Under the pieces are notes generated by a model. The model saw only the letters and a list, made by a program, of their open reading frames with translations, did not search any database and had not been told where the DNA came from. Both the position numbers and the translations under genes were made by a program. Positions 1 through 64,000 of a stretch of DNA of 64,000 nt are shown here, piece after piece. Source of the stretch: Branchiostoma floridae. Lineage: Eukaryota; Chordata; Leptocardii; Amphioxiformes; Branchiostomatidae. Position 1 is the first letter of the stretch. Each line of letters starts with the position of its first letter. The stretch covers positions 14,707,327 to 14,771,326 of the forward strand of contig NC_049996.1 in the NCBI RefSeq assembly GCF_000003815.2, read 5' to 3'.

Positions 1-64
1 TGAGTCTTGTTAGTATTGAGTCCCTGTATTTATCTAAGTTTGTTAAACGACTCCTTCTGTACAG

Positions 65-2446
65 GACCAAGGAGAGAAGGTTGACAGGATACAGGACCAT
101 GTAGAACAGGCTCATGGGAACGTGCAGTCTGGGGTCAAGGACTCGGGGAAGGTCAGTGACCTCTCTGTTACACTCACACTCACACTCACTACTTCTACTT
201 CTACTTCTACTTCTACTTCTACTTCTACACAGCTAGACAAAACCCCGCGTGGGGCATGACGTCTAGGACATACTCAGAGGCCTAACCCTTGTGTGGCCGG
301 TGGTGGTGGTGCTAGCCATCAACAACAAAAAGTGGTGCATGGAACAAACAAAAAATAAATAAACGAACAACGTGATACTGTACAATGCCACACTAGGTAT
401 AGGCTCCTACCCTTACAGCTGGGTGAAGCTGGGGTAGCCATAGTATTTGGCTACCCCAGCTTTGAAGCTGTCTGTGGTCTTAACACTATCCAGTTGTTAC
501 TTATCAACTCATTCATTCCTTTGCTGCAAAGCAGTATGGGTAAGCTTAAGGGGTGAAGTATGTCATCTCTGGTTACATTGTTGATTCTCTGACAAGCATA
601 GATTTCTGATTGACCTGGGTCACATGTGGCCAATATGGCTACTAGGTCACATATGGCCAAAATCTTCAACTGTGACCTGTCTGATAGTAATCTCCCATCA
701 GGAAGCCATAGAATGCTGTATTTGAACTTTAAAATTCTGTTTTTTTTTTGTTTTTTTGTAAATTCCGAAGACAGGTATAGCCTATTGTAGCCCAGTAGCC
801 CACACAACTGCTGACTTGTATATTCCGACAACTAAATAGCCCTCTAATCTGCATTTATTTAGCTATACTGAAACTTGCTTCTCATTACCTAAATTTCGAC
901 CTCTGACCTCCCGTAGAATGTTATTCACTTTCAAGCTTCGGTAGTATTTTATTTCGCATTACTCAAATACCATTGTATACAATGTAGTTATGTTATTTGT
1001 AGACTTATGCAATCAGCTTTGCTGCCTATAGGTCTGTGTAATGTACCGTCGCATTTTGAATAAATAAATAAAATAAATAAAATTTTGTTCAATGCCATAA
1101 CTTGAAAGGGGACACACACACACACACCTCATTTGCTTGCTTGACCTCCTCACAGTGCTCCTTTTGTTCCTAGAACGGCCCCCACCCCGTACAGTACATT
1201 TGCTTACGTTTTCTTTCAGGCTGCGAAGTACAAGGCGGCCATGTTCCCCGTGGCGGGCGCTCTGATTGGCGGGGTGATCGGCGGGCCGATCGGACTGGTG
1301 GCCGGGCTGAAGATTGGAGCGGGGGCGGCTGTGGGTGGAGGAATACTGGGTACGTACAACTACTATGTTATCAGCATGCTTAAAATTCCCCTGAAAATAA
1401 TTTCATCAGGTTAGTATAATATAGGATATACATGTTGGAGAATTCTTATACACAACCAGTTAGTACTCTCATATGGCGGTGAGAAGCTGAACTCCAGTCA
1501 GAAGCTCTGAGGAAGGTGTCTGAGAGACATTGAAATGTAAGCAAAGTAAGTACCAAGTAGTTGTGAAAAAGCATTCTTCCATATCCTACACTTTAGATGC
1601 ATTTGATTTTGTGGTAATTTAATTTTGCAGTAAGGAGAAAATAAAGTGTTTGTGGTGTTTTTGAGTTCTCAATAGCACTGTCGGAAACTACCTGCTAGCA
1701 ACTGGGCAAGTTTGCTGCAGATGGACAGAACAGTTGCCTCCAACACATCATAATACTATATAATTACTAAATGTACAGGATGTTTACTGACATGGGGGTG
1801 TAGTCTGCCATCTCTGATAACTGTGTAGGTTTTGAATAAAGAGACTCTTTTTACACAACCAAAACTTAATTTCCAACAATGTTTCGGTGACCGTCTGTCA
1901 CCTTCCTCAGGTCAATTCTAACACAGGTTCACATTATACCTTAGCAATATGTGACACTACTTACAGGTATCTGTATCTATAAAGCCGGTATAGCCGCCCT
2001 TCGGCGTAACACACCAGCTTCGCAGGCACGCGGTGAGGCAGCAGCTGGTTATATTACACTGAACGATCTGTCACACCTAACTTCTGCACATCTATCTGCA
2101 ATCGTTCTTTAAAATTATCCAGAGAAGATAATTGTGCTACTGTGCTTGGTGATAACAAGTTCCACTCTACGATAGTTCTGGGAAAATAGGTGCCGTCACA
2201 ATTGCAAGGTATTTACATATATACAGTGATTGATTGCGATTTTTACAATGTGTACAATGCAATTTTCCCGGATGTGCAGGTTTTGCTGGAGGTTCCATGT
2301 GGAAGAAACGACAGGCCAAACAGCTGGACATCGAGCTGGACAAAATGTCCGACCGACAGAGCCAGAGTTATCCCGACTTCAAGACCACGCCGAGTGGTGA
2401 CGTCACCAAGTCAGACACGGGATACCACAGGCGACCGTCCGCATAA
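65..2446 (+). CDS. STX17: Syntaxin-17, C-terminal three coding exons (5' part lies outside the window)
   Basis: STX17 is the SNARE that drives fusion of autophagosomes with lysosomes and is anchored by a C-terminal double membrane hairpin. Coding exons are 65-151, 1220-1349 and 2280-2446, each with AG/GT borders and matching phases (0, then 1). The first encodes the end of the SNARE helix (EKVDRIQDHVEQAHGNVQ). The second encodes the glycine-zipper hairpin (FPVAGALIGGVIGGPIGL, then AAVGGGILG), the family signature that inserts STX17 into autophagosomes. The third gives the short basic and polar tail (SMWKKRQAKQLDIELDKM) ending at TAA 2444-2446. The match to vertebrate STX17, from memory, is strong across the hairpin. 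Upstream exons are off the left edge. Intron 2 holds LINE debris and two hammerhead-like repeats. Confidence 0.93.
192..228. repeat. (CTTCTA)n-type microsatellite
   Basis: Six-base tandem repeat just inside the first STX17 intron of the window. Other simple repeats in this intron are a GGT run near 300, an AATAAA-rich run at 1057-1082 and a CA run near 1111. No function is implied. Confidence 0.85.
1960..2190 (-). mobile_element. 3' end of a non-LTR retrotransposon (LINE), minus strand
   Basis: Read on the minus strand, 2190 down to about 2060 encodes a typical C-terminus of a LINE reverse-transcriptase ORF (FPRTIVEWNLLSPSTVAQL, then LDNFKERLQI) ending in a stop. A 3' UTR follows and ends in TATAGATACAGATAC. 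The same 3' UTR recurs on the plus strand at about 35700-35760 inside ERP44, so this is a dispersed family. The copy is strongly 5'-truncated. It lies in STX17 intron 2 and was probably spliced out harmlessly. Confidence 0.75.
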
Positions 2447-2502
2447 CAACATCAATAACCAAAGTAGGCATTGTTAATATACTGTTCTTTTATCCTCAGT
2501 GT

Positions 2503-2814
2503 GGGGCTCGAAATACTATTTTTTTGCATACCTGCACTAGTACTGGTGCAGGTAACATTGAAAATTACCTGCACCTGACAAATTTACCTGCACCACTCTG
2601 AATTTAGGAAGCATGGATCATACTGAAATTTTTCAGGATTCATTGCTATTTTTTCTTTTATACTTCATAGGTGGTAACAGTTAATGCAGCAAATAACAAT
2701 CCACATACACCTACATCATATGACATTTATGTATACAACCAGTACATGGACCAGTGCAGGTTAGGTGCAGGTGGACACTAGAATATCTGCATCTGCAGGT
2801 GGTATTTGGAGCCC
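2503..2814. mobile_element. Non-autonomous inverted-repeat element (MITE-like)
   Basis: The left end starts GGGGCTCGAAATACTA and is followed by repeated CCTGCAC motifs. The right end is the imperfect reverse complement (GGTATTTGGAGCCC). No coding potential is seen between the ends. It lies right after the STX17 stop and may form part of its 3' region. Confidence 0.6.
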
Positions 2815-3200
2815 TGCTATTGTCATGTTTTTATGTGCCATTTCTTGTACTAAAGGGAAGAATATTTTTGTTTATATTCACTAGATATCTTTACCAGAAA
2901 TGGAGCTGAAGAATGGAGAGCAATCAGAGATGGCAGACTTCGCTCCAGATCCCTGGCCAATGCTGCTTTTCTTGACAAAGAAAGGAAGGAGATCTACATA
3001 TTTCAGCTTTCTGGCTATTACCAACTCTTGTACCTGTATTAATATTGTATGATCCTAAATGTTCTAATTAAAGCATCATTTATACTGGATACTACTACTA
3101 CTATTTAAAAGAAATGTGAGTAACAAAATTTTGCAAAATGTATTGTATAAAATGGCAGGCATATGTGCCTCTACCATGCAATATTCTTTATATGTATTTG

Positions 3201-3390
3201 GAGTGGGGTCCCGTGGCGCGATCGGCAGCACATTGGGCTCAGGCCCAAGAGGTCCTGAGTTCTAATCCAGCTGCCGCGTCACTGATCTTGTGCCCTTGGG
3301 AAAGGCACTTTACACGACTTTCCTCAGTTTACTCAAGTGTAAATGAGTACCTAGCTGCGGCTAGTGGCAGTGACAGGCCTTTATGGCAGT
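3201..3390 (+). mobile_element. tRNA-derived SINE
   Basis: It has a tRNA-like head with an A-box-like GTGGCGCGATCGG near 3213 and a B-box-like GAGTTCTAATCC at 3257-3268. A body follows with the phrase TTGGGAAAGGCACTTTACACGACTTT split across 3297-3322, which recurs in other SINEs here (minus strand 55806-56050 and 62300-62495; plus strand near 36780). Not a functional tRNA: the cloverleaf does not close. Confidence 0.65.
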
Positions 3391-3952
3391 GGTAGGCCTT
3401 AGGGGCATGTTGGGGCATGACGCACCCGCCATGACACACAAGTCAGGGGTAGGAGGAACCCCTTGCATCCATGGTCGGAAGTCCTCCTAGGAGTCGGAAA
3501 CTCCAAATAAAAAACCTGCATCTGCTGGGGCCGTCTTACGTGGCAAACAGTTCTGTCCCTGTAGGACTTTGTGCGCCAGTAGACGAGAGGGTGGAGAAGG
3601 GAGTGCACACCCCCCCTTCACCTTAAAAAGTCACGTGCAGGTCAGGCAGAATGGTCGTCTAATCAACCTTGTCTGCCAACCATTGATCTTCGGATACGAA
3701 GAAACAGCCATCACAATGTATTTGCAGTGTACATGGCTTATGTGTGCCATACTATTGTGTTACACTGTAAATAGGCAACAATTATGGGCCATGACAATGG
3801 AAGTACATAGCTAAAAAGAATCCAGTTAAGTTTTACGTTTAAGAGAATGTTCAGAAAAACATTTGAATGGACATTTGGGCTTCATGTGTCAGCTAGGTGG
3901 ATGATAGGAAATACTTGTGATTTATTTCACAAAGTCCAAATCTTCCAAAGTA

Positions 3953-4436
3953 CAGTCAAACCTGCCCAAGACGACCATCCGGGGGACCGGAAAAAAACGG
4001 TCGATTTGGACAGGTGGTCGCTGAGAAGAGTATCGACTCCAAACATGCCCGATGTAAAGTATAAAAGGTTGCCGTTGTGTTTAATGGCAAATAGCAAGCA
4101 CACTGCACACACGCAAAGAAGCGAGGTCTTTAATGTCAAATACAACACGCACACTGTAAACTGTAGATTTAACCCCAAAATCCGACGCAAACTGGCCGAT
4201 TTCGGCACAAAATCGCGCTAATTATCATCAAAAATCGATGAAAACCTCAATCTTGAAAATGATGCGGTCGGTATAGGTCCCAATTTGGGCCGGTCGCAGT
4301 CGCGTTGGCCAGGTGGTCGTTGAGAAAAGGTCGCTTAATGCTTACGTCAATGGGAAAAAAATCGGGACCGAGAAAAAGCGGTCGAAATGGCCAGGTGGTC
4401 GCTGAGAAGAGGTGGTCGCTCGGGCAGGTTTGACTG
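3953..4436. mobile_element. MITE with pogo/Tigger-like ends, copy 1
   Basis: 484 bp bounded by CAGTCAAACCTGCCC and its inverted complement GGGCAGGTTTGACTG, flanked on both sides by TA (3951-3952 and 4437-4438), the target duplication of Tc1/mariner-pogo transposons. There is no transposase, so it is non-autonomous. A second copy in the opposite orientation lies at 5261-5734. Confidence 0.8.
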
Positions 4437-5260
4437 TACTAAGTATTGTGGAACCATGTGAAATTTAGGGTATGCAAACTGTATGTTGTTGCATTGAAGG
4501 AGTCTCCAATCTTTTGTAAACATTTGAATTGTTGTATGAAATATCATTGAGGAAATGATATTCTTGGTACATAACGTTATGTGTACTTAAATTTCTTATG
4601 GTGAAATGTACAATGTACATTGGAAGTTATTCAAGAGCAAGACTTGTTAATGTGTGACTCTGTAGTATAGGGGTAGCATTACAGTTGAAATTGCAATAAG
4701 ATATTTTCTTATCGATTATGCAGTAGAGCTTCATTTGCATAATTGATTTGTAATTAAATTTCTATCAAGCTCAAGTAACTTGTATTGTATGGGCCGACTG
4801 CTCTCTCTTCGCAGCCACGGGCTGAATTGCGAGGAGCTTACAATAGGCGGGGCTAAGTCGCAACGGTCTGAAATGGCAGCCTGTATACAGCGCCTGATGA
4901 CCTCAATACGACAGTAATTGCCCCAGGTGTGGCCAGGGATTGTAGGTTATTAACCACTCACACCGCACCATTGCACGTGTGGTGGGTTCTTTAACGTGCC
5001 TGGGGTATGGCTCTCCCCAGACACGGGACCGCCATTTTGGACTCATGGACTGCCAACACGTTTCACAGAAGGGAAACACTGTTCTTGCTTTTTTCTTCCT
5101 CTCTTCTGCTTCACAGAAAAATAAGTTCAATCACCTGGACCAGACGGCTGTCACCATGGTTACTAGTAAAGTAACAGACACCCTGTGGTGTTCGATTACA
5201 TGGTGTAGCAAGTTATGTAGCAAGTGGCAGGACAGGGTTGAAGGGGGTGGTCATCATGTA

Positions 5261-5734
5261 CAGTCAAACCTGCCCGAGCGACCACCTCTTCTCAGCGCCC
5301 ACCTGGCCATTTCGACCGCTTTTTCTCGGTCCCGATTTATTTTCCCATTGACGTAAGCATTAAGCGACCTTTTCTCAACGACCACCTGGCCAACGCGACC
5401 GCGACCGGCCCAAATTGGGACCCATAACGACCGCATCATTTTCAAAATCGATTTTTTATGATAACTAGCGCGATTTTGTGCCGAAATCAGCCAATTTGCG
5501 TCGGATTTTGGGGTTAAATTTACAGTTTACAGTGTGCGTGTTGTATTTGACATTAAAGACCTCGCTTCTTTGTGTGCGTGCAGTGTGCTTGCTATTTGGC
5601 ATTAAACACAACGGAAACCATTTATACTTTGCATCGGGCATGTTTTGAGTCGATACTCTTCTCAGCGACCACCTGTCCAAATCGACCACTTTTTTTCTGG
5701 TCCCCCGTGTGGTCGTCTTGGGCAGGTTTGACTG
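5261..5734. mobile_element. MITE with pogo/Tigger-like ends, copy 2 (inverted relative to copy 1)
   Basis: Begins CAGTCAAACCTGCCCGAGCG and ends GGGCAGGTTTGACTG, flanked by TA (5259-5260 and 5735-5736). Its interior matches the reverse complement of 3953-4436 nearly throughout. Together the two copies could pair into a long hairpin if co-transcribed. Confidence 0.8.
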
Positions 5735-5765
5735 TATATTGTAACAGTGGGGGTTCAAGTAGCGC

Positions 5766-5880
5766 TAACTGACCATGCCAAACGCCTGTCAGGCTTTTGG
5801 GTCAGTCAGTTACGCTGCTAGTGTTGTGATCCTGAGGACCCGGGTTCGATTCGCGGGTCGGTCAGGATATTTGTATATAT
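5766..5880 (+). mobile_element. tRNA-like SINE head
   Basis: Contains an excellent B-box-like sequence, GGTTCGATTCG at 5843-5853, after a GTTACGCTGCTAGTGTTG segment. No complete tRNA fold is apparent. It is likely a short SINE or tRNA pseudogene. Confidence 0.45.
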
Positions 5881-6705
5881 TGTTTATTTTCTGTTCTACT
5901 CGCCCCATGCGTTTCATTGGCGCCCGATGTGGGGCTCGAACTCGCCCCATGCGTTTCAATATGAATGTGTTTATATAAGGGAACTATCATATAAATTTAG
6001 ATCATGTGAAGGAAAATATTGTGTATTTGCTTGCAAATCATATTGTTGAATTGTGCATAATTTCAAGTGACAGTTTCAGATTTTTGACCTTTTAATCAAA
6101 ATCATGTTTACTATATGGCCATGGTAAAATCCTACTTGATATCAGCCCTACAGCGTCGACTGTGGCCAAACAGTTCTATACGAGAATGACAGTCTATGCC
6201 ACATAGGGCACATCTGTAAGCTGTCACGAGAGAATTGGGATGCGCACAATTAATCAACATAACCAGACAGATTGACTCAAAAGACGTCACGTTTCTATGA
6301 CAACGAGTGCAGCCGAGATCCTAAAACGGAAATCATGTTCAGGCAGAAGCGCAAGTCACAGGACCACCATCAAGGTAAAGGGTGAGGTATCAAGAGCTAC
6401 CTTAGCAGACGGAATTGCACTTCAGGGTTCCCACCCGTTTCTGCCTTGTTCCTTGCTCCGACTAGAGCTACACACGATCGTACAGCTTTGTCAAGACACT
6501 CCACAAGGCGCGGAACATCACTAGCAACCACCAGTCAAGGTAAAGTGGTCGTACCTCAGACTGAGGACGAAACTAAACCGCTTTTTCGCTGACTAGCAAC
6601 TTCGACTCACGTGTCGTGTCCATCACCGGACACACTGTCATACCTTCGTTGACTTTCACATCCGCCGATAATTCTGTACAATCTAGCTTCTTCTTCGTGT
6701 CATCA

Positions 6706-6963
6706 CTACAATTTTCTGATCCGGTACTCCGCACACTCCCTTCCTCTGGGGTTCAAAGCTTCCAAATCTTCCCTGGTGCATGGTTCGGACAGGAGGGGGC
6801 AGACAAGAAGGTGTTTCATAGTCTGCTCCTGTCCGCAGTCACAGGCAGTCTGTCCATCTGGACTGAGACCCCACTTTGCCATAAGGGTCTTGCATCTACC
6901 TGTGCCTGTTCTAAGGCGGTTGAGACTGAAGCGTACTCCGGTTTCTTTCTTCTGAAAATACAC
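6706..6963 (-). mobile_element. LINE ORF fragment (C-terminal Cys/His motif), minus strand
   Basis: The minus strand is open for about 85 codons and reads like the tail of a non-LTR retrotransposon ORF2: FSLNRLRTGTGRC, then a CDCGQEQTMKHLLVCPL motif of the C-x-C-xn-H-x4-C type typical of such tails. It ends three bases before the start codon of the LRR-Ig gene and runs antisense to it, so the promoter or 5' leader of that gene must lie in or near it. It is 5'-truncated. Confidence 0.7.
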
Positions 6964-6966
6964 AAG

Positions 6967-9201
6967 ATGTCGACCTCGATGTCTATCAAACTAATCATAC
7001 TTGTATTGTTTCGTACGTGGGAAGTTGCAGCGCAAAACACCACCTGCCCAAAACCCTTTGAATGTTCCAAAGAGCACACCTCATGTCTGAGTTACTACAA
7101 CCGGGGGAATCTTCATTCTATCCCGTCGCCACTACCGTTGACTTTGACAAGACTTAATATACAGTATCAAAACATCACCATCATCAAGGTGGGGGATTTC
7201 CCTTTCCTGAAGTCTCTGGGGAGCCTGCGTTTGCTAGACTCTGGAGTTGCCAGCATTCAACCAGAGTCGTTTGCAGGCTTGCCGTGTTTATTAGAACTAA
7301 ATCTAGGAGGTAACAATATCAGGAAACTGGGGCCAGATACGTTTAAGGGACTGACAAAGCTGAACGTTTTGTACTTGACCAAAAACAAGATATATTTTGT
7401 TGATAAAGTAGCGTTTCTAGGGATACCTCAGTTGAAATTATTGGGTTTGAATAACAACTGTCTTTTTGGCATTCCACAAAGTATTACATTGATCAAATCA
7501 CTTGGACATTTGAATTTTCTAAACAATATCAAAACTTCTCCTTTGCTTGTAGAAGACCTGAAACGTCTATCTGTCTTGAACATGGGTATAAACAAGATAG
7601 GGTGTGATTGTAGAGAGCGGGAAGCCAAGAAATGGCTTCTTGAATCTCCACACACACTACGATGGCGTGTCATATGCATTGATGAAGTTACTAGCCAGAT
7701 GAAGCCACTGAAAGATATTCCATGGTCAGATCTGACATGTTCAGCACCTGAAGTGTCTGTTCTATTAGACAGTCCAGGTATGAATGTAGCAGAGAACATT
7801 TCAGTCATTTGCCAGACAAACTGCGAAGAAAGTCTCACATTCTCGTGGATACTACCCAGTGGCGAGCACAGGTCTTCAGATTACCGGTATTCCACAAACT
7901 ACACTCGTGTGAGAACGATGTCGTGTGAAAGGTCGGGTGTGGAAATATCAGAGACCAAGAGAATGTGCCACTCAGTGTTGAACATCCCTGTAGCTGACAA
8001 CACCACAGCAGGCAACTACACTTGCAGGGTGGCGACGAACTATACGGAATCCGCGACAGCATCGGTGATACTGACAATCAGCAATGCTACAAGGCTGCTA
8101 GACACCGTGGCTACCACAGGACTCGGAAATATTAACAGAAGTACTGCTAAAACAACGACAGTCATGTACCTGGTAACCTTCTTCTGTTGTGGCGTTATGT
8201 CTGGATTAACCATTTGTGTCATAAAAAGGGGATCGGTATCTAATGAAGATGGTGGACAAGGCAACACTGTGGAAGGACACTACGAAAACGACGACCAGTT
8301 TTCAGACGGAAATGACAATGCAAACAGACACTATGAAAACGACGATCAGCATCCTGACCCAAACAATGATGCAAACAGGCACTACGAAAACGACGACCAG
8401 TTTCCGGACTCAAATAATGATACAAACAGACACTACGAGAACGACGACCAGTTTTCAGACGGAAATGACGATGCAAACAGACACTATGAAAACGACGACC
8501 AGTTTTCTGACTCAAATAATGATACAAACAGACACTACGAGAACGACGACCAGTTTTCAGACGGAAATGACGATGCAAACAGACACTATGAAAACGACGA
8601 CCAGTTTTCTGACTCAGATAATGATACAAACAGACACTACGAGAACGACGACCAGTTTTCAGACGGATGTGATGATGCAAACAGACACTATGAAAACGAC
8701 GACCAGTTTTCTGACTCAAATAATGATACAAACAAACACTACGAGAACGACGACCAGTTTTCAGACGGAAATGATGCAACCAGACACTATGAAAACGACG
8801 ACCTGTTTTCTGACTCAAATAACGACACAAACGGACACTACGAAAACAACGATCAGTTTCAGGAGTCAAACAATGATTCAAACAAACACTACGAAAACAA
8901 AGACGGAAATGGAGATTCGCAAAGACACTATGAAAACGACGATCAATTTCCGGACACAAACAAAGTTACCGTCAGGCACTACGAGAATGATGACCAATTT
9001 TCGTCTGAAATCGGAGCCACGGTGAGGTCCGAAGAAAACGGCGACCAGTTTTCGGACGAAGAGGGGACATTGGAAGGTCACTATGGCAATGAAATCGGTG
9101 CAGAATCTTCCTTTAAGGCAAGTCCCCGGTATGAGGCACCTGTTGCAGTACAAGAAATGACATCAGGCTTGTACAACACTGACAGTCGTGAGGAACAGTA
9201 A
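6967..9201 (+). CDS. LRR-Ig transmembrane receptor with a tandem-repeat cytoplasmic tail
   Basis: Single-exon gene encoding 744 aa, a predicted cell-surface recognition receptor of the LRRIG type known to be expanded in amphioxus. Domains by residue: signal peptide 1-23 (SIKLIILVLF core); LRRNT cysteines near 27-42; about six leucine-rich repeats 55-211 (for example LLELNLGGNNIRKL); LRRCT 211-258 (GCDCREREAKKWLLES); one Ig domain about 259-373 with C..W..YTCRV; many N-glycosylation sequons; transmembrane segment about 398-420 (YLVTFFCCGVMSGLTICV); long acidic cytoplasmic tail 421-744 built of repeats. I start at ATG 6967, not at the ATG 351 bases upstream in the same frame: 6967 is followed by a signal peptide, and the upstream stretch is antisense LINE sequence. 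No introns are visible. Ligand unknown. Confidence 0.85.
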   Translation: MSTSMSIKLIILVLFRTWEVAAQNTTCPKPFECSKEHTSCLSYYNRGNLHSIPSPLPLTLTRLNIQYQNITIIKVGDFPFLKSLGSLRLLDSGVASIQPESFAGLPCLLELNLGGNNIRKLGPDTFKGLTKLNVLYLTKNKIYFVDKVAFLGIPQLKLLGLNNNCLFGIPQSITLIKSLGHLNFLNNIKTSPLLVEDLKRLSVLNMGINKIGCDCREREAKKWLLESPHTLRWRVICIDEVTSQMKPLKDIPWSDLTCSAPEVSVLLDSPGMNVAENISVICQTNCEESLTFSWILPSGEHRSSDYRYSTNYTRVRTMSCERSGVEISETKRMCHSVLNIPVADNTTAGNYTCRVATNYTESATASVILTISNATRLLDTVATTGLGNINRSTAKTTTVMYLVTFFCCGVMSGLTICVIKRGSVSNEDGGQGNTVEGHYENDDQFSDGNDNANRHYENDDQHPDPNNDANRHYENDDQFPDSNNDTNRHYENDDQFSDGNDDANRHYENDDQFSDSNNDTNRHYENDDQFSDGNDDANRHYENDDQFSDSDNDTNRHYENDDQFSDGCDDANRHYENDDQFSDSNNDTNKHYENDDQFSDGNDATRHYENDDLFSDSNNDTNGHYENNDQFQESNNDSNKHYENKDGNGDSQRHYENDDQFPDTNKVTVRHYENDDQFSSEIGATVRSEENGDQFSDEEGTLEGHYGNEIGAESSFKASPRYEAPVAVQEMTSGLYNTDSREEQ
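8275..9090 (+). repeat. Coding tandem repeat: about 51-bp units encoding HYENDDQF-type motifs
   Basis: About 16 units of roughly 17 codons (consensus RHYENDDQFSDSNNDTN). Fifteen retain HYEN, and the last ones drift (RSEENGDQF, GHYGNEIG). Most units alternate between two versions, ...SDGNDDAN and ...SDSNNDTN, giving a 102-bp higher-order period that suggests expansion in pairs. It sits wholly in the cytoplasmic tail of the LRR-Ig receptor. Each unit carries a Y-E-N motif matching the pY-x-N consensus of GRB2-type SH2 domains. Confidence 0.95.
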
Positions 9202-10306
9202 GACCCTCTAGTAGATGTAGACAAGTACGGGACAAGTAACAGATAACAACCCTGCACAGAAATATGCATATGGGACGTTTCCTGACAGTCAAAAGATCAC
9301 AGAGGAACAACGTGGTGTGACATACGCACCCAAGGAATGTGACGTCATGGATTCCGCTGACACAAAGAATGGATGACGTGTCAGGTTACGGACATATGTG
9401 GCCCTTCCCACTGCCCACAATACCTGCGAACAGGAAATCGAAACAGGAGGACATAGAAGTGGGCCATGAGAATTAAGTAGACAAAGTCGGTTTCTCCCTT
9501 TTTATCAAACAGAAGGTGTTACGGGACATTGGAATGTTACTGACACTTGATGGTTATGCTTTAACTAATTTCAAATGGACACCATCAAAGGCTCTACTCT
9601 TTGATCAGCAAGGGTATTTCAACCCATTTAAAACGCAGGAGTCATTTTTTGTTTGTGTATATCATGTATTTTAAGGTCACTTATATCATACGCTACGTCA
9701 ACAGCTGCCTGCAGGCTGATTTGAGCTGCTCATGAATAATGGTTCAAACAGACAAACAATCCAGGTCACCATGGTGATGCTTCACTCAGCAGACTAATAT
9801 AAACTCACTCTAGTTTCAATTATCAGTACGTACGAACGTGTCGCCTGTATCCACAACGTGTCAAAATACTCATTACAATAGATTGTGTTTCTTTCACAAC
9901 ACAGGCCCATTCTATCTATAGCACAAGAGTAACTGATAAAGATACAATATCATATATTTTAGAAAGAATAACTTTTTGCACAGACGGCATACCTAATATT
10001 GTAATAAATACTACTATTTCATATACTAAGTGCAGTTTCGCTTAAATGTATAACGATTGTTTTTTAGATTTTCAAATGAGACGAGTTTGGATGGAAAGAT
10101 TTTTGTTGGTCTTTGTCTTTGTTGGTCTTACATATTACAATTCAGAGCCACATACACATAATTTCAGTCTAAAAACAATGCCTTTTATTCAGAACATTAA
10201 TAACAACTCAAAGGAAGGGTTTAATTGTATAAAACGCATGCCATTAACCTCCTCGGGCTTTTTTATTATTTAAGCCGTATATCTTCACCGTATTGCATAA
10301 TAGTAT

Positions 10307-10353
<47 letters not shown>

Positions 10354-10812
10354 TACCTATATTTCTATCGATCTCAGTTACTTATACCACATGTTGGATT
10401 TATCAACTTTTCTGATCAATCATGCAAACTAGCTTCTGATTCAAGTGATTTATATCTAATTCCGCTGTTTCCATTTATGCCCACGTAGTTGGTAGTTATA
10501 GCAATAGGCAGTAGCAGTGTAGGAAGCTGAAGCCTATCATCTGCTTGGAGTCAATTGAACCCAGGGACCGAGACTGTTAACAACACAAGAAACATTCAAT
10601 AGAAGCAAGCGAAACTGTACTAAGCAAGCTGACTTTTACTTCAGTTTCTTGGGAGTGGGTCTTCTTTAGGTAAATCCACTTAGCACACGATGCTTAAACT
10701 GAGAGCTACGATGAAAGGACTTCTCGGTATTTTATTCGCTTCACGCATTAAAGGGGTCTATTTTTCTCACTTTGGGCAATTCTTGCATAAGGCGCCTAAG
10801 CATTTCAGGATT
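9202..10812. other. Spacer between the LRR-Ig gene and FREP-A
   Basis: Directly after the stop, 9202-9376 keeps a protein-like open stretch in a shifted frame (see findings). The rest is AT-rich with no gene. A TA dinucleotide run lies at 10306-10352. The poly(A) signal of FREP-A (TTTATT on the plus strand) is at 10731-10736, about 77 bases past its stop. Confidence 0.6.
10731..10736 (-). terminator. Poly(A) signal of FREP-A
   Basis: TTTATT on the plus strand is AATAAA on the gene strand, about 77 bases after the FREP-A stop codon. Comparable signals sit after FREP-B (13611-13616), FREP-D (22425-22430), FREP-F (27059-27064) and FREP-G (30070-30075). Confidence 0.6.
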
Positions 10813-13180
10813 TTACTTTGTGAGTCTCATGTTTGCCACCCTGGTGCTGAAGTCGGTGGGACGGACCATCATTTTTGTTTTCTTCAGAGAATACTGATCC
10901 TCATTGTTGAACGGATACCACCGGACGCCGTTACCATTGTAGGCGTTGTTGAGCCCGTCGGTGTCTCGGAAGTACGGACCGTTCAAGTTACTGTAGCTGC
11001 CGTAGTCGTTGTACCACCAACCACCACCGTAAAGTTCCGTCATTGAACCTGTGCTATAATTACTGTCTTGGTCGAACCAACGGGCACTGAACTTTGCACC
11101 GTTGTTGCCTTGTGATGAACTTGACAGATGGAACCCATCCCCGGCCGTCCCACTGTACCCCCCGACACTCAGGATGTAATCAAAACGCGGACCGACTGAG
11201 AAGGTGCCATATCTAGCGTACTTCACATTCCCTACCCAGTCCTCAAGCTCAATATACATCTCGTAATGGTTATGGGCCGTTAGATAGTAGATGTTGTCTA
11301 ACCCCAGCCAGTATTCACCACTAGGGTCCCCAAACCCGTCTCGGTAAGCCCAGATATAGCGGAAAAACTCGAGGGACCCGTCAAACCTCCTCTGTATGAC
11401 CGTCCACCCTCCCCCATCTGTGGTCTGATCACAGTATACAGAGACTGGGTCGTTAAGATGACCTGGTTTGATAGTAAAAACCCCACTAGCTATCGAACCA
11501 AACATCGCCTGAGCAGAATAAATCTGAGAGCAGTCATCAAAATTGGTTGTTCGCCAAAGATCAGCAGGGATGGACGGCTGGTTGTGCGGAAGATGTTGCT
11601 TTTGGCCTCGTTCTACTTTGTTTTTCTCCTGCTCATCCTCTCTTGAAGTCAAAGATTCTGTAGCAAAGAAACGAAAAACATTCTACAGCAGAGCATTAGA
11701 CTGAGACCTAAAATACCAATATCGATTTCCTATCATGTTACACTAAATCGTTAAGTTTGTTTAGCAACAACATGACAACAGGAACTGAAAATATAACTAA
11801 TATGCTACTTGCATATAAGTGTACAAACTTACTCTTTCGACTTATGCATGGTCTTGCCAATGGTTGTAAAATATTATTAGACTTTTCTACAAACGAAGAG
11901 AGGGTGTTAGTTGAACTTCATGTCCGATTTAAAAGTGTTGAATTTTTAGGAAGTTATGATTAATGGGACACAAGACTGAAAATAATGATTTCAAAGCTGG
12001 TAAATTCATGTTTATTTCGTTTAGTCACTGAAAACAGACGATGGATGGTTTCTAATTTTTATCCAGTTGCTTGGGTAACTGCTATCTTGCGTATCTTATT
12101 ACCTGGATGCCGAACCTTTACCGACGTATTAATGACAGAATGACATTCAAAATGTGTATCACATTTTTGTGCGTTTTCAACAGTAAGTTGCTCACTTTGT
12201 TGCTGCTCCTCTATTGAGGACAGGGTTTCTCCAACATCAGCTGCCTCCTCTTCTTCAGGGTCCTGCAGGGTTCCTAAGGGAAATGAACACATGTATTCGT
12301 ATTTGTAGTAATGCCAGCTGCGTATGCGAAATAGAAGTGATGTGCAGTTCATTGTTAGCGATACTGCTTCAGGACCAGTTGTCTAAAGTTCAAAACGTTA
12401 CTAGGCAAACTAACTTTTGTTTGATTCCATTTTCTACTGTTTACTGTGGCAATAGAACATTGGTCTATATTGACTCTACAAATTGTGATACAGTAGTATG
12501 TTAGGCCGTGTTTACACAAGCGTTAGGTAGCGGAGATCCCCTCCTACGGGTCTGTAACTGTCGGGCTGGCCGCTAGAAGCGCGATTTAGTCAGGCTAGAA
12601 ATACATTGCTGTTACTGGTTTAAGCAAGTTACACACGTGCACTATGCCATTCACACGTGTCTCTACCTACCACAATCCACGCCATGCTTCTGTAACATTT
12701 CCAGCAAGTCGCCACAGATCGCCTGAGGAGTTCCGAGTTCACCGTTCTCCAAGTCGTTGACAATGGCTGAAATTTCATGGAAAATGGTCTGTTTTTAAAC
12801 AGGTGTTCGTTTGTTGTGTTGACTTGAATATCATAGACAGATAATAGTAACAAAGATATAGAAGTAAGATAGCAGTTGATATCTGGCCAAATTGCCTGGT
12901 ATCGATGTTGCTTCCTGAAGTTAAAATCTCGGGCCCTCTTCTTGTCTACCGTGTTCCCCAATGACCATGAGGTCTAGGGAGGTTAGGGTTAGGTCTATAT
13001 AGGAAAGAGTCTGTTCCATATGGTACTCTTTGTGTAACATTACAACTCGTACCAACCTGTCTCAACACACTCCTCCCAAACCCTGCACAGTGACAGGGCC
13101 AACTGGTCAGTACGGCCTTCTCCGGTCACTACAGACCACTGCAGAACTGCGGTCACCACGAACACATGGATGAGCGACAT
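10813..13180 (-). CDS. FREP-A: secreted fibrinogen-related protein, complete
   Basis: Four exons on the minus strand: 13180-13057 (leader), 12766-12671, 12273-12196, 11657-10813; 380 aa. All borders are AG/GT and all introns are phase 1. Exon 1 encodes a signal peptide (SLIHVFVVTAVLQWSVV) then RTDQLALSLCRVWEEC. Exon 2 adds a second Cys pair (ICGDLLEMLQKHGVDC). Exon 3 is acidic. Exon 4 is a short linker plus the fibrinogen C-terminal domain (FDDCSQIYSAQAMFGS, VSVYCDQTTDGGGWTVIQ, GEYWLGLDNIY, YSLKKTKMMVRP). Such lectin-like domains bind microbial glycans in innate immunity; that role is inferred from the family. The Ca-site region is present (WFDQDSNYSTG), but the second disulphide pair of the fold is absent. 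Closest relative in the window: FREP-E. Confidence 0.92.
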
Positions 13181-13719
13181 TTTGTAGGCCTGTTGCCTAT
13201 GCGAATAACAACTACAGTACATGTACACCAGATGGTGAAGTTCTCATACAGCTGGTGTATAAATAGTTGATGTGTAGTTTGTCCTGTCATAGAGCATACA
13301 TTTTAGAGTCCCTGACTACATTTTGGAATAACGCTGATTGAATAACGTCATTGCCAATAAGAGGGGTAACTTACATAGCAGTGAAAGGACTTGGATGTTA
13401 ATATTATTCCTTGATGCTAACATACTGGACTTTTCTCCTGTGATTCCAGCAATCTAAGGTACTACAGGCACGTGCTACTGGGGAAGGTATGTGGTTACTG
13501 AAATCTGAGTTCCACTTCGGACAGGCAATCAAAATAAAGAGTCCTGAATTGTGTGTAGGACTGTGACGTACAAGAAACTGTCAACTACAATCAAACTGTA
13601 TTTAGTTGACTTTATTTTCTGTTTCTCCGAGGGTCGGTTCTTTTGAAGTTAAATTTACTTCGCACTTGATGCTAAAACTACTGAGAGCTACAATGGCAGT
13701 ATTTACTCCTTTTCGAGAA

Positions 13720-15820
13720 TTATGTCTGGCACCCTACCCTAGTGCTGAAATTTGTGGGACGGATCATCATTTTGGTCTTCTTCAGAGAATAGTTATTGTT
13801 ATTACTGTAGAACGGATACCAAAAGACGCCCAGACCATCGTTGCTGTTGTAGCGGTCGGGATCTCGGAAGTACGGACCGTTCAGGTTACTGTGGCCGAAC
13901 CCGTTGAACCACCAACCACCGCCGAAATATTCCGCCATTGAAGTCGAGGAGTCAGTGCCTTGGTCGTACCAACGGGTGCTGAACTTCGCACCATTGTTGG
14001 TAAATGATGAACTTGACAATAAGAACCCATCCCCTGCCGTCCCACTGTACCCCCCGACACTCAGGATGTAATCATACATTGGACCGACTGAGAAGGTGGA
14101 GTATCTAGCGTACTTCACATTCCCTACCCAGTCTGAAAGCACAATACACAGCTCGTACGCGTTCTGGTGCGTTATACGGTACATGTTGTCTAAACCTAGT
14201 CAGTACTCGCCACTAGGGTCCCCAAATCCGTCTCGGTAAGCACCGATACGGCGGAAAAACTGGACGGACCCATTATACCTCCTCTGTATGACCGTCCACC
14301 CTCCCCCATCTGTGGTCTGATCACAGTACACAGAAACTGGATCGCTACCATGGCTTGGTTTGATAGAAAACACCCCACTAGCTATAGAACCAGACATTGC
14401 CTGAGCAGAATAAATCTGAGAGCAGTCATCAAAATTGGTTGTTCTCCAGAGGCTGTTTCCGCTGGCCGGATGGTTGTGTGGAAGATGCTGCTTGTAGAAT
14501 CATGGTTCTCCTTTGTTTGTCACAGTCCTTTTCTCCGTCAGGTGAGGTCGTCAAAGACTCTGTAGCAGGGCAAAGAACGATCGAAAAACATTCAGGCACC
14601 TCACAGCTAGTTATATAAGTCTCAGTATAGTTTTCTACCAATGGGACGCTAGGATTAAATCTAAAACTGCAATATCGATTTCTTCTCATGTTGCATATAA
14701 ACTAGAACGGACATGTCGGCAGGAACTGAAGATATTGCTACGTGGTATATCATCAACAATGTATATCAATGTAAAACATATCCGAAATGCCGGACTGTTT
14801 CCCAATTTGATCAAGTTTCTTGAGCAACTGTTACCTTGCACATCTAATTACCTGGATGTCTAATACTCACCAACCTATCAATGACAAAAATGGCATTAGA
14901 ATGTGTACCACACGTCTGTGCGTTTTCAACCGTAAGTGACTCACCTTGCTCCTCATCATTGGTGTGAGGATCTAGTGAGGACAGGGTTCCTCCTACATCA
15001 GCTGTCTCTTCGTCAGGGTCCAGCGAGGTTCCTATGGGGAAAAATGGTCACATGTATTCTTTCTACATGTGTGTTTGGCCATGTTAGGTGAAATAGAAGT
15101 GATGTATAGTTAACTGTGATATATTTCACAGTTCTAAGTAAGTTATACAGTATGCTGGTCATCGATAAAGGTAGTCAAAAGTAATGTGTCTCGGTCTACT
15201 TACCACAATCCACGCCATGCTTCTCTAACATTTGTAGAAAGTCACCACAGATCGCCTGGAGAGTTCCGAGCTCAGCGTGTTCCAAGTCGTTGTTAATGGC
15301 TTGAATGGAGAGATTCAAATGTTGATCAATGCATACTGCATACTAGCCCAGCGATATATCCTATGTCACGTGGGGAATGGAGAGAGTATCATACCAACTA
15401 TCTCGTGTTGATTACAGTTTAAATATAGTTTTTGTGTTATCAACGCACAACGGGGGCTTTGTTTAAAGTGTAGTTGTTGTATATCCATATGCTAAGTAAC
15501 ATGTACCTCTCTGCATGCGTTGGCTTTTGTCTTTTTTAAAGATATTTGTCTCTCGCATGGTACTGAATATCGCAAAGAGAGATTGTAGGAATGAAGACGT
15601 AACTATCATCTGACCTGTACAACGAGCCATCTGGCTATGTGTTATGCATTTTATACCGATTTCATTTAACTTTATAACATCATAACTTGTGCTGACCTGT
15701 CTCAACACACTCCTGCCAAACCCTGCACAGTGACAGGGTCAACTGGTCAGTACGTCCTTCTCCGGTCACTACAGACCACTGTAGAACTGCGGTCACCACC
15801 AACACATGGATGAGTGACAT
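13720..15820 (-). pseudogene. FREP-B: fibrinogen-related gene with two disabling lesions
   Basis: Same four-exon plan: 15820-15697, 15299-15204, 15031-14945, and a fibrinogen exon from about 14563 to 13720. The first three exons are open and have good splice sites. In exon 4 the linker carries extra bases near 14503-14525 relative to FREP-D (a net +7), which shifts the frame. The TGG of the GEYWLG motif is TGA near 14209. Downstream of that the domain is intact in frame (YARYSTFSVGPMYDYILS to FSTRVGCQT). It is very similar to FREP-D throughout, introns included, so decay is recent. A short truncated secreted product from exons 1-3 remains possible. Confidence 0.85.
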
Positions 15821-16893
15821 CTTGTAGCGCTAGTACTGATGCCTATAAGAGGTGTAAGTTCAACAGATGGTTAAGTTCTCAGGCCGATGTATAAAAATAG
15901 TAATGATAAGGTGTGTTGTTGTGATTTAAGAGTCCCTGACTATAAGACAGCATTTAATAATGACTTATTCGTTTACTTTATAGTTACAAAGTATAGAGTA
16001 GATGTACATTTACTAATTACATGTATATCAAAGTTGAACTGTAATTTCCAACACAATAATTGCACTTACCAAAATTTTTTGACTAACTTCAGTCTTTGTC
16101 AAGGAATGGACAATCCACTGCTTCTGTGATGTCATGTTGTACAGATAGAACATGTGTCACAGTGAGCAGTGGATCATGGGTTGTAGAAAGTCTATGGCAC
16201 CCCCCATCTCTGTACATGGGACGGCAACTTGTATCTAAAAATCTATTCTACACCAATGTCGCAAGAACATTTTCAACGCCGCAGTGGTAAATGATAGGAA
16301 TTTTATTGTTACAGCATTTGCGGAAGTTACCTAAAGTTGAACATAGTTACCGTGGGCCATTCTAACACAGCTTCCTGCATTCAATTGTGTTTGGTATGAA
16401 TGTGGTTTACATGTTAATTGACATAGATAGATCCTTGTCATGCAAATTATTATCTAATTTGCGTAATTTATTACAACATTTGGAAAACCCAATGCATCCG
16501 ATTATAGGGCTATTTAAACATGCAATATCTATGATTTAATAAGGAGTTGCGTTCTTCCGAAAGTATACGCACCTTCGTGCAAACTTCTAGGTCATTTGGT
16601 TTTAACACAAGGGTATATCAGCCAAAAATTTACGTTTTTCGTCCCAAAAAAATCGTGAAAATCCCAAGCTAAAACATTTTGGAAGTGGTGTCCTCTTAGC
16701 CTGGCCCGGGAGCCGGATCGTCCTGGAGCCGAATTGCCGTAATGCCATTCTAGAGTGTAGTCAGGGGTTCTAAAATGTGTACTCTATGACAACATGCCCT
16801 ATCATAACTATTTATACACCAGTTGCATGAGAACTTCACCATCTGGTGTACATGTACAGTAGTTGTTATTCGCATAGACGGCAGCCCCACAAG
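15821..16893. other. Spacer at the centre of the FREP inverted duplication
   Basis: Divergent upstream regions of FREP-B (-) and FREP-C (+). No gene is seen. A small imperfect hairpin (ATCCACTGCT paired with AGCAGTGGAT) lies at about 16108-16175. Both flanks carry the shared upstream FREP sequence, including GTACATGTACAG-type motifs just before the leaders. Confidence 0.5.
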
Positions 16894-18729
16894 ATGTCGT
16901 TCATCCACGTGTTCGTGGTGACCGCAGTTCTGCAGTGGTCTGTAGTGACCGGAGAAGGCCGTACTGACCAGTTGACCCTGTCACTGTGCAGGGTTTGGGA
17001 GGAGTGTCTTGAGACAGGTTGGTACGACTTGAATTGTTGCACAAAAAGAGGTAACAATAGTACCATATGGAACAGACTCTTACCGGCACCATCCGTACGA
17101 TTTGGTTTTATGGACAAGATATCAGCTGCTATCTACTTCCTTCCCCTTATTGCTGCTACCTGTCTTTGTGACAATACAACACAACAGACGAAACCTCATC
17201 GAAAATAGGCCCAAAACCAACAAATATGGGCATGTTACCATATGGAGATATGAATCTTACCATATGAGGATTTACGAATATGCAAGAGAAAATGGCTTAG
17301 ATATAGTACAAATATAAGCCTTTGCTTGTTGATAGCAAATAAACTATATTCTTTACTGAAATAGAGACTGGAATAGTTAGGTTATTTCCTTCACTCACTA
17401 TGCAACAATGTGTTAAGACTTAAGTGATTTCTCTATTGTTGGATAGTATAAATGACATGTATTGACCAACGTTAATTTTTTCCATTCCAGCCATTGACAA
17501 CGACTTGGAACACGCTGAGCCCGGGACTTCCCAGGCGATCTGTGGCGACTTTCTGGACATGTTAGAGAAGCATGGCGTGGATTGTGGTAAGTAGAGAGAC
17601 ACGTGTGTGTATTGTCAGCATAGTGCGTAACTTGCTTAAAACGGCAACAGCAATGCACTTCTAGCCTGACTAAATTGAGCTCATAGCGGCCTGCCCGACA
17701 GTTACCGCCTTCTAGGAGGGGTCAATTCATTCCGGCCATCGACAGCTTGTGTAAACGCAGGCTACCATCATTGCATGTTGACCAACAAAAATATACTGCT
17801 GCATCACAACTTGTAGACCAATGTTCTATTGACACACAGTAAACAGTAGAAATAGAATCAAACAAAAGTTAGTTTACCTAGTACGTTTTGAACTTTGGCC
17901 CTGAAGCATGATCGGTAATAAGGAACACTTTAATCTCACAGGGGCGCCTAACATTAGCCTCCATAGAGAGCCTGCTATGGAGGCTAGCCTAACATGGCAT
18001 TACCGCAGATACACAATGTCGTGTTGAAGGAATACACGTGTTTATTTTTCCCCTTAGGCACCCTGCAGGACCCTGAAGAAGAGACAGCTGATGTTGGAGG
18101 AACGCTGCCCTCACTGGAGCCTCATCCCGGTGATGAGGAGTATCAACAAGGTGAGCCATTATAGTTTAAAAAACACACAAACATATTTTCTTTCTCCATT
18201 TAGACATGAAATCACTTCTGTTCCACACTAAATTCCAGCAAACAATTAACAATTTTGACACACGAAATTCAGCAGACATCTTCTTTTCTTTCTTTTTTCT
18301 CAGAAAAGTCTAACAGTCAAAAGTCTAACAGTCAACAGGCTATTCTTTGATAAAGATCATATATAAGTTGAAAGAATAAGGTTTTGACATTTTTATGCAA
18401 AATAGCATATTATACAACCAGTTCCTGTTGTAATGTTGTTGCTTAAGAAACTTAACGAGTGAGTATATAACGTCAGATAAAGGAGATTAACATTGCAATT
18501 TTGTTTCTTTGGTCCTAGCCTAATGCTCTGTTGTAGTAGAAAACTGAACATATGACTTATAACGTATCTGAACGTTTTTCTTCATCCGTGTCTTGCTCCA
18601 GAATCCTTGGCGACTTCACCTGACGGCGAAGAGGAGACGAAGAAAGGAGTACAAGGCTACAAGCAACACCTTCCACTCAGCCGTCCGGCTAGCGCTACAA
18701 GATGTCACTCATCCATGTGTTGGTGGTGA
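16894..18729 (+). CDS. FREP-C: N-terminal FREP exons only, fibrinogen domain lost
   Basis: Exons 16894-17017 (leader, SFIHVFVVTAVLQWSVV), 17491-17586 (DLEHAEPGTSQAICGDFL) and 18058-18150 (acidic) are intact with phase-1 borders. Exon 4 starts at 18602 (SLATSPDGEEETKKG) but after about 90 bases, near 18690, turns abruptly into the upstream sequence of the next gene (GCTAGCGCTACAAG before the FREP-D ATG at 18702). Reading on gives a stop at 18727-18729, so the locus could make a 146-aa secreted protein without any fibrinogen domain. Alternatively its exons 1-3 could splice onto exons of FREP-D, since the phases match. Whether it is a gene or a relic is undecided. Confidence 0.7.
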
Positions 18730-21700
18730 CCGCAGTTCTGCAGTGGTCTATAGTGACCGGAGAAGGACGTACTGACCAGTTGACCCTGTCACTGTGCAGG
18801 GTTTGGGAGGAGTGTGTTGAGATAGGTCAGCACAAGTTATAATCGGCGTATAATGCATAACATATTGTCAGACTTCCACGTGGACTGAATTTTTCAGGTC
18901 AGATATCATGATCAACTACGTCTTCATTCCTAAAATATTTCTGTATGATATTCAATACCATGCGAAAGACAAATATCTTTAAAAAAGACCAAAGCCAACG
19001 CATGCAGAGAGGTACATGTTACTTAGCATATGGATATACAACAACTACCCTTCAAACAAAGCCCCCTTTGGGCGTTGATAACACAAGAACTATATTCAAA
19101 CTGCAATCAACACGAGATAGTTGGTATGATACTCTCTCCATTCCCCACGTGACATAGGATATATCGCTGGGTTAGTATGCAGTATGCATTGATCAACATT
19201 TGAATCTCTCCATTCAAGCCATTAACAACGACTTGGAACACGCTGAGCTCGGAACTCTCCAGGCGATCTGTGGAGACTTTCTGGACATGTTAGAGAAGCA
19301 TGGCGTGGATTGTCGTAGGCGGTCTCACTAAATACCGAAAACAACCGAAAACAACCGAAAACAACCGAAAACAACTTGACATCTACCGAAAACAACCGAA
19401 AACAACCCGTAAAATACGGAAAACAATGAAAACAATTTGATATCTACCGAAACAACTCCATAAATACCGAAAACACCTTAATAAATACCGAAACAACTCA
19501 ATAAATACCGAAAACAACTCGAAACCTCCTAAAACACGCATGAGCAACCGATCAGAACTCCAAAACAGCCGGAAAATGACTCTTAAACAACTACTTATTG
19601 CTATTTTATTTTCATCTACTCGTTACTATCCCTTGCATTATTTTCTCCTTGGCCGAGGGAGAGAATGGGGTGATTCTGGAGGATATTTGCAGCAAAGGGG
19701 AAGTAGACTGTGGAAACACCTTTCTATCACACACTGTTTTATTTTGATCATTTAGTTTAATCCAGAATAATGGGCCTCTGTGGTAATACACGTTTGCGGT
19801 TTGTCCATTTAAACCGATTTGTTGTGATAGCGGAATGCATTAAAATTGAGCAAGAAATGTACTAGATTGTTTTGGTTGCTAGAAGAAAATGTAGTACACA
19901 TGAGGTAAATGCGCAGCAGGCAGATTCAATAATAATTGATAAGCAAACCTATTTTCGAAGCAGTTTTGTCGGGGGATAGTAGTGACTGCGATTTCATGTT
20001 GGGGCCACTACTACACCCCCGCTCCACCGTAACCTCTGCTTGGAGTTACACAATAGATGCCAAGTAGTATAGATATCCATTGATGAGTTTGCGAGTTAAC
20101 CAAGCAGTTCCCGTTTATAACATACAGGATACTTACAGGATCCGTGAATCTGAAATCGAACATTAATATATTCCAAAAGGCAAAGGAGATCGTTGACTCT
20201 ATTATTACTAATATTGTATTAATAACATTGGTCGTCCTAGCCTAACTTCTGTCCAAAATAAAATCAAAATTATTAAATAATAACCCATTGAAATGATTGT
20301 CTGTTGTTTATGGTTGTGTCGAGTTGTTTTCGGTTGTTAAAAGTTGTTTTCGGTTGTTTTCGGTAGTTAAAAGTTGTTTTCGGTTGTTTTCGGTATTTAG
20401 TGAAAGTTGTTTTCGGTTGTTTTCGGTTGTTTTCGGTTGTTTTCGGTTGTTTTCGGTTGTTTTCGGTATTTAGTGAGACCCGTGGTAGGTATATCGAGAC
20501 ACATTACTTTTGAGTACTTTCTTCTATGACCAGCATAGTGTATACTAGTAACTTACTTAGAACTGTAAAATACATCGCAGTTAACTGTACATCACTTCTA
20601 TTTCACCTAACATGGCATCACCCCAAACATAGATGTAGAAAGAATTCATGTGTCCATTTCTTCCCTTAGGAACCCTGCAGGACCCTGAAGAAGAGACAGC
20701 TGATGTTGGAGGAACCCTGTCCTCACTAGAGCATCATCCCAGTGATGATGAGGAGCAACAAGGTGAGCTACTTACAGTTGAAAAAAAACGCACAAACATG
20801 TAGTGCACATTCTAATACCATTTTTGTCATGAATAGGCTGATGACGGTTAGACATCAAATTAAGTACTTAGATATGCAAGATAATAGTTACGCAAGAAAC
20901 TGTATAAAGTTAGGAAACGGTCCGACGTTTCAGATATTTTTACATTGATGTACATTGCTGATGATATTGATATTTTTTACATTGATGTACATTGTTGATG
21001 ATATACCACGTAGCAATATCTTCAGTTCCTGCCGACATGTCCGTTCCAGTTAAAATGTAACATGAGCGGAAATCGATATTGTATTCGGTCTTATTCCTAA
21101 TGCTGCATTTGTAAATAGACTATACTGAGACTTATAGCTAGCTGTAAGGTGTCTGAATGCTTTTCAATCATCCTTTGCCCGGCTACAGAACCTTTGACGA
21201 CCTCACCTGACGGCGAAAAGGACACAAACAAAGGAGAACGATTCTACAAGCAGCATCTTCCACACAACCATCCGGCCAACGCAAACAGCCAATTGGGAAA
21301 AACGAACTTTGCCGACTGCTCTGAGATTTATTCTGCTCAGGCAATGTCTGGTTCTATAGCTAGTGGGGTGTTTTCTATCAAACCAGGTCATAAGAGCGAC
21401 TCAGTCTCTGTATACTGTGATCAGACCACAGATGGGGGAGGGTGGACGGTCATACAGAGGAGGTTTGACGGGTCCCTCGAGTTTTTCCGCCGTATCGGTG
21501 CTTACCGAGACGGGTTTGGGGAACCAAATGGCGAGTACTGGCTGGGGTTAGACAAAATCTACCGTATAACGCACCAGAACACGTACGAGTTGTATATTGT
21601 GCTTTCAGACTGGGTAGGGAATGTGAAATACGCTAGATACTCCACCTTCTCAGTCGGTCCAATGTATGATTACATCCTGAGTGTCGGGGGGTATAGTGGG

Positions 21701-22015
21701 ACGGCCGGGGATGGGTTCTTATTGTCAAGTCCATCGTTTACCAACAATGGTGCGAAGTTCAGCACCGGTTGGTACGACCAAGACACCGACTCCTCAACTT
21801 CAGTGGCGGAATATTTCGGCGGTGGCTGGTGGTTCAACGGTTTCGGCCACAGTAACCTGAACGGTCCGTACTTCCGAGATCCCGACCGCTACAACAGCAA
21901 CGATGGTCTGGGCGTCTTTTGGTATCCGTTCTACAGTAATAACAATAACTATTCTCTGAAGAGGACCAAAATGATGATCCGGCCCACAAACTTCAGCACT
22001 AGGGCAGTAGGGTAG
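18702..22015 (+). CDS. FREP-D: secreted fibrinogen-related protein, complete but with a transposon in intron 2
   Basis: Exons 18702-18825, 19219-19314, 20670-20762 and 21189-22015; 379 aa. The leader is SLIHVLVVTAVLQWSIV. The fibrinogen domain runs from FADCSEIYSAQAMSGS to MIRPTNFSTRAVG, with VSVYCDQTTDGGGWTVIQ and GGGWWFNGFGHSNLNG. It is the inverted duplicate of pseudogene FREP-B. The exon 2 donor reads TGTC/GTAGGC instead of TGTG/GTAAGT because a 1.16-kb element is inserted six bases into the intron and the -1 base has changed; this may weaken splicing and turns the junction Gly codon into Arg. The FREP-C exon 4 relic ends 12 bases upstream of the ATG, so the promoter must lie within FREP-C or be shared with it. 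Confidence 0.85.
19324..20484. mobile_element. Unclassified DNA transposon with repetitive inverted termini, 8-bp target duplication
   Basis: The ends read GGTCTCACTAAATACCG and, at the other side, CGGTATTTAGTGAGACC. Inside each end are many copies of the 10-mer ACCGAAAACA (left, about 19330-19520) or its complement (right, about 20320-20470). The flanks GTCGTAGG and GTGGTAGG look like an 8-bp target-site duplication with one mismatch. No transposase is recognised; a 71-codon open frame at 19540-19755 resembles nothing I know. It is absent from the matching intron of FREP-B, so it inserted after the duplication or was lost from B. Confidence 0.7.
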
Positions 22016-22894
22016 GGTGGCAGACATGATGCTCGAAAAGGGGTAAAAACGGTACTTTCATGACTATTGTTCCAATGATCTCATACTACTTGTCCCTCCA
22101 CTTCACTTTCACTTCAGCGCAACATTAAGTTTTCTTCAAACTCACACCGCTACACTGTTCAATTGCCGAAGTCCTTTTTACAGCAACAGCAACAGTTTCT
22201 TTCCCCGGACAGCCAAATTATGGAACTCTATGGAACTGGACGACACCTGTTTCCCTCCTGTCTACAACTCATCAGCCTTCAATACCTCTAGTCCACCGCT
22301 ATCTCAGTGTACAATTATTTCCAACTTTTTAGCCTCGAAGTGGACTTTGCTCTGAACAATCTTGTTAAAAAAACCTGTAAGATACTGTCAATGTAGCTCT
22401 CATTGGTTTGGGCATCATGCGCAAAATAAATTTAACTTCAAACGAATCCACTCCCGGGAAACAGAACATAAAGTCAACTAAATACAGTTTGATTCTAGTT
22501 GAATGTTTCTTGTACGCCACAGTCTTACACACAATTCAAGACTCTTTAATTTGATTCCCTGTCCGAAGTGGAACTCAGATTTCAGTAACCACATACCTTT
22601 CCCAGTAGGAAGTGCCTATCGTGCTTACTATTGCTGGAGTCACACGAGAAACGTCTAGTGTGTTAGCATCAAGGAATAATATTAACATACAAGTCCTTTC
22701 GGTGCTATGTAAGTTACCCCTCTTATTGGCCTTGACGTTATTCAAGCAGCGCTATTCCAAAATGTAGTCAGGGATTCTAAAATGTATACACTATGACAGC
22801 ATAAACTAACTATTTATACACCTTTGCATGAGAACTTCACCATCTGGTGCACATGTACTGCAGTTGTTATTAGATTAAACGGCAGCCCCACATG
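22016..22894. other. FREP-D 3' region and FREP-E upstream region
   Basis: No gene. A poly(A) signal lies at 22425-22430. 22490-22750 is the inverted counterpart of 13330-13610, downstream of FREP-B, and shows that the duplication extends past the coding exons. Confidence 0.55.
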
Positions 22895-25151
22895 ATGTCG
22901 TTCGTCCATGTGTTCGTGGTGACCGCAGTTCTACAGTGGTCTGTAGTGACCGGAGAAGGCCGTACTGACCAGTTGACCCTGTCACTGTGCAGGGTTTGGG
23001 GGGAGTGTCTTGAGACAGGTTGGTACAAATTGTAAATGTTGCACAAAGAGAGGTAACAAGAATACCATATGGAACAGACTCTTACCTGTATATAGCTGTA
23101 GAATTACCTACCTCACCAGACCTTCTGGTCATGGGGGGTGGGGTGGGGTGGCATGATAGATATGAAAAGGGTGATTTTAACTTAAGTAGGCAATATCGAT
23201 ACAAAGCAGGTTGGTTTTACTGAAAATGGGTCAGCTACTTTCTACCTCTTTATTACAACTGCTACCTGCTTGTATGATATTCCATACAACGCAACAGAGG
23301 AAAATCTGTTTGAAAACAGACCATAGCCGCATGCAGAGATGTGTATGTTACCATATGGAGATGAGATTTATGGCAAAGAAACTAAATTCATATAAATAGC
23401 AATCGACAATAGGACTGCTGTGCTACTTTCTTTACTCACTATGCGATACTGTACAAGGTGGTTTGCATGAATTCTGTATTGTTGGCTGTTATGTAGGATG
23501 TAATGACCAACGCTTGAATCTTTCCATTATATCTAATTATAGCCATTGGCAACAACTTGGAACACGCTGAGCTCGGAACTCCCCAGGCGATCTGTGGCGA
23601 CTTTCTGGACATGCTAGAGAAGCATGGCGTGGATTGTGGTAAGTAGAAAGACACGTATGTATGTACAGCATAGTGTGTAACTTGCTTAAAACGGTAGCAA
23701 CAATGTATTTCTAGCCTGACTAAATCGCGCTTCTAGCGGCCCGCCCGACAGTTACCGCCACCTAGGACGAGGTCAATTGAACCTCGCCATCGAGAACTTG
23801 TGTAAAGACAGGCTACCATTATCAAATGTTGACCAACAAAGATATACTCCTGTATCACAACTTGTAGATCAATATGCTATTGGCACAGTAAACAGTAGAA
23901 AATTGTATCGAACACAAGTTAGTTTGCCTGGTAACGTTTTGAACTTTAGACAATGGGTTCAGAAGCAGGACCGCTAATAATTAACTTCACAGGACTGTTA
24001 TTTCACAAATGCAGCTGGTATTGCACAAATACAAATGTAAAAGGGTACATGTATCCATTTATTTTCTTAGGAACCCTGAATGACCTTGAAGAAGAGACAG
24101 CTGATGTTGGAGGAACCCTGTCCTCACTAGAGCCTCATCCCAGTGATGAGGAGCAGCAACAAGGTGAGCCACTTAAGGTTGAAAAACGCACAAACTGTGC
24201 TTGTGGAACACAATTTGAATACCATTCTGCCATTGATACGTCTATGAATGTTAGACATCCAGGCAGTGCGTATGGTAAAAGCTACTCCAGCGACTGGATA
24301 GATTTTTGAAATGGTCAGATGTTTCAGAGAGCAACCACTGTCTTTCGTCAGTGACTAAACCAAATCTGGAAGTGCCAGCTTTTATACTATTGTTTCTCTC
24401 TTTGTAACCACTCATGCCCCATCATGATAACTACCTGTTATTATAGTTCAACACTTTTGACTCAGACATGAAGATCAAATAACACCATTTTTTTTGTAGA
24501 AAGGTTTACCAACGATTTATAACCATTTGCAAAATCATGCATAAGTTGAAGGAATAAGTCTGTACACTGATATGCAAAGTCCTAATGCTATATGTAGTAG
24601 AATTTTTTTCATTCCTTTGCCCTGCTACAGAATCTTTGACTTCAAGAGAGGATGAACAGGAGAAAAACAAAGGCGAACGAGGCAAAAAGCAACACCTTCC
24701 ACACAACCATCCGTCCATCCCTGCTGATCTTTGGCGAACAACCAACTTTGATGACTGCTCTCAGATTTATTCTGCGCAGGCAATGTTTGGTTCGATAAAT
24801 AGTGGGGTGTTTACTATCAAACCGGGTCATGGCAATGACCCAATCTCTGTGTACTGTGATCAGACCACAGATGGGGGAGGTTGGACGGTCATACAGAGGA
24901 GGTTTGACGGGTCCCTCGAGTTTTTCCGCTATATCTTGCCTTACCAAGATGGGTTTGGGGACTCTAGTGGTGAGTACTGGCTGGGGTTAGACAACATATA
25001 CCATATAACGGCCCATAACCCTTACGAGCTGTACATTGAGCTTGAGGACTGGGGAGGGAATGTGAAGTACGCCAGATACTCCACCTTCTCAGTCGGTACA
25101 ATAATAACAGCAATAAACGATAACAGCAATGTGCGTCTTTTTCTAACCTGA
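22895..25151 (+). CDS. FREP-E: fibrinogen-related gene truncated inside its fibrinogen domain
   Basis: Exons 22895-23018 (a second in-frame ATG lies at 22892), 23543-23638, 24071-24163, then exon 4 from 24631. Exon 4 follows FREP-A closely (SLTSREDEQEKNKGERG, GSINSGVFTIKPGHGND) up to NVKYARYSTFSVG. At about 25098 it switches to sequence that matches FREP intron 2 (CTAACCTGACTAAATCGCGC at 25143-25162) and stops at 25149-25151. The predicted product is 277 aa with roughly the first half of the domain, lacking the Ca and ligand pocket. It is followed at once by the tail-only FREP-F; splicing exon 3 of E to exon 3 or 4 of F would restore a full protein in frame. Confidence 0.8.
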
Positions 25152-25686
25152 CTAAATCGCGCTCCTAGCGGCCCGCCCTACAGTTACCGAACCCTATCAA
25201 TTAATTCCGCTATTGGGAGGTTGTGTATACATAGGGTACTTTTATTAAATGTTGACAAACAGAACAAATATATGATACAGTATCACAACTTGGATGTAAA
25301 CCAATGATCTATTGACAAAATAAACAGTAGAAAATAGAATCAAACAAAAGTTAATTTGTTTAGTAACGTTTTGAACTTTAGACATCTGACACAGGAGCAG
25401 GATCGCTAATAATGAACTGCTCACCACGTTTATTTTATATGAACACCAAACATGGCACTACCATATCAATACACCCAACATGACACTACCATATCAAGAC
25501 AGTTTGAGAATACATGTCTATCTTTCCCCTAGGAGATGTATCATGGCAATTTGACCAAATCATTCTATTGACACAGCATATAGTAAGATAAATAGATAAA
25601 AAGTAATATGTCTAGGCTTTCTTTTGACATAAGCACTTGAGAATTACGACGAATAAAAGTAATGTATGTGTCAATTCTTCCCTTAG

Positions 25687-26996
25687 GAACTCTGCAGGAC
25701 CCTGAAGAAGAGACAGCTGATGTAGGAGGAACCCTGTCCTCACCAGAGCCTCATCCTGGTGATGAGGAGAAAAAGCAAGGTGAACCACTTATTGTTGGAA
25801 AATGCATATACATTGTACATGTATGTGTATACCACACTTTTCATATCATTCTGTTATTTTGTTACCTCTTGAAACTTACAACCAATAATTTCCTGCTTGT
25901 TATATAACTTGACAGTGGAGACATAAAGTTCAACGTTCTCTTTGTTAGTAAATTCTACCAGCATTTTATAACCATGTCTAACGATAAGTTCACGATAAAG
26001 ACAGTTAAAATGTAGCATGAGAGGAAATCCATATTGTTATTTTTAGTCTTCGTCCTCATGCTATGTTGTAGACAAGAATACAAAGACTTACTCTTTAACT
26101 TATCTGAATTTTTTTCGATCATCCTTTATCCTTCTACAGAATCTTTGACGACTTCACCTGAGGACGAAAAGGAGATTAACAAAAGAGAACGAGGCTACAA
26201 GCAACACCTTCTACACAACCACCCGGCCAACACTGACCACCTTTGGCGAGAGCACTATTTTGATGATTGCTCTGAGATATATACTGCTCAGGCAATGTTT
26301 GGTTCTGTAGCTAGTGGGGTGTTTCCTATCAAACCGGCCCATGTTAGCGATCCGGTCTCTGTATACTGTGACCAGACCACAGATGAGGGAGGGTGGACGG
26401 CCATACAGAGGAGGTTTGACGGGTCCCTCGAGTTTTACCGCTTGATCGGTGCTTACGGAGTCGGGTTTGGAGACCCTAGTGGCGAGTACTGGCTGGGGTT
26501 AGACAACATGTACCGTCTAACGCACCAGAACGCGTACGAATTGTATATTGAGCTTGAGGACTGGATAGGGAATGTGAAGTACGCTAGATACTCCACCTTC
26601 TCAGTCGGTCCGGGAGGTGATTACATCCTGAGTGTCGGAGGGTACAGTGGGACGGCCGGGGATGGGTTCTCACTGTCGAGTTCAACATCTACATGTAACA
26701 ATGGTGTAAAGTTCAGCGCCCGTTGGCACGACCAAGATACTTACTCAGGTTCAATGGTAGAAGCTTACGGTGGTGGCTGGTGGTACAAAAGTAGCACCCA
26801 CAGTAACCTGAATGGTCCATATTTCCGAGATACCGACGGGTTCAACAACAACAATGGTTTGGGCGTCCACTGGTATCCGTTAATCAATAACCAAAACTAT
26901 TCTGTGAAGAAGACCAAAATGATGGTTCGTCCCACCGACTTCAGCACCAGGGTGGCAAAAACGAGGCTCAAAAAGAGTGAAAGTTCCTTCATTTGA
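25687..26996 (+). CDS. FREP-F: acidic exon and complete fibrinogen exon, lacking its own leader exons
   Basis: Exon 3 is 25687-25779 and exon 4 is 26140-26996, stopping after RVAKTRLKKSESSFI. The fibrinogen domain is complete (FDDCSEIYTAQAMFGS, VSVYCDQTTDEGGWTAIQ, YSVKKTKMMVRP). Exons 1 and 2 are missing: sequence upstream of about 25100 belongs to truncated FREP-E. Because all FREP internal exons are phase 1 to phase 1, E exons 1-3 can join F exon 3 or 4 without a frame change, so E and F may act as one transcription unit. An extra Cys is present in STSTCNNG. Confidence 0.8.
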
Positions 26997-27672
26997 GCTC
27001 TCAATAGTTTTAGCATCATTTGCGAAGTAAACTTACTTCAAGAGATAACCACTAAGAAAATAAAGTAAACTTGCTAAATACAGTTTCGTTCCGCTGTTGA
27101 ATGTTTCTTGTACAGCACAGTCTCTCACATAACTCAGGACTCTTTCTGTCTGAAGCGGAACACTAGATTTCAGCACGCCATTCTGTCTGAATATGACGTG
27201 GCTGCCCTACCTGCCTGTGATATCTATTGCTTGAGTCACACCGAGAGAGTACAGTGTGTTGGCATTTAGCCTCTTTCGCAGTCTTCTTGCAGTACTGGCT
27301 TTTATTTGAGGGGAGGGAGGGATGGTAGCGCTTTTTCGCGAATTTCAACATAGGCTACATTAAACGTTCTCTAATGCCGCGCAGTAACTTCCTCTTCGGG
27401 CATTACAGAGCCCTAGTATCAATAAATGGCATTAATATGCAACTAACTTGGTCCTGATTTGAACAATTTGTTCCTTACAATATCCACTAGTATCTATGTT
27501 ACTCCAGATGATAATGGCATTGACATCATTCAAGCAGCGCTATTCCAATCATAGTCAGGGGCCCTAAAATGTATACCATATCATAACTATTTATACAGCA
27601 GTTGCATGAGAACTTCACCATCCGGTGTACATATACTGTAGCTGTTATTCGCTGAGAGATCAGCCCCACAAG
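26997..27672. other. Spacer between FREP-F and FREP-G
   Basis: Poly(A) signal at 27059-27064. The remainder is FREP-type flanking sequence homologous to regions upstream of the other copies. No separate gene. Confidence 0.5.
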
Positions 27673-30062
27673 ATGTCGTCCATCCACGTGTTCGTGGTGA
27701 CCGCAGTTCTGCAGTGGTCTGTAGTGACCGGAGAAGGCCGTACTGACCAGTTGACCCTGTCGCTGTGCAGGGTTTGGGAGGAGTGTGTTGAGACAGGTTG
27801 GTACAAGTTGTAATGTCACACAAAAATAGGTAACAAGAGTACCATATGGAACTGACTCTTACCGATATAGATATACGACGTAAGCAGGCAAAACCGATAT
27901 AATTTGGTTTCGCAGACAAGCTATCAGCTGTTATCTACTTTCTATCTCTTCATTACTGCTTCATGTCTGTACGATATTCAATATAATGCAACAGACGACA
28001 ATCTGTGTAAAAACAAACGCATTCAGTACAAAGATGTGCATGTTACCATATGTAGATGGCATACTACCATATGGAGTTTCACGAATATGCACGGGGAAAA
28101 TATTGCCTTATATACAGCCCAAACAAAGGATTAGTGAGATCGCGTGGCGCAGCGGCAGCGTGTTTGGCTCAGGACCGAGTGTAGTCGGCCCACCCAATAA
28201 CAATTAGTGTACTGATAGCAAAGAATATTCTTGTTGGTTAGTATACAGGGTGTGTTTATCAACGTTCGAATTCTTCCACTCTAGCCACTGGCAACGACTT
28301 GGAACACGCTGAGCTCGGAACTCCCCAGGCGATCTGTGGTGACTTTCTGGACATGTTACAGAAGCATGGCGTGGATTGTGGTAAGTAGAGAGACACGTAT
28401 GTATGGTCAGCATAGTGCTTACAAACGGTAGCAACAACGTTTTTCTAGCCTAACTAAATCGCGCTCCTTGCGGCCCGCCCGATAGTTACTTCCCCATAGG
28501 AAGGGGTCAAATAATCTTCGCCAGCTACGCTTGTGTTATCAGAGGCTACTATTATTGCATGTTGACCACAGAGATATACAAGTGTATCACAACCTGTAGA
28601 CCAATATTCTATTGACACAGTAAACAGTAGAAAATAAGTTCAAACAAATGTTAGTTTGCTCCGTAACGTTTTGAACTTTAGACGTTTGGCCCAGAAGCAG
28701 GGTCACTAATGATAAACTGCACACCACTTCTTTTTCATATGAGCACCTAACATGGTATTACCATTAATACACAGAATGCATGAGTAGACAGAATACATGT
28801 GTCCATTTCTCCCCTTACGAATTGATTCATGGCATAAGATCAAATCGTTCTATTGGCACAGTATGTAGTAAGATAAAACAAAAGAAAAGTAACCTAGGCA
28901 CCTGACAATTACGACGAATAAAGATAATTCATGTGTCTATTCTTTCCCCTAGGAACCCTGCAGGACCCTGAAGAACAGACAGCTGATGTTGGAGGAACCC
29001 TGTCCTCACAAGAGCCTCATCACCCTCATCCTGGTGATGAGGAGCAGCAACAAAGTGAGCTTCTTATACAGACAGATGCAACGTTTCAGTAAATGCTATT
29101 CGGTCATGGTTTTTCCTAGAATTGCACTATTAACTTCCTGCTAATACAATACAATTACAATTTCATATAGGTTCAACAGTGAAATTTTCATTGATGCTAG
29201 AGGTCTAGTTGCCGTGTCATTTGTCACAGAGTCTCCAACGACAACTAATGACGAAGAGAACAGGAAACGGGGAGACCACAGGCAACGCCTTCCACACAAC
29301 CATCCGGCCAACACTGACGACCTCTGGCGAGAGAACCATTTTGATGACTGTTCTGAGATTCACACTGCTCAGGCGATGTTTGGTTCTGTAGCTAGCGGGG
29401 TGTTTTCTATCAAACCGGCCCATGTTAACGACCCAGTCTCTGTATACTGTGACCAAACCACAGATGGGGGAGGGTGGACGGTCATACAGAGGAGGTTTGA
29501 CGGGTCAATCGAGTTTTTCCGCCGTATTTGGGCTTACCAAGACGGGTTTGGGGACTCTAGTGGAGAGTATTGGCTGGGGTTAGACAACATGTACCGTCTA
29601 ACGCACCAGAACGTGTACGAGTTATATATTGAGCTAGAGGACTGGGCAGGGAATGTGAAGCACGCCAGATACTCCACCTTCTCAATCGGTCCGGGAGGTG
29701 ATTACATCCTGAGTGTCGGGGGGTATAGTGGGACGGCCGGGGATGGGTTCCAACTGTCGGACTCTTCATCTGGCAACAATGGTGCAAAGTTCAGCACCCG
29801 TGGGCACGACAAAGACAACCACTCCTCACATTCAATGGCAGAAGTGTACGGTGGTGGCTGGTGGTACAGTGATGGTGGTGGCTACAGTAGCCTGACCGGT
29901 CCGTACTTCCGAGATACCGACGGGTTCAACGTCAACGATGGTGCGGGTGTCCTTTGGTATCCGTTCCACTATGAATGGTACTATTCTCTGAAAAAGACCA
30001 AAATGATGGTCCGTCCCACCGACTTCAGCACCAGGGTGGCAAAAAGGCTGGGAAAGGAGTAG
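27673..30062 (+). CDS. FREP-G: secreted fibrinogen-related protein, complete
   Basis: Exons 27673-27796, 28285-28380, 28953-29054 and 29230-30062; 384 aa. The leader is SSIHVFVVTAVLQWSVV; exon 2 is NDLEHAELGTPQAICGDFL; exon 3 is longer than in its relatives because of an added His-Pro stretch (EPHHPHPGDEEQQQ). Fibrinogen domain: FDDCSEIHTAQAMFGS, VSVYCDQTTDGGGWTVIQ, GEYWLGLDNMY, RGHDKDNHSSHSMAEVYGGG, ending KTKMMVRPTDFSTRVAKRLGKE. The poly(A) signal AATAAA comes 8 bases after the stop. A tRNA-like SINE head lies in intron 1 (28136-28205). This is the outermost member, apparently outside the inverted duplication, and most like FREP-F. Confidence 0.92.
28136..28205 (+). mobile_element. tRNA-like SINE fragment in FREP-G intron 1
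   Basis: Has an A-box-like GTGGCGCAGCGG and a following GGCTCAGGACCGAG, but the B box is degenerate. It shares the GTGGCGC..CGGCAGC start with the SINE at 3201. Confidence 0.45.
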
Positions 30063-33000
30063 AATCCTGAATAAAGGTTTTAGCTCTCAGAGCTTCTAGC
30101 ATTATGGTCCCATATGCGTGAAGTGTTTTGTTTAATTTGTTGATTGTTCTTTGTATATCTTAGTATACACAGAAGCAAAATTCCTCCAACGACTTTTGGT
30201 GTATTGGGCAGTGCCTATCTCCATTTGTATAACCCTTGGTCATACAGTAGCTTCGGTGCTTAGACGAGTACATTTCAGTAGCAACACACCATACCAAATA
30301 AAAAATGTATATCCGGCGGTTGCGTATTGGAGTTATTGCTCGAGTCACAGCAAGAAAGAACAATAAGACTTGGTGCGGATTTTCATAATGTGTCCCTTGT
30401 TTCAATATTCACGACTATATTGGTTTAATACTTTCCTTTATAAAGCTGACATCATTGATAGCAAAAGAATCGTTTGGCTTGCGGTGTATGTTGCAACCTA
30501 AGTTTAACTTAATGATGTCATACTTATAAAGTTATTTATTGTAAGAATCATGAGGGTTGTGTTTCTAGTTGTTGTACAAATGCCAATACAGTAGAAGCCG
30601 CTTAATTGCACGGCCCATTTGCCAGTAAGTCTTACCAAAGACTATGTCTGCTAATACCCGTCACATTATCCACGATGTGTGTGTGTGTGTGTGTAGATCC
30701 ACACTTTTAAATTGTAAAGTTAATTGGGAATTTGTAATTATTATACTTTGATTAATGCACGTAGGCTGAGCTTTCCTTCATACTCTCTTTTGTACCTTAC
30801 GAGGCAATTTAGTCTACGGACTACGAACTTGTATGACTTTGTGTGTGTTGATAAATAAACCAGTTCTCTCTCTCTCTCTCTCATCTTCGGGCATACAGCA
30901 AAGTCAGCCATATCTAAGATCGACAGAGGGTTGCGCGTATTTTTCACATGAAAACCGCCTGTCACATATAAGCCATACTTTGTACCTTGTACAATTGTTG
31001 TGCAATAAAGTTATTATTATAAGCGAGGCTCGGGCGATTGCCGCAGAATCGTCGTCCGATCTATTTTCGCGAAATGTGACAGGGGCATTAGCACTCAGCT
31101 ATTGGGTATGAGCATGAGAGTACAGCTGTTAATCGGAATGACCGGTGCAACCCCAAACAGTGCAAGTCTCTATACCCCTAGTCCCGGTTCTTCACTGGCT
31201 TGATTTTCTAATCCAAACAGCCTCTTTGGTCCACTGGTACAGTAGCACTCCAGTCAGAAGCTCTGAGGAAGATGTCTGAAGGGCATCAAAACGTATTACT
31301 AAGTAGGTGAGAGACATTTCTAGTTGTGTGAAAGAAAAATCTAATCCTTTGTTCTACCCACCCGATGAAATAATTTTGAGAAACAGAAATACGTTCAACA
31401 ATGAGTGACCCACACAATTGTTTGTAGAGAGAGTGTCTGCATTTAATTTTCATTTTTGAATGCAAAGATATTCCACATTTAGACTACCACCAATTCTGTC
31501 TCTAGGATGGTACACCTCTGACTGCTAGGTCATTCTTTTTTTCCATAAAAAGATACAATACTCTATCTTACTACAGAAATTTTACAGATGCAAGAAAACT
31601 GTGGACTTTGAGAAAGGTGTAAGGTGAACTCCCATTCTATACACCAGGTGTGTTAAGACTGTCACAATAAAAAAAGGTAATTTCAAGACATCTACTACTC
31701 ATAATTCTCAGAAGCACACTTCAGCTATTCAGCTGTTCAATACACTCTTGATAAGGCTTCAATAAGCGTGTTCATGGCTCAGAGTGCGCATGTCTTAGCG
31801 TGTTATCCAGCCGTATTATAGCTCCCGAGTCTCTTCTGTCCTCTCTGCAACTCGGGAGCTATAATACGGATGGATAACAGGCTACGCATGTGCAGCGTAT
31901 TGTGGGTAATATGTCAAAGGTCAAGGCCCCTAACTTGTAAACAGTTCTCTCTCACCATTGCCTTGATTTGTATAACAATTTCGAGACGTGATGTGTATAC
32001 ATGTCAGGGGCTTTGACCTTTGACACATTACCCATAGTTCCTGGCGCTGCGTATGCGTATTTGAAACAGTGGACATGCTTATCATGCCAATTTTCTCATG
32101 TAACAGTCTTAGGGCACCCGGCGGATCTAGGAGAGTTGGCATTGCCATACAAAAGTTGAAGGTACTCTTTTATTGGTTCTGAGACACTGTGTACCATATT
32201 GACAAGTAATTTTCTACAATGCCATTTATTTATCCACCATCATAACAATTGCAAAGATACCTTTTACAAGGTACAGCACTACATGTACCTCTTCCTGCAA
32301 AACACTTTAAAGACTGTGTAAAATGTGGTCCTTCAAAAGTGGAAAGCTAACACTTTAAATTGTAACCTACTGACTTCTTCCTAACGTTGTTTGTGTGGCT
32401 TTGGGAATGATCATTTTAATGATGTTTATCCATTCACATGTAATACATGTGTCAGTGAAAACATACATAGGGCGAAAGTATACAGTGGGGGGGGGGGGGT
32501 GACAGTGTTTCAAGATTTGAAACTGCTCTCCAGATATTCCAGCAAGCTTTTATTTAACACCACTTTCAAATAGTTGGGCAGCAATCGAGTATACCCCCTA
32601 GTCCCCGTAGATTAACACTGACAAATGCATACTTCGGTTCAAATTACAATTCAGCATTTTGCATTACCGGTACATAGGAAAATGCATAGGAAGATGCATG
32701 AAGTTACACCTAGGGAAAAAACGTTGTGTTTCCTGTTTCAGTCCTGAACAAATTAGGGTCTGTAGGTAGATTATTTTCTTTTTTTTTCTTGTATTTTTTT
32801 AGGCTGGCCAAAACTCTTGTGATACATATTACAATACAGTTGAACAAAGTAACTGAAATGCATAAGGACACCTGTATTTCAATGTCAAACTTTAATTTTG
32901 TGCATAAGCGATACATTTATCCTTCATTAGATAGGACAAGCAGTGTTTTTACTTCAACAGGAAGCAGGATGAATAAAAATTCTAACTGGCAGCTATGTGA

Positions 33001-33605
33001 CTCCATTGACCACCCCCCAAAAAATCTCTAGGGTCAGCAGGTTTTTCTAGGGTACGTAGAGAAACAGGAAACACAACATTTTTTTCCTAGGCTCTATTCA
33101 CCAAATAGTATTTAACTGTACCAGCATCTGGTTCTAGCATAAATAGCACGTCATTCTAAGACTCTGATTCCTAAATGTGAAGTGTTCTATTTTTGACAAA
33201 AATGTTTGCAATGTTTTATCTGCCGGCATTCTAAGAACATGGGAGAAAAATATACCTCTTCCAGCAACTCCTAAATTGTCCTCTTAAAACAAAGAAACAA
33301 AAAATACAAATTGTCGTTATGACATCCTTATAAGGAAAACAATCTAAAGTTGCAGCAATTTTAACCAAAAAAATTTACATAAAAAACACGTTTTCGACAT
33401 AAATTTGAACAGTTTTTTTTGTTTTTAAAGCAAGAAATAGTATTGAGATGTCAAATCCCTCTCACTCACTATCCAATTTATCTTCTGTTGTTCCTCAAGG
33501 AACGCTTAAACAAATTCAAGTAAAAGCCTTCAAGGCAAAGAGCTTTAAAGGTATATTTTTCCTCCATGTAAACTAGGGACAAAGAAAACAGACACTAGTT
33601 AAGGT
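30063..33605. other. Gene-free region between FREP-G and ERP44
   Basis: No coding region recognised. Contents: a solitary pogo-like terminus (CAGTAGAAGCCGCTTAATTG) at 30599; GT and CT microsatellites near 30678 and 30868; a LINE 3' tail ending AATAAAGTTATTATTAT near 31020; a hammerhead-like repeat at 31244-31300; a perfect-looking palindrome at 31803-31880; an inverted-repeat element at 31884-32057; a G13 run near 32487. The FREP cluster ends at its left side and the ERP44 3' UTR must lie at its right side. Confidence 0.6.
31803..31880. repeat. Near-perfect palindrome (hairpin)
   Basis: Left arm TTATCCAGCCGTATTATAGC..CCCGAGT and right arm ACTCGGGAGCTATAATACGG..GGATAAC pair over about 28 bases around a 20-base loop. 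It is likely a small palindromic MITE. It directly adjoins a second inverted-repeat element at 31884-32057, whose arms share GGGTAAT and TGTCAAAGGTCAA. Confidence 0.75.
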
Positions 33606-36600
33606 TTAGAGTTCATCCTTGAGTAAAGTGTATCTGTTCTTGCTCGGCGCCAGTTTTACAAACTGACTCTCGGGCGGAGTGGTTGGCCTCTTTTCTTGTG
33701 GGGCGGAGCCACCTCCCTGTGCAAACACAAATAAAAAACAAACAATCAATTTTGCACCTGAATCAAAATTAATCTTCCTGTGTATGAGCTGTGAAGATAT
33801 GAATGAATGAGTGTACTTGAAGCTTTGCAAATGATACAGAAGTATGATAGTGTATTTGTACATCTTTCAACAGCAAAAATATTAACTAAAAGGTGTATAT
33901 GGAAACAAAACATGTACAAGTTAAATACTGAAGAAAAGGGTATATCACATTTCATATCAATGTTTAGATGTTTCGTTTGGTGCATTTGGCACAAACTATA
34001 GTTTGGGTGAAGTGATATCTGTGACTTTACATTTTTCCTTACTGCATGGAATTGAAAAATTGAAAAATTAGAATAGGGGAAAAACAGGGAGCTTTTTGTA
34101 AATAGACTATCCCTTTGTCTTACTTTCTTTACGGTTGGATGCTGTCCTGGGTCTTTAGGCAAAGACCCAGCCTGTCCTCCTGAAAGCTGCGTATGGGGTT
34201 TTAAAAGACGCCATTTAGTCACATAGTTACACTATCTACTATGCTGAATTGATAGTTTATTGGGGAGATAAGTTCTTCAATGTGGTTTGGAAAAGGTTGG
34301 AATATTTGGGATGCTTGGAAAAGTTTTACTGTGAAGATAAGATCTTCAATGTGGTTTGGAAAAGACTGGAGTATTTGGGATTGTTGGAAGAGTTTGATAG
34401 AGACAAAAGTTTGTGGCAGGTCCAGAGAAGGGGGTTTGGAAGTCTTGAAAGGGATGGGTGGTGGGTAAACATTTACTGATGTGTCAATTTGACATTTTCA
34501 CAGATCCCATTGCATACTGGGAGATACAGGGCACTATGGGTAATACAGCGGAAAATATCATCACAGTGACCATGACAGGGCTTGCATTTTGTGTCTGGTA
34601 TAATGTACACTGTCAAGGTACAAAAATGTTGTAACAGTAATAGTAGTAGTAGTAATATCCAGTATTTGATTATACTGCTTCTGGGATCCCTGACACAAGG
34701 GGTAGGCAGCAATCAGCTAGTTTTCACACCACGCTTCTGTGCAATGATTTTATTTGCCCGTTGCATTACCCACATTGCCCCATATCTCCCATCATGCAAT
34801 GGAATCTGTGTGCTATATACTCTACTCTACAGTCAATAGTTTGTAGCGAAAGTACTTGAAAAATGTTATCATCTGAACTGTTGGAAAAGAATACGTAATG
34901 GTTTAGTTAAACACGATGACAATGCCTTGAATTTCTCTTCATGCACATACTGCATGCCATTTGAAGTAGAAAACGGGGAGATATTTGGTTACAAAACTCA
35001 CAGAACTGGCTTTCGCATCAGTAGTTGGTTTGCCAGATTTTTCCCTACCAGTTCCCACATCTGTACCAGTCTGTATAAGTGGTTTGTGGGGTTCGTCATT
35101 GGTTTTATCATTGCTTTCTTTGGAAGGGTCTTCAGGTTTTTCTGGGGTTTCTTCACTATTTGGTGCCTGTACAGGTTTAAAGTAAGGGTGGAAGGATTTT
35201 AGGTTTGTCCTGACTTTTGGGTGCCTGTTTAAATTTGGGTAAGATATACCTCAAGTTTTTAGCGGTGACCTTTTTTCTATTGTCTTATAAGAGAAAATAT
35301 ATAGATTTATTCACAGGATTTTATTATTAGATTTAAGTTGGAATATACAACGCCGAGAATACCCAAGACGTTTTCTTATGGATCTTCTTTTAATCCAACA
35401 TTGTACCTTAAATTGTCACAAAAACTGCAACACTTAAGCAAAAGAGCTTTCTTTCCAAAACAATCTTGGCTGCAGTTTAGTAGTGATCGTCTAGAAGAAA
35501 CTTGAATAGAATTCTGAGTACGTGGGAAAGGACATTCACAACCTCAAGCCAACCGTTCACACTTACACCACATTTTCAGAAAAGACGCTAGTGCAGCATA
35601 GAATTCTGATATGGAATTCTGTCTGTGTTTCAACAACGAAGTTGGATAACGTGTATTAGGTTGCCTCTTTTTTTGGGGGGGACAACATGTCAGAGAGACT
35701 GTAAGCTGGTGTGTTACGCCGAAGGGCAGTTCTACCAGCTATATAGATACAGATACAGAGAGAGAGTATTTTATAGGATGAAGTACAGACCTGTTGTTGT
35801 TGTTGTTGTTGTTGATCTTGTCCGGCTATCTGAGGGGGCGTGGTTGGGTCGGGGCCGTGGTGGAACTCTCTGTGCAGTTTTCCAGAGTGAAGGTCCGCAC
35901 AGAACTGTTTCAACTTTCCAGGTACACTGTAAATAGAAGTTAAAAGAAATTAATTCATATCTCTACTTTCATTAAATTGCAAGATGTAGAAAGGAGGCCA
36001 TTTACAGATGGTGGGCATTATGAACTTCCTGGCACATTTGAGCTATTGCTTATGTCATGCATCTGCAAGATCACATGTTTACAAAGCACAAGTCTTTAAC
36101 TCTCGCAATGGAAGGAGACCGTTGTACTTGGACTGCAGTGTCCAATACTGTGCCCTAGACAAAGTATATAACAATTCACTGCCCCTATGGTGCTAAAAAT
36201 TGCTATGGGATCTTTTTTAGAAATTGCTATGGATCTTTCAATACTACAAAGATCAGTTCATAATACAGTTTAAGTGCTGCAACTCCCTTTTCTCCAATGA
36301 GTCTCCACTCATAAGTGCATATATGTTTACAACTGATACAACTGTACTTACTTCATCTGAGAGATATCAGGGAACAGGTACATGTGTCTGAAGCTGTCTA
36401 TAGCTAGCACAGGCAGGTCTTTGGTAGATTTCCCCAGATGGTGCAGGGGGTGGGTAAACTTTGTACCATCTGCTATCAGGAAATTGATGTTTCCTAATGG
36501 AGAGAAAAAGTAAATTTTTAAGAAGCGAGAAGAAGCCGAACTTCTATGCTAGACTTATGATACTAGAGTTATGATACTTTAACAGTCTTCAAAACTGTAT

Positions 36601-39600
36601 ATACTGGCTACACATGTAGTCACTAGACTGTTAATGACAAATGCTATATTTGTAGTACAGACAATGACAATGACTATAGTCAATAGCTTGGTTTACATCA
36701 ATGCCTTGTGGTTACACTTGTTGACTAAGAGTAAGAATCTAAAGTTCTGGGTTGGAGTCCCTAACAGGCCCCAATGTTGTACTCTTGGAAAAGGCACTTA
36801 AAACATATTTGTGTTGAAACTGGAGTGTTACGTCCTATGGTGGCTTAAAAGTCATGCAATAAAACAAATAAAGACAAAAAAGAGGGTCCTACCCTGAGTG
36901 GATCAAACCTTACAGTCCGTTCTTACGCAGCTTCTACTTGCTGTACAAAACTGGAGAGTTATACTTGATGGCGATTTACTAGTCATGCAATAAAACAAGT
37001 GAAAATGGATGGTACCTTTTTCGTGCAGAAGCTCTCTGCTAACAATCTGGTTAAACTTCTGAACAATGTTAGCGTCATCAGGGTTGTGGAACAGGATAAG
37101 GAATGGCAGGCCTTCTTCTGTCAGTTCCTGAATAGAAGGACAAAGAAAAATTATATCAGAACACAAATACTTTGAACATGTCATAACTTAAAGTCTTTCA
37201 ATACAATAACAAAATAAACTCTTTCTTTATTTTGCAAAGAAGAGGGAAGACAATTACATTAAATTATAACTTGACATCTTTTAATTCAATACAAACACCG
37301 ATAGAGAAGAGGTGTCTGTTGGTAGTCAGGGTTGGGCAAGTTTTCTAAAATTCACATGTCCTATCGGCCATAGAAATTACTAGCCCAAAATTCAAATGAC
37401 ATTTTCCTACAAATTTTCACTTCCAGTAAATTGAGTAATGGAACTCTTTTGTAATTGTTGGCTTTATTTTTGTGTTGACTAATGCTTGATACCATAAATG
37501 TCAAAATCTCACTCATGGAAAAATCTTACTTCCGTAGGACATGCACTTGCCTGATCAGCGCTCAACCCTGGTAGTAGTGAGGATCACTTACCTCCCCATT
37601 TTCGAATGTGATCTCCCTAACCAGCGGCACACACTTGTCCGTTGTCCAAGCGGTCAGCAGGTCCTTGTTGACAAGAGAACCCAGGTACACCATGTCCTGG
37701 TCCTTAGTCTGGGGTAGGGAGGACATAGGAACAATACATAAAACAACCAAGATTTTTACATTAATGATGGTTAGACATTCAGGTAAACAATATTCAAATA
37801 CAATTCAATCTCTACAACTTTTTTTAGTGACACTGAAGAAGAGTGATGGTAGTCACTCAAAACATCCGGAACTAAATCTCCATTTTTTAATTAAATCCTG
37901 TTGTAGCGACTGAATTGTATTTGAACAACCAAGATTTTCTACAAATATGAAAACTTATATAGAAAATATGACCCAGGAAAATATCAAAATGGGTGAATGC
38001 TGTTTTGGGCCGAGATATTTGTAAAATAAATAATTTCTTTCAGGTGTATGTGCCATGACATTACTATATCTGATTAAGGATTAAAACATAGCAAATCACC
38101 ATTTAGTATAAAACTTCATAACACAGAAACTGTGATTCTATTTCTTAGGTTATTACAACTTTGATGAATTTTCAGATGCATTTTAACATAAAACATTTTA
38201 CAGGACTGAGTTGAAGTGAACTTTTCTTGACTTTAGTGGAAAATGTGTTGGTAAAACATGCTACAAAACACATACCCACTGCTCAAATGTTGTGTCATAG
38301 ATAGGGTAGAAAAGAATGTTTGTATTGTAAGTATTTACTTTTATCTTAATGTACGTAAATCATATACATTACAATGTATATACATAATAAAACTAGCACA
38401 GAAACAGTATCTACTGAATTCGAAGATAAAAGAATTACAACATTCTCCACTTGACTTTTTCATGTAGGAAACTTAACTACAACACGTTTGCATTGAATAC
38501 TTTTGCTCCTTTTTTGGAGACATCCCAAGGGTGGAGGTATTATTCATTTTAACCATCATTGAAGATTGCATGTAACTGTTAAATAACACTACCATGGACT
38601 GTAATGAAAAAATGAGAAACATACTCTTGGGGGTCTGAAAATGATGTTGTCGCCAGATATTCTTTCCTTCTTGGATATCTCTCTGTAAAAGGAAAAAAGG
38701 AAAACATGTATAGGGTTAAGTAGCAGGGAGACGATTAGAACATGTTTGGCACTGCATTTCACACAGCAGCACAACCTAGCAGAAAAAATTCCACACATAG
38801 AGTAGTATTAACTTCCTTTTTTTTCAATTCCAATATTTTCTTGTCTTTCAAGTGATTGAAATACGTTAGAAGCCAGTTAATTGCCCAACAGAGTACCGCA
38901 CATTTCTGTTTATAGTAGCTCAATTAAACGGCTTCTACTGCATAAGAATAAAACCTAACCAGAAAAGTTTCTACACTTACCCAACAGCCACAGAGAAGTC
39001 ACAGTCGTCCCTAAGGTTGCTGGCGACCTGCTGGAAGGTCTTGTACTCGGGGCTCTCCTTACTATTGAAGTACCCAATGATGTTTCTCTTCTTACCCTGA
39101 ATAGAAGAAGAGAAGATTATGAATATTACTTCTTTAGAAAATATGTCTTTGCAATTTTGACAGTTCTGCCTGATAAACATAAATCAATGTAAATTCATTC
39201 AAGGTTCACAGTACTGGAATCCAAAGGATCTTCGAGTTAGCAGTTAAAACAATGATAGTAGCCCAATGGAAGAAAGACCGTAAATTTCTATGCCAGGTGA
39301 AAGCTTCTCATCACAAGCATTTCCATTGTGAGTACCAGTCAAATCTCTAGACTCTGACCGTAAATTTGCTGTGTGAACTAAAAACAAAAATTTCAGAATT
39401 CACAGTAGTATTTCCTTCCTTTACAAACAAATTAAGAATTTAGATACAACATAATTTATAATTTTCGCCATAAGGTGTCAAAAGAACACTTACATCGATG
39501 TCGTTGAGCTCCCTGAGGTCGTTGACCTCCCGGATATTACTCTTCATCTGTTCTTCGATGTACTCCTTGAAGGCCTCGACTGACCTCTGACCCCTGTACT

Positions 39601-42600
39601 CACGTTTCTGCACCCGACCATTACGGAACAGCTTCAGGGTCGGATACTTGGAGATGCCGAATTTCTGAGCAACCTCCGCTGGAAAAGTATCAAAAGGCAT
39701 ATTTCAAAAAGCTGTTTACTATATAATAGTCAAAGTCATTCCGAAATGGGCTATGAAAATGTTCTACCCTTCAAGCTAAAAACTGTTTTGGACACTTGAA
39801 AAAAGTTAGACAACGGTTACTCGTACTAACATAGATGGACAAATTCACTACACGGGCACTTTAAGGCCTGTGACAATTTTGGTCCAACATGAAATTCGAA
39901 CCACTGCGTGACCTTAGGTAACCCCGCCGGGCCGGAGCGTTTTTAGAACGGTCCAATGTCAGTATCTAATGTTACATTGCGAAAACAGGAACTTACGATG
40001 TATGGGTTACACTAACTACTTTTTAAGACTTATTAATATTGAGTGTTAAAGATATTGATCTAGTATTTATCAAATATCGACATAACTAGAAGCGGTTAAC
40101 AAAAGGGCACCCCCGCGAGAGCTGCAAGTGGTACAGTCCGAACATGGGTTCCGACCTCCCGGGGTGTGGAGTGGCGGGAAAACAGCGAGGCGCTCATACT
40201 TCAAGGAAACAGCAAAATAATGCTATAAATCGATATTTCTAGCCCAAAATAATAGTATGGCAGTTGACTGATGCCTTATAAGGCTAACTGCTTGCGAAAT
40301 TTCGCATTGATACAACAGCGATTTAACAGATACAGACATAATACGTTCATATTTTACCATCGGTTTATGTTACGTACAGTCAAACATGTCTTACTTGGAC
40401 GCAGTTCTTGTAGGGTAAGTAGTGTTTCGTCGGCCCCTGCCCACATCAGGGCACCAGTTTTATTACGAGTTTTGGGCAGATTTAGGTTCATTAAGCCTTA
40501 GACCTTCAGAAATCAAGTGGGTCTTCTTGCAATATCTTTCATTTCCGTGGCTGTATAGATATTTGTACGAAAAATACCAAAAAATTGTCAAAAAAATCTG
40601 TTTTTGCCCCAAAATGAAGCCTTACCTAGGTATAGCGGCAAGATCCCCAGGCATATTAGATATCACAGAGATATAATCTATTACTCCAGAAAATATGACT
40701 CAGTTAGACAATCATTTCATAGTGGGCACAGACCCATTTTAATAGCATCCCTATTTTTTACCAAAACATGGTTTTTTAAACCCAAAATATTGAGGATCCA
40801 CAATTTTCTTGTCATCATATTTTGAATATGGGTGAATTACGTTAACTGGCCAAAAATTGTTGAAAACAGATGGTTACATCAAAAGTTATGGCCATATAAC
40901 TGCTCGACTGAGAATCTACAGGTGTCACAGGCCTTAAACTGCCTGTGTAGCAAAATCGATGGATGGATGCCATATACTTACTTTCTGTGTCACAGTTCAC
41001 TTTCCCAAACACAACGTTCTAGAAAAAAAAAAGAAAACCACAAAGTTAGTACTTCTGTTATAGTTATACAGCCATATAAAAGTCTACTGAGGATGCCATC
41101 CTTTGCACTATCTTTGCAAGCAAAGAACCAGCCATCATCATCAGTTTTATTTTAAATAGTATGATGCAAAGCAGGGATGGTAATGTTGATGATCACTTGA
41201 CAAGAGCATGTACTTTTACATACACATACATGTATGTTTATGATATACAATAATATTGTACATTGTACAGACATTTAGTGGCCACTATATATCTTGTTGT
41301 TTTCTTTAATATCATTAATCTGAACATAAAAACTTTGAACTATTAAAACTTTAAACTTTAGACTTTTGGGACTACCCTAAAGATCAATAAATAAATAAAT
41401 AAATAAATAAAAACTATAGATGACACAGAATCTAAAAAAATTCATGTATATACAATGTATTTGTAAATACAGTGGAAGCCAGCTATTTGCAATACGCTTA
41501 GTCGCAAAAATCGGTTAGTTGCAAAGAATTTTGAAATCCAAAACCATTTCCCATTGGCGCTATTGTTTACAGCACCCCATATTTGCAAAGCCCAAATCGG
41601 CTAATCGGGAAAAAAATTCAAGTTACAACGCACGTTAACCCCGAAATATGCCAAACAAATCACCAGAATCAGCAGGAATGAACCAAAATTTTCCCGTATA
41701 AAGATATCAGATCGCCAAAAGTATAAAAACTGCCTGTTTTGAGTCCGAAAAGGCCGCGATTTCTATTCAATTTACGGCGCTAGCGCGCGGCCCGGCGGTT
41801 GCCGCAGGGAATCATGGGATACTACACATGACGCCGCGTCCGCCATCTTTGTTTTCGTGATGGAAATGTTTTGAAAACTAGAAAGGCCGACATTTGCTTG
41901 GGTGCAAATACAGCATATTTCAGCCATACCCATTCCCACGCAACATTGGACTGTTCCAAGTCACCCCTGCGCAAAAATGCAATATTTAATGTAAGTTATC
42001 CCCAAAAGAGAACTAATATTGTGAATTGATTCCATGTCAAAACAGAGCTTGCCCAATATGCCCCGGGCCCATATGGAAGAATATAATCTTCCACAGGAGC
42101 GCCTATGCATAACTGATTGGTTTGTAGAATTGCGGCAGCTCCTATTTTTCCGAGAGTGAAAAAAAAACGCATCTTCCATTCAGAAGATTTTCGTCATGAA
42201 ATTACATGACGCCATTCAACAATTTCCACTTCGATAACTAGGTCTAAGTACCGTCATAATCTCCTTGTGATGTGGGTGCATTTATTATTGCAGTGAACTT
42301 TTTTTTAAGCAAGTAGGGCATACGTTTTAATAATTGTCAGGTGCAGGTACTGTGTAGTAGGAGTGTTGTTGTTTTTTTCAAGCTAAAAACTTCAATCTTC
42401 TTCTTGTTTTGTATGAGCCATTACATAAACGGAGACGTCTCGAAATTTTACAAGAATTTTACCACCCTGTCGTTTCATTTCTTTTCTGAAAAATCCCAGG
42501 ACGAACAAGTTAACTTGATTTGGCTTTATCTATATATTTCATTTTCCTTGGAATTCTTTGTTAAGTATATGCCCCTGCATACCACTGTTAAATTGTTTTA

Positions 42601-45600
42601 CTTTGTATGCAATTAGCCATCGGACGTAATCTTGTCTGAGTGTTTCCTGCTCGTAGCGTGCGAGACCTGGAGGATAGGTGTTTCTACTTTGTTCGGGGGT
42701 TTCTTTTCGGAGGTCAGTGGTGATACTCTGGTATTGAGAGTGTTTTATTGGGCTCAAACTCTGGCAGTTTAAAGTTACTTACAATTTGAATGTACAAAGT
42801 TTACGTCAAAAAAGAACAACAACAGCACTAACGTTAGAAGTACCTACATTTGTTCGGGGAAAAATACATGCATTCTCGCCACTGTCAAACTTACGTATCA
42901 AAACTAAACGCAAGCCGTCCAATTTTCCCTGTCCAAATCTGCCGAAAATGATTGATAGTGCCATGCGGAATGTTGGTAAATTCATCGACACTAACGTTCA
43001 ATGCACGCGTACCGTCCGCTACCGCTCAAATGACCCTGTCTGAACTCCAAATCCTCGCAAACTACAATTTCAAACCCGGCAAAGGGGACCATATGGCCAC
43101 TGTAAGGCTGTAATATGCATCTGTTTGTGTATATACTGGATTGCAAGGCCCCGCTTATGAATATTAACTAGCATTCGCCTTTCTCGTCGCTGATTGGCTG
43201 GCGTCCATAAAGTAATTATCTCTCGCTCCCCCCAGACCGCTGGCACCTGGCACGTGTGGGCTCTGGGGTCACTGGAGTTCACGGCAGGAAGCCGAAAGAA
43301 AACCAATTTCCCCTCAGAAAAGCGCTGAAATTAAGCATTTTAAAGTAGTTTATGCCCAAAATTTTACTTGGATCATTTTACCAACTATCTAATGCCTATC
43401 TACACCAAATTTAAGGTCATTCCATTGTAATTCAAGGGAACAGGGGGCCACAATATACTGTTTTGGTCAAAACATGACCTTTAAACTTCAATAAAATCAT
43501 TTTAGAGGCAGATATGAAAAAAATGAGAAAACAGCACCTCGGTATTGACCCACTTTACCCTTGTGCCAAATTTCAGGTCATTCGGTCACGGAACGACGGA
43601 GATGAATCGCTTTGAAGATTTGACAGGAGAAAGAAAGAAAGAAAGAAAGAAAGAAACATTACGAATACAATATATTTCACCATACCATATATGGTATGGC
43701 TGAAATATAATGACGCTGTCGACTGTGGCAAAATTTCAGTGTAATCTGTGGACATCGTAACTGGAAAATTTGTAGATATGAAGATTAACAGTTTATTTAT
43801 GCGTTATTCATGAGTATTTTCGCCTAGTACATAAAGTTTGTCTGAAAACCAAGAGCGTTTTCGTCCTACAACGTAGCGATGTTTTTCGTCTGTGTATCAC
43901 ATGTCGACAAATCTTACGTAGTAAGCGCGTGCACTGTACCCTTGATCAGTCCTCTATTAATCAAAACAATTGTTCATTTGGCAAATTTAGAATACGTTTG
44001 CATATGTACCTCGTTTTTTTTCGGTAGCTTAACGTGTTTTAGCAGTGTTAATTTCTTTGTTTTCTTCAAGCCGATACTATAGACGAAACGTAACAGATCT
44101 TTTGATGCATCGCGATTCGTTCTTCGACACTAAAATGTGATAACAATATCACAATTACCGATAAAAGATAAATTTGAAGCTGAAAGTGGCTAATAATTAT
44201 ATTTGTGGAGTTTAATGAAATTATGGACTTGATTATTTGTGGTAGAAATGATTGTGTTGTATTCTTTGTGTCAATGCGTGCGATGCGTTCACCGATGCCC
44301 CCCTCCCCCATCCCCACTCGGGTCATTTCGAGCAACATCTTTTAATCGGGAACGCCGGTTAGTCGGGAAAATTTAGCTGGCAAATGGCCTTCCCTAATAA
44401 GCGACTTCTACTGTAGCATAGCACATGACTGCCTAGCTCACCTGGATAGCTGCAGGTACAGTGTTGGAGGCCTCCTCAAACACTGGCTCCAACATCTTAC
44501 TAAACCGGCACCTGTGGTAAAAAAAAGTCAGAATACTGTAAATTATGAAATATCAGCAACAGTTTTATGTCCATAGTTTTCATTCTAAAGAAAAAAGGTA
44601 TCAAGCCTTCCTAAAAATCTACAATCTACAGCTATCATTCAATACACCAAAATATTACATTTTACCACTAACTGACAAACATTATGCCAAAAAGCAACTC
44701 AAGCAACTAGATATGATTTTAGAAATGATCAAACGTTTCAGTACTATCCACTATTTTTTATAAGTGACACTAATGTGATCTGGGAGAAACTGGTCTTTTC
44801 TACCCTAACTATGACTGCAAAGAGGCTGAAGACAATTTTGGATTCCAATAGTAAAACATTGTTACCTAAGTACATGTAGTTCATATGACACAAATGACGG
44901 TACTTACCAATCAGCATAGAAGTTGACAAACACCAGCTCATTGTGGTCTGGAGGGAGAAAAAACAACAACAAACTAACAATAACATCCATCATACCTTAC
45001 TTTAACCCTTCAACTCTAGTCTGAGGACAACTATATTTATGCATTATATATAACTTTTGGCGTAAGAAGGGTTAAAAAAAAATGATTTAAGGATAGTGTA
45101 TCTTACAAATACAACAAACGTTTACTACATTAGTATAGATGTACTACATATTACATGATTACATATGACAGAGTTTAAGTAGGACAGACAATGCTTTGCT
45201 GTTACTATTAGTACATGTACATGCGTTTTAGTGTTTTTGTAATTAATATGACTTTTACAATCTCTATGTAGTACATGTATTTGACATACGCAGAATGTTT
45301 CACCCGTGCAAGACAAAAGATTACAAACCATGCTCAGCATGCAGTAAGTCAGATCATTCACAAGCATTGAAAAATTAGTAGTGTGAAAAATTGTTAGCTG
45401 TGAAGTTAGAAATAATGTAGTCAATTCACCAGTAGTAAGTGACAGAGATGGAACAAACCATTAAATGTTAATCATAGGGGTGGAACTTGGAAGTGCAATT
45501 TTTTACATAGAGCAATCTGAAAATCTTTTGTGAAGTATACTCAATACTATTTTGAATCGATCTAGATCAAAGTATTCTTTTGATGAAGAATAAACATTTG

Positions 45601-48218
45601 TTACAATGGCAAAGGTATGTGTCCTCATTGAAAAGTTTTTTCCAAAACCTTAACAGTGTGCTTTTTCCTGATTCAGTGTGATTGGCTCTGAGTTCTTATA
45701 CTGGCCCCTGATTGGCTAGAAACTGTTCACTGCTTCTACTATGCACATGTCAATCAACAGCTTCTCCAAGGGGGGCAATGGAGGGGGGCTATTTTTCCAA
45801 AGACTGGAAAAAATGAGAACTCCTATATTTTGAGGTATAAATTATATATATTAATAACAGTCAAGAACTGTAATATCCAGTTGATTAAAAGAATGAGAAA
45901 AAAATGGCTCTTCACTTTATCTAAATCACAAAAACTGGTAGTTTTTAATCAAATGGTAAAATGTCGACAAAAACTTATGACCCCTTCCCCTTGGAGAAGT
46001 AGCTGATTGGTGCACGGCTCAAGACTTACTGAGGACGCCGTCAATATTGTTCTTCTGAAGGATAACTGCCGAACTGTCTGTCGGGTTCTCGAACAAAGTG
46101 GCCTGGGATCGAGTGGGAACAGAGGAGAGTGCATTCAGTGCAAAGAGCAGTGTGCACTGCACTGGGGGGAGGGGGGTGGTGTCACTGGTCACTGGTACTT
46201 TGTTGCTGCTGTTTTCTTGTTTGTTTGTGGATCTTAAAATTTGATGTGATAAATACTATTACCATTCATGAAGACTTGTCAGAGTATCCAAATTGTTACA
46301 ATTTGTGTCAAGTTTTTTCTTTGGTTTCAAAGAAAAAATCTCCGGAAATTTGACAGTACATTTTGAAAAATTTGTGGTATTTCAAGTTCACTGTTTCTGC
46401 AGTTACCTGACTTGCTGCAAACGCATTACACCAAATCATACGCCTGTCTTCCTTTCTGTGATACTACAGTGGTTTCAAATGCAAACTCAGAGATACTGCG
46501 AATGTTTGTTTTTTTCAGAGGACTGCAAAATTTATGTCCTGCAAGTGCAACTTTGACCAAATCTACAGTACTTTTGGAATACTCAGATTCAGTAGTTTGA
46601 AAGGAAAGAAAAGAACAACCCTCCAACAAACCACCACAAGTCACCCCACCAACCCAAGACCCTCACCAGTGCAGCATAGAGGACACAGCTACACCACAGA
46701 AACATGCCCGTTAAACTTACTCAGTACATCCTCGAGGTTGGAAATGGTCATAGGTACTGTCCTGGTGTCTGTTGGATTACCAAACAGAACGGCCTGCTTT
46801 GAGTAGGGGGAAAGAAAACATTGGTTAGAGACCCACTTGGAGTAGGGGGAGAGAAAACACTGGTTAGAGATCACCACTCTGGAATGTAATCCAAGAAAAA
46901 TGTTTTGTCTTTCCGTTCAAACAAGGGCGTTCAAACGAGGGCAGTGTACCTAAACATAACGTCAGATACCAGTACAGAGGTTTACTACTAATACTGGACC
47001 TATACCTGTGCAATTTGATAACGTAATTCGTAGTCTTCAACATCAAGTTTACAGAAATAGTGAATAGAATGTTCATTTGAACTTTGTTTAGAAAATATGT
47101 CATGCATGAAAAAGTGGGTACTCGACTTCCAAGAATCTTCCACTTATCGATTTGAAAATTTTCATTTTGTGTGTACACGTAACACCATTTCTGCTACTTT
47201 GATTTTATTGCTATTACATTTTTATTGCTGATCTTGAAAAACAAATTAATAAAACCAAAAAGAATGGTAATTTTATCAAAATTCACATTTCACATTTGCA
47301 GAAAAAGGTGAAAAGGTTTTTTTTTTTCAAAAGTCTTTCCCTCATGACAATATGTTCTTAGTGGAGCTTTCCTCAATATCNNNNNNNNNNNNNNNNNNNN
47401 NNNNNNNNNNNNNNNNNNNNNNNNNNNNNNNNNNNNNNNNNNNNNNNNNNNNNNNNNNNNNNNNNNNNNNNNNNNNNNNNCGAAAACTTTGGCCCGGAAA
47501 TACAACAAACTTTCCTAGAACTACAACATACCACCTGCACTGCCGTAACCAACAACAATATCTCTGGCATCTTCATGTAAAATTGTCGCTACTTGCAATA
47601 TCTGATCGATAAAATCGGATCGGAAGTATTAAGAATCAATGAATGATGTAATTGTAAATAATAGAAGACAACATCGCGTGCAGCTATTTTGGCCGGCCGC
47701 AAGAAAAATATCAGCGATTAAAAACGCTACACTCTATATTTTTCTTTGATGAAAAATATACTTTACAGATCAGACACATAGTTGTCGCTGTTTTTGCTTC
47801 ATTTGGAAAGATAAAATACAATCAGGTATGCAGGTGATCGTAAAACCATTTGTTGCTAAAAAGCTGACAGATCGAGGAAATTAGTGCCCCTCCCACACAC
47901 GCGTTCTTGGATTTTTGGACATCAATAAATCATTCGGCATTAGGCAATCTGATTTTAATAATAACCAAAGATAATAAACAGCTAAACATACCAGAAAATC
48001 TTACAGATCAAACATGCTAGAATATAGAGAGACTTGTGTGAACACATATGCTTGGTTGGAAAACAGGATTTTAAACCGGTTTGTTGTCCACAGTGTGTAT
48101 GCATCGCATACCCTCACATGAAACTATGATTTCATCACAAAAGATCACGCGATCTTACCAAATAGAAAAGAAAGAAGGTGAACTGGAAGCTCATAAGTCT
48201 CCTGGCCGCATCCATCAT
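33606..48218 (-). CDS. ERP44: ERp44, endoplasmic reticulum resident thioredoxin-fold protein
   Basis: ERp44 retains Ero1 and unassembled client proteins in the early secretory pathway through a mixed disulphide. Coding exons on the minus strand: 48218-48159 (leader, start chosen at ATG 48218), then one of 46793-46721 or 46102-46030, 44948-44909, 44511-44442, 41018-40982, 39678-39494, 39096-38981, 38682-38625, 37708-37592, 37127-37016, 36493-36352, 35926-35791, optional 35166-35002, 33716-33606. About 418 aa without the optional exon (human 406). Key features: FVNFYADW plus CRFS, the single-cysteine active site that defines ERp44; ISKYPTLKLFRNG and KREYRGQRS in the first thioredoxin domain; SGDNIIFRPP; KCVPLVREITFENGE; IDSFRHMYLF; LHSGKLHREFHHGPDP; C-terminal KDEL retrieval signal before TAA. 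A CAA run adds eight Gln at the end of exon 35926-35791. An alternative leader exon may be 47576-47535. Confidence 0.94.
33717..35001. other. Last ERP44 intron: MITE and tandem duplication
   Basis: 34499-34810 is an inverted-repeat MITE: the left end CACAGATCCCATTGCATACT and the reverse complement of the right end CACAGATTCCATTGCATGAT match over about 48 bases. 34260-34400 holds two copies of a roughly 66-bp unit containing CTTCAATGTGGTTTGGAAAA. The hydrophobic open frame on the plus strand at 34927-35202 is only the antisense of the cassette exon. Confidence 0.65.
35002..35166 (-). CDS. ERP44: Candidate in-frame cassette exon in the ERP44 C-terminal tail
   Basis: Between the last two recognised ERP44 exons, the minus strand has an acceptor (CTGTACAG/GCACC), 55 open codons, and a strong donor (AGTTCT/GTGAGT). 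Both borders are phase 0, the same as the flanking exons, so it can be included or skipped freely. The peptide is hydrophilic and rich in E, K, P, T and D (APNSEETPEKPEDPSKE, then KTTDAKASS-like end). It would lengthen the flexible tail that in human ERp44 gates the active site. A shorter similar start (APKSQDKPK then stop) lies just upstream in the intron. Predicted from splice signals and composition only. Confidence 0.6.
35700..35760 (+). mobile_element. LINE 3' UTR fragment in an ERP44 intron
   Basis: GCTGGTGTGTTACGCCGAAG and a tail of AGATACAGATACAG match the 3' UTR of the LINE at 1960-2190 (opposite strand there). It lies about 30 bases downstream of the donor of ERP44 exon 35926-35791. 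Confidence 0.6.
36494..37015. other. ERP44 intron with SINE remnant
   Basis: 36712-36840 contains a SINE-like segment with a degenerate B box (GGGTTGGAGTCC) and the shared phrase CTTGGAAAAGGCACTTA. Nothing else recognised. Confidence 0.45.
38866..38941. mobile_element. Very short pogo-like MITE in an ERP44 intron
   Basis: About 76 bp with ends GTTAGAAGCCAGTTAATTG and CAATTAAACGGCTTCTACTG, the same terminal family as the 2.9-kb element at 41470-44413 and the solitary end at 30599. Confidence 0.6.
41470..44413. mobile_element. 2.9-kb non-autonomous DNA transposon with pogo/Tigger-like ends
   Basis: The left end is CAGTGGAAGCCAGCTATTTG and the right end is the inverted complement of CAGTAGAAGTCGCTTATTAG, flanked by TA at 41468-41469 and 44414-44415. 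It fills most of the ERP44 intron between exons 44511-44442 and 41018-40982, ending only 28 bases from the donor-side exon. The interior has a GAAA microsatellite (43629-43656) and several short open frames but no recognisable transposase. A LINE tail (AATAAATAAATAAA..) lies just outside at about 41220-41413. Confidence 0.65.
44949..46029. other. ERP44 intron with an inverted-repeat element next to exon version b
   Basis: 45748-46013 is bounded by CAATCAACAGCTTCTCCAAG and the complementary CTTGGAGAAGTAGCTGATTG, a MITE-like pair of ends about 20 bases long. It stops 16 bases short of the version b exon. The remainder is AT-rich with no gene. Confidence 0.5.
46030..46102 (-). CDS. ERP44: ERP44 alternative second exon, version b
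   Basis: 73 bp, acceptor CCCAG/GCC, donor CTCA/GTAAGT; peptide ATLFENPTDSSAVILQKN then NIDGVL. It aligns with the human segment that ends NIDEIL just before VALVNFYADW and is the closer of the two versions to vertebrates. It starts in phase 0 and ends in phase 1. Confidence 0.8.
46721..46793 (-). CDS. ERP44: ERP44 alternative second exon, version a
   Basis: 73 bp, exactly the same length, phases and border motifs as 46030-46102 (AAAGCAG/GCC..CTGA/GTAAGT); peptide AVLFGNPTDTRTVPMTIS then NLEDVL, 12 of 24 residues identical to version b. Using both exons together would shift the frame, so only one can be used per mRNA. Confidence 0.75.
47381..47480. other. Assembly gap of 100 N in the ERP44 5' region
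   Basis: Exactly 100 N, a conventional placeholder for a gap of unknown size. It lies between the possible alternative first exon and the duplicated second exons, so further exon copies could be hidden here. Confidence 1.
47535..47576 (-). CDS. ERP44: Possible alternative first coding exon of ERP44
   Basis: ATG at 47576 opens MKMPEILLLVTAVQ, then a donor GCAG/GTGGTA in phase 0, which fits the phase-0 start of either second exon. It resembles the hydrophobic core of the human leader (LLLLVTWV). Alternatively it is an internal micro-exon (acceptor CCAGAG/ATATTG) following the 48218-48159 exon. The adjacent 100-N gap hides part of the context. Confidence 0.45.
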
Positions 48219-49812
48219 GGAATCGTGCGTTAAAAATCGTCAGAAATTCGAAGATTCTTCACACTTTTTCCTCAGGGCAAGACCCGGCCGCCGAACACTC
48301 CAATATGGCGTCTTTACCTCAATCCATGATGGCTTTTCTATCTAATCTACCTCCATCCATTCCTACCAAACTAATCCGTCTATAACCCAGTCATCATAAT
48401 CTATGCACTCATTTTAATACATTTAATCAGGTATTTTATTCAATGACATCAATAATCCGTGATTGTACAGAGAACCAAATCCTGTGAAATAGTGTTCTAT
48501 GGGAAATATCAGTAAAGCAGTTGCTATGTACGGTAAACTTCTATTAGACGATACCACAACTACAATGGGTGGTTAGTTCGAAGAAGAAAAATAAGTTTTG
48601 TTTACAAAATCCTAAGATTCCTTGTACTAAAAATTAAAGTATTTTCTTATTATCTAATATATTGATAAGATTTACTAATAGTCAGTTTTTTTCAGATATC
48701 CTCCTGAAAAAGACATATTTGAATCTTTAATTTCCCTAATTATGAATCGACTCGTCCAATTATAACCTTTGACATTCACCCGAGATACATCCCACAACAC
48801 CACACATCAAGTGTCAACTTTGCGTGAAAAATGAAATATTGCCCGAGGATATGTGATAATTTCGCCGTCACAACTCACGCAGGATGATCCACAGGATGTT
48901 TCTCACGTAGATAACGACTTTCTGTGTCTCCCGGAGTCCATTTTGTGAGTATAAAACTCCGTCTTTTTCTGCCGTTCTAAATCTTTTGGCATGCAACAGT
49001 TTATTTCCGATGTGAGAAGGCAAAACTACGTGAATGATTAGATTAATTTCCATTTAACACATAACAATGGCGTTGTGTAGTCATACTAAATACATTAGTC
49101 TTTATATAATAGTTTGTTCTGTCCCAGCAGAATTTGATTATGGGACATATTATTTCACAAGTTTTATGAATAATTTTTGATCAACAGCTGGTTTTGTGGC
49201 ATTTTGGTTTAGTTCTAGATTTGTCCTAGATAGCAACGACAGGATTGAGGCTTCAATTTGATCAGTAAAATGTCAGCACTATGGATGTATAATTACATTA
49301 CATTTCCTGTCAACTTTGGAGAGTCTTCATAGATTTGTTCTCTACTGCATATTATGTTGTGTTTTTTTTGTTGTTGTTGTTTTGTATATTTAAAGATTAA
49401 GTGAAGTATGTTAGTGAAAATTGGTAAGACTTAGTTCCAGCTTGAGTAGCAAAAAATCATGTTACAGCAAATATGTCAATGTTCAAGAAGTCAAATACAT
49501 AAACTGGTTGAACCATTGTAAAATTGAAAATGTTTACAGGGCTAGGGAGTTAATTTTGTGGTATAGAATTTTAAAAAAAGAAGTTGTATTGTTTGTGGTG
49601 TTTTTTTATAGTTTGTGGTTAAAACAAGGGATTAGAAGGGCAGAAGATGGAACAGAGATTAGCGCAGTCTATAAAGTCACAGTGAAAAACGTGAACAGAA
49701 ATTTAAAACCATCACAAACATATTTTCTTTTACAGTACATACATATCTTGAAACATTTGAAACTTGATTGTTGACTTTTCCCTATGATTTGGTTACAGGA
49801 GTTACATCATAG
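48219..49812. promoter_or_regulatory. Head-to-head ERP44/INVS promoter region
   Basis: The ERP44 start (48218, minus) and INVS start (49813, plus) diverge over 1.6 kb. 48270-48310 is locally CpG-rich (GACCCGGCCGCCGAACAC) and contains CCAATATGGCGTC, which resembles a CCAAT/YY1-type core promoter motif. No TATA box is evident. The INVS exon 1 acceptor (GGTTACAG, ending 49798) implies at least one untranslated upstream INVS exon, probably near 48.3 kb; I could not place it. Confidence 0.5.
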
Positions 49813-52800
49813 ATGGCGACCATGTTCGCACAGCCTGGGCCGTCTGGCATCGGAGCGACGGGCGAACGTAAAATCTCTGCCTCGTCGCTACGCCGGGAGC
49901 CAACCTCCGCCACACAGGTCCATGCTGCGGCTGTAAACGGCGACAAATCCATGCTACAGAAACTCATATTCGGTAAGACTATTTGTTCTGTTAGGTTGAC
50001 ATAAAGTGGTTTCAGTAAATAGCTTGTTAAATGACTGAATATCACAGTTCTTGATTCCCAACCATGGAGTTACTACAGTCGTTGTTGGAACGGTTGTAAC
50101 TCTTTGGTTGTAAATAAAGTGAATAAGAAACTGTGTTATCCTGAATAAGATATATAACAGAAACTGTGTTGTTGTGTCAGCTAATTAAAGTTGTACACGA
50201 AACCAGAAGAAGAAGTGTAATAGTTAGAGTGTGTATTCCAGAATTAAGAGTCTTGGGTTCAAACCTCGATGTTATGCCCTTTTCATGACTTTCCCCAGTT
50301 TAAACTCAAAGGTAGGTGATATTCCAAGCAGAATTCGTGACCCAGGGTGCTTCCCCTATTGGGTCAGTTAGTCCTCACTCTTACTGAGTGGAGAAAGTCT
50401 CAATCATGATAGAAGAGGTGCTGTTTCTGTCCTATTCATGTAACCTGTAACGTTGATTGAAGGGTGGCCTTCAGTTCTTGTTACACGGTGAAAACTGAGT
50501 TTTAAAAATCAGAAAACAATTGTCTGTGATCACCTTGAACGGCGTATGTTTCATGGACATGACCTACACATGAATAGCTACAGTGTATGTGATAATATGT
50601 GTAACACTGGTATGTGAAAGGTTTGGCAATTATTTTGTTTTAGTTTCCTTGTAATTTTGAGTAGCCATAGACATACACATACTAGTACCTGTGTTATTCA
50701 TTGATGACTTGTATATCTAACTGCTAATTACTATGAGTCACTGTCTGTGAGGTGTGAGGTCTTCACTACTAACTTCCATAAGAATGTCTACCAATCACAA
50801 TGTCTTGTTTTAATCAGATTACAATTGCGATCATCAGTTAGTATAATATGTGGTCAAATTTCCACTATTTCTGCCAAGAGTGCTGTTACTTTCCTCAGGA
50901 GTATAACTAGAGGCTAATTAACTATGTGTCGTAAACAATGCTGTGTGCCAAACAACAAATGAGCTAATACAGTAACTGGTTTTTCCAGTTTGTAGCCACA
51001 TGTAGGTACATATAGTACGATACTATGGGTACAATACAGTACTTAAAATGTCAATGGTCAAACTCAAAGGGCATATGTGTGTATGTTTACGAAAGAAGTG
51101 ACAAAATCCATTGTTATATCCTTGACAAAGTAACAGTACTATAGTTTAGATATATCTTCTTTGCAAAAGACAGTTTGTAGTATTACTTTTACAATTTAGG
51201 AGCTAAATAAATGTGTGCTCAGTTTCTGGAAGATTTGATTTAAATTTTTCACAGTTGGTTTGAGTTTGTGCAGTTCACCCCGCTCATATCTGCATTTGCA
51301 GAAGTCATTAGTACATTTACCATTACCATCAAGTTATACAAGCAACTGTCATATTTGATAAATGTCATAGCAGTGCGTGAATTGTGTTAGAAAATGTCAC
51401 GGGTGAAAGGGGTTGTTCTTTTGGGAATTTCACATTTTCGTTAATAAGTTATGATGTGTCATGAAAGAGTCTGATATGGTATTGTCTGTATAGTAACATA
51501 TGAATGGTGTCAATAAGCATGTCTGTTCATGTATGAACCCTTACTTCACAATTCAGTGTTATGGTATTGAAATTTCAAGTCTTGAAACCCTGACCTTGAA
51601 TAGCTCTCAACCCTTGTTACAGTTAGTATACAAAGAAAGGTCCATGATGAGTCTGATTACTTTTTTGAACACTTTTATTTGTATAGCTAACATACATGTA
51701 ATTCTGCTTGGGCTTAATTGTAAGGGGTTACATTTTTCATTATTCCGGAAAGAGTCATAGATAGTAAAATACAGTTGTTACAGACCTTTAGCCATTTGCC
51801 TTAAGTGTCAAATCTCTACACATAAAAAGAAACATACAAAGAAACGCTACCCAAAATATAACCTTCTTGGCGAAGGTAAAAACACACACTAACAAGAGAA
51901 GTTGTGATCCAGTATACGTGACGGAAACTATCAGTACTATCGACTTGAAAAATCATTATGCTGCACAGAATTTGAGGATGACTTCTTCACCTTTACCTTT
52001 CCAGCTAACCCAGAACTGATAGACAGCGGAGACCAGTTTGGCCGGACCCCCCTGATGTACTGTGTGTTAGCGGACAGACCTGAGTGTGCAGAAACACTGC
52101 TGAAGACTGGAGCTAATACATACCTTTACCTTTACCTTTCCAGCTAACCCAGAACTGATAGACAGTGGAGACCAGTTTGGCCGGACCCCCCTGATGTACT
52201 GTGTATTAGCAGACAGACCTGAGTGTGCAGAAACACTGCTGAAGACTGGAGCTAATACATACCTTCACCTTTACCATTCCAGCTAACCCAGAACTGATAG
52301 ACAGCGGAGACCAGTTTGGCAGGACCCCCCTGATGTACTGTGTGTTAGCGGACAGACCGGAGTGTGCAGAAACACTACTAAAGACTGGAGCTAATACATA
52401 CCTTTACCTTTCCAGCTAACCCAGAACTGATAGACAGCGGGGACCAGTTTGGCCGGACCCCCCTGATGTACTGTGTATTAGCAGACAGACCTGAGTGTGC
52501 AGAAACACTGCTGAAGACTGGAGCTAATACATACCTTCACCTTTACCATTCCAGCTAACCCAGAACTGATTGACAGCGGAGACCAGTTTGGTCGGACCCC
52601 CCTGATGTACTGTGTGTTAGCGGACAGACCTGAGTGTGCAGAAACACTGCTGAAGACTGGAGCTAATACATACCTTCACCTTTACCATTCCAGCTAACCC
52701 AGAACTGATTGACAGCGGAGACCAGTTTGGTCGGACCCCCCTGATGTACTGTGTGCTAGCGGACAGACCGGAGTGTGCAGAAACACTGCTGTAGACTGGA

Positions 52801-55800
52801 GCTAATAGTATACATACCTGTACCTTTACCTTTCCAGCTAACCCAGAACTGATAGACAGCGGAGACCAGTTTGGCCGGACCCCCCTGATGTACTGTGTAT
52901 TAGCGGACAGACCTGAGTGTGCAGAAACACTGCTGAAGACTGGAGCTAATACATACATTTATCTTTACCTTTCCAGCTAACCCAGAACTGATTGACAGCG
53001 GAGACCAGTTTGGCAGGACCCCCCTTGATGTACTGTGTGTTAGCGGACAGACCGGAGTGTGCAGAAACACTGCTGAAGACTGGAGCTAATACATACCTTT
53101 ACCTTTCCAGCTAACCCAGAACTGATAGACAGCGGAGACCAGTTTGGTCGGACCCCCCTGATGTACTGTGTGCTAGCGGACAGACCGGAGTGTGCAGAAA
53201 CACTGCTGTAGACTGGAGCTAATAGTATACATACCTGTACCTTTACCTTTCCAGCTAACCCAGAACTGATAGACAGTGGAGACCAGTTCGGCAGGACTCC
53301 CCTGATGTACTGTGTGTTAGCGGACAGACCTGAGTGTGCAGAAACACTGCTGAAGACTGGAGCTAATGTCAACAAGAAGGACCAGGGGGGAAGGACTGCA
53401 CTGCACTTAGCTGCACACAGGGTAAGCAGCTGTAACAGTATATCTTAGCTTGAAGGGGGTTCATCATCATATCGTTCCGTGCCAATACTGCAACCAGGCC
53501 ATGGCCTTCTCATTAGGTCCTGGTTGGAAGTTAAGGATGCATCTGGTACTGTAAATACAGAAATGTTCGCGGTGGATTAATGTTCGCGGTTTTCCCGGTG
53601 ACCACTTCACCACAAACTTAAATCCACCGCAAACATTTTTCTGTTGTGGTATTAGACTGCCGTCTGCGGTGTTACAGGGAACTTAAATCCACCGAGAAAA
53701 GTCCCTTTTCCCGCTACCGCGAACTTAAATCCCCGGGAACTTAAATGCATTTACAGTATTGTATTTGCCGACTACTCTCTTTGCAGCCATTGGCTGAATC
53801 ACAAGGGTCTGAAGTGAGCTGCCATTTGGCACCACTCAGGTGACCTAATACTGTAGCTGTGGTAATAGGTCGGTAATAGCCATATAATAAAACAATGGTG
53901 TTTTTATAGAAGTTTGTTACGTCAATGAAGATTAGGCATCCAGGTAATAAGATATGTCAAAAAGCAGTTACTTTTTGGCATACAGTGGCTTGTATTAGGA
54001 CAGAAAGCAACCCAGGACAAACTTCATGTTTGTTTTCGCACAGGGTAACTTCCGCTGTTTGAAACTGATGATCTCCAAGGGTGCAAACTGGAGAGAGAGA
54101 GACAAGGAGGCAGTGACGGCCCTGCATCTGGCCACTAAACACAAGAGCCCCAAACTGGTGGCCTTATTGTTAAAACAGATGGAGCCAGGGGATGTGGACA
54201 TGCAAGATGAAAACAAGGTCAGATTCACACACATACTTTTCGGTTTATCATCTACATAGATTGTCACAGTGCATTTCAAACTGGAAAATTTCCTGGAGCT
54301 TACATTGAAGGTTTCATGTAAGATGTACAGGTGTGCATATATTTTGTTACAGACATTCATTTGCTTTGTATGCTAGACAACATTTTTGTGTATCATTCAC
54401 AATAAAGATTATTTGTTGTTCCACAGAGAACGGCCCTTCATTGGAGTGCTTCATATGGGAATGCAGAACACGTCAAAACCCTCATCAAGCATGTGAGTAT
54501 CTTGCCTTGTTTTTGTTAAAAACATTGAATTATTTTATGTTGTACTGTACTGTATACACAGCCACAGGGCTAAAAAACTTTTGTCTATAAAATTACCTAC
54601 ACCACCATACTTGAAAAGGACACTTTTAAAACTATGGACCAATCTGCTAATCATTTAGAAGCCATTTAAATTCCATACTATAGTCAACATTTCATAATTA
54701 AGTGGTAACATAATTACAGATCGTGTTACACTTATTACTAGCAGATGAAACTGATCAATATTGTTATAAAAGCATTTGAATGACAAAACGTCTTGTGTTG
54801 TTTGCAGGATTTTAACATTGGCATCCCGGATACAGCCGGGAAGACTCCCCTGCACTGGGCAGCCAGCAGTAAGGACCCCTCTGCTGTACAGGCTGTCAAA
54901 TACTTACTGGTGAGACATTTTTTCTCTTTAACTGTAGAAGTCTTAGGGAAGGTTAGAAACTGGCTTCACCGTGAGTATGTATGCAACATTTTAAGGGTTA
55001 ATGAGGCTACGAGTTGTGAAGGGTTACAAATGCATGTCGGCTTTCAAGTACCTACTGGTGAGATGTGTTTCTGTGTCAGCTGTTTAACCATAGAAGTATC
55101 AAGCTTGTGTAGGAACTGTCTTTATCATCAGTACATAATGGTTTGAAGGATAAAGAGGAACCATAGATATAGTGTAATCTTACAACTGTTGTTTTTCGAA
55201 AATACCATGATCACAATTTTGTATTTTGCCTGCTTCGTATTAGGATGCAGTAATGGTGAGTCTTAAGCTATCAAAGAGTTTTCAGATTTTATAGGAAAAG
55301 CTTGCTGTCCTTTTTGTATCAGTTGATACGGTAGATGTCATTTTGAATGTTCTTGCCAAGTTTATAATACCAGAATTAACCATCTGAAAGAAGAACAGAA
55401 TGAAATCCTTAAAATAACTCTCTGTCTTAGCCTTTGTAGATACCAAAATTTCACATTTTGCTCTTTCCCCCCTTCCTACAGGAGGCAGCTCCGAGTGTGA
55501 TCAACTGGCAGGACTACGAGGGTCGGACAGCCCTGCACTTAGCTGTGGCTGACGGCAATGAGAAAGTCGTGGATGTGCTGGTTAGTAGTTACACCCTAGA
55601 TCAAGCTACTTCATGAACATAGTGTGGAAATATTACTGCAAATGATGAAGTTTTTCCAGCAACTTAATGTTTGTTTGTTTTTGCAGTGACCTCTTCACTG
55701 CAAGCTGTCTTACCTACCCCGTTCTTTCAGCCATGAATTAAAAATCACAGTGAACACTTTTTTTTTCCTTAAGGGTAAAAGATAGTCCTTTAACCTTATT

Positions 55801-58800
55801 TTAAGGCTGTAAGGGTAGTGGGTTGTTATCCACTGTGTCCAGTGTTCAGTATTTGAAGGTGGCCCATCCCTCTCCTTCCACTGCCTTCTACCTCCTCAAC
55901 CAAAGTCAGGTACCCATTTTACACCTAGTTGGATTAAAGAGAGTCATGTAAAGTGCCTTTTCCAAGAGCAGTAGAGTGGTAACATGACACGATTTGAACC
56001 CAGGATCTCTGAATGGTGGGCCAAACACCCCTGCAGTGATACCATGTAACCCCACAAAGTTATGAAAACCTTGTTACCTTCGAAACCTTGATACTAGAGC
56101 ACTGTTGTATATACTGGAACTTTGTTCTTCTTGTGTATTTCAGACATCACTTGAGAAGTGCAATGTGACAGCACTCGACAACATGTTTAGGACCGCACTG
56201 CACTGGGCAGCAGTATTAGGTAAGTGTCGACTTATGTATTGCAAACAACCATTATCTGAATAAAAAAACATTTGTTACCAAAGCAATAGGTTATAGGAGA
56301 TATGTCAAAGATGTAGTTATTTGAAATTGTTGCACTCATAAAGTAATACATGGTAAATACATGATTTGATCTTGTAAACCCATTTTGCAGTGTTAGCATT
56401 TTGAAAATGTTTTTGCATACTTTACAGTTACTCTCTAGCTATTTATTCCTTTGACTATATAATACTTAACCTTTTTTTCCATACATGTATTTGAACTTTT
56501 CTACAGCTTCTGTTTTTTTCCCAGATGTATAGGCTGAAAGTTCCTCGCATTTTTTCTTGCATGAACAGGTTACCACAAGATTGTGGACCTCCTGTTAAGA
56601 AGAAATGCAGACTACAGCAGTTCAGACTCCAACGGTGCCACACCACTTCACTATGCAGCACAGAACAACCATGCAGTAAGTACATTTTTATTATAATGAA
56701 ATAAATTATGGACTAGGGTTGGGCAGGCATTTACATTTATGTTTGGCTTTGGGGTTTACCTGAGTGTCCTTTGTAGTTTCTACCAAATTTCCACAGCCAA
56801 ACTTGGTGTCAAGGCGACCGCTTTCAGTCTGCCCCTAAATTTTCAGTCCCCATTGACACATGTTCTATTGTGCTCGTTACCACCCGGAGTTGAGGACACA
56901 AGTTTTCACAGACAATCAGGTCCAGCTCTGAACCTGAACCAGACCTGTACCTGAATTTACTGTACTGGTACCCACCCCTAATATGGACCTGGTGCACATA
57001 TTAACTTTTGTTAACTGGCCTTTTGCCCCTCTTTACTTAAGGAAAGAATCACACACAAACACGTGTATACTAAAACGATTTGTATTCAGGTTGAGCCCCT
57101 ACGTCTAGACTACATTCTACCACATGCCTGTGTCCTAAGCAGTGGAAGATCTGTACTACTGTATCGACATTTATGATTCAAATGACATCATACCAGTATT
57201 GCTGCCATCTTGTTTCTTTGGTTTCCATATGGATCTGAATTACAATTATGACTACAGAAACTACATGTAGTTGGTTTATGCAAGAAAGTCTATTGTTGCT
57301 GTACAGTGTTTCTGATTAATCTATTTGTACTTTGTCTGAAAGGAAACTGTGAAAGTGTTCTTCTCCCACGAGCAAGTCAAGGACGAACCTGACATTGAAG
57401 GTCGCACGGCTCTCATGTGGGCTGCTGGGAAGGGTGCTGATGATGTCATCAGGTATGGAGTTCAAGTTTGGACCACAGCTGTGGTGGTAGCAAGTTCTTT
57501 GTCTTTGGTGGTCCAACATGTCAAGAAAGTGTCCCAAAACGATTATATACTGCTTTACACAGTAAAAATGATTCATTTGAAACAGTACATCATACAGACT
57601 TTAGAATTTGCTCACAGTGATCCAAAATAGTTAGATAGCTGCAGTTTTCCAAAGAATTGCTAGGAGGCACTTGTGACATGTCTGTTGTTTTGTTGTTTTG
57701 TTTTCAGAGTTATGAAGAAAAGGCAGAAAAGGCAGAAAAGACAGGCTAGGAATTGTAAAATTAAAATAGCTGCAGTTAACCAAAGAATTGCTAGGAGACG
57801 CTTGTGACATGTCTGTTGTGTTGTTTCCAGAGTTATGTTGGACAACAATGCAGATATCCATGCAGCTGACAAGACAGGAGGAACAGGGCTCCATGCAGCA
57901 GCCCTGTCCGGACATGCTCAGTCTGTTAAACTATTGCTGGATGTAAGTCTCAGGAAACTTGTTGTCTCTTTTTTTTTAAAGAAAAGAAGTCTCTGTTGAG
58001 TTGTATTGTATTGCACATGCTCAGTCGGTCAAACTACATGTATTACTGGATGTAAGTTTCAGGAAAACTTTTCATCTTGATAGAGTCTTTTTGTGTCATT
58101 TCAGCTGGAAAGAAGACTCTATTGACTTGTATTCACTATGTGTAAGAATTTTATTCAGGTACATTGTGATAAGATACACTATACAAAAGTTACTTAAGCA
58201 AGATAGATAGATAAAGTCTGACTTAACAAAATNNNNNNNNNNNNNNNNNNNNNNNNNNNNNNNNNNNNNNNNNNNNNNNNNNNNNNNNNNNNNNNNNNNN
58301 NNNNNNNNNNNNNNNNNNNNNNNNNNNNNNNNGATTTTCTTTTCTTTTCAATACTTAAAAAAAATGGAACACTTAGAAATTAGTCCACTTTTTCCATGTT
58401 TTTTGGGGGGGAGGGACACTACCATTCTTACTATGGTTCATCTGTGAATGTGGCAATATTTATTAAAATAAGTGTATAATATCTTTTATGTCATACCTGT
58501 GACGCGAAAACGTTCGATACGGGTGTTCCGGACCGGCTGGTATCTCTCCGTACGGCCCGGGGTTATCACACGGACTCCATTTGAATAAATCGAACTGTTT
58601 CGAGTGGGCCGAGTATGGCGCCATCGAAACTTTGAATACCTGATTCGGACGTTGGAACATTACTGTTGCAACAATTTTTTTTTCAAATTTGATCGCCCGA
58701 CGGCCGAAGGCGGTCGGGCTGGTACCTTGGGCGATACGGAATACACCGTGTTGTATTCTATATTTACCAGCACGGTATATCAATGAATGTGATAGAGATG

Positions 58801-61800
58801 TTCAAAGTACAGTATTCATTTTATGTTTCTTCCCTCGGCTCGGTACACCTGTGAACAAGGTAAACATTTCACTCCTACTTTGTTTCTCCTCAGCATGGTG
58901 CATCAGTGAATGTGGTAGACATGCTGAACTTGACCCCGCTGTTCCGTGCCTGTGAGATGGGTCACACCGAGGTTGTGCAAGTGTTGGTAGAGGGGGGCGC
59001 CAACATTGACAGAACGGACAGAGATGGCAGATCACCCTTACACTGGTAAGAAATTTGTTTGTCACAACTTTTAAAGAAAACAGGGAACAGGGAAAGAAGA
59101 AAGTCCTACATGTACATCCTACATGTACTATCAAATTTATTCAGGACATTCTGCCAATAATTCATATTCTAAATCGTATAAGCTCTATGTTATTGTTTGA
59201 GGTTGATTAAGCACATTTTTATTCCATGAACCAACTTTGACGCAAATGTGGTGCTATGTTCTGTCTTCAGGGCGGCACTGGGAGGCCATGCCCACATTTG
59301 TCAACTGCTGATTCAGAGCGGACGAAACCCTGATGTCAAGGACAAGTCGGGGTGAGCTGAAAATTACTCAGATACACCTAAAGTCATTAGCATACCAGAC
59401 AAAGAAGCGGATGCGGGAGACAATTGTAAATGGAACTAGATTGCCATGAGTTCAATGGACTGATCCTGAATGCCATATCGAACAAATAGAACCCCCTATT
59501 CTATTTGGAACACCTCCGTCTAAAACTGTCCCAGTGGAACAGAAATGGCTATTTTTGACGGAGGTGTTCAAAATAGAACCATAATCGAACAGGGGACGGG
59601 GTTTTGGAATAGGTCCATTGTTTGATTGATTAAGCCATGGTCCACGGTTCATTGTGCTTGGGGAAAAGAGCTAGCAGAATTTCCCAGCTGCAATGAACCT
59701 GTAAATACTCTACATGTAGTGTCTGTCTTCTCCGTCACCACCAGTGGAAGAATAGCTCTTTAGTGAACTACTGTATGTGCAGAAATGTTCTCGGTGGATT
59801 TACGTTCGCGGTTTTCGCGTTGGCCATTTCACCGCAAATTTAAAACCACCATGAACATTTTTCCATGGCAGTAAGAGACTACAGTGCATGGTGCTACCGC
59901 AAAATTAAAACCACCGCGAAAAGTCCTTTTTTCCCCGCTACCGCGAAATTAAATCTTAAATGCATTTACAGTAAACTGGATCAATATCATTTTCACTATC
60001 ACTTTGCTCATGTGTCTTCACCTTCCCAGCCGGACCCCCCTGCAGTGTGCTGCCTATGGAGGCTTTATCAACTGTATGGCAGTTCTCATGGAGAACATGG
60101 CAGACCCAAACTTACAGGACAAGGAGGTACATACTATTGTCAAGAACATACCAGAAGAATTGATGGGAATGAACGCTGTGTAAATTGGATGGTGTAAAAT
60201 TTTGTATTGTATTTTTTTGGTGATGCCTTAAGTGTATAAGATTCAGTTTTTCTCCCAACTCTTCTTCTTTGCTTATTTTCCTCACTATACAATGTACTCT
60301 GTATTGTCGAAAGGAAAATACACTTTGTAAATACAGGTTTACATTAATTTGAAACATTACAAAACAACAACTTTTATTTACATTTGTATTTATATCTCTG
60401 CTGATTTGTACTTCTACAGGGCATGACAGCGCTGCATTGGTCCTGCAGCTCGGGGTACATGGACGCCTGTAAACTCCTGTTACAGTACTCTGCCTTCCCT
60501 AACCACATGGAGTTCACTGAGGACAGGTCAGTAGCAAACTCCTGTTACAGTAGTAAACTCCTGTTACAGTACTCAGCCTTCCCTAACCACATGGAGTTTA
60601 CAGAGGACAGGTCAGTAGTAAACTCCTGTTACAGTACTCCGCTTTCCCTAACCATATGGAGTTCACAGAAGACAGGTGAGTAGTCCTGTTACAGTTACAG
60701 CAGTAAACTCCTGTAGTAACTCCTGTTACAGTTAGTAAACTCCTGTTACAGTACTCAGCTTTCCCTAACCACATGGAGTTCACTGAAGACAGGTCAGCAA
60801 TGTACTATGCCTGGAAAATATAATACTTTACTTTATATTTCATATTGTATCATTTATGTGAAAGAAAATACAAAATGTACACAATCATCAAATACTTCTT
60901 TTCTCAACAAAAACAAACTTAGCATTGCCTTTGATTCTAACACATACATCTACCTTTGTTGGGGACAGAAACTAAATGCTTTGACATGGTATTGACACTT
61001 CTCAATGTACTATGCACAGAAAACATTATACTTTACTTTAATCTCATATTATATTATTTATGTGATACTTATTTTAGTTTTTCTTAACAAAAACAAACCA
61101 AGCAATGCCTTTGATACTAGAACTTTTATACCTTTTGTTGGCGACGGAAACCAAATGTTTTGACATGGTATTGACACTTGTACCTGTCCATTGTATTTCC
61201 TGCTGTTAGGTTCACACCACTGGACTATGCACTGCTGGGAGGTCACCACGAGGTGGCACAGTACATGATAGAACAGGGGGCATTATCAATCACTGGGATA
61301 CAGGATCTGGCTGCTACAAAACTACAGGTATATGTCTTCTCAATTGTATCATATCTAATACATGTAGAAGGGTTGTACACAGATATAGAGGCATGCAGTT
61401 GTGAACTTTCTTGTATTGTCTGTTGCCTGGAAGTTCATAAGGTTTATTGATAATCTGAATGACTTGCTGTTTTCCCCAGGCCATGTACAGAGGTTACAGA
61501 GTGAGGAAAACCTTCCTGGAGAGGAAAAAGCTGATGCTGAAACATGAACAGCTCAGGAAGGATGCATTAGCTAAGTATGGGACACTACATTTGTATATCT
61601 CTATTTCAAATATCAGTTGTATCAGTATGTGGGATGTGTTGATGCACAGTGCAATACTTGCAACACAGTACTTGAAATAAACTACTTGGCATATTTAGAT
61701 GCACATGTACATGCACAAGAGCTCGGCTTAAAAATAAAACTTTTGAGAAGTAGTGTTTTTAGATTTTTAGATAGTCAATCATGTTCCTCAACTGGAATAT

Positions 61801-63632
61801 ATCAACCTAAAAATCCATTTGTGTTAGTCGATTCTGTTGCAGGGTTAAACTGTAAATCTGAACACAAAGGGATGAACAACAAAACCTTCTTTAAACCCGT
61901 TAAATGAGGATGTGGATCATATAAGTTGCAGAAAGTTTATGGAATCCTCTATCAGTATCACACATGCATATCTTCTACTATCTCTTTCCAACAGAAAAAG
62001 GGCAGAAGAGGAAAGAAGACAGAAGGAGGAGGAAGAAGAACAAAAGGCCCAGGAGGAGAAAGCAGTACCTGTTGCTGTAAAAGAAAAGAAAGTGGAAAAA
62101 CGAGACAAGGAGCTGGAAACCAAAGACATGGAGCCTGTAAAAGTCAAGGCCACAAACACCAAACAGACAGTTGTCAAGAAAAGACACATGTCCTCTGATA
62201 GGTAAGTGTTTGATGTTGTTTTGTTTGTTTTGTTTGAGGTGGTTGGGATATAGTGATGGATAAAGATTTGTGAGAAAGAAGGGAAGGTGAAAATAGCCTT
62301 TAAAGGCCACAGCAGTGTCTACCATATTATATTGGAAGTAGAGCCCATTCCTCTCCTTACACCAACTTTTAGCTCCCCAACTGAAGTCAGGTAGTACCTA
62401 TTTTTACATTTGTTGGAGTAAGGAAAGTCAAGTAAAGTGTATTTCCCAATGACACAACATCAAGCTAAGACTGCCAGGAGTAAAACTCATGACCTGTCTA
62501 CTAAGAATACATGGGAAGGTAGACTATACAAAAAATGCTTTTGGACTTCAGAAAGCTTTTTTTAGGAAAGCTGTTTTGATTTTTACTTGATCTGGTTGTG
62601 ATGATGTTTGGATTTTTCCACAATATTCGGAGAAAATGGCAAAAAAGTCTTATTTTTGCTTCTTCAATCTAATAGTTGTCTGTGTTTTCCACCGTTAGTA
62701 AACCCAGTCTGGAGCTGTGTCCAGAAGAAATCCTACAGCAGAAAAGACAGGCAGTCCAGCAGGAGAAGGAGAGACTACAGCTGATCCGCAGGAAACAGCA
62801 TGCTGCAACTGTTATACAGGAGGCATGGAAAAGGTGAGGATATTAGTACATTTGTACAATGTAACTGTTGAAATTAAATGTGCATTTGAGCCTCTCCACT
62901 CTTAAATCTTGCATGAATCATCTTCGTGCAACAAGGCCAGGGCTGTCTCTGGGACCCATTCCTCCATCTTACATGTACCTTAGACCTTAGGTTCTCCTGT
63001 ACCGTAAGACATTTTAAGTTTCACTATCAAGTTTCCATTGACAACTGTCATCCCACCATCCCAGGATGAAAATGTGCTTGTTGGGACAGAAAAAAAATTC
63101 ACCCCATCTGGCATCTGGCCCCAAAATCTTATCTTTATAACAAAGATCACACCATTGAACTTGCAGAATTGAATAGCCCCCAAAAAAATCATTTAAGCTG
63201 ATTAAACTAATGTTATTTGTTGACAATATTGTTGCCACTTTATTAGTTCTTTTCTCCATCTCTGTAATACCATTAATGATTGTTTTCAGCTTTTGGATCC
63301 ATTTTTTTTTTCCTATTGTGTATTTTTTTAATACAAAAAGACGCATTTCATTTTAAGTTCTCATCTTTTGTGTACTCTGACAGGTATAAAGCCAAACGGC
63401 CTGACCTGTTCAAGTACACCATGATGGCTGTGGGTGAGAGAAGGAAAGAGTCAGCAGAGGACGAGTGGAAGAGGGAGGTGGCAGCTCTGACTATCCAGCT
63501 GGCCTGGAGAAAATACTTCAGGTACAACCATTGATTGATTATGTGTGTGTGTGTGTGTTAGTAGGTGAGTGAGTGAAGTCAATGAGGATGTGAGTGAATG
63601 AATAAATTAATGAGTGAGTGAGCAAGTATAGG

Positions 63633-63663
<31 letters not shown>

Positions 63664-64000
63664 GTGAGTGAGTGAGTGAGTGAGTGAGTGAGTGAGTGAG
63701 TGAGTGAGTGAGTGAGTGAGTGAGTGAGTGAGTGAGAATGTGAGTGAGTGAGAGAGCTCTGTGTTTGGGTTATGTTCAATGGGTTTATTTTCATCTCTAT
63801 CTGTCAGCATGTAATTACAATATCATAAATGTTTTTTATCCTATTTCATTGTTTTTGATAAGTCATGTTTTCTTTGAATCACATTTCTGTTGTTCTTGTT
63901 GTGTACTAGGAGAAAACTCTTGAGGTCGCTGTCCCCCAGACAGAGGAGAATCCTCCACCCCTGGAGCCCGGAGGTCCTGGCAGCTAAACAGAGAACACTG
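49813..64000 (+). CDS. INVS: Inversin, ankyrin-repeat and IQ-motif ciliary protein (3' end outside the window)
   Basis: Inversin acts at the proximal cilium and tunes Wnt signalling and left-right patterning. Exons: 49813-49972, 53255-53421, 54044-54217, 54427-54492, 54808-54909, 55482-55580, 56144-56219, 56569-56675, 57343-57452, 57831-57942, 58894-59045, 59271-59351, 60030-60126, 60420-60526, 61210-61327, 61480-61574, 61995-62201, 62699-62833, 63384-63521, 63910 to the edge; 798 codons in frame. N-terminus: SATQVHAAAVNGDKSMLQ. About 16 ankyrin repeats (DQFGRTPLMYCVLADRPEC, IPDTAGKTPLHWAAS, GRTALMWAAGKGADDV, GRTPLQCAAYGGYINCM). First IQ motif ATKLQ/AMYRGYRVRKTF, then a charged coiled segment (EEERRQKEEEEEQKAQ) and further IQ-like motifs (AATVIQEAWKR, AALTIQLAWRKYFR). 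Several exons have duplicated edges nearby. Confidence 0.95.
49973..52000. other. INVS intron 1, left part
   Basis: A tRNA-related SINE at about 50221-50480 (B-box-like GGGTTCAAACCTC at 50253-50265; phrase CATGACTTTCCCCAGTTTA). The rest is AT-rich with no coding signal. Confidence 0.5.
52005..53254 (+). repeat. INVS: Nine extra tandem copies of the start of INVS exon 2, each with its splice acceptor
   Basis: Copies begin at 52005, 52144, 52283, 52416, 52555, 52694, 52838, 52977 and 53111; the genuine exon is the tenth, at 53255. Period 133-144 bp. Every copy has a pyrimidine tract and CCAG, then the ankyrin coding sequence (NPELIDSGDQFGRTPLMY to LLKTGAN). None of the nine has a donor: after GGAGCTAAT they read ACATACC or AGTATAC instead of GTCAACAAG. 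Copies at 52694 and 53111 share a TAG (CTGTAG for CTGAAG), and the copy at 52977 has one extra T. The copies are otherwise very alike. Confidence 0.95.
53547..53758. mobile_element. MITE in INVS intron 2
   Basis: Ends TACTGTAAATACAGAAATG and CATTTACAGTA, body with repeated GTTCGCGGT and ACTTAAATCC motifs. A relative sits at 59769-59973 in intron 12 with the same ends, so this is a family. Confidence 0.7.
55806..56050 (-). mobile_element. tRNA-derived SINE, minus strand, INVS intron 6
   Basis: On the minus strand: a tRNA-like head with GGGTTCAAATCG (B box), then TGGAAAAGGCACTTTACATG and a body ending in GGAGAGGGATGGGCC. Same family as 62300-62495. Confidence 0.65.
57640..57735 (+). repeat. 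INVS: Duplicated acceptor region of INVS exon 10
   Basis: The segment CCAAAGAATTGCTAGGAGG..GACATGTCTGTTGT..TTTCAG/AGTTATG is repeated about 140 bases later (57780-57836) before the true exon 10. The upstream copy has a usable acceptor, but its coding part turns into a Lys/Arg/Gln-rich run (VMKKRQKRQKRQARN) that stops before any donor. Confidence 0.75.
58005..58075 (+). repeat. INVS: Partial duplicate of the 3' edge of INVS exon 10 with its donor
   Basis: ACATGCTCAGTCGGTCAAAC..TTACTGGATGTAAGTTTCAGGAAAACTT repeats the exon end ACATGCTCAGTCTGTTAAAC..TTGCTGGAT/GTAAGTCTCAGGAAACTT (57911-57960) within the intron. It is followed by the 100-N gap at 58233-58332. Confidence 0.7.
58233..58332. other. 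Assembly gap of 100 N in INVS intron 10
   Basis: A 100-N placeholder. It sits between duplicated exon 10 and exon 11 edges, which suggests that repeat content broke the assembly here. Confidence 1.
58463..58783 (-). other. Unidentified GC-rich open stretch, minus strand, in INVS intron 10
   Basis: 107 codons stay open on the minus strand (for example KQFDLFKWSPCDNPGPYGE, PEHPYRTFSRHRYD). It is GC-rich against AT-rich surroundings and protein-like in composition. I do not recognise it. It may be a captured piece of a gene or a transposon ORF. Its right end runs into a degenerate copy of the exon 11 start (CCAGCACGGTATATCAATGA). Confidence 0.35.
59499..59577. repeat. Small palindromic element in INVS intron 12
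   Basis: TTCTATTTGGAACACCTCCG(TC) at 59499-59520 pairs with (GA)CGGAGGTGTTCAAAATAGAA at 59556-59577. Confidence 0.7.
59769..59973. mobile_element. MITE in INVS intron 12
   Basis: Second copy of the family at 53547-53758, with ends TACTGTATGTGCAGAAATG and CATTTACAGTA. Confidence 0.7.
60527..60792 (+). repeat. INVS: Three extra copies of the 3' half of INVS exon 14, each with a donor
   Basis: Copies end at GACAG/GTCAGT 60610, GACAG/GTGAGT 60675 and GACAG/GTCAGC 60792; the first genuine donor is at 60526/60527. Each repeats CTCCTGTTACAGTACTC..TTCCCTAACCA..ATGGAGTT. Use of the donor at 60610 would add 84 bases in frame with no stop (28 residues duplicating YSAFPNHMEFTED); the later two would shift the frame. 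Confidence 0.9.
62300..62495 (-). mobile_element. SINE, minus strand, INVS intron 17
   Basis: A degenerate relative of the SINE at 55806-56050 (shared AGTCAGGTA..CCTATTTT.ACA and AAAGTCAAGTAAAGTG phrases). Confidence 0.5.
63600..63750. repeat. Tetranucleotide microsatellites ATTG and TGAG
   Basis: About 27 bases of GATT units, then about 75 bases of TGAG units, in INVS intron 19. They produce long meaningless minus-strand frames of repeated SLTH. Confidence 0.95.

Follow-up and report, generated by a model that had tools for sequence, protein, structure and literature searches.

LAT, with which NTAL is grouped as a YxN-bearing transmembrane adaptor, has a short extracellular part and no ligand-binding ectodomain, and its sites are few and not arranged in tandem. 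Several YxN motifs on the membrane-anchored tail of LAT are described as recruiting GRB2 and GADS–SLP-76, and LAT also has a separate site for PLC-γ1 (PMC12734389, PMC5440646). Receptors can carry such sites themselves: a YxN in the tail of CD6 recruits GADS–SLP-76, and CD6 has been put forward as a scaffold that could serve in place of LAT (PMC5440646); likewise, a YxN in the tail of the teleost innate receptor LITR 1.1b, a receptor connected with phagocytosis, is predicted to bind GRB2 directly (PMC4810170).

Two reports on amphioxus bear on tails of this kind. In Branchiostoma belcheri, GADS, SLP-76 and Itk are present and SLP-76 binds GADS and Itk, a LAT-like molecule is reported not to have been found, and the authors of that study consider that an unknown membrane protein possibly recruits the SLP-76/GADS/Itk complex (PMC5431462). 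The amphioxus LRR protein FrLRR is linked to GRB2 and to phagocytosis; how it meets GRB2 is described as not known to the authors (PMC10199209). Here we describe a gene of Branchiostoma floridae, and a family of its paralogues, in which an LRR ectodomain is joined through a transmembrane segment to a tail of tandem YEN units.

Results

An LRR-Ig receptor gene with fifteen tandem HYEN units

The window, that is, the whole 64,000-nucleotide stretch of DNA analysed (NC_049996.1, positions 14,707,327 to 14,771,326), contains on its plus strand an apparently single-exon ORF at 6967–9201 (744 amino acids and a stop codon) whose translation reads as a putative LRR-Ig type I membrane receptor; all features given below lie on the same strand. 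An N-terminus that resembles a signal peptide when inspected by eye (MSTSMSIKLIILVLFRTWEVAAQ; 6967–7035) is followed by a leucine-rich repeat region with flanking cysteines (7042–7740; Pfam LRR_8, E 5.1e-18), which matches LRR ectodomains in the PDB (best E 1.5e-46), LRIG1 and LRRC4 among them. Next comes an immunoglobulin-like domain (7747–8079) that keeps the C...W...YxC pattern and gives weak profile matches, both below the Pfam gathering cut-offs (I-set, E 6e-4; Ig_3, E 1.7e-3), and then a single transmembrane segment (8167–8223, residues 401–419, Kyte-Doolittle maximum 2.10) with a stop-transfer KRG after it. This order of LRRs, Ig part (with its sub-cut-off match) and one transmembrane segment matches LRR-Ig receptors of the LRIG and LRRC4 type, a likeness of architecture only, from which orthology is not claimed. 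Nine N-glycosylation sequons precede the transmembrane segment and six further ones (NDT or NDS) lie in the tail; the signal-like segment, the sequons, the single transmembrane segment and the KRG fit a predicted type I topology with an intracellular tail. Against five close paralogues the ectodomain has a dN/dS of 0.37–0.45, and this purifying selection suggests that the gene is probably functional.

The tail, predicted to be cytoplasmic, comprises 325 residues with a pI of 4.05 and a charge of about −69. A Pfam search with it gave no match, and comparison with PDB sequences gave nothing up to E 1. It holds exactly 15 tandem HYEN units at 8278–9027, the number that the original prediction had given, with HYEN starting at 8278, 8329, 8380, 8431, 8482, 8533, 8584 and 8635 in units 1–8 and at 8686, 8737, 8785, 8836, 8887, 8926 and 8977 in units 9–15. 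The predicted unit of 17 residues applies to most of the array, the exceptions being unit 10 (16 residues) and unit 13 (13 residues); both length changes are multiples of three that keep the frame, and in our alignment the shortening of unit 13 removes QFSD and keeps HYEN. The acidic context, which had been called fixed, is largely so for DDQFSD, but the unit's second half varies. TRF reports a 51-bp period at 8276–8898 (score 782) and a higher-scoring 102-bp period (888), which is the mark of recent expansion in two-unit steps. In 20,000 shufflings of the tail, the 16 YxN and 15 HYEN of the real sequence were never approached: the maxima were 10 for YxN (mean 2.9) and 2 for HYEN, which excludes chance. 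Every one of the 15 sites in the array is YEND, YENN or YENK, and R or K stands at −2 in 13 of the 15 units.

After the array come a degenerate unit 16 that has no Tyr (SEENGDQFSD; 9028–9078) and a C-terminal segment, recognized from the translation and from paralogue comparison, with HYGN at 9079 and the final Tyr residues (9079–9198). Among the window's other ORFs, none with four or more YxN was found. The array is also open in a second plus-strand frame (266 amino acids) and in one minus-strand frame (241 amino acids), so that openness by itself proves nothing; continuity with the LRR-Ig-transmembrane part and the in-frame indels do more to support the reading frame.

A dispersed family of paralogues

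Searched in all six frames, the assembly to which the window belongs (513,431,437 bases in 431 contigs) gave 44 tail-matching places, the window's own counted. An ectodomain search, in which 109 of 1,958 candidates were scored so that its counts are lower bounds, gave at least 26 matches to E 1.1e-38 among those listed, each at a tail-bearing place; the next matches listed were three at 9.5e-38 to 1.5e-36 with 29–32% identity, and generic LRR proteins appear among the listed matches from E 2e-21 on. Among 34 regions retrieved, an ORF carrying three YxN or more is present in 27 and absent from seven (L031, L034–L038 and L040). With the window gene there were 28 such ORFs. No transmembrane segment was called in L022, L033 (which has masked bases where one is expected) or L042, and L027, L029 and L039 are partial or have the segment misplaced by the rule used; these were left out of the set used below. 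What had been taken for a lone receptor is therefore one member of a dispersed family, in which 22 ORFs (window gene included) unite an LRR ectodomain, a transmembrane segment and a tail with 3–15 YEN. The highest number, of YEN and of YxN sites as a whole, is that of the window gene.

All 22 ORFs match LRR_8, and Ig_3 is matched by 6 of the 22 with an E-value no higher than 0.01. In the ectodomain C213, C215, C237 and C258 are invariant or nearly so, and in the Ig part Y351 and C353 are invariant and C282 and W294 nearly invariant; overall, the ectodomains are mostly 37–45% identical to that of the window gene. Some ORFs are not intact, in that L009 and L016 have no in-frame start near the N-terminus and the array of L014 is divided over two frames. 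The five closest relatives of the window gene, one on contig C4 and four clustered about 140–155 kb away on C18, form one clade with it in the ectodomain tree (support 100/100; branch length 0.81 changes per site), a tree in which the long rows L028, L032 and L041 are uncertainly placed. These five relatives carry 3–6 YEN in frame, which suggests that the window gene probably reached its 15 recently.

Conservation of Y and N against a changing background

The HYEN codons of units 1–15 in the window gene differ only silently (pN 0.000, pS 0.843), and the 13 spacer codons have a pN of 0.222 and a pS of 0.484; even among the most diverged units, 12–15, pN is 0 for HYEN against 0.396 for the spacers. 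On a tree built from the spacers only, the core changes seven times at third positions and never at first or second positions, against 23 and 38 changes in the spacers, and the chance that 7 of 7 core changes would be silent at the spacers' own omega and a ts/tv of 2 is 3e-4. Within this gene, then, Y and N are kept while the spacers drift, which the original prediction had named as support for its idea. Adding units 16 and 17 to the tree raises the core changes to 10 (third position) and 4 (first or second position), reflecting changes of His, Tyr and Glu at the distal edge. Concerted evolution inside arrays inflates within-gene conservation, and since unequal exchange makes the units non-independent, the test between genes weighs more.

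For this test we used 194 units from 26 ORFs of the one assembly. The unit conserved across the family is Y-E-N-D-[DN]-Q-F-[SP]-D (Y 92%, E 96%, N 98%, D 83%, D 77%, Q 95%, F 85%, S 76% and D 78%), and the consensus in the seven flanking columns is 21–68% only. N at +2 is the most constant residue (191 of 194, with Y in 178), and Q at +5 is about as constant as E at +1. Leave-one-column-out detection gave 94% for N at +2, with a majority in 27 of 27 genes, 89% for E and Q and 87% for Y. Among 4,000 sampled pairs of units from different genes, the Y, E and N codons have a pS of 1.4–1.5, which means saturation of silent differences, and a pN of 0.07, 0.03 and 0.01, against a pN of 0.30–0.58 in the flanking columns. 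Spacer identity is 52% within genes and 27% between them, and core identity 82% and 76%; spacers have thus been homogenised gene by gene, with a core that has stayed largely alike throughout the family. Conservation of Y and N above the spacers accordingly extends to the comparison between paralogues. Neither observation that had been named as refuting the idea is seen among them: Y and N are less variable than the spacers, and the predicted topology puts the tail inside. These results suggest that the array is an apparently selected, family-wide feature.

Tyr is lost more often than Asn (Fisher p 0.004), although some of these losses are one inherited event. A Tyr-less SEEN unit (SEENGDQF or SEENSVQF) occurs in the window gene, L009, L018 and L019, which belong to the window subfamily, and a Tyr-less unit occurs also in the second frame of L014. 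Either single losses are tolerated through redundancy or the motif has a second function.

Further tyrosine sites in the tails

A second class of site, found in 19 of the 22 ORFs, consists of one to four YDN, which for the most part read HYDN[DE] and lie downstream of the array amid unrelated sequence; the HYGN of the window gene is the counterpart of HYDN in L009, L015 and L019. At +1 these single-copy sites have mostly D, and also A, G or N. N stands at +2 of 49 of the 179 post-array tyrosines, N being 6.9% of residues (p 5e-17, an optimistic value given that the genes are related), and another cut of the non-array tyrosines gives 42 of 176, of which 34 have D at +1 and 8 have A, G, N, E or S there. 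At offsets +1 to +8 the post-array counts of N are 6, 49, 4, 2, 14, 7, 7 and 49; the peak at +8 fits distal, TEN-containing units that read Y..[LF]P..EN, and shows how repeats shape such offset counts. Because the single-copy HYDN sites have no QF downstream, Y-x-N is the part common to both classes of site.

A third, distal class, Y.[TSA][LF][PS], typically [ND]SDH[DT]Y[IVM]T[LF]P, is present in 16 of the 22 ORFs and absent from the window gene, L009, L014, L018, L019 and L028. Across the 25 ORFs with a transmembrane call there are 71 Y..[LF]P sites, 36 with Phe and 35 with Leu. A looser form of the distal pattern gives 75 matches, in which the Tyr place is occupied by Y 52 times, by C 19 times (18 of these in L022) and by N four times, and these substitutions indicate that the distal Tyr is less strictly kept. 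No distal YVTFP-like site is in frame in the window gene; a homologue lies beyond its stop codon, where a region in another frame (9230–9310) matches the in-frame YVTFP end of L015 by tblastn (E 4.6e-8, 67% over 27 positions). The YxxL/I pattern of ITAM and hemITAM sequences does not describe the 15 array sites; the distal Y..[LF]P of the paralogues resembles it, yet has Phe as commonly as Leu. With its acidic residues and its frequent Asp at −1, the distal class fits the substrate rules given for ZAP-70-type kinases (PMC5089863).

A candidate adaptor in the genome

A GRB2 orthologue is present on contig C13 of the same genome, in four matched pieces that are 72–78% identical to human GRB2; one piece is listed with a stop, which lies outside the exon part aligned. 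Its SH2 exons are 78–79% identical to the human ones and retain FLIRESES, VQHFKVL and KYFLWVVKF, the last of which contains Trp121 of the EF loop, the source of pYxN specificity. The affinity predicted for the Grb2 SH2 domain is described as two to three orders of magnitude higher with Asn at +2 (PMC12521615). Amphioxus GADS is reported to show no obvious interaction with human LAT or human SLP-76 (PMC5431462), and the result with LAT leaves an amphioxus GADS that binds pYxN unproven.

Discussion

A putative docking array

We propose that the tail is probably an intracellular, multivalent phosphotyrosine docking array with a putative partner of the GRB2 family (GRB2 or GADS). This reading is consistent with the 16 YxN of a tail that hydropathy places in the cytoplasm, with the conservation of Y and of N at +2 above their context in arrays and single-copy sites alike, and with the candidate GRB2-type SH2 partner encoded in the genome. 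Engagement or clustering of the LRR-Ig ectodomain, probably driven by a ligand, would be the trigger, upon which a tyrosine kinase, Src-type or other, would phosphorylate the repeated Y-E-N-D sites. Each pY-x-N could then bind the SH2 domain of GRB2 or GADS, as the motif and the conserved partner suggest; several adaptors on one chain may recruit SOS, GAB or SLP-76-type partners, and the adaptors' SH3 partners may crosslink receptors into clusters.

Some features of the unit do not follow from this proposal. Asp at +3 is not the usual preference of GRB2. Q at +5 and F at +6 are kept although they lie beyond the usual footprint of an SH2 domain and N at +2 dominates GRB2-type recognition, so that docking of SH2 domains does not account for this constraint. 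The R or K at −2 of most window units would hinder a ZAP-70-type kinase; LAT Y191, which likewise has R or K at −2, is described as a slow ZAP-70 substrate (PMC5089863). The conservation of QF, the Tyr losses and the negative GADS result hold our confidence in a GRB2-family docking tail at a moderate level.

The same constancy of Q, F and Asp (95%, 85% and 78% at +5, +6 and +8 over the 194 units) speaks for a different account, unlikely in our view, in which the unit is another linear motif centred on E-N-D-x-Q-F, for example one for an endocytic adaptor or an acidic short motif, and the Tyr is secondary. The more frequent loss of Tyr than of Asn and the persistence of the Tyr-less units in the window subfamily and L014 would suit such a motif; however, the single-copy HYDN sites keep Y and N with no QF downstream, unit 13 of the window gene has HYEN without QFSD, and the Tyr codons of the 194-unit set change silently (94 TAC and 84 TAT, with the low pN of 0.07).

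It is rather improbable that the array is an acidic disordered spacer that arose by minisatellite slippage and has no site-specific role. Recent expansion with a 102-bp higher-order repeat, a YEN number that varies from 3 to 15 across the 22 ORFs and the strongly negative tail are what one would see in a spacer, but Y, E and N should then drift, and their pN of 0.01–0.07 against 0.30–0.58 in the flanks holds across genes whose ectodomains have diverged as far as given above; the codon evidence thus disfavours a pure spacer. We assign a similarly small likelihood to docking of another SH2 class (Src-like, FES or a lineage-specific adaptor) in place of GRB2 or GADS: the acidic +1 suits the c-Src SH2 domain, but this domain is described as preferring Ile at +3 (PMC10065799), where the units have Asp, and N at +2, their most constant residue, is the GRB2 signature. 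Binding of metal ions by the DxNxDxN half of the unit (DSNNDTN) is barely credible and is rejected as the main role, since the pattern, strict in 7 of 17 units and present in 9 of 17 with D and N interchanged, is confined to the window subfamily (paralogue spacers read, for example, TEGATGG or GARDG), its four D/N columns have 20 changes on the spacer tree against 21 in the three x columns, the conserved acidic ligand positions of EF-hand or RTX-type calcium repeats are not seen across units, and the tail has no Pfam match and a predicted cytoplasmic location.

Returning to the proposed docking tail, 16 of the 22 ORFs have distal sites beside the YxN array, and in this they are reminiscent of a receptor into which a LAT-like scaffold has been built. 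We raise tentatively, as a possibility that is more doubtful than docking itself, that immune-type receptors of amphioxus carry LAT internally, a single tail uniting a proximal tandem array for GRB2/GADS, spaced HYDN sites and, more distally, an array of Y[IVM]T[LF]P that would serve PLC-γ or a kinase. If so, signalosomes or condensates of SLP-76 could be nucleated directly by the receptor itself, the number of repeats could set the output, and the recruitment of SLP-76 would be explained for a chordate where LAT was not found.

The family, with 3–15 pYxN-type sites per receptor, is a testable candidate for the missing membrane recruiter of the SLP-76/GADS/Itk complex (PMC5431462), and it bears on a second gap, the link of FrLRR to GRB2 without a tail that would explain it (PMC10199209). 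It also offers a natural valency series on otherwise similar receptors, which bears on the evolution and signalling thresholds of multivalent phosphotyrosine scaffolds, and a case in which short signalling-type motifs appear to have been kept by selection inside a fast minisatellite.

Comparison with known systems

Multivalent YxN docking tails, which these tails may be, are already known as a kind. A search of titles and abstract openings, with subscription literature mostly outside its scope, found no description of tandem YEN tails or of this receptor family. The ectodomain of CD6 is of the scavenger-receptor type, that of LITR 1.1b is Ig-only, and the YxxP motifs of p130Cas and of choanoflagellate arrays are irregularly spaced. 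Multivalency of this order, which the original prediction had held to be unusual, has precedents: human BCAR1 (p130Cas) has 15 YxxP for one SH2 class, and choanoflagellates have transmembrane proteins whose YxxP repeats lie on the cytosolic side, with 10 in one case (PMC5043372). Those arrays differ from the present ones in that YxxP serves CRK and no LRR-Ig ectodomain is attached. CD6 differs in having one GADS site and one SLP-76 site, with no tandem array (PMC5440646), and LITR 1.1b has a single YxN beside ITIM/ITSM motifs (PMC4810170). FrLRR is described as having no cytoplasmic tail, a predicted GPI-anchor site and a folate-receptor domain (PMC10199209). In the tail there is a likeness to LAT and NTAL; unlike LAT, with its short extracellular part, the receptors of this family join an LRR-Ig ectodomain of about 400 amino acids to 3–15 near-identical sites in tandem.

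Disrupted and distant copies of the tail

In one relative of the receptor (region L022, 5179-7173, plus strand), 21 units were matched in the distal array of Y[IVM]T[LF]P-type sites, and the place of the tyrosine is taken by Cys in 18 of them (HTCVTLPG) and by Tyr in 3. We consider this array a probable example of a Tyr-less unit spreading through homogenisation. Because its ectodomain and tail are found in separate ORFs, L022 is itself probably a decaying copy. In L014, a paralogue from a cluster of close relatives, the array is split and shared by two frames, with further units in the second ORF (177 aa). A more distant relative was recognized by an ectodomain match of 29% identity (C4:9374243-9375232); region L043, which covers its end, contains DYENDNE and YVNA, each single-copy and in another frame or exon, and these sites perhaps reflect the state of the tail before expansion.

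Other repeated tyrosine motifs

The paralogue at L041:654-3659 (minus strand) has few YEN units, but KPNDYQALKFPENP-type units are repeated in tandem over a long stretch of it and constitute a further repeated tyrosine motif, YxxL. At L042:1554-2834 (minus strand), a short ORF lacking a TM segment encodes GHYENDEEHKYFQYDKN units in tandem and, after them, repeats of PFYEMD/PFYKMD; this is a distinct gene in which tyrosine motifs are also repeated.

Surroundings of the receptor gene

Upstream of the receptor gene, a stretch identified by eye between inverted copies of ACAGTCAAACCTGCCC (window 5260-5737) is probably a non-autonomous DNA transposon. At window 51985-53367 a 139-bp unit is repeated ten times in tandem; its consensus (GRTPLMYCVLADRPECAETLL), also judged by eye, resembles an ankyrin repeat. 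Adjoining the receptor, two minus-strand ORFs encode fibrinogen C-terminal domains (10813-11682, Pfam E 2.3e-53; 13720-14199, Pfam E 2.1e-26), and both are likely to be fibrinogen-related lectin-type genes.
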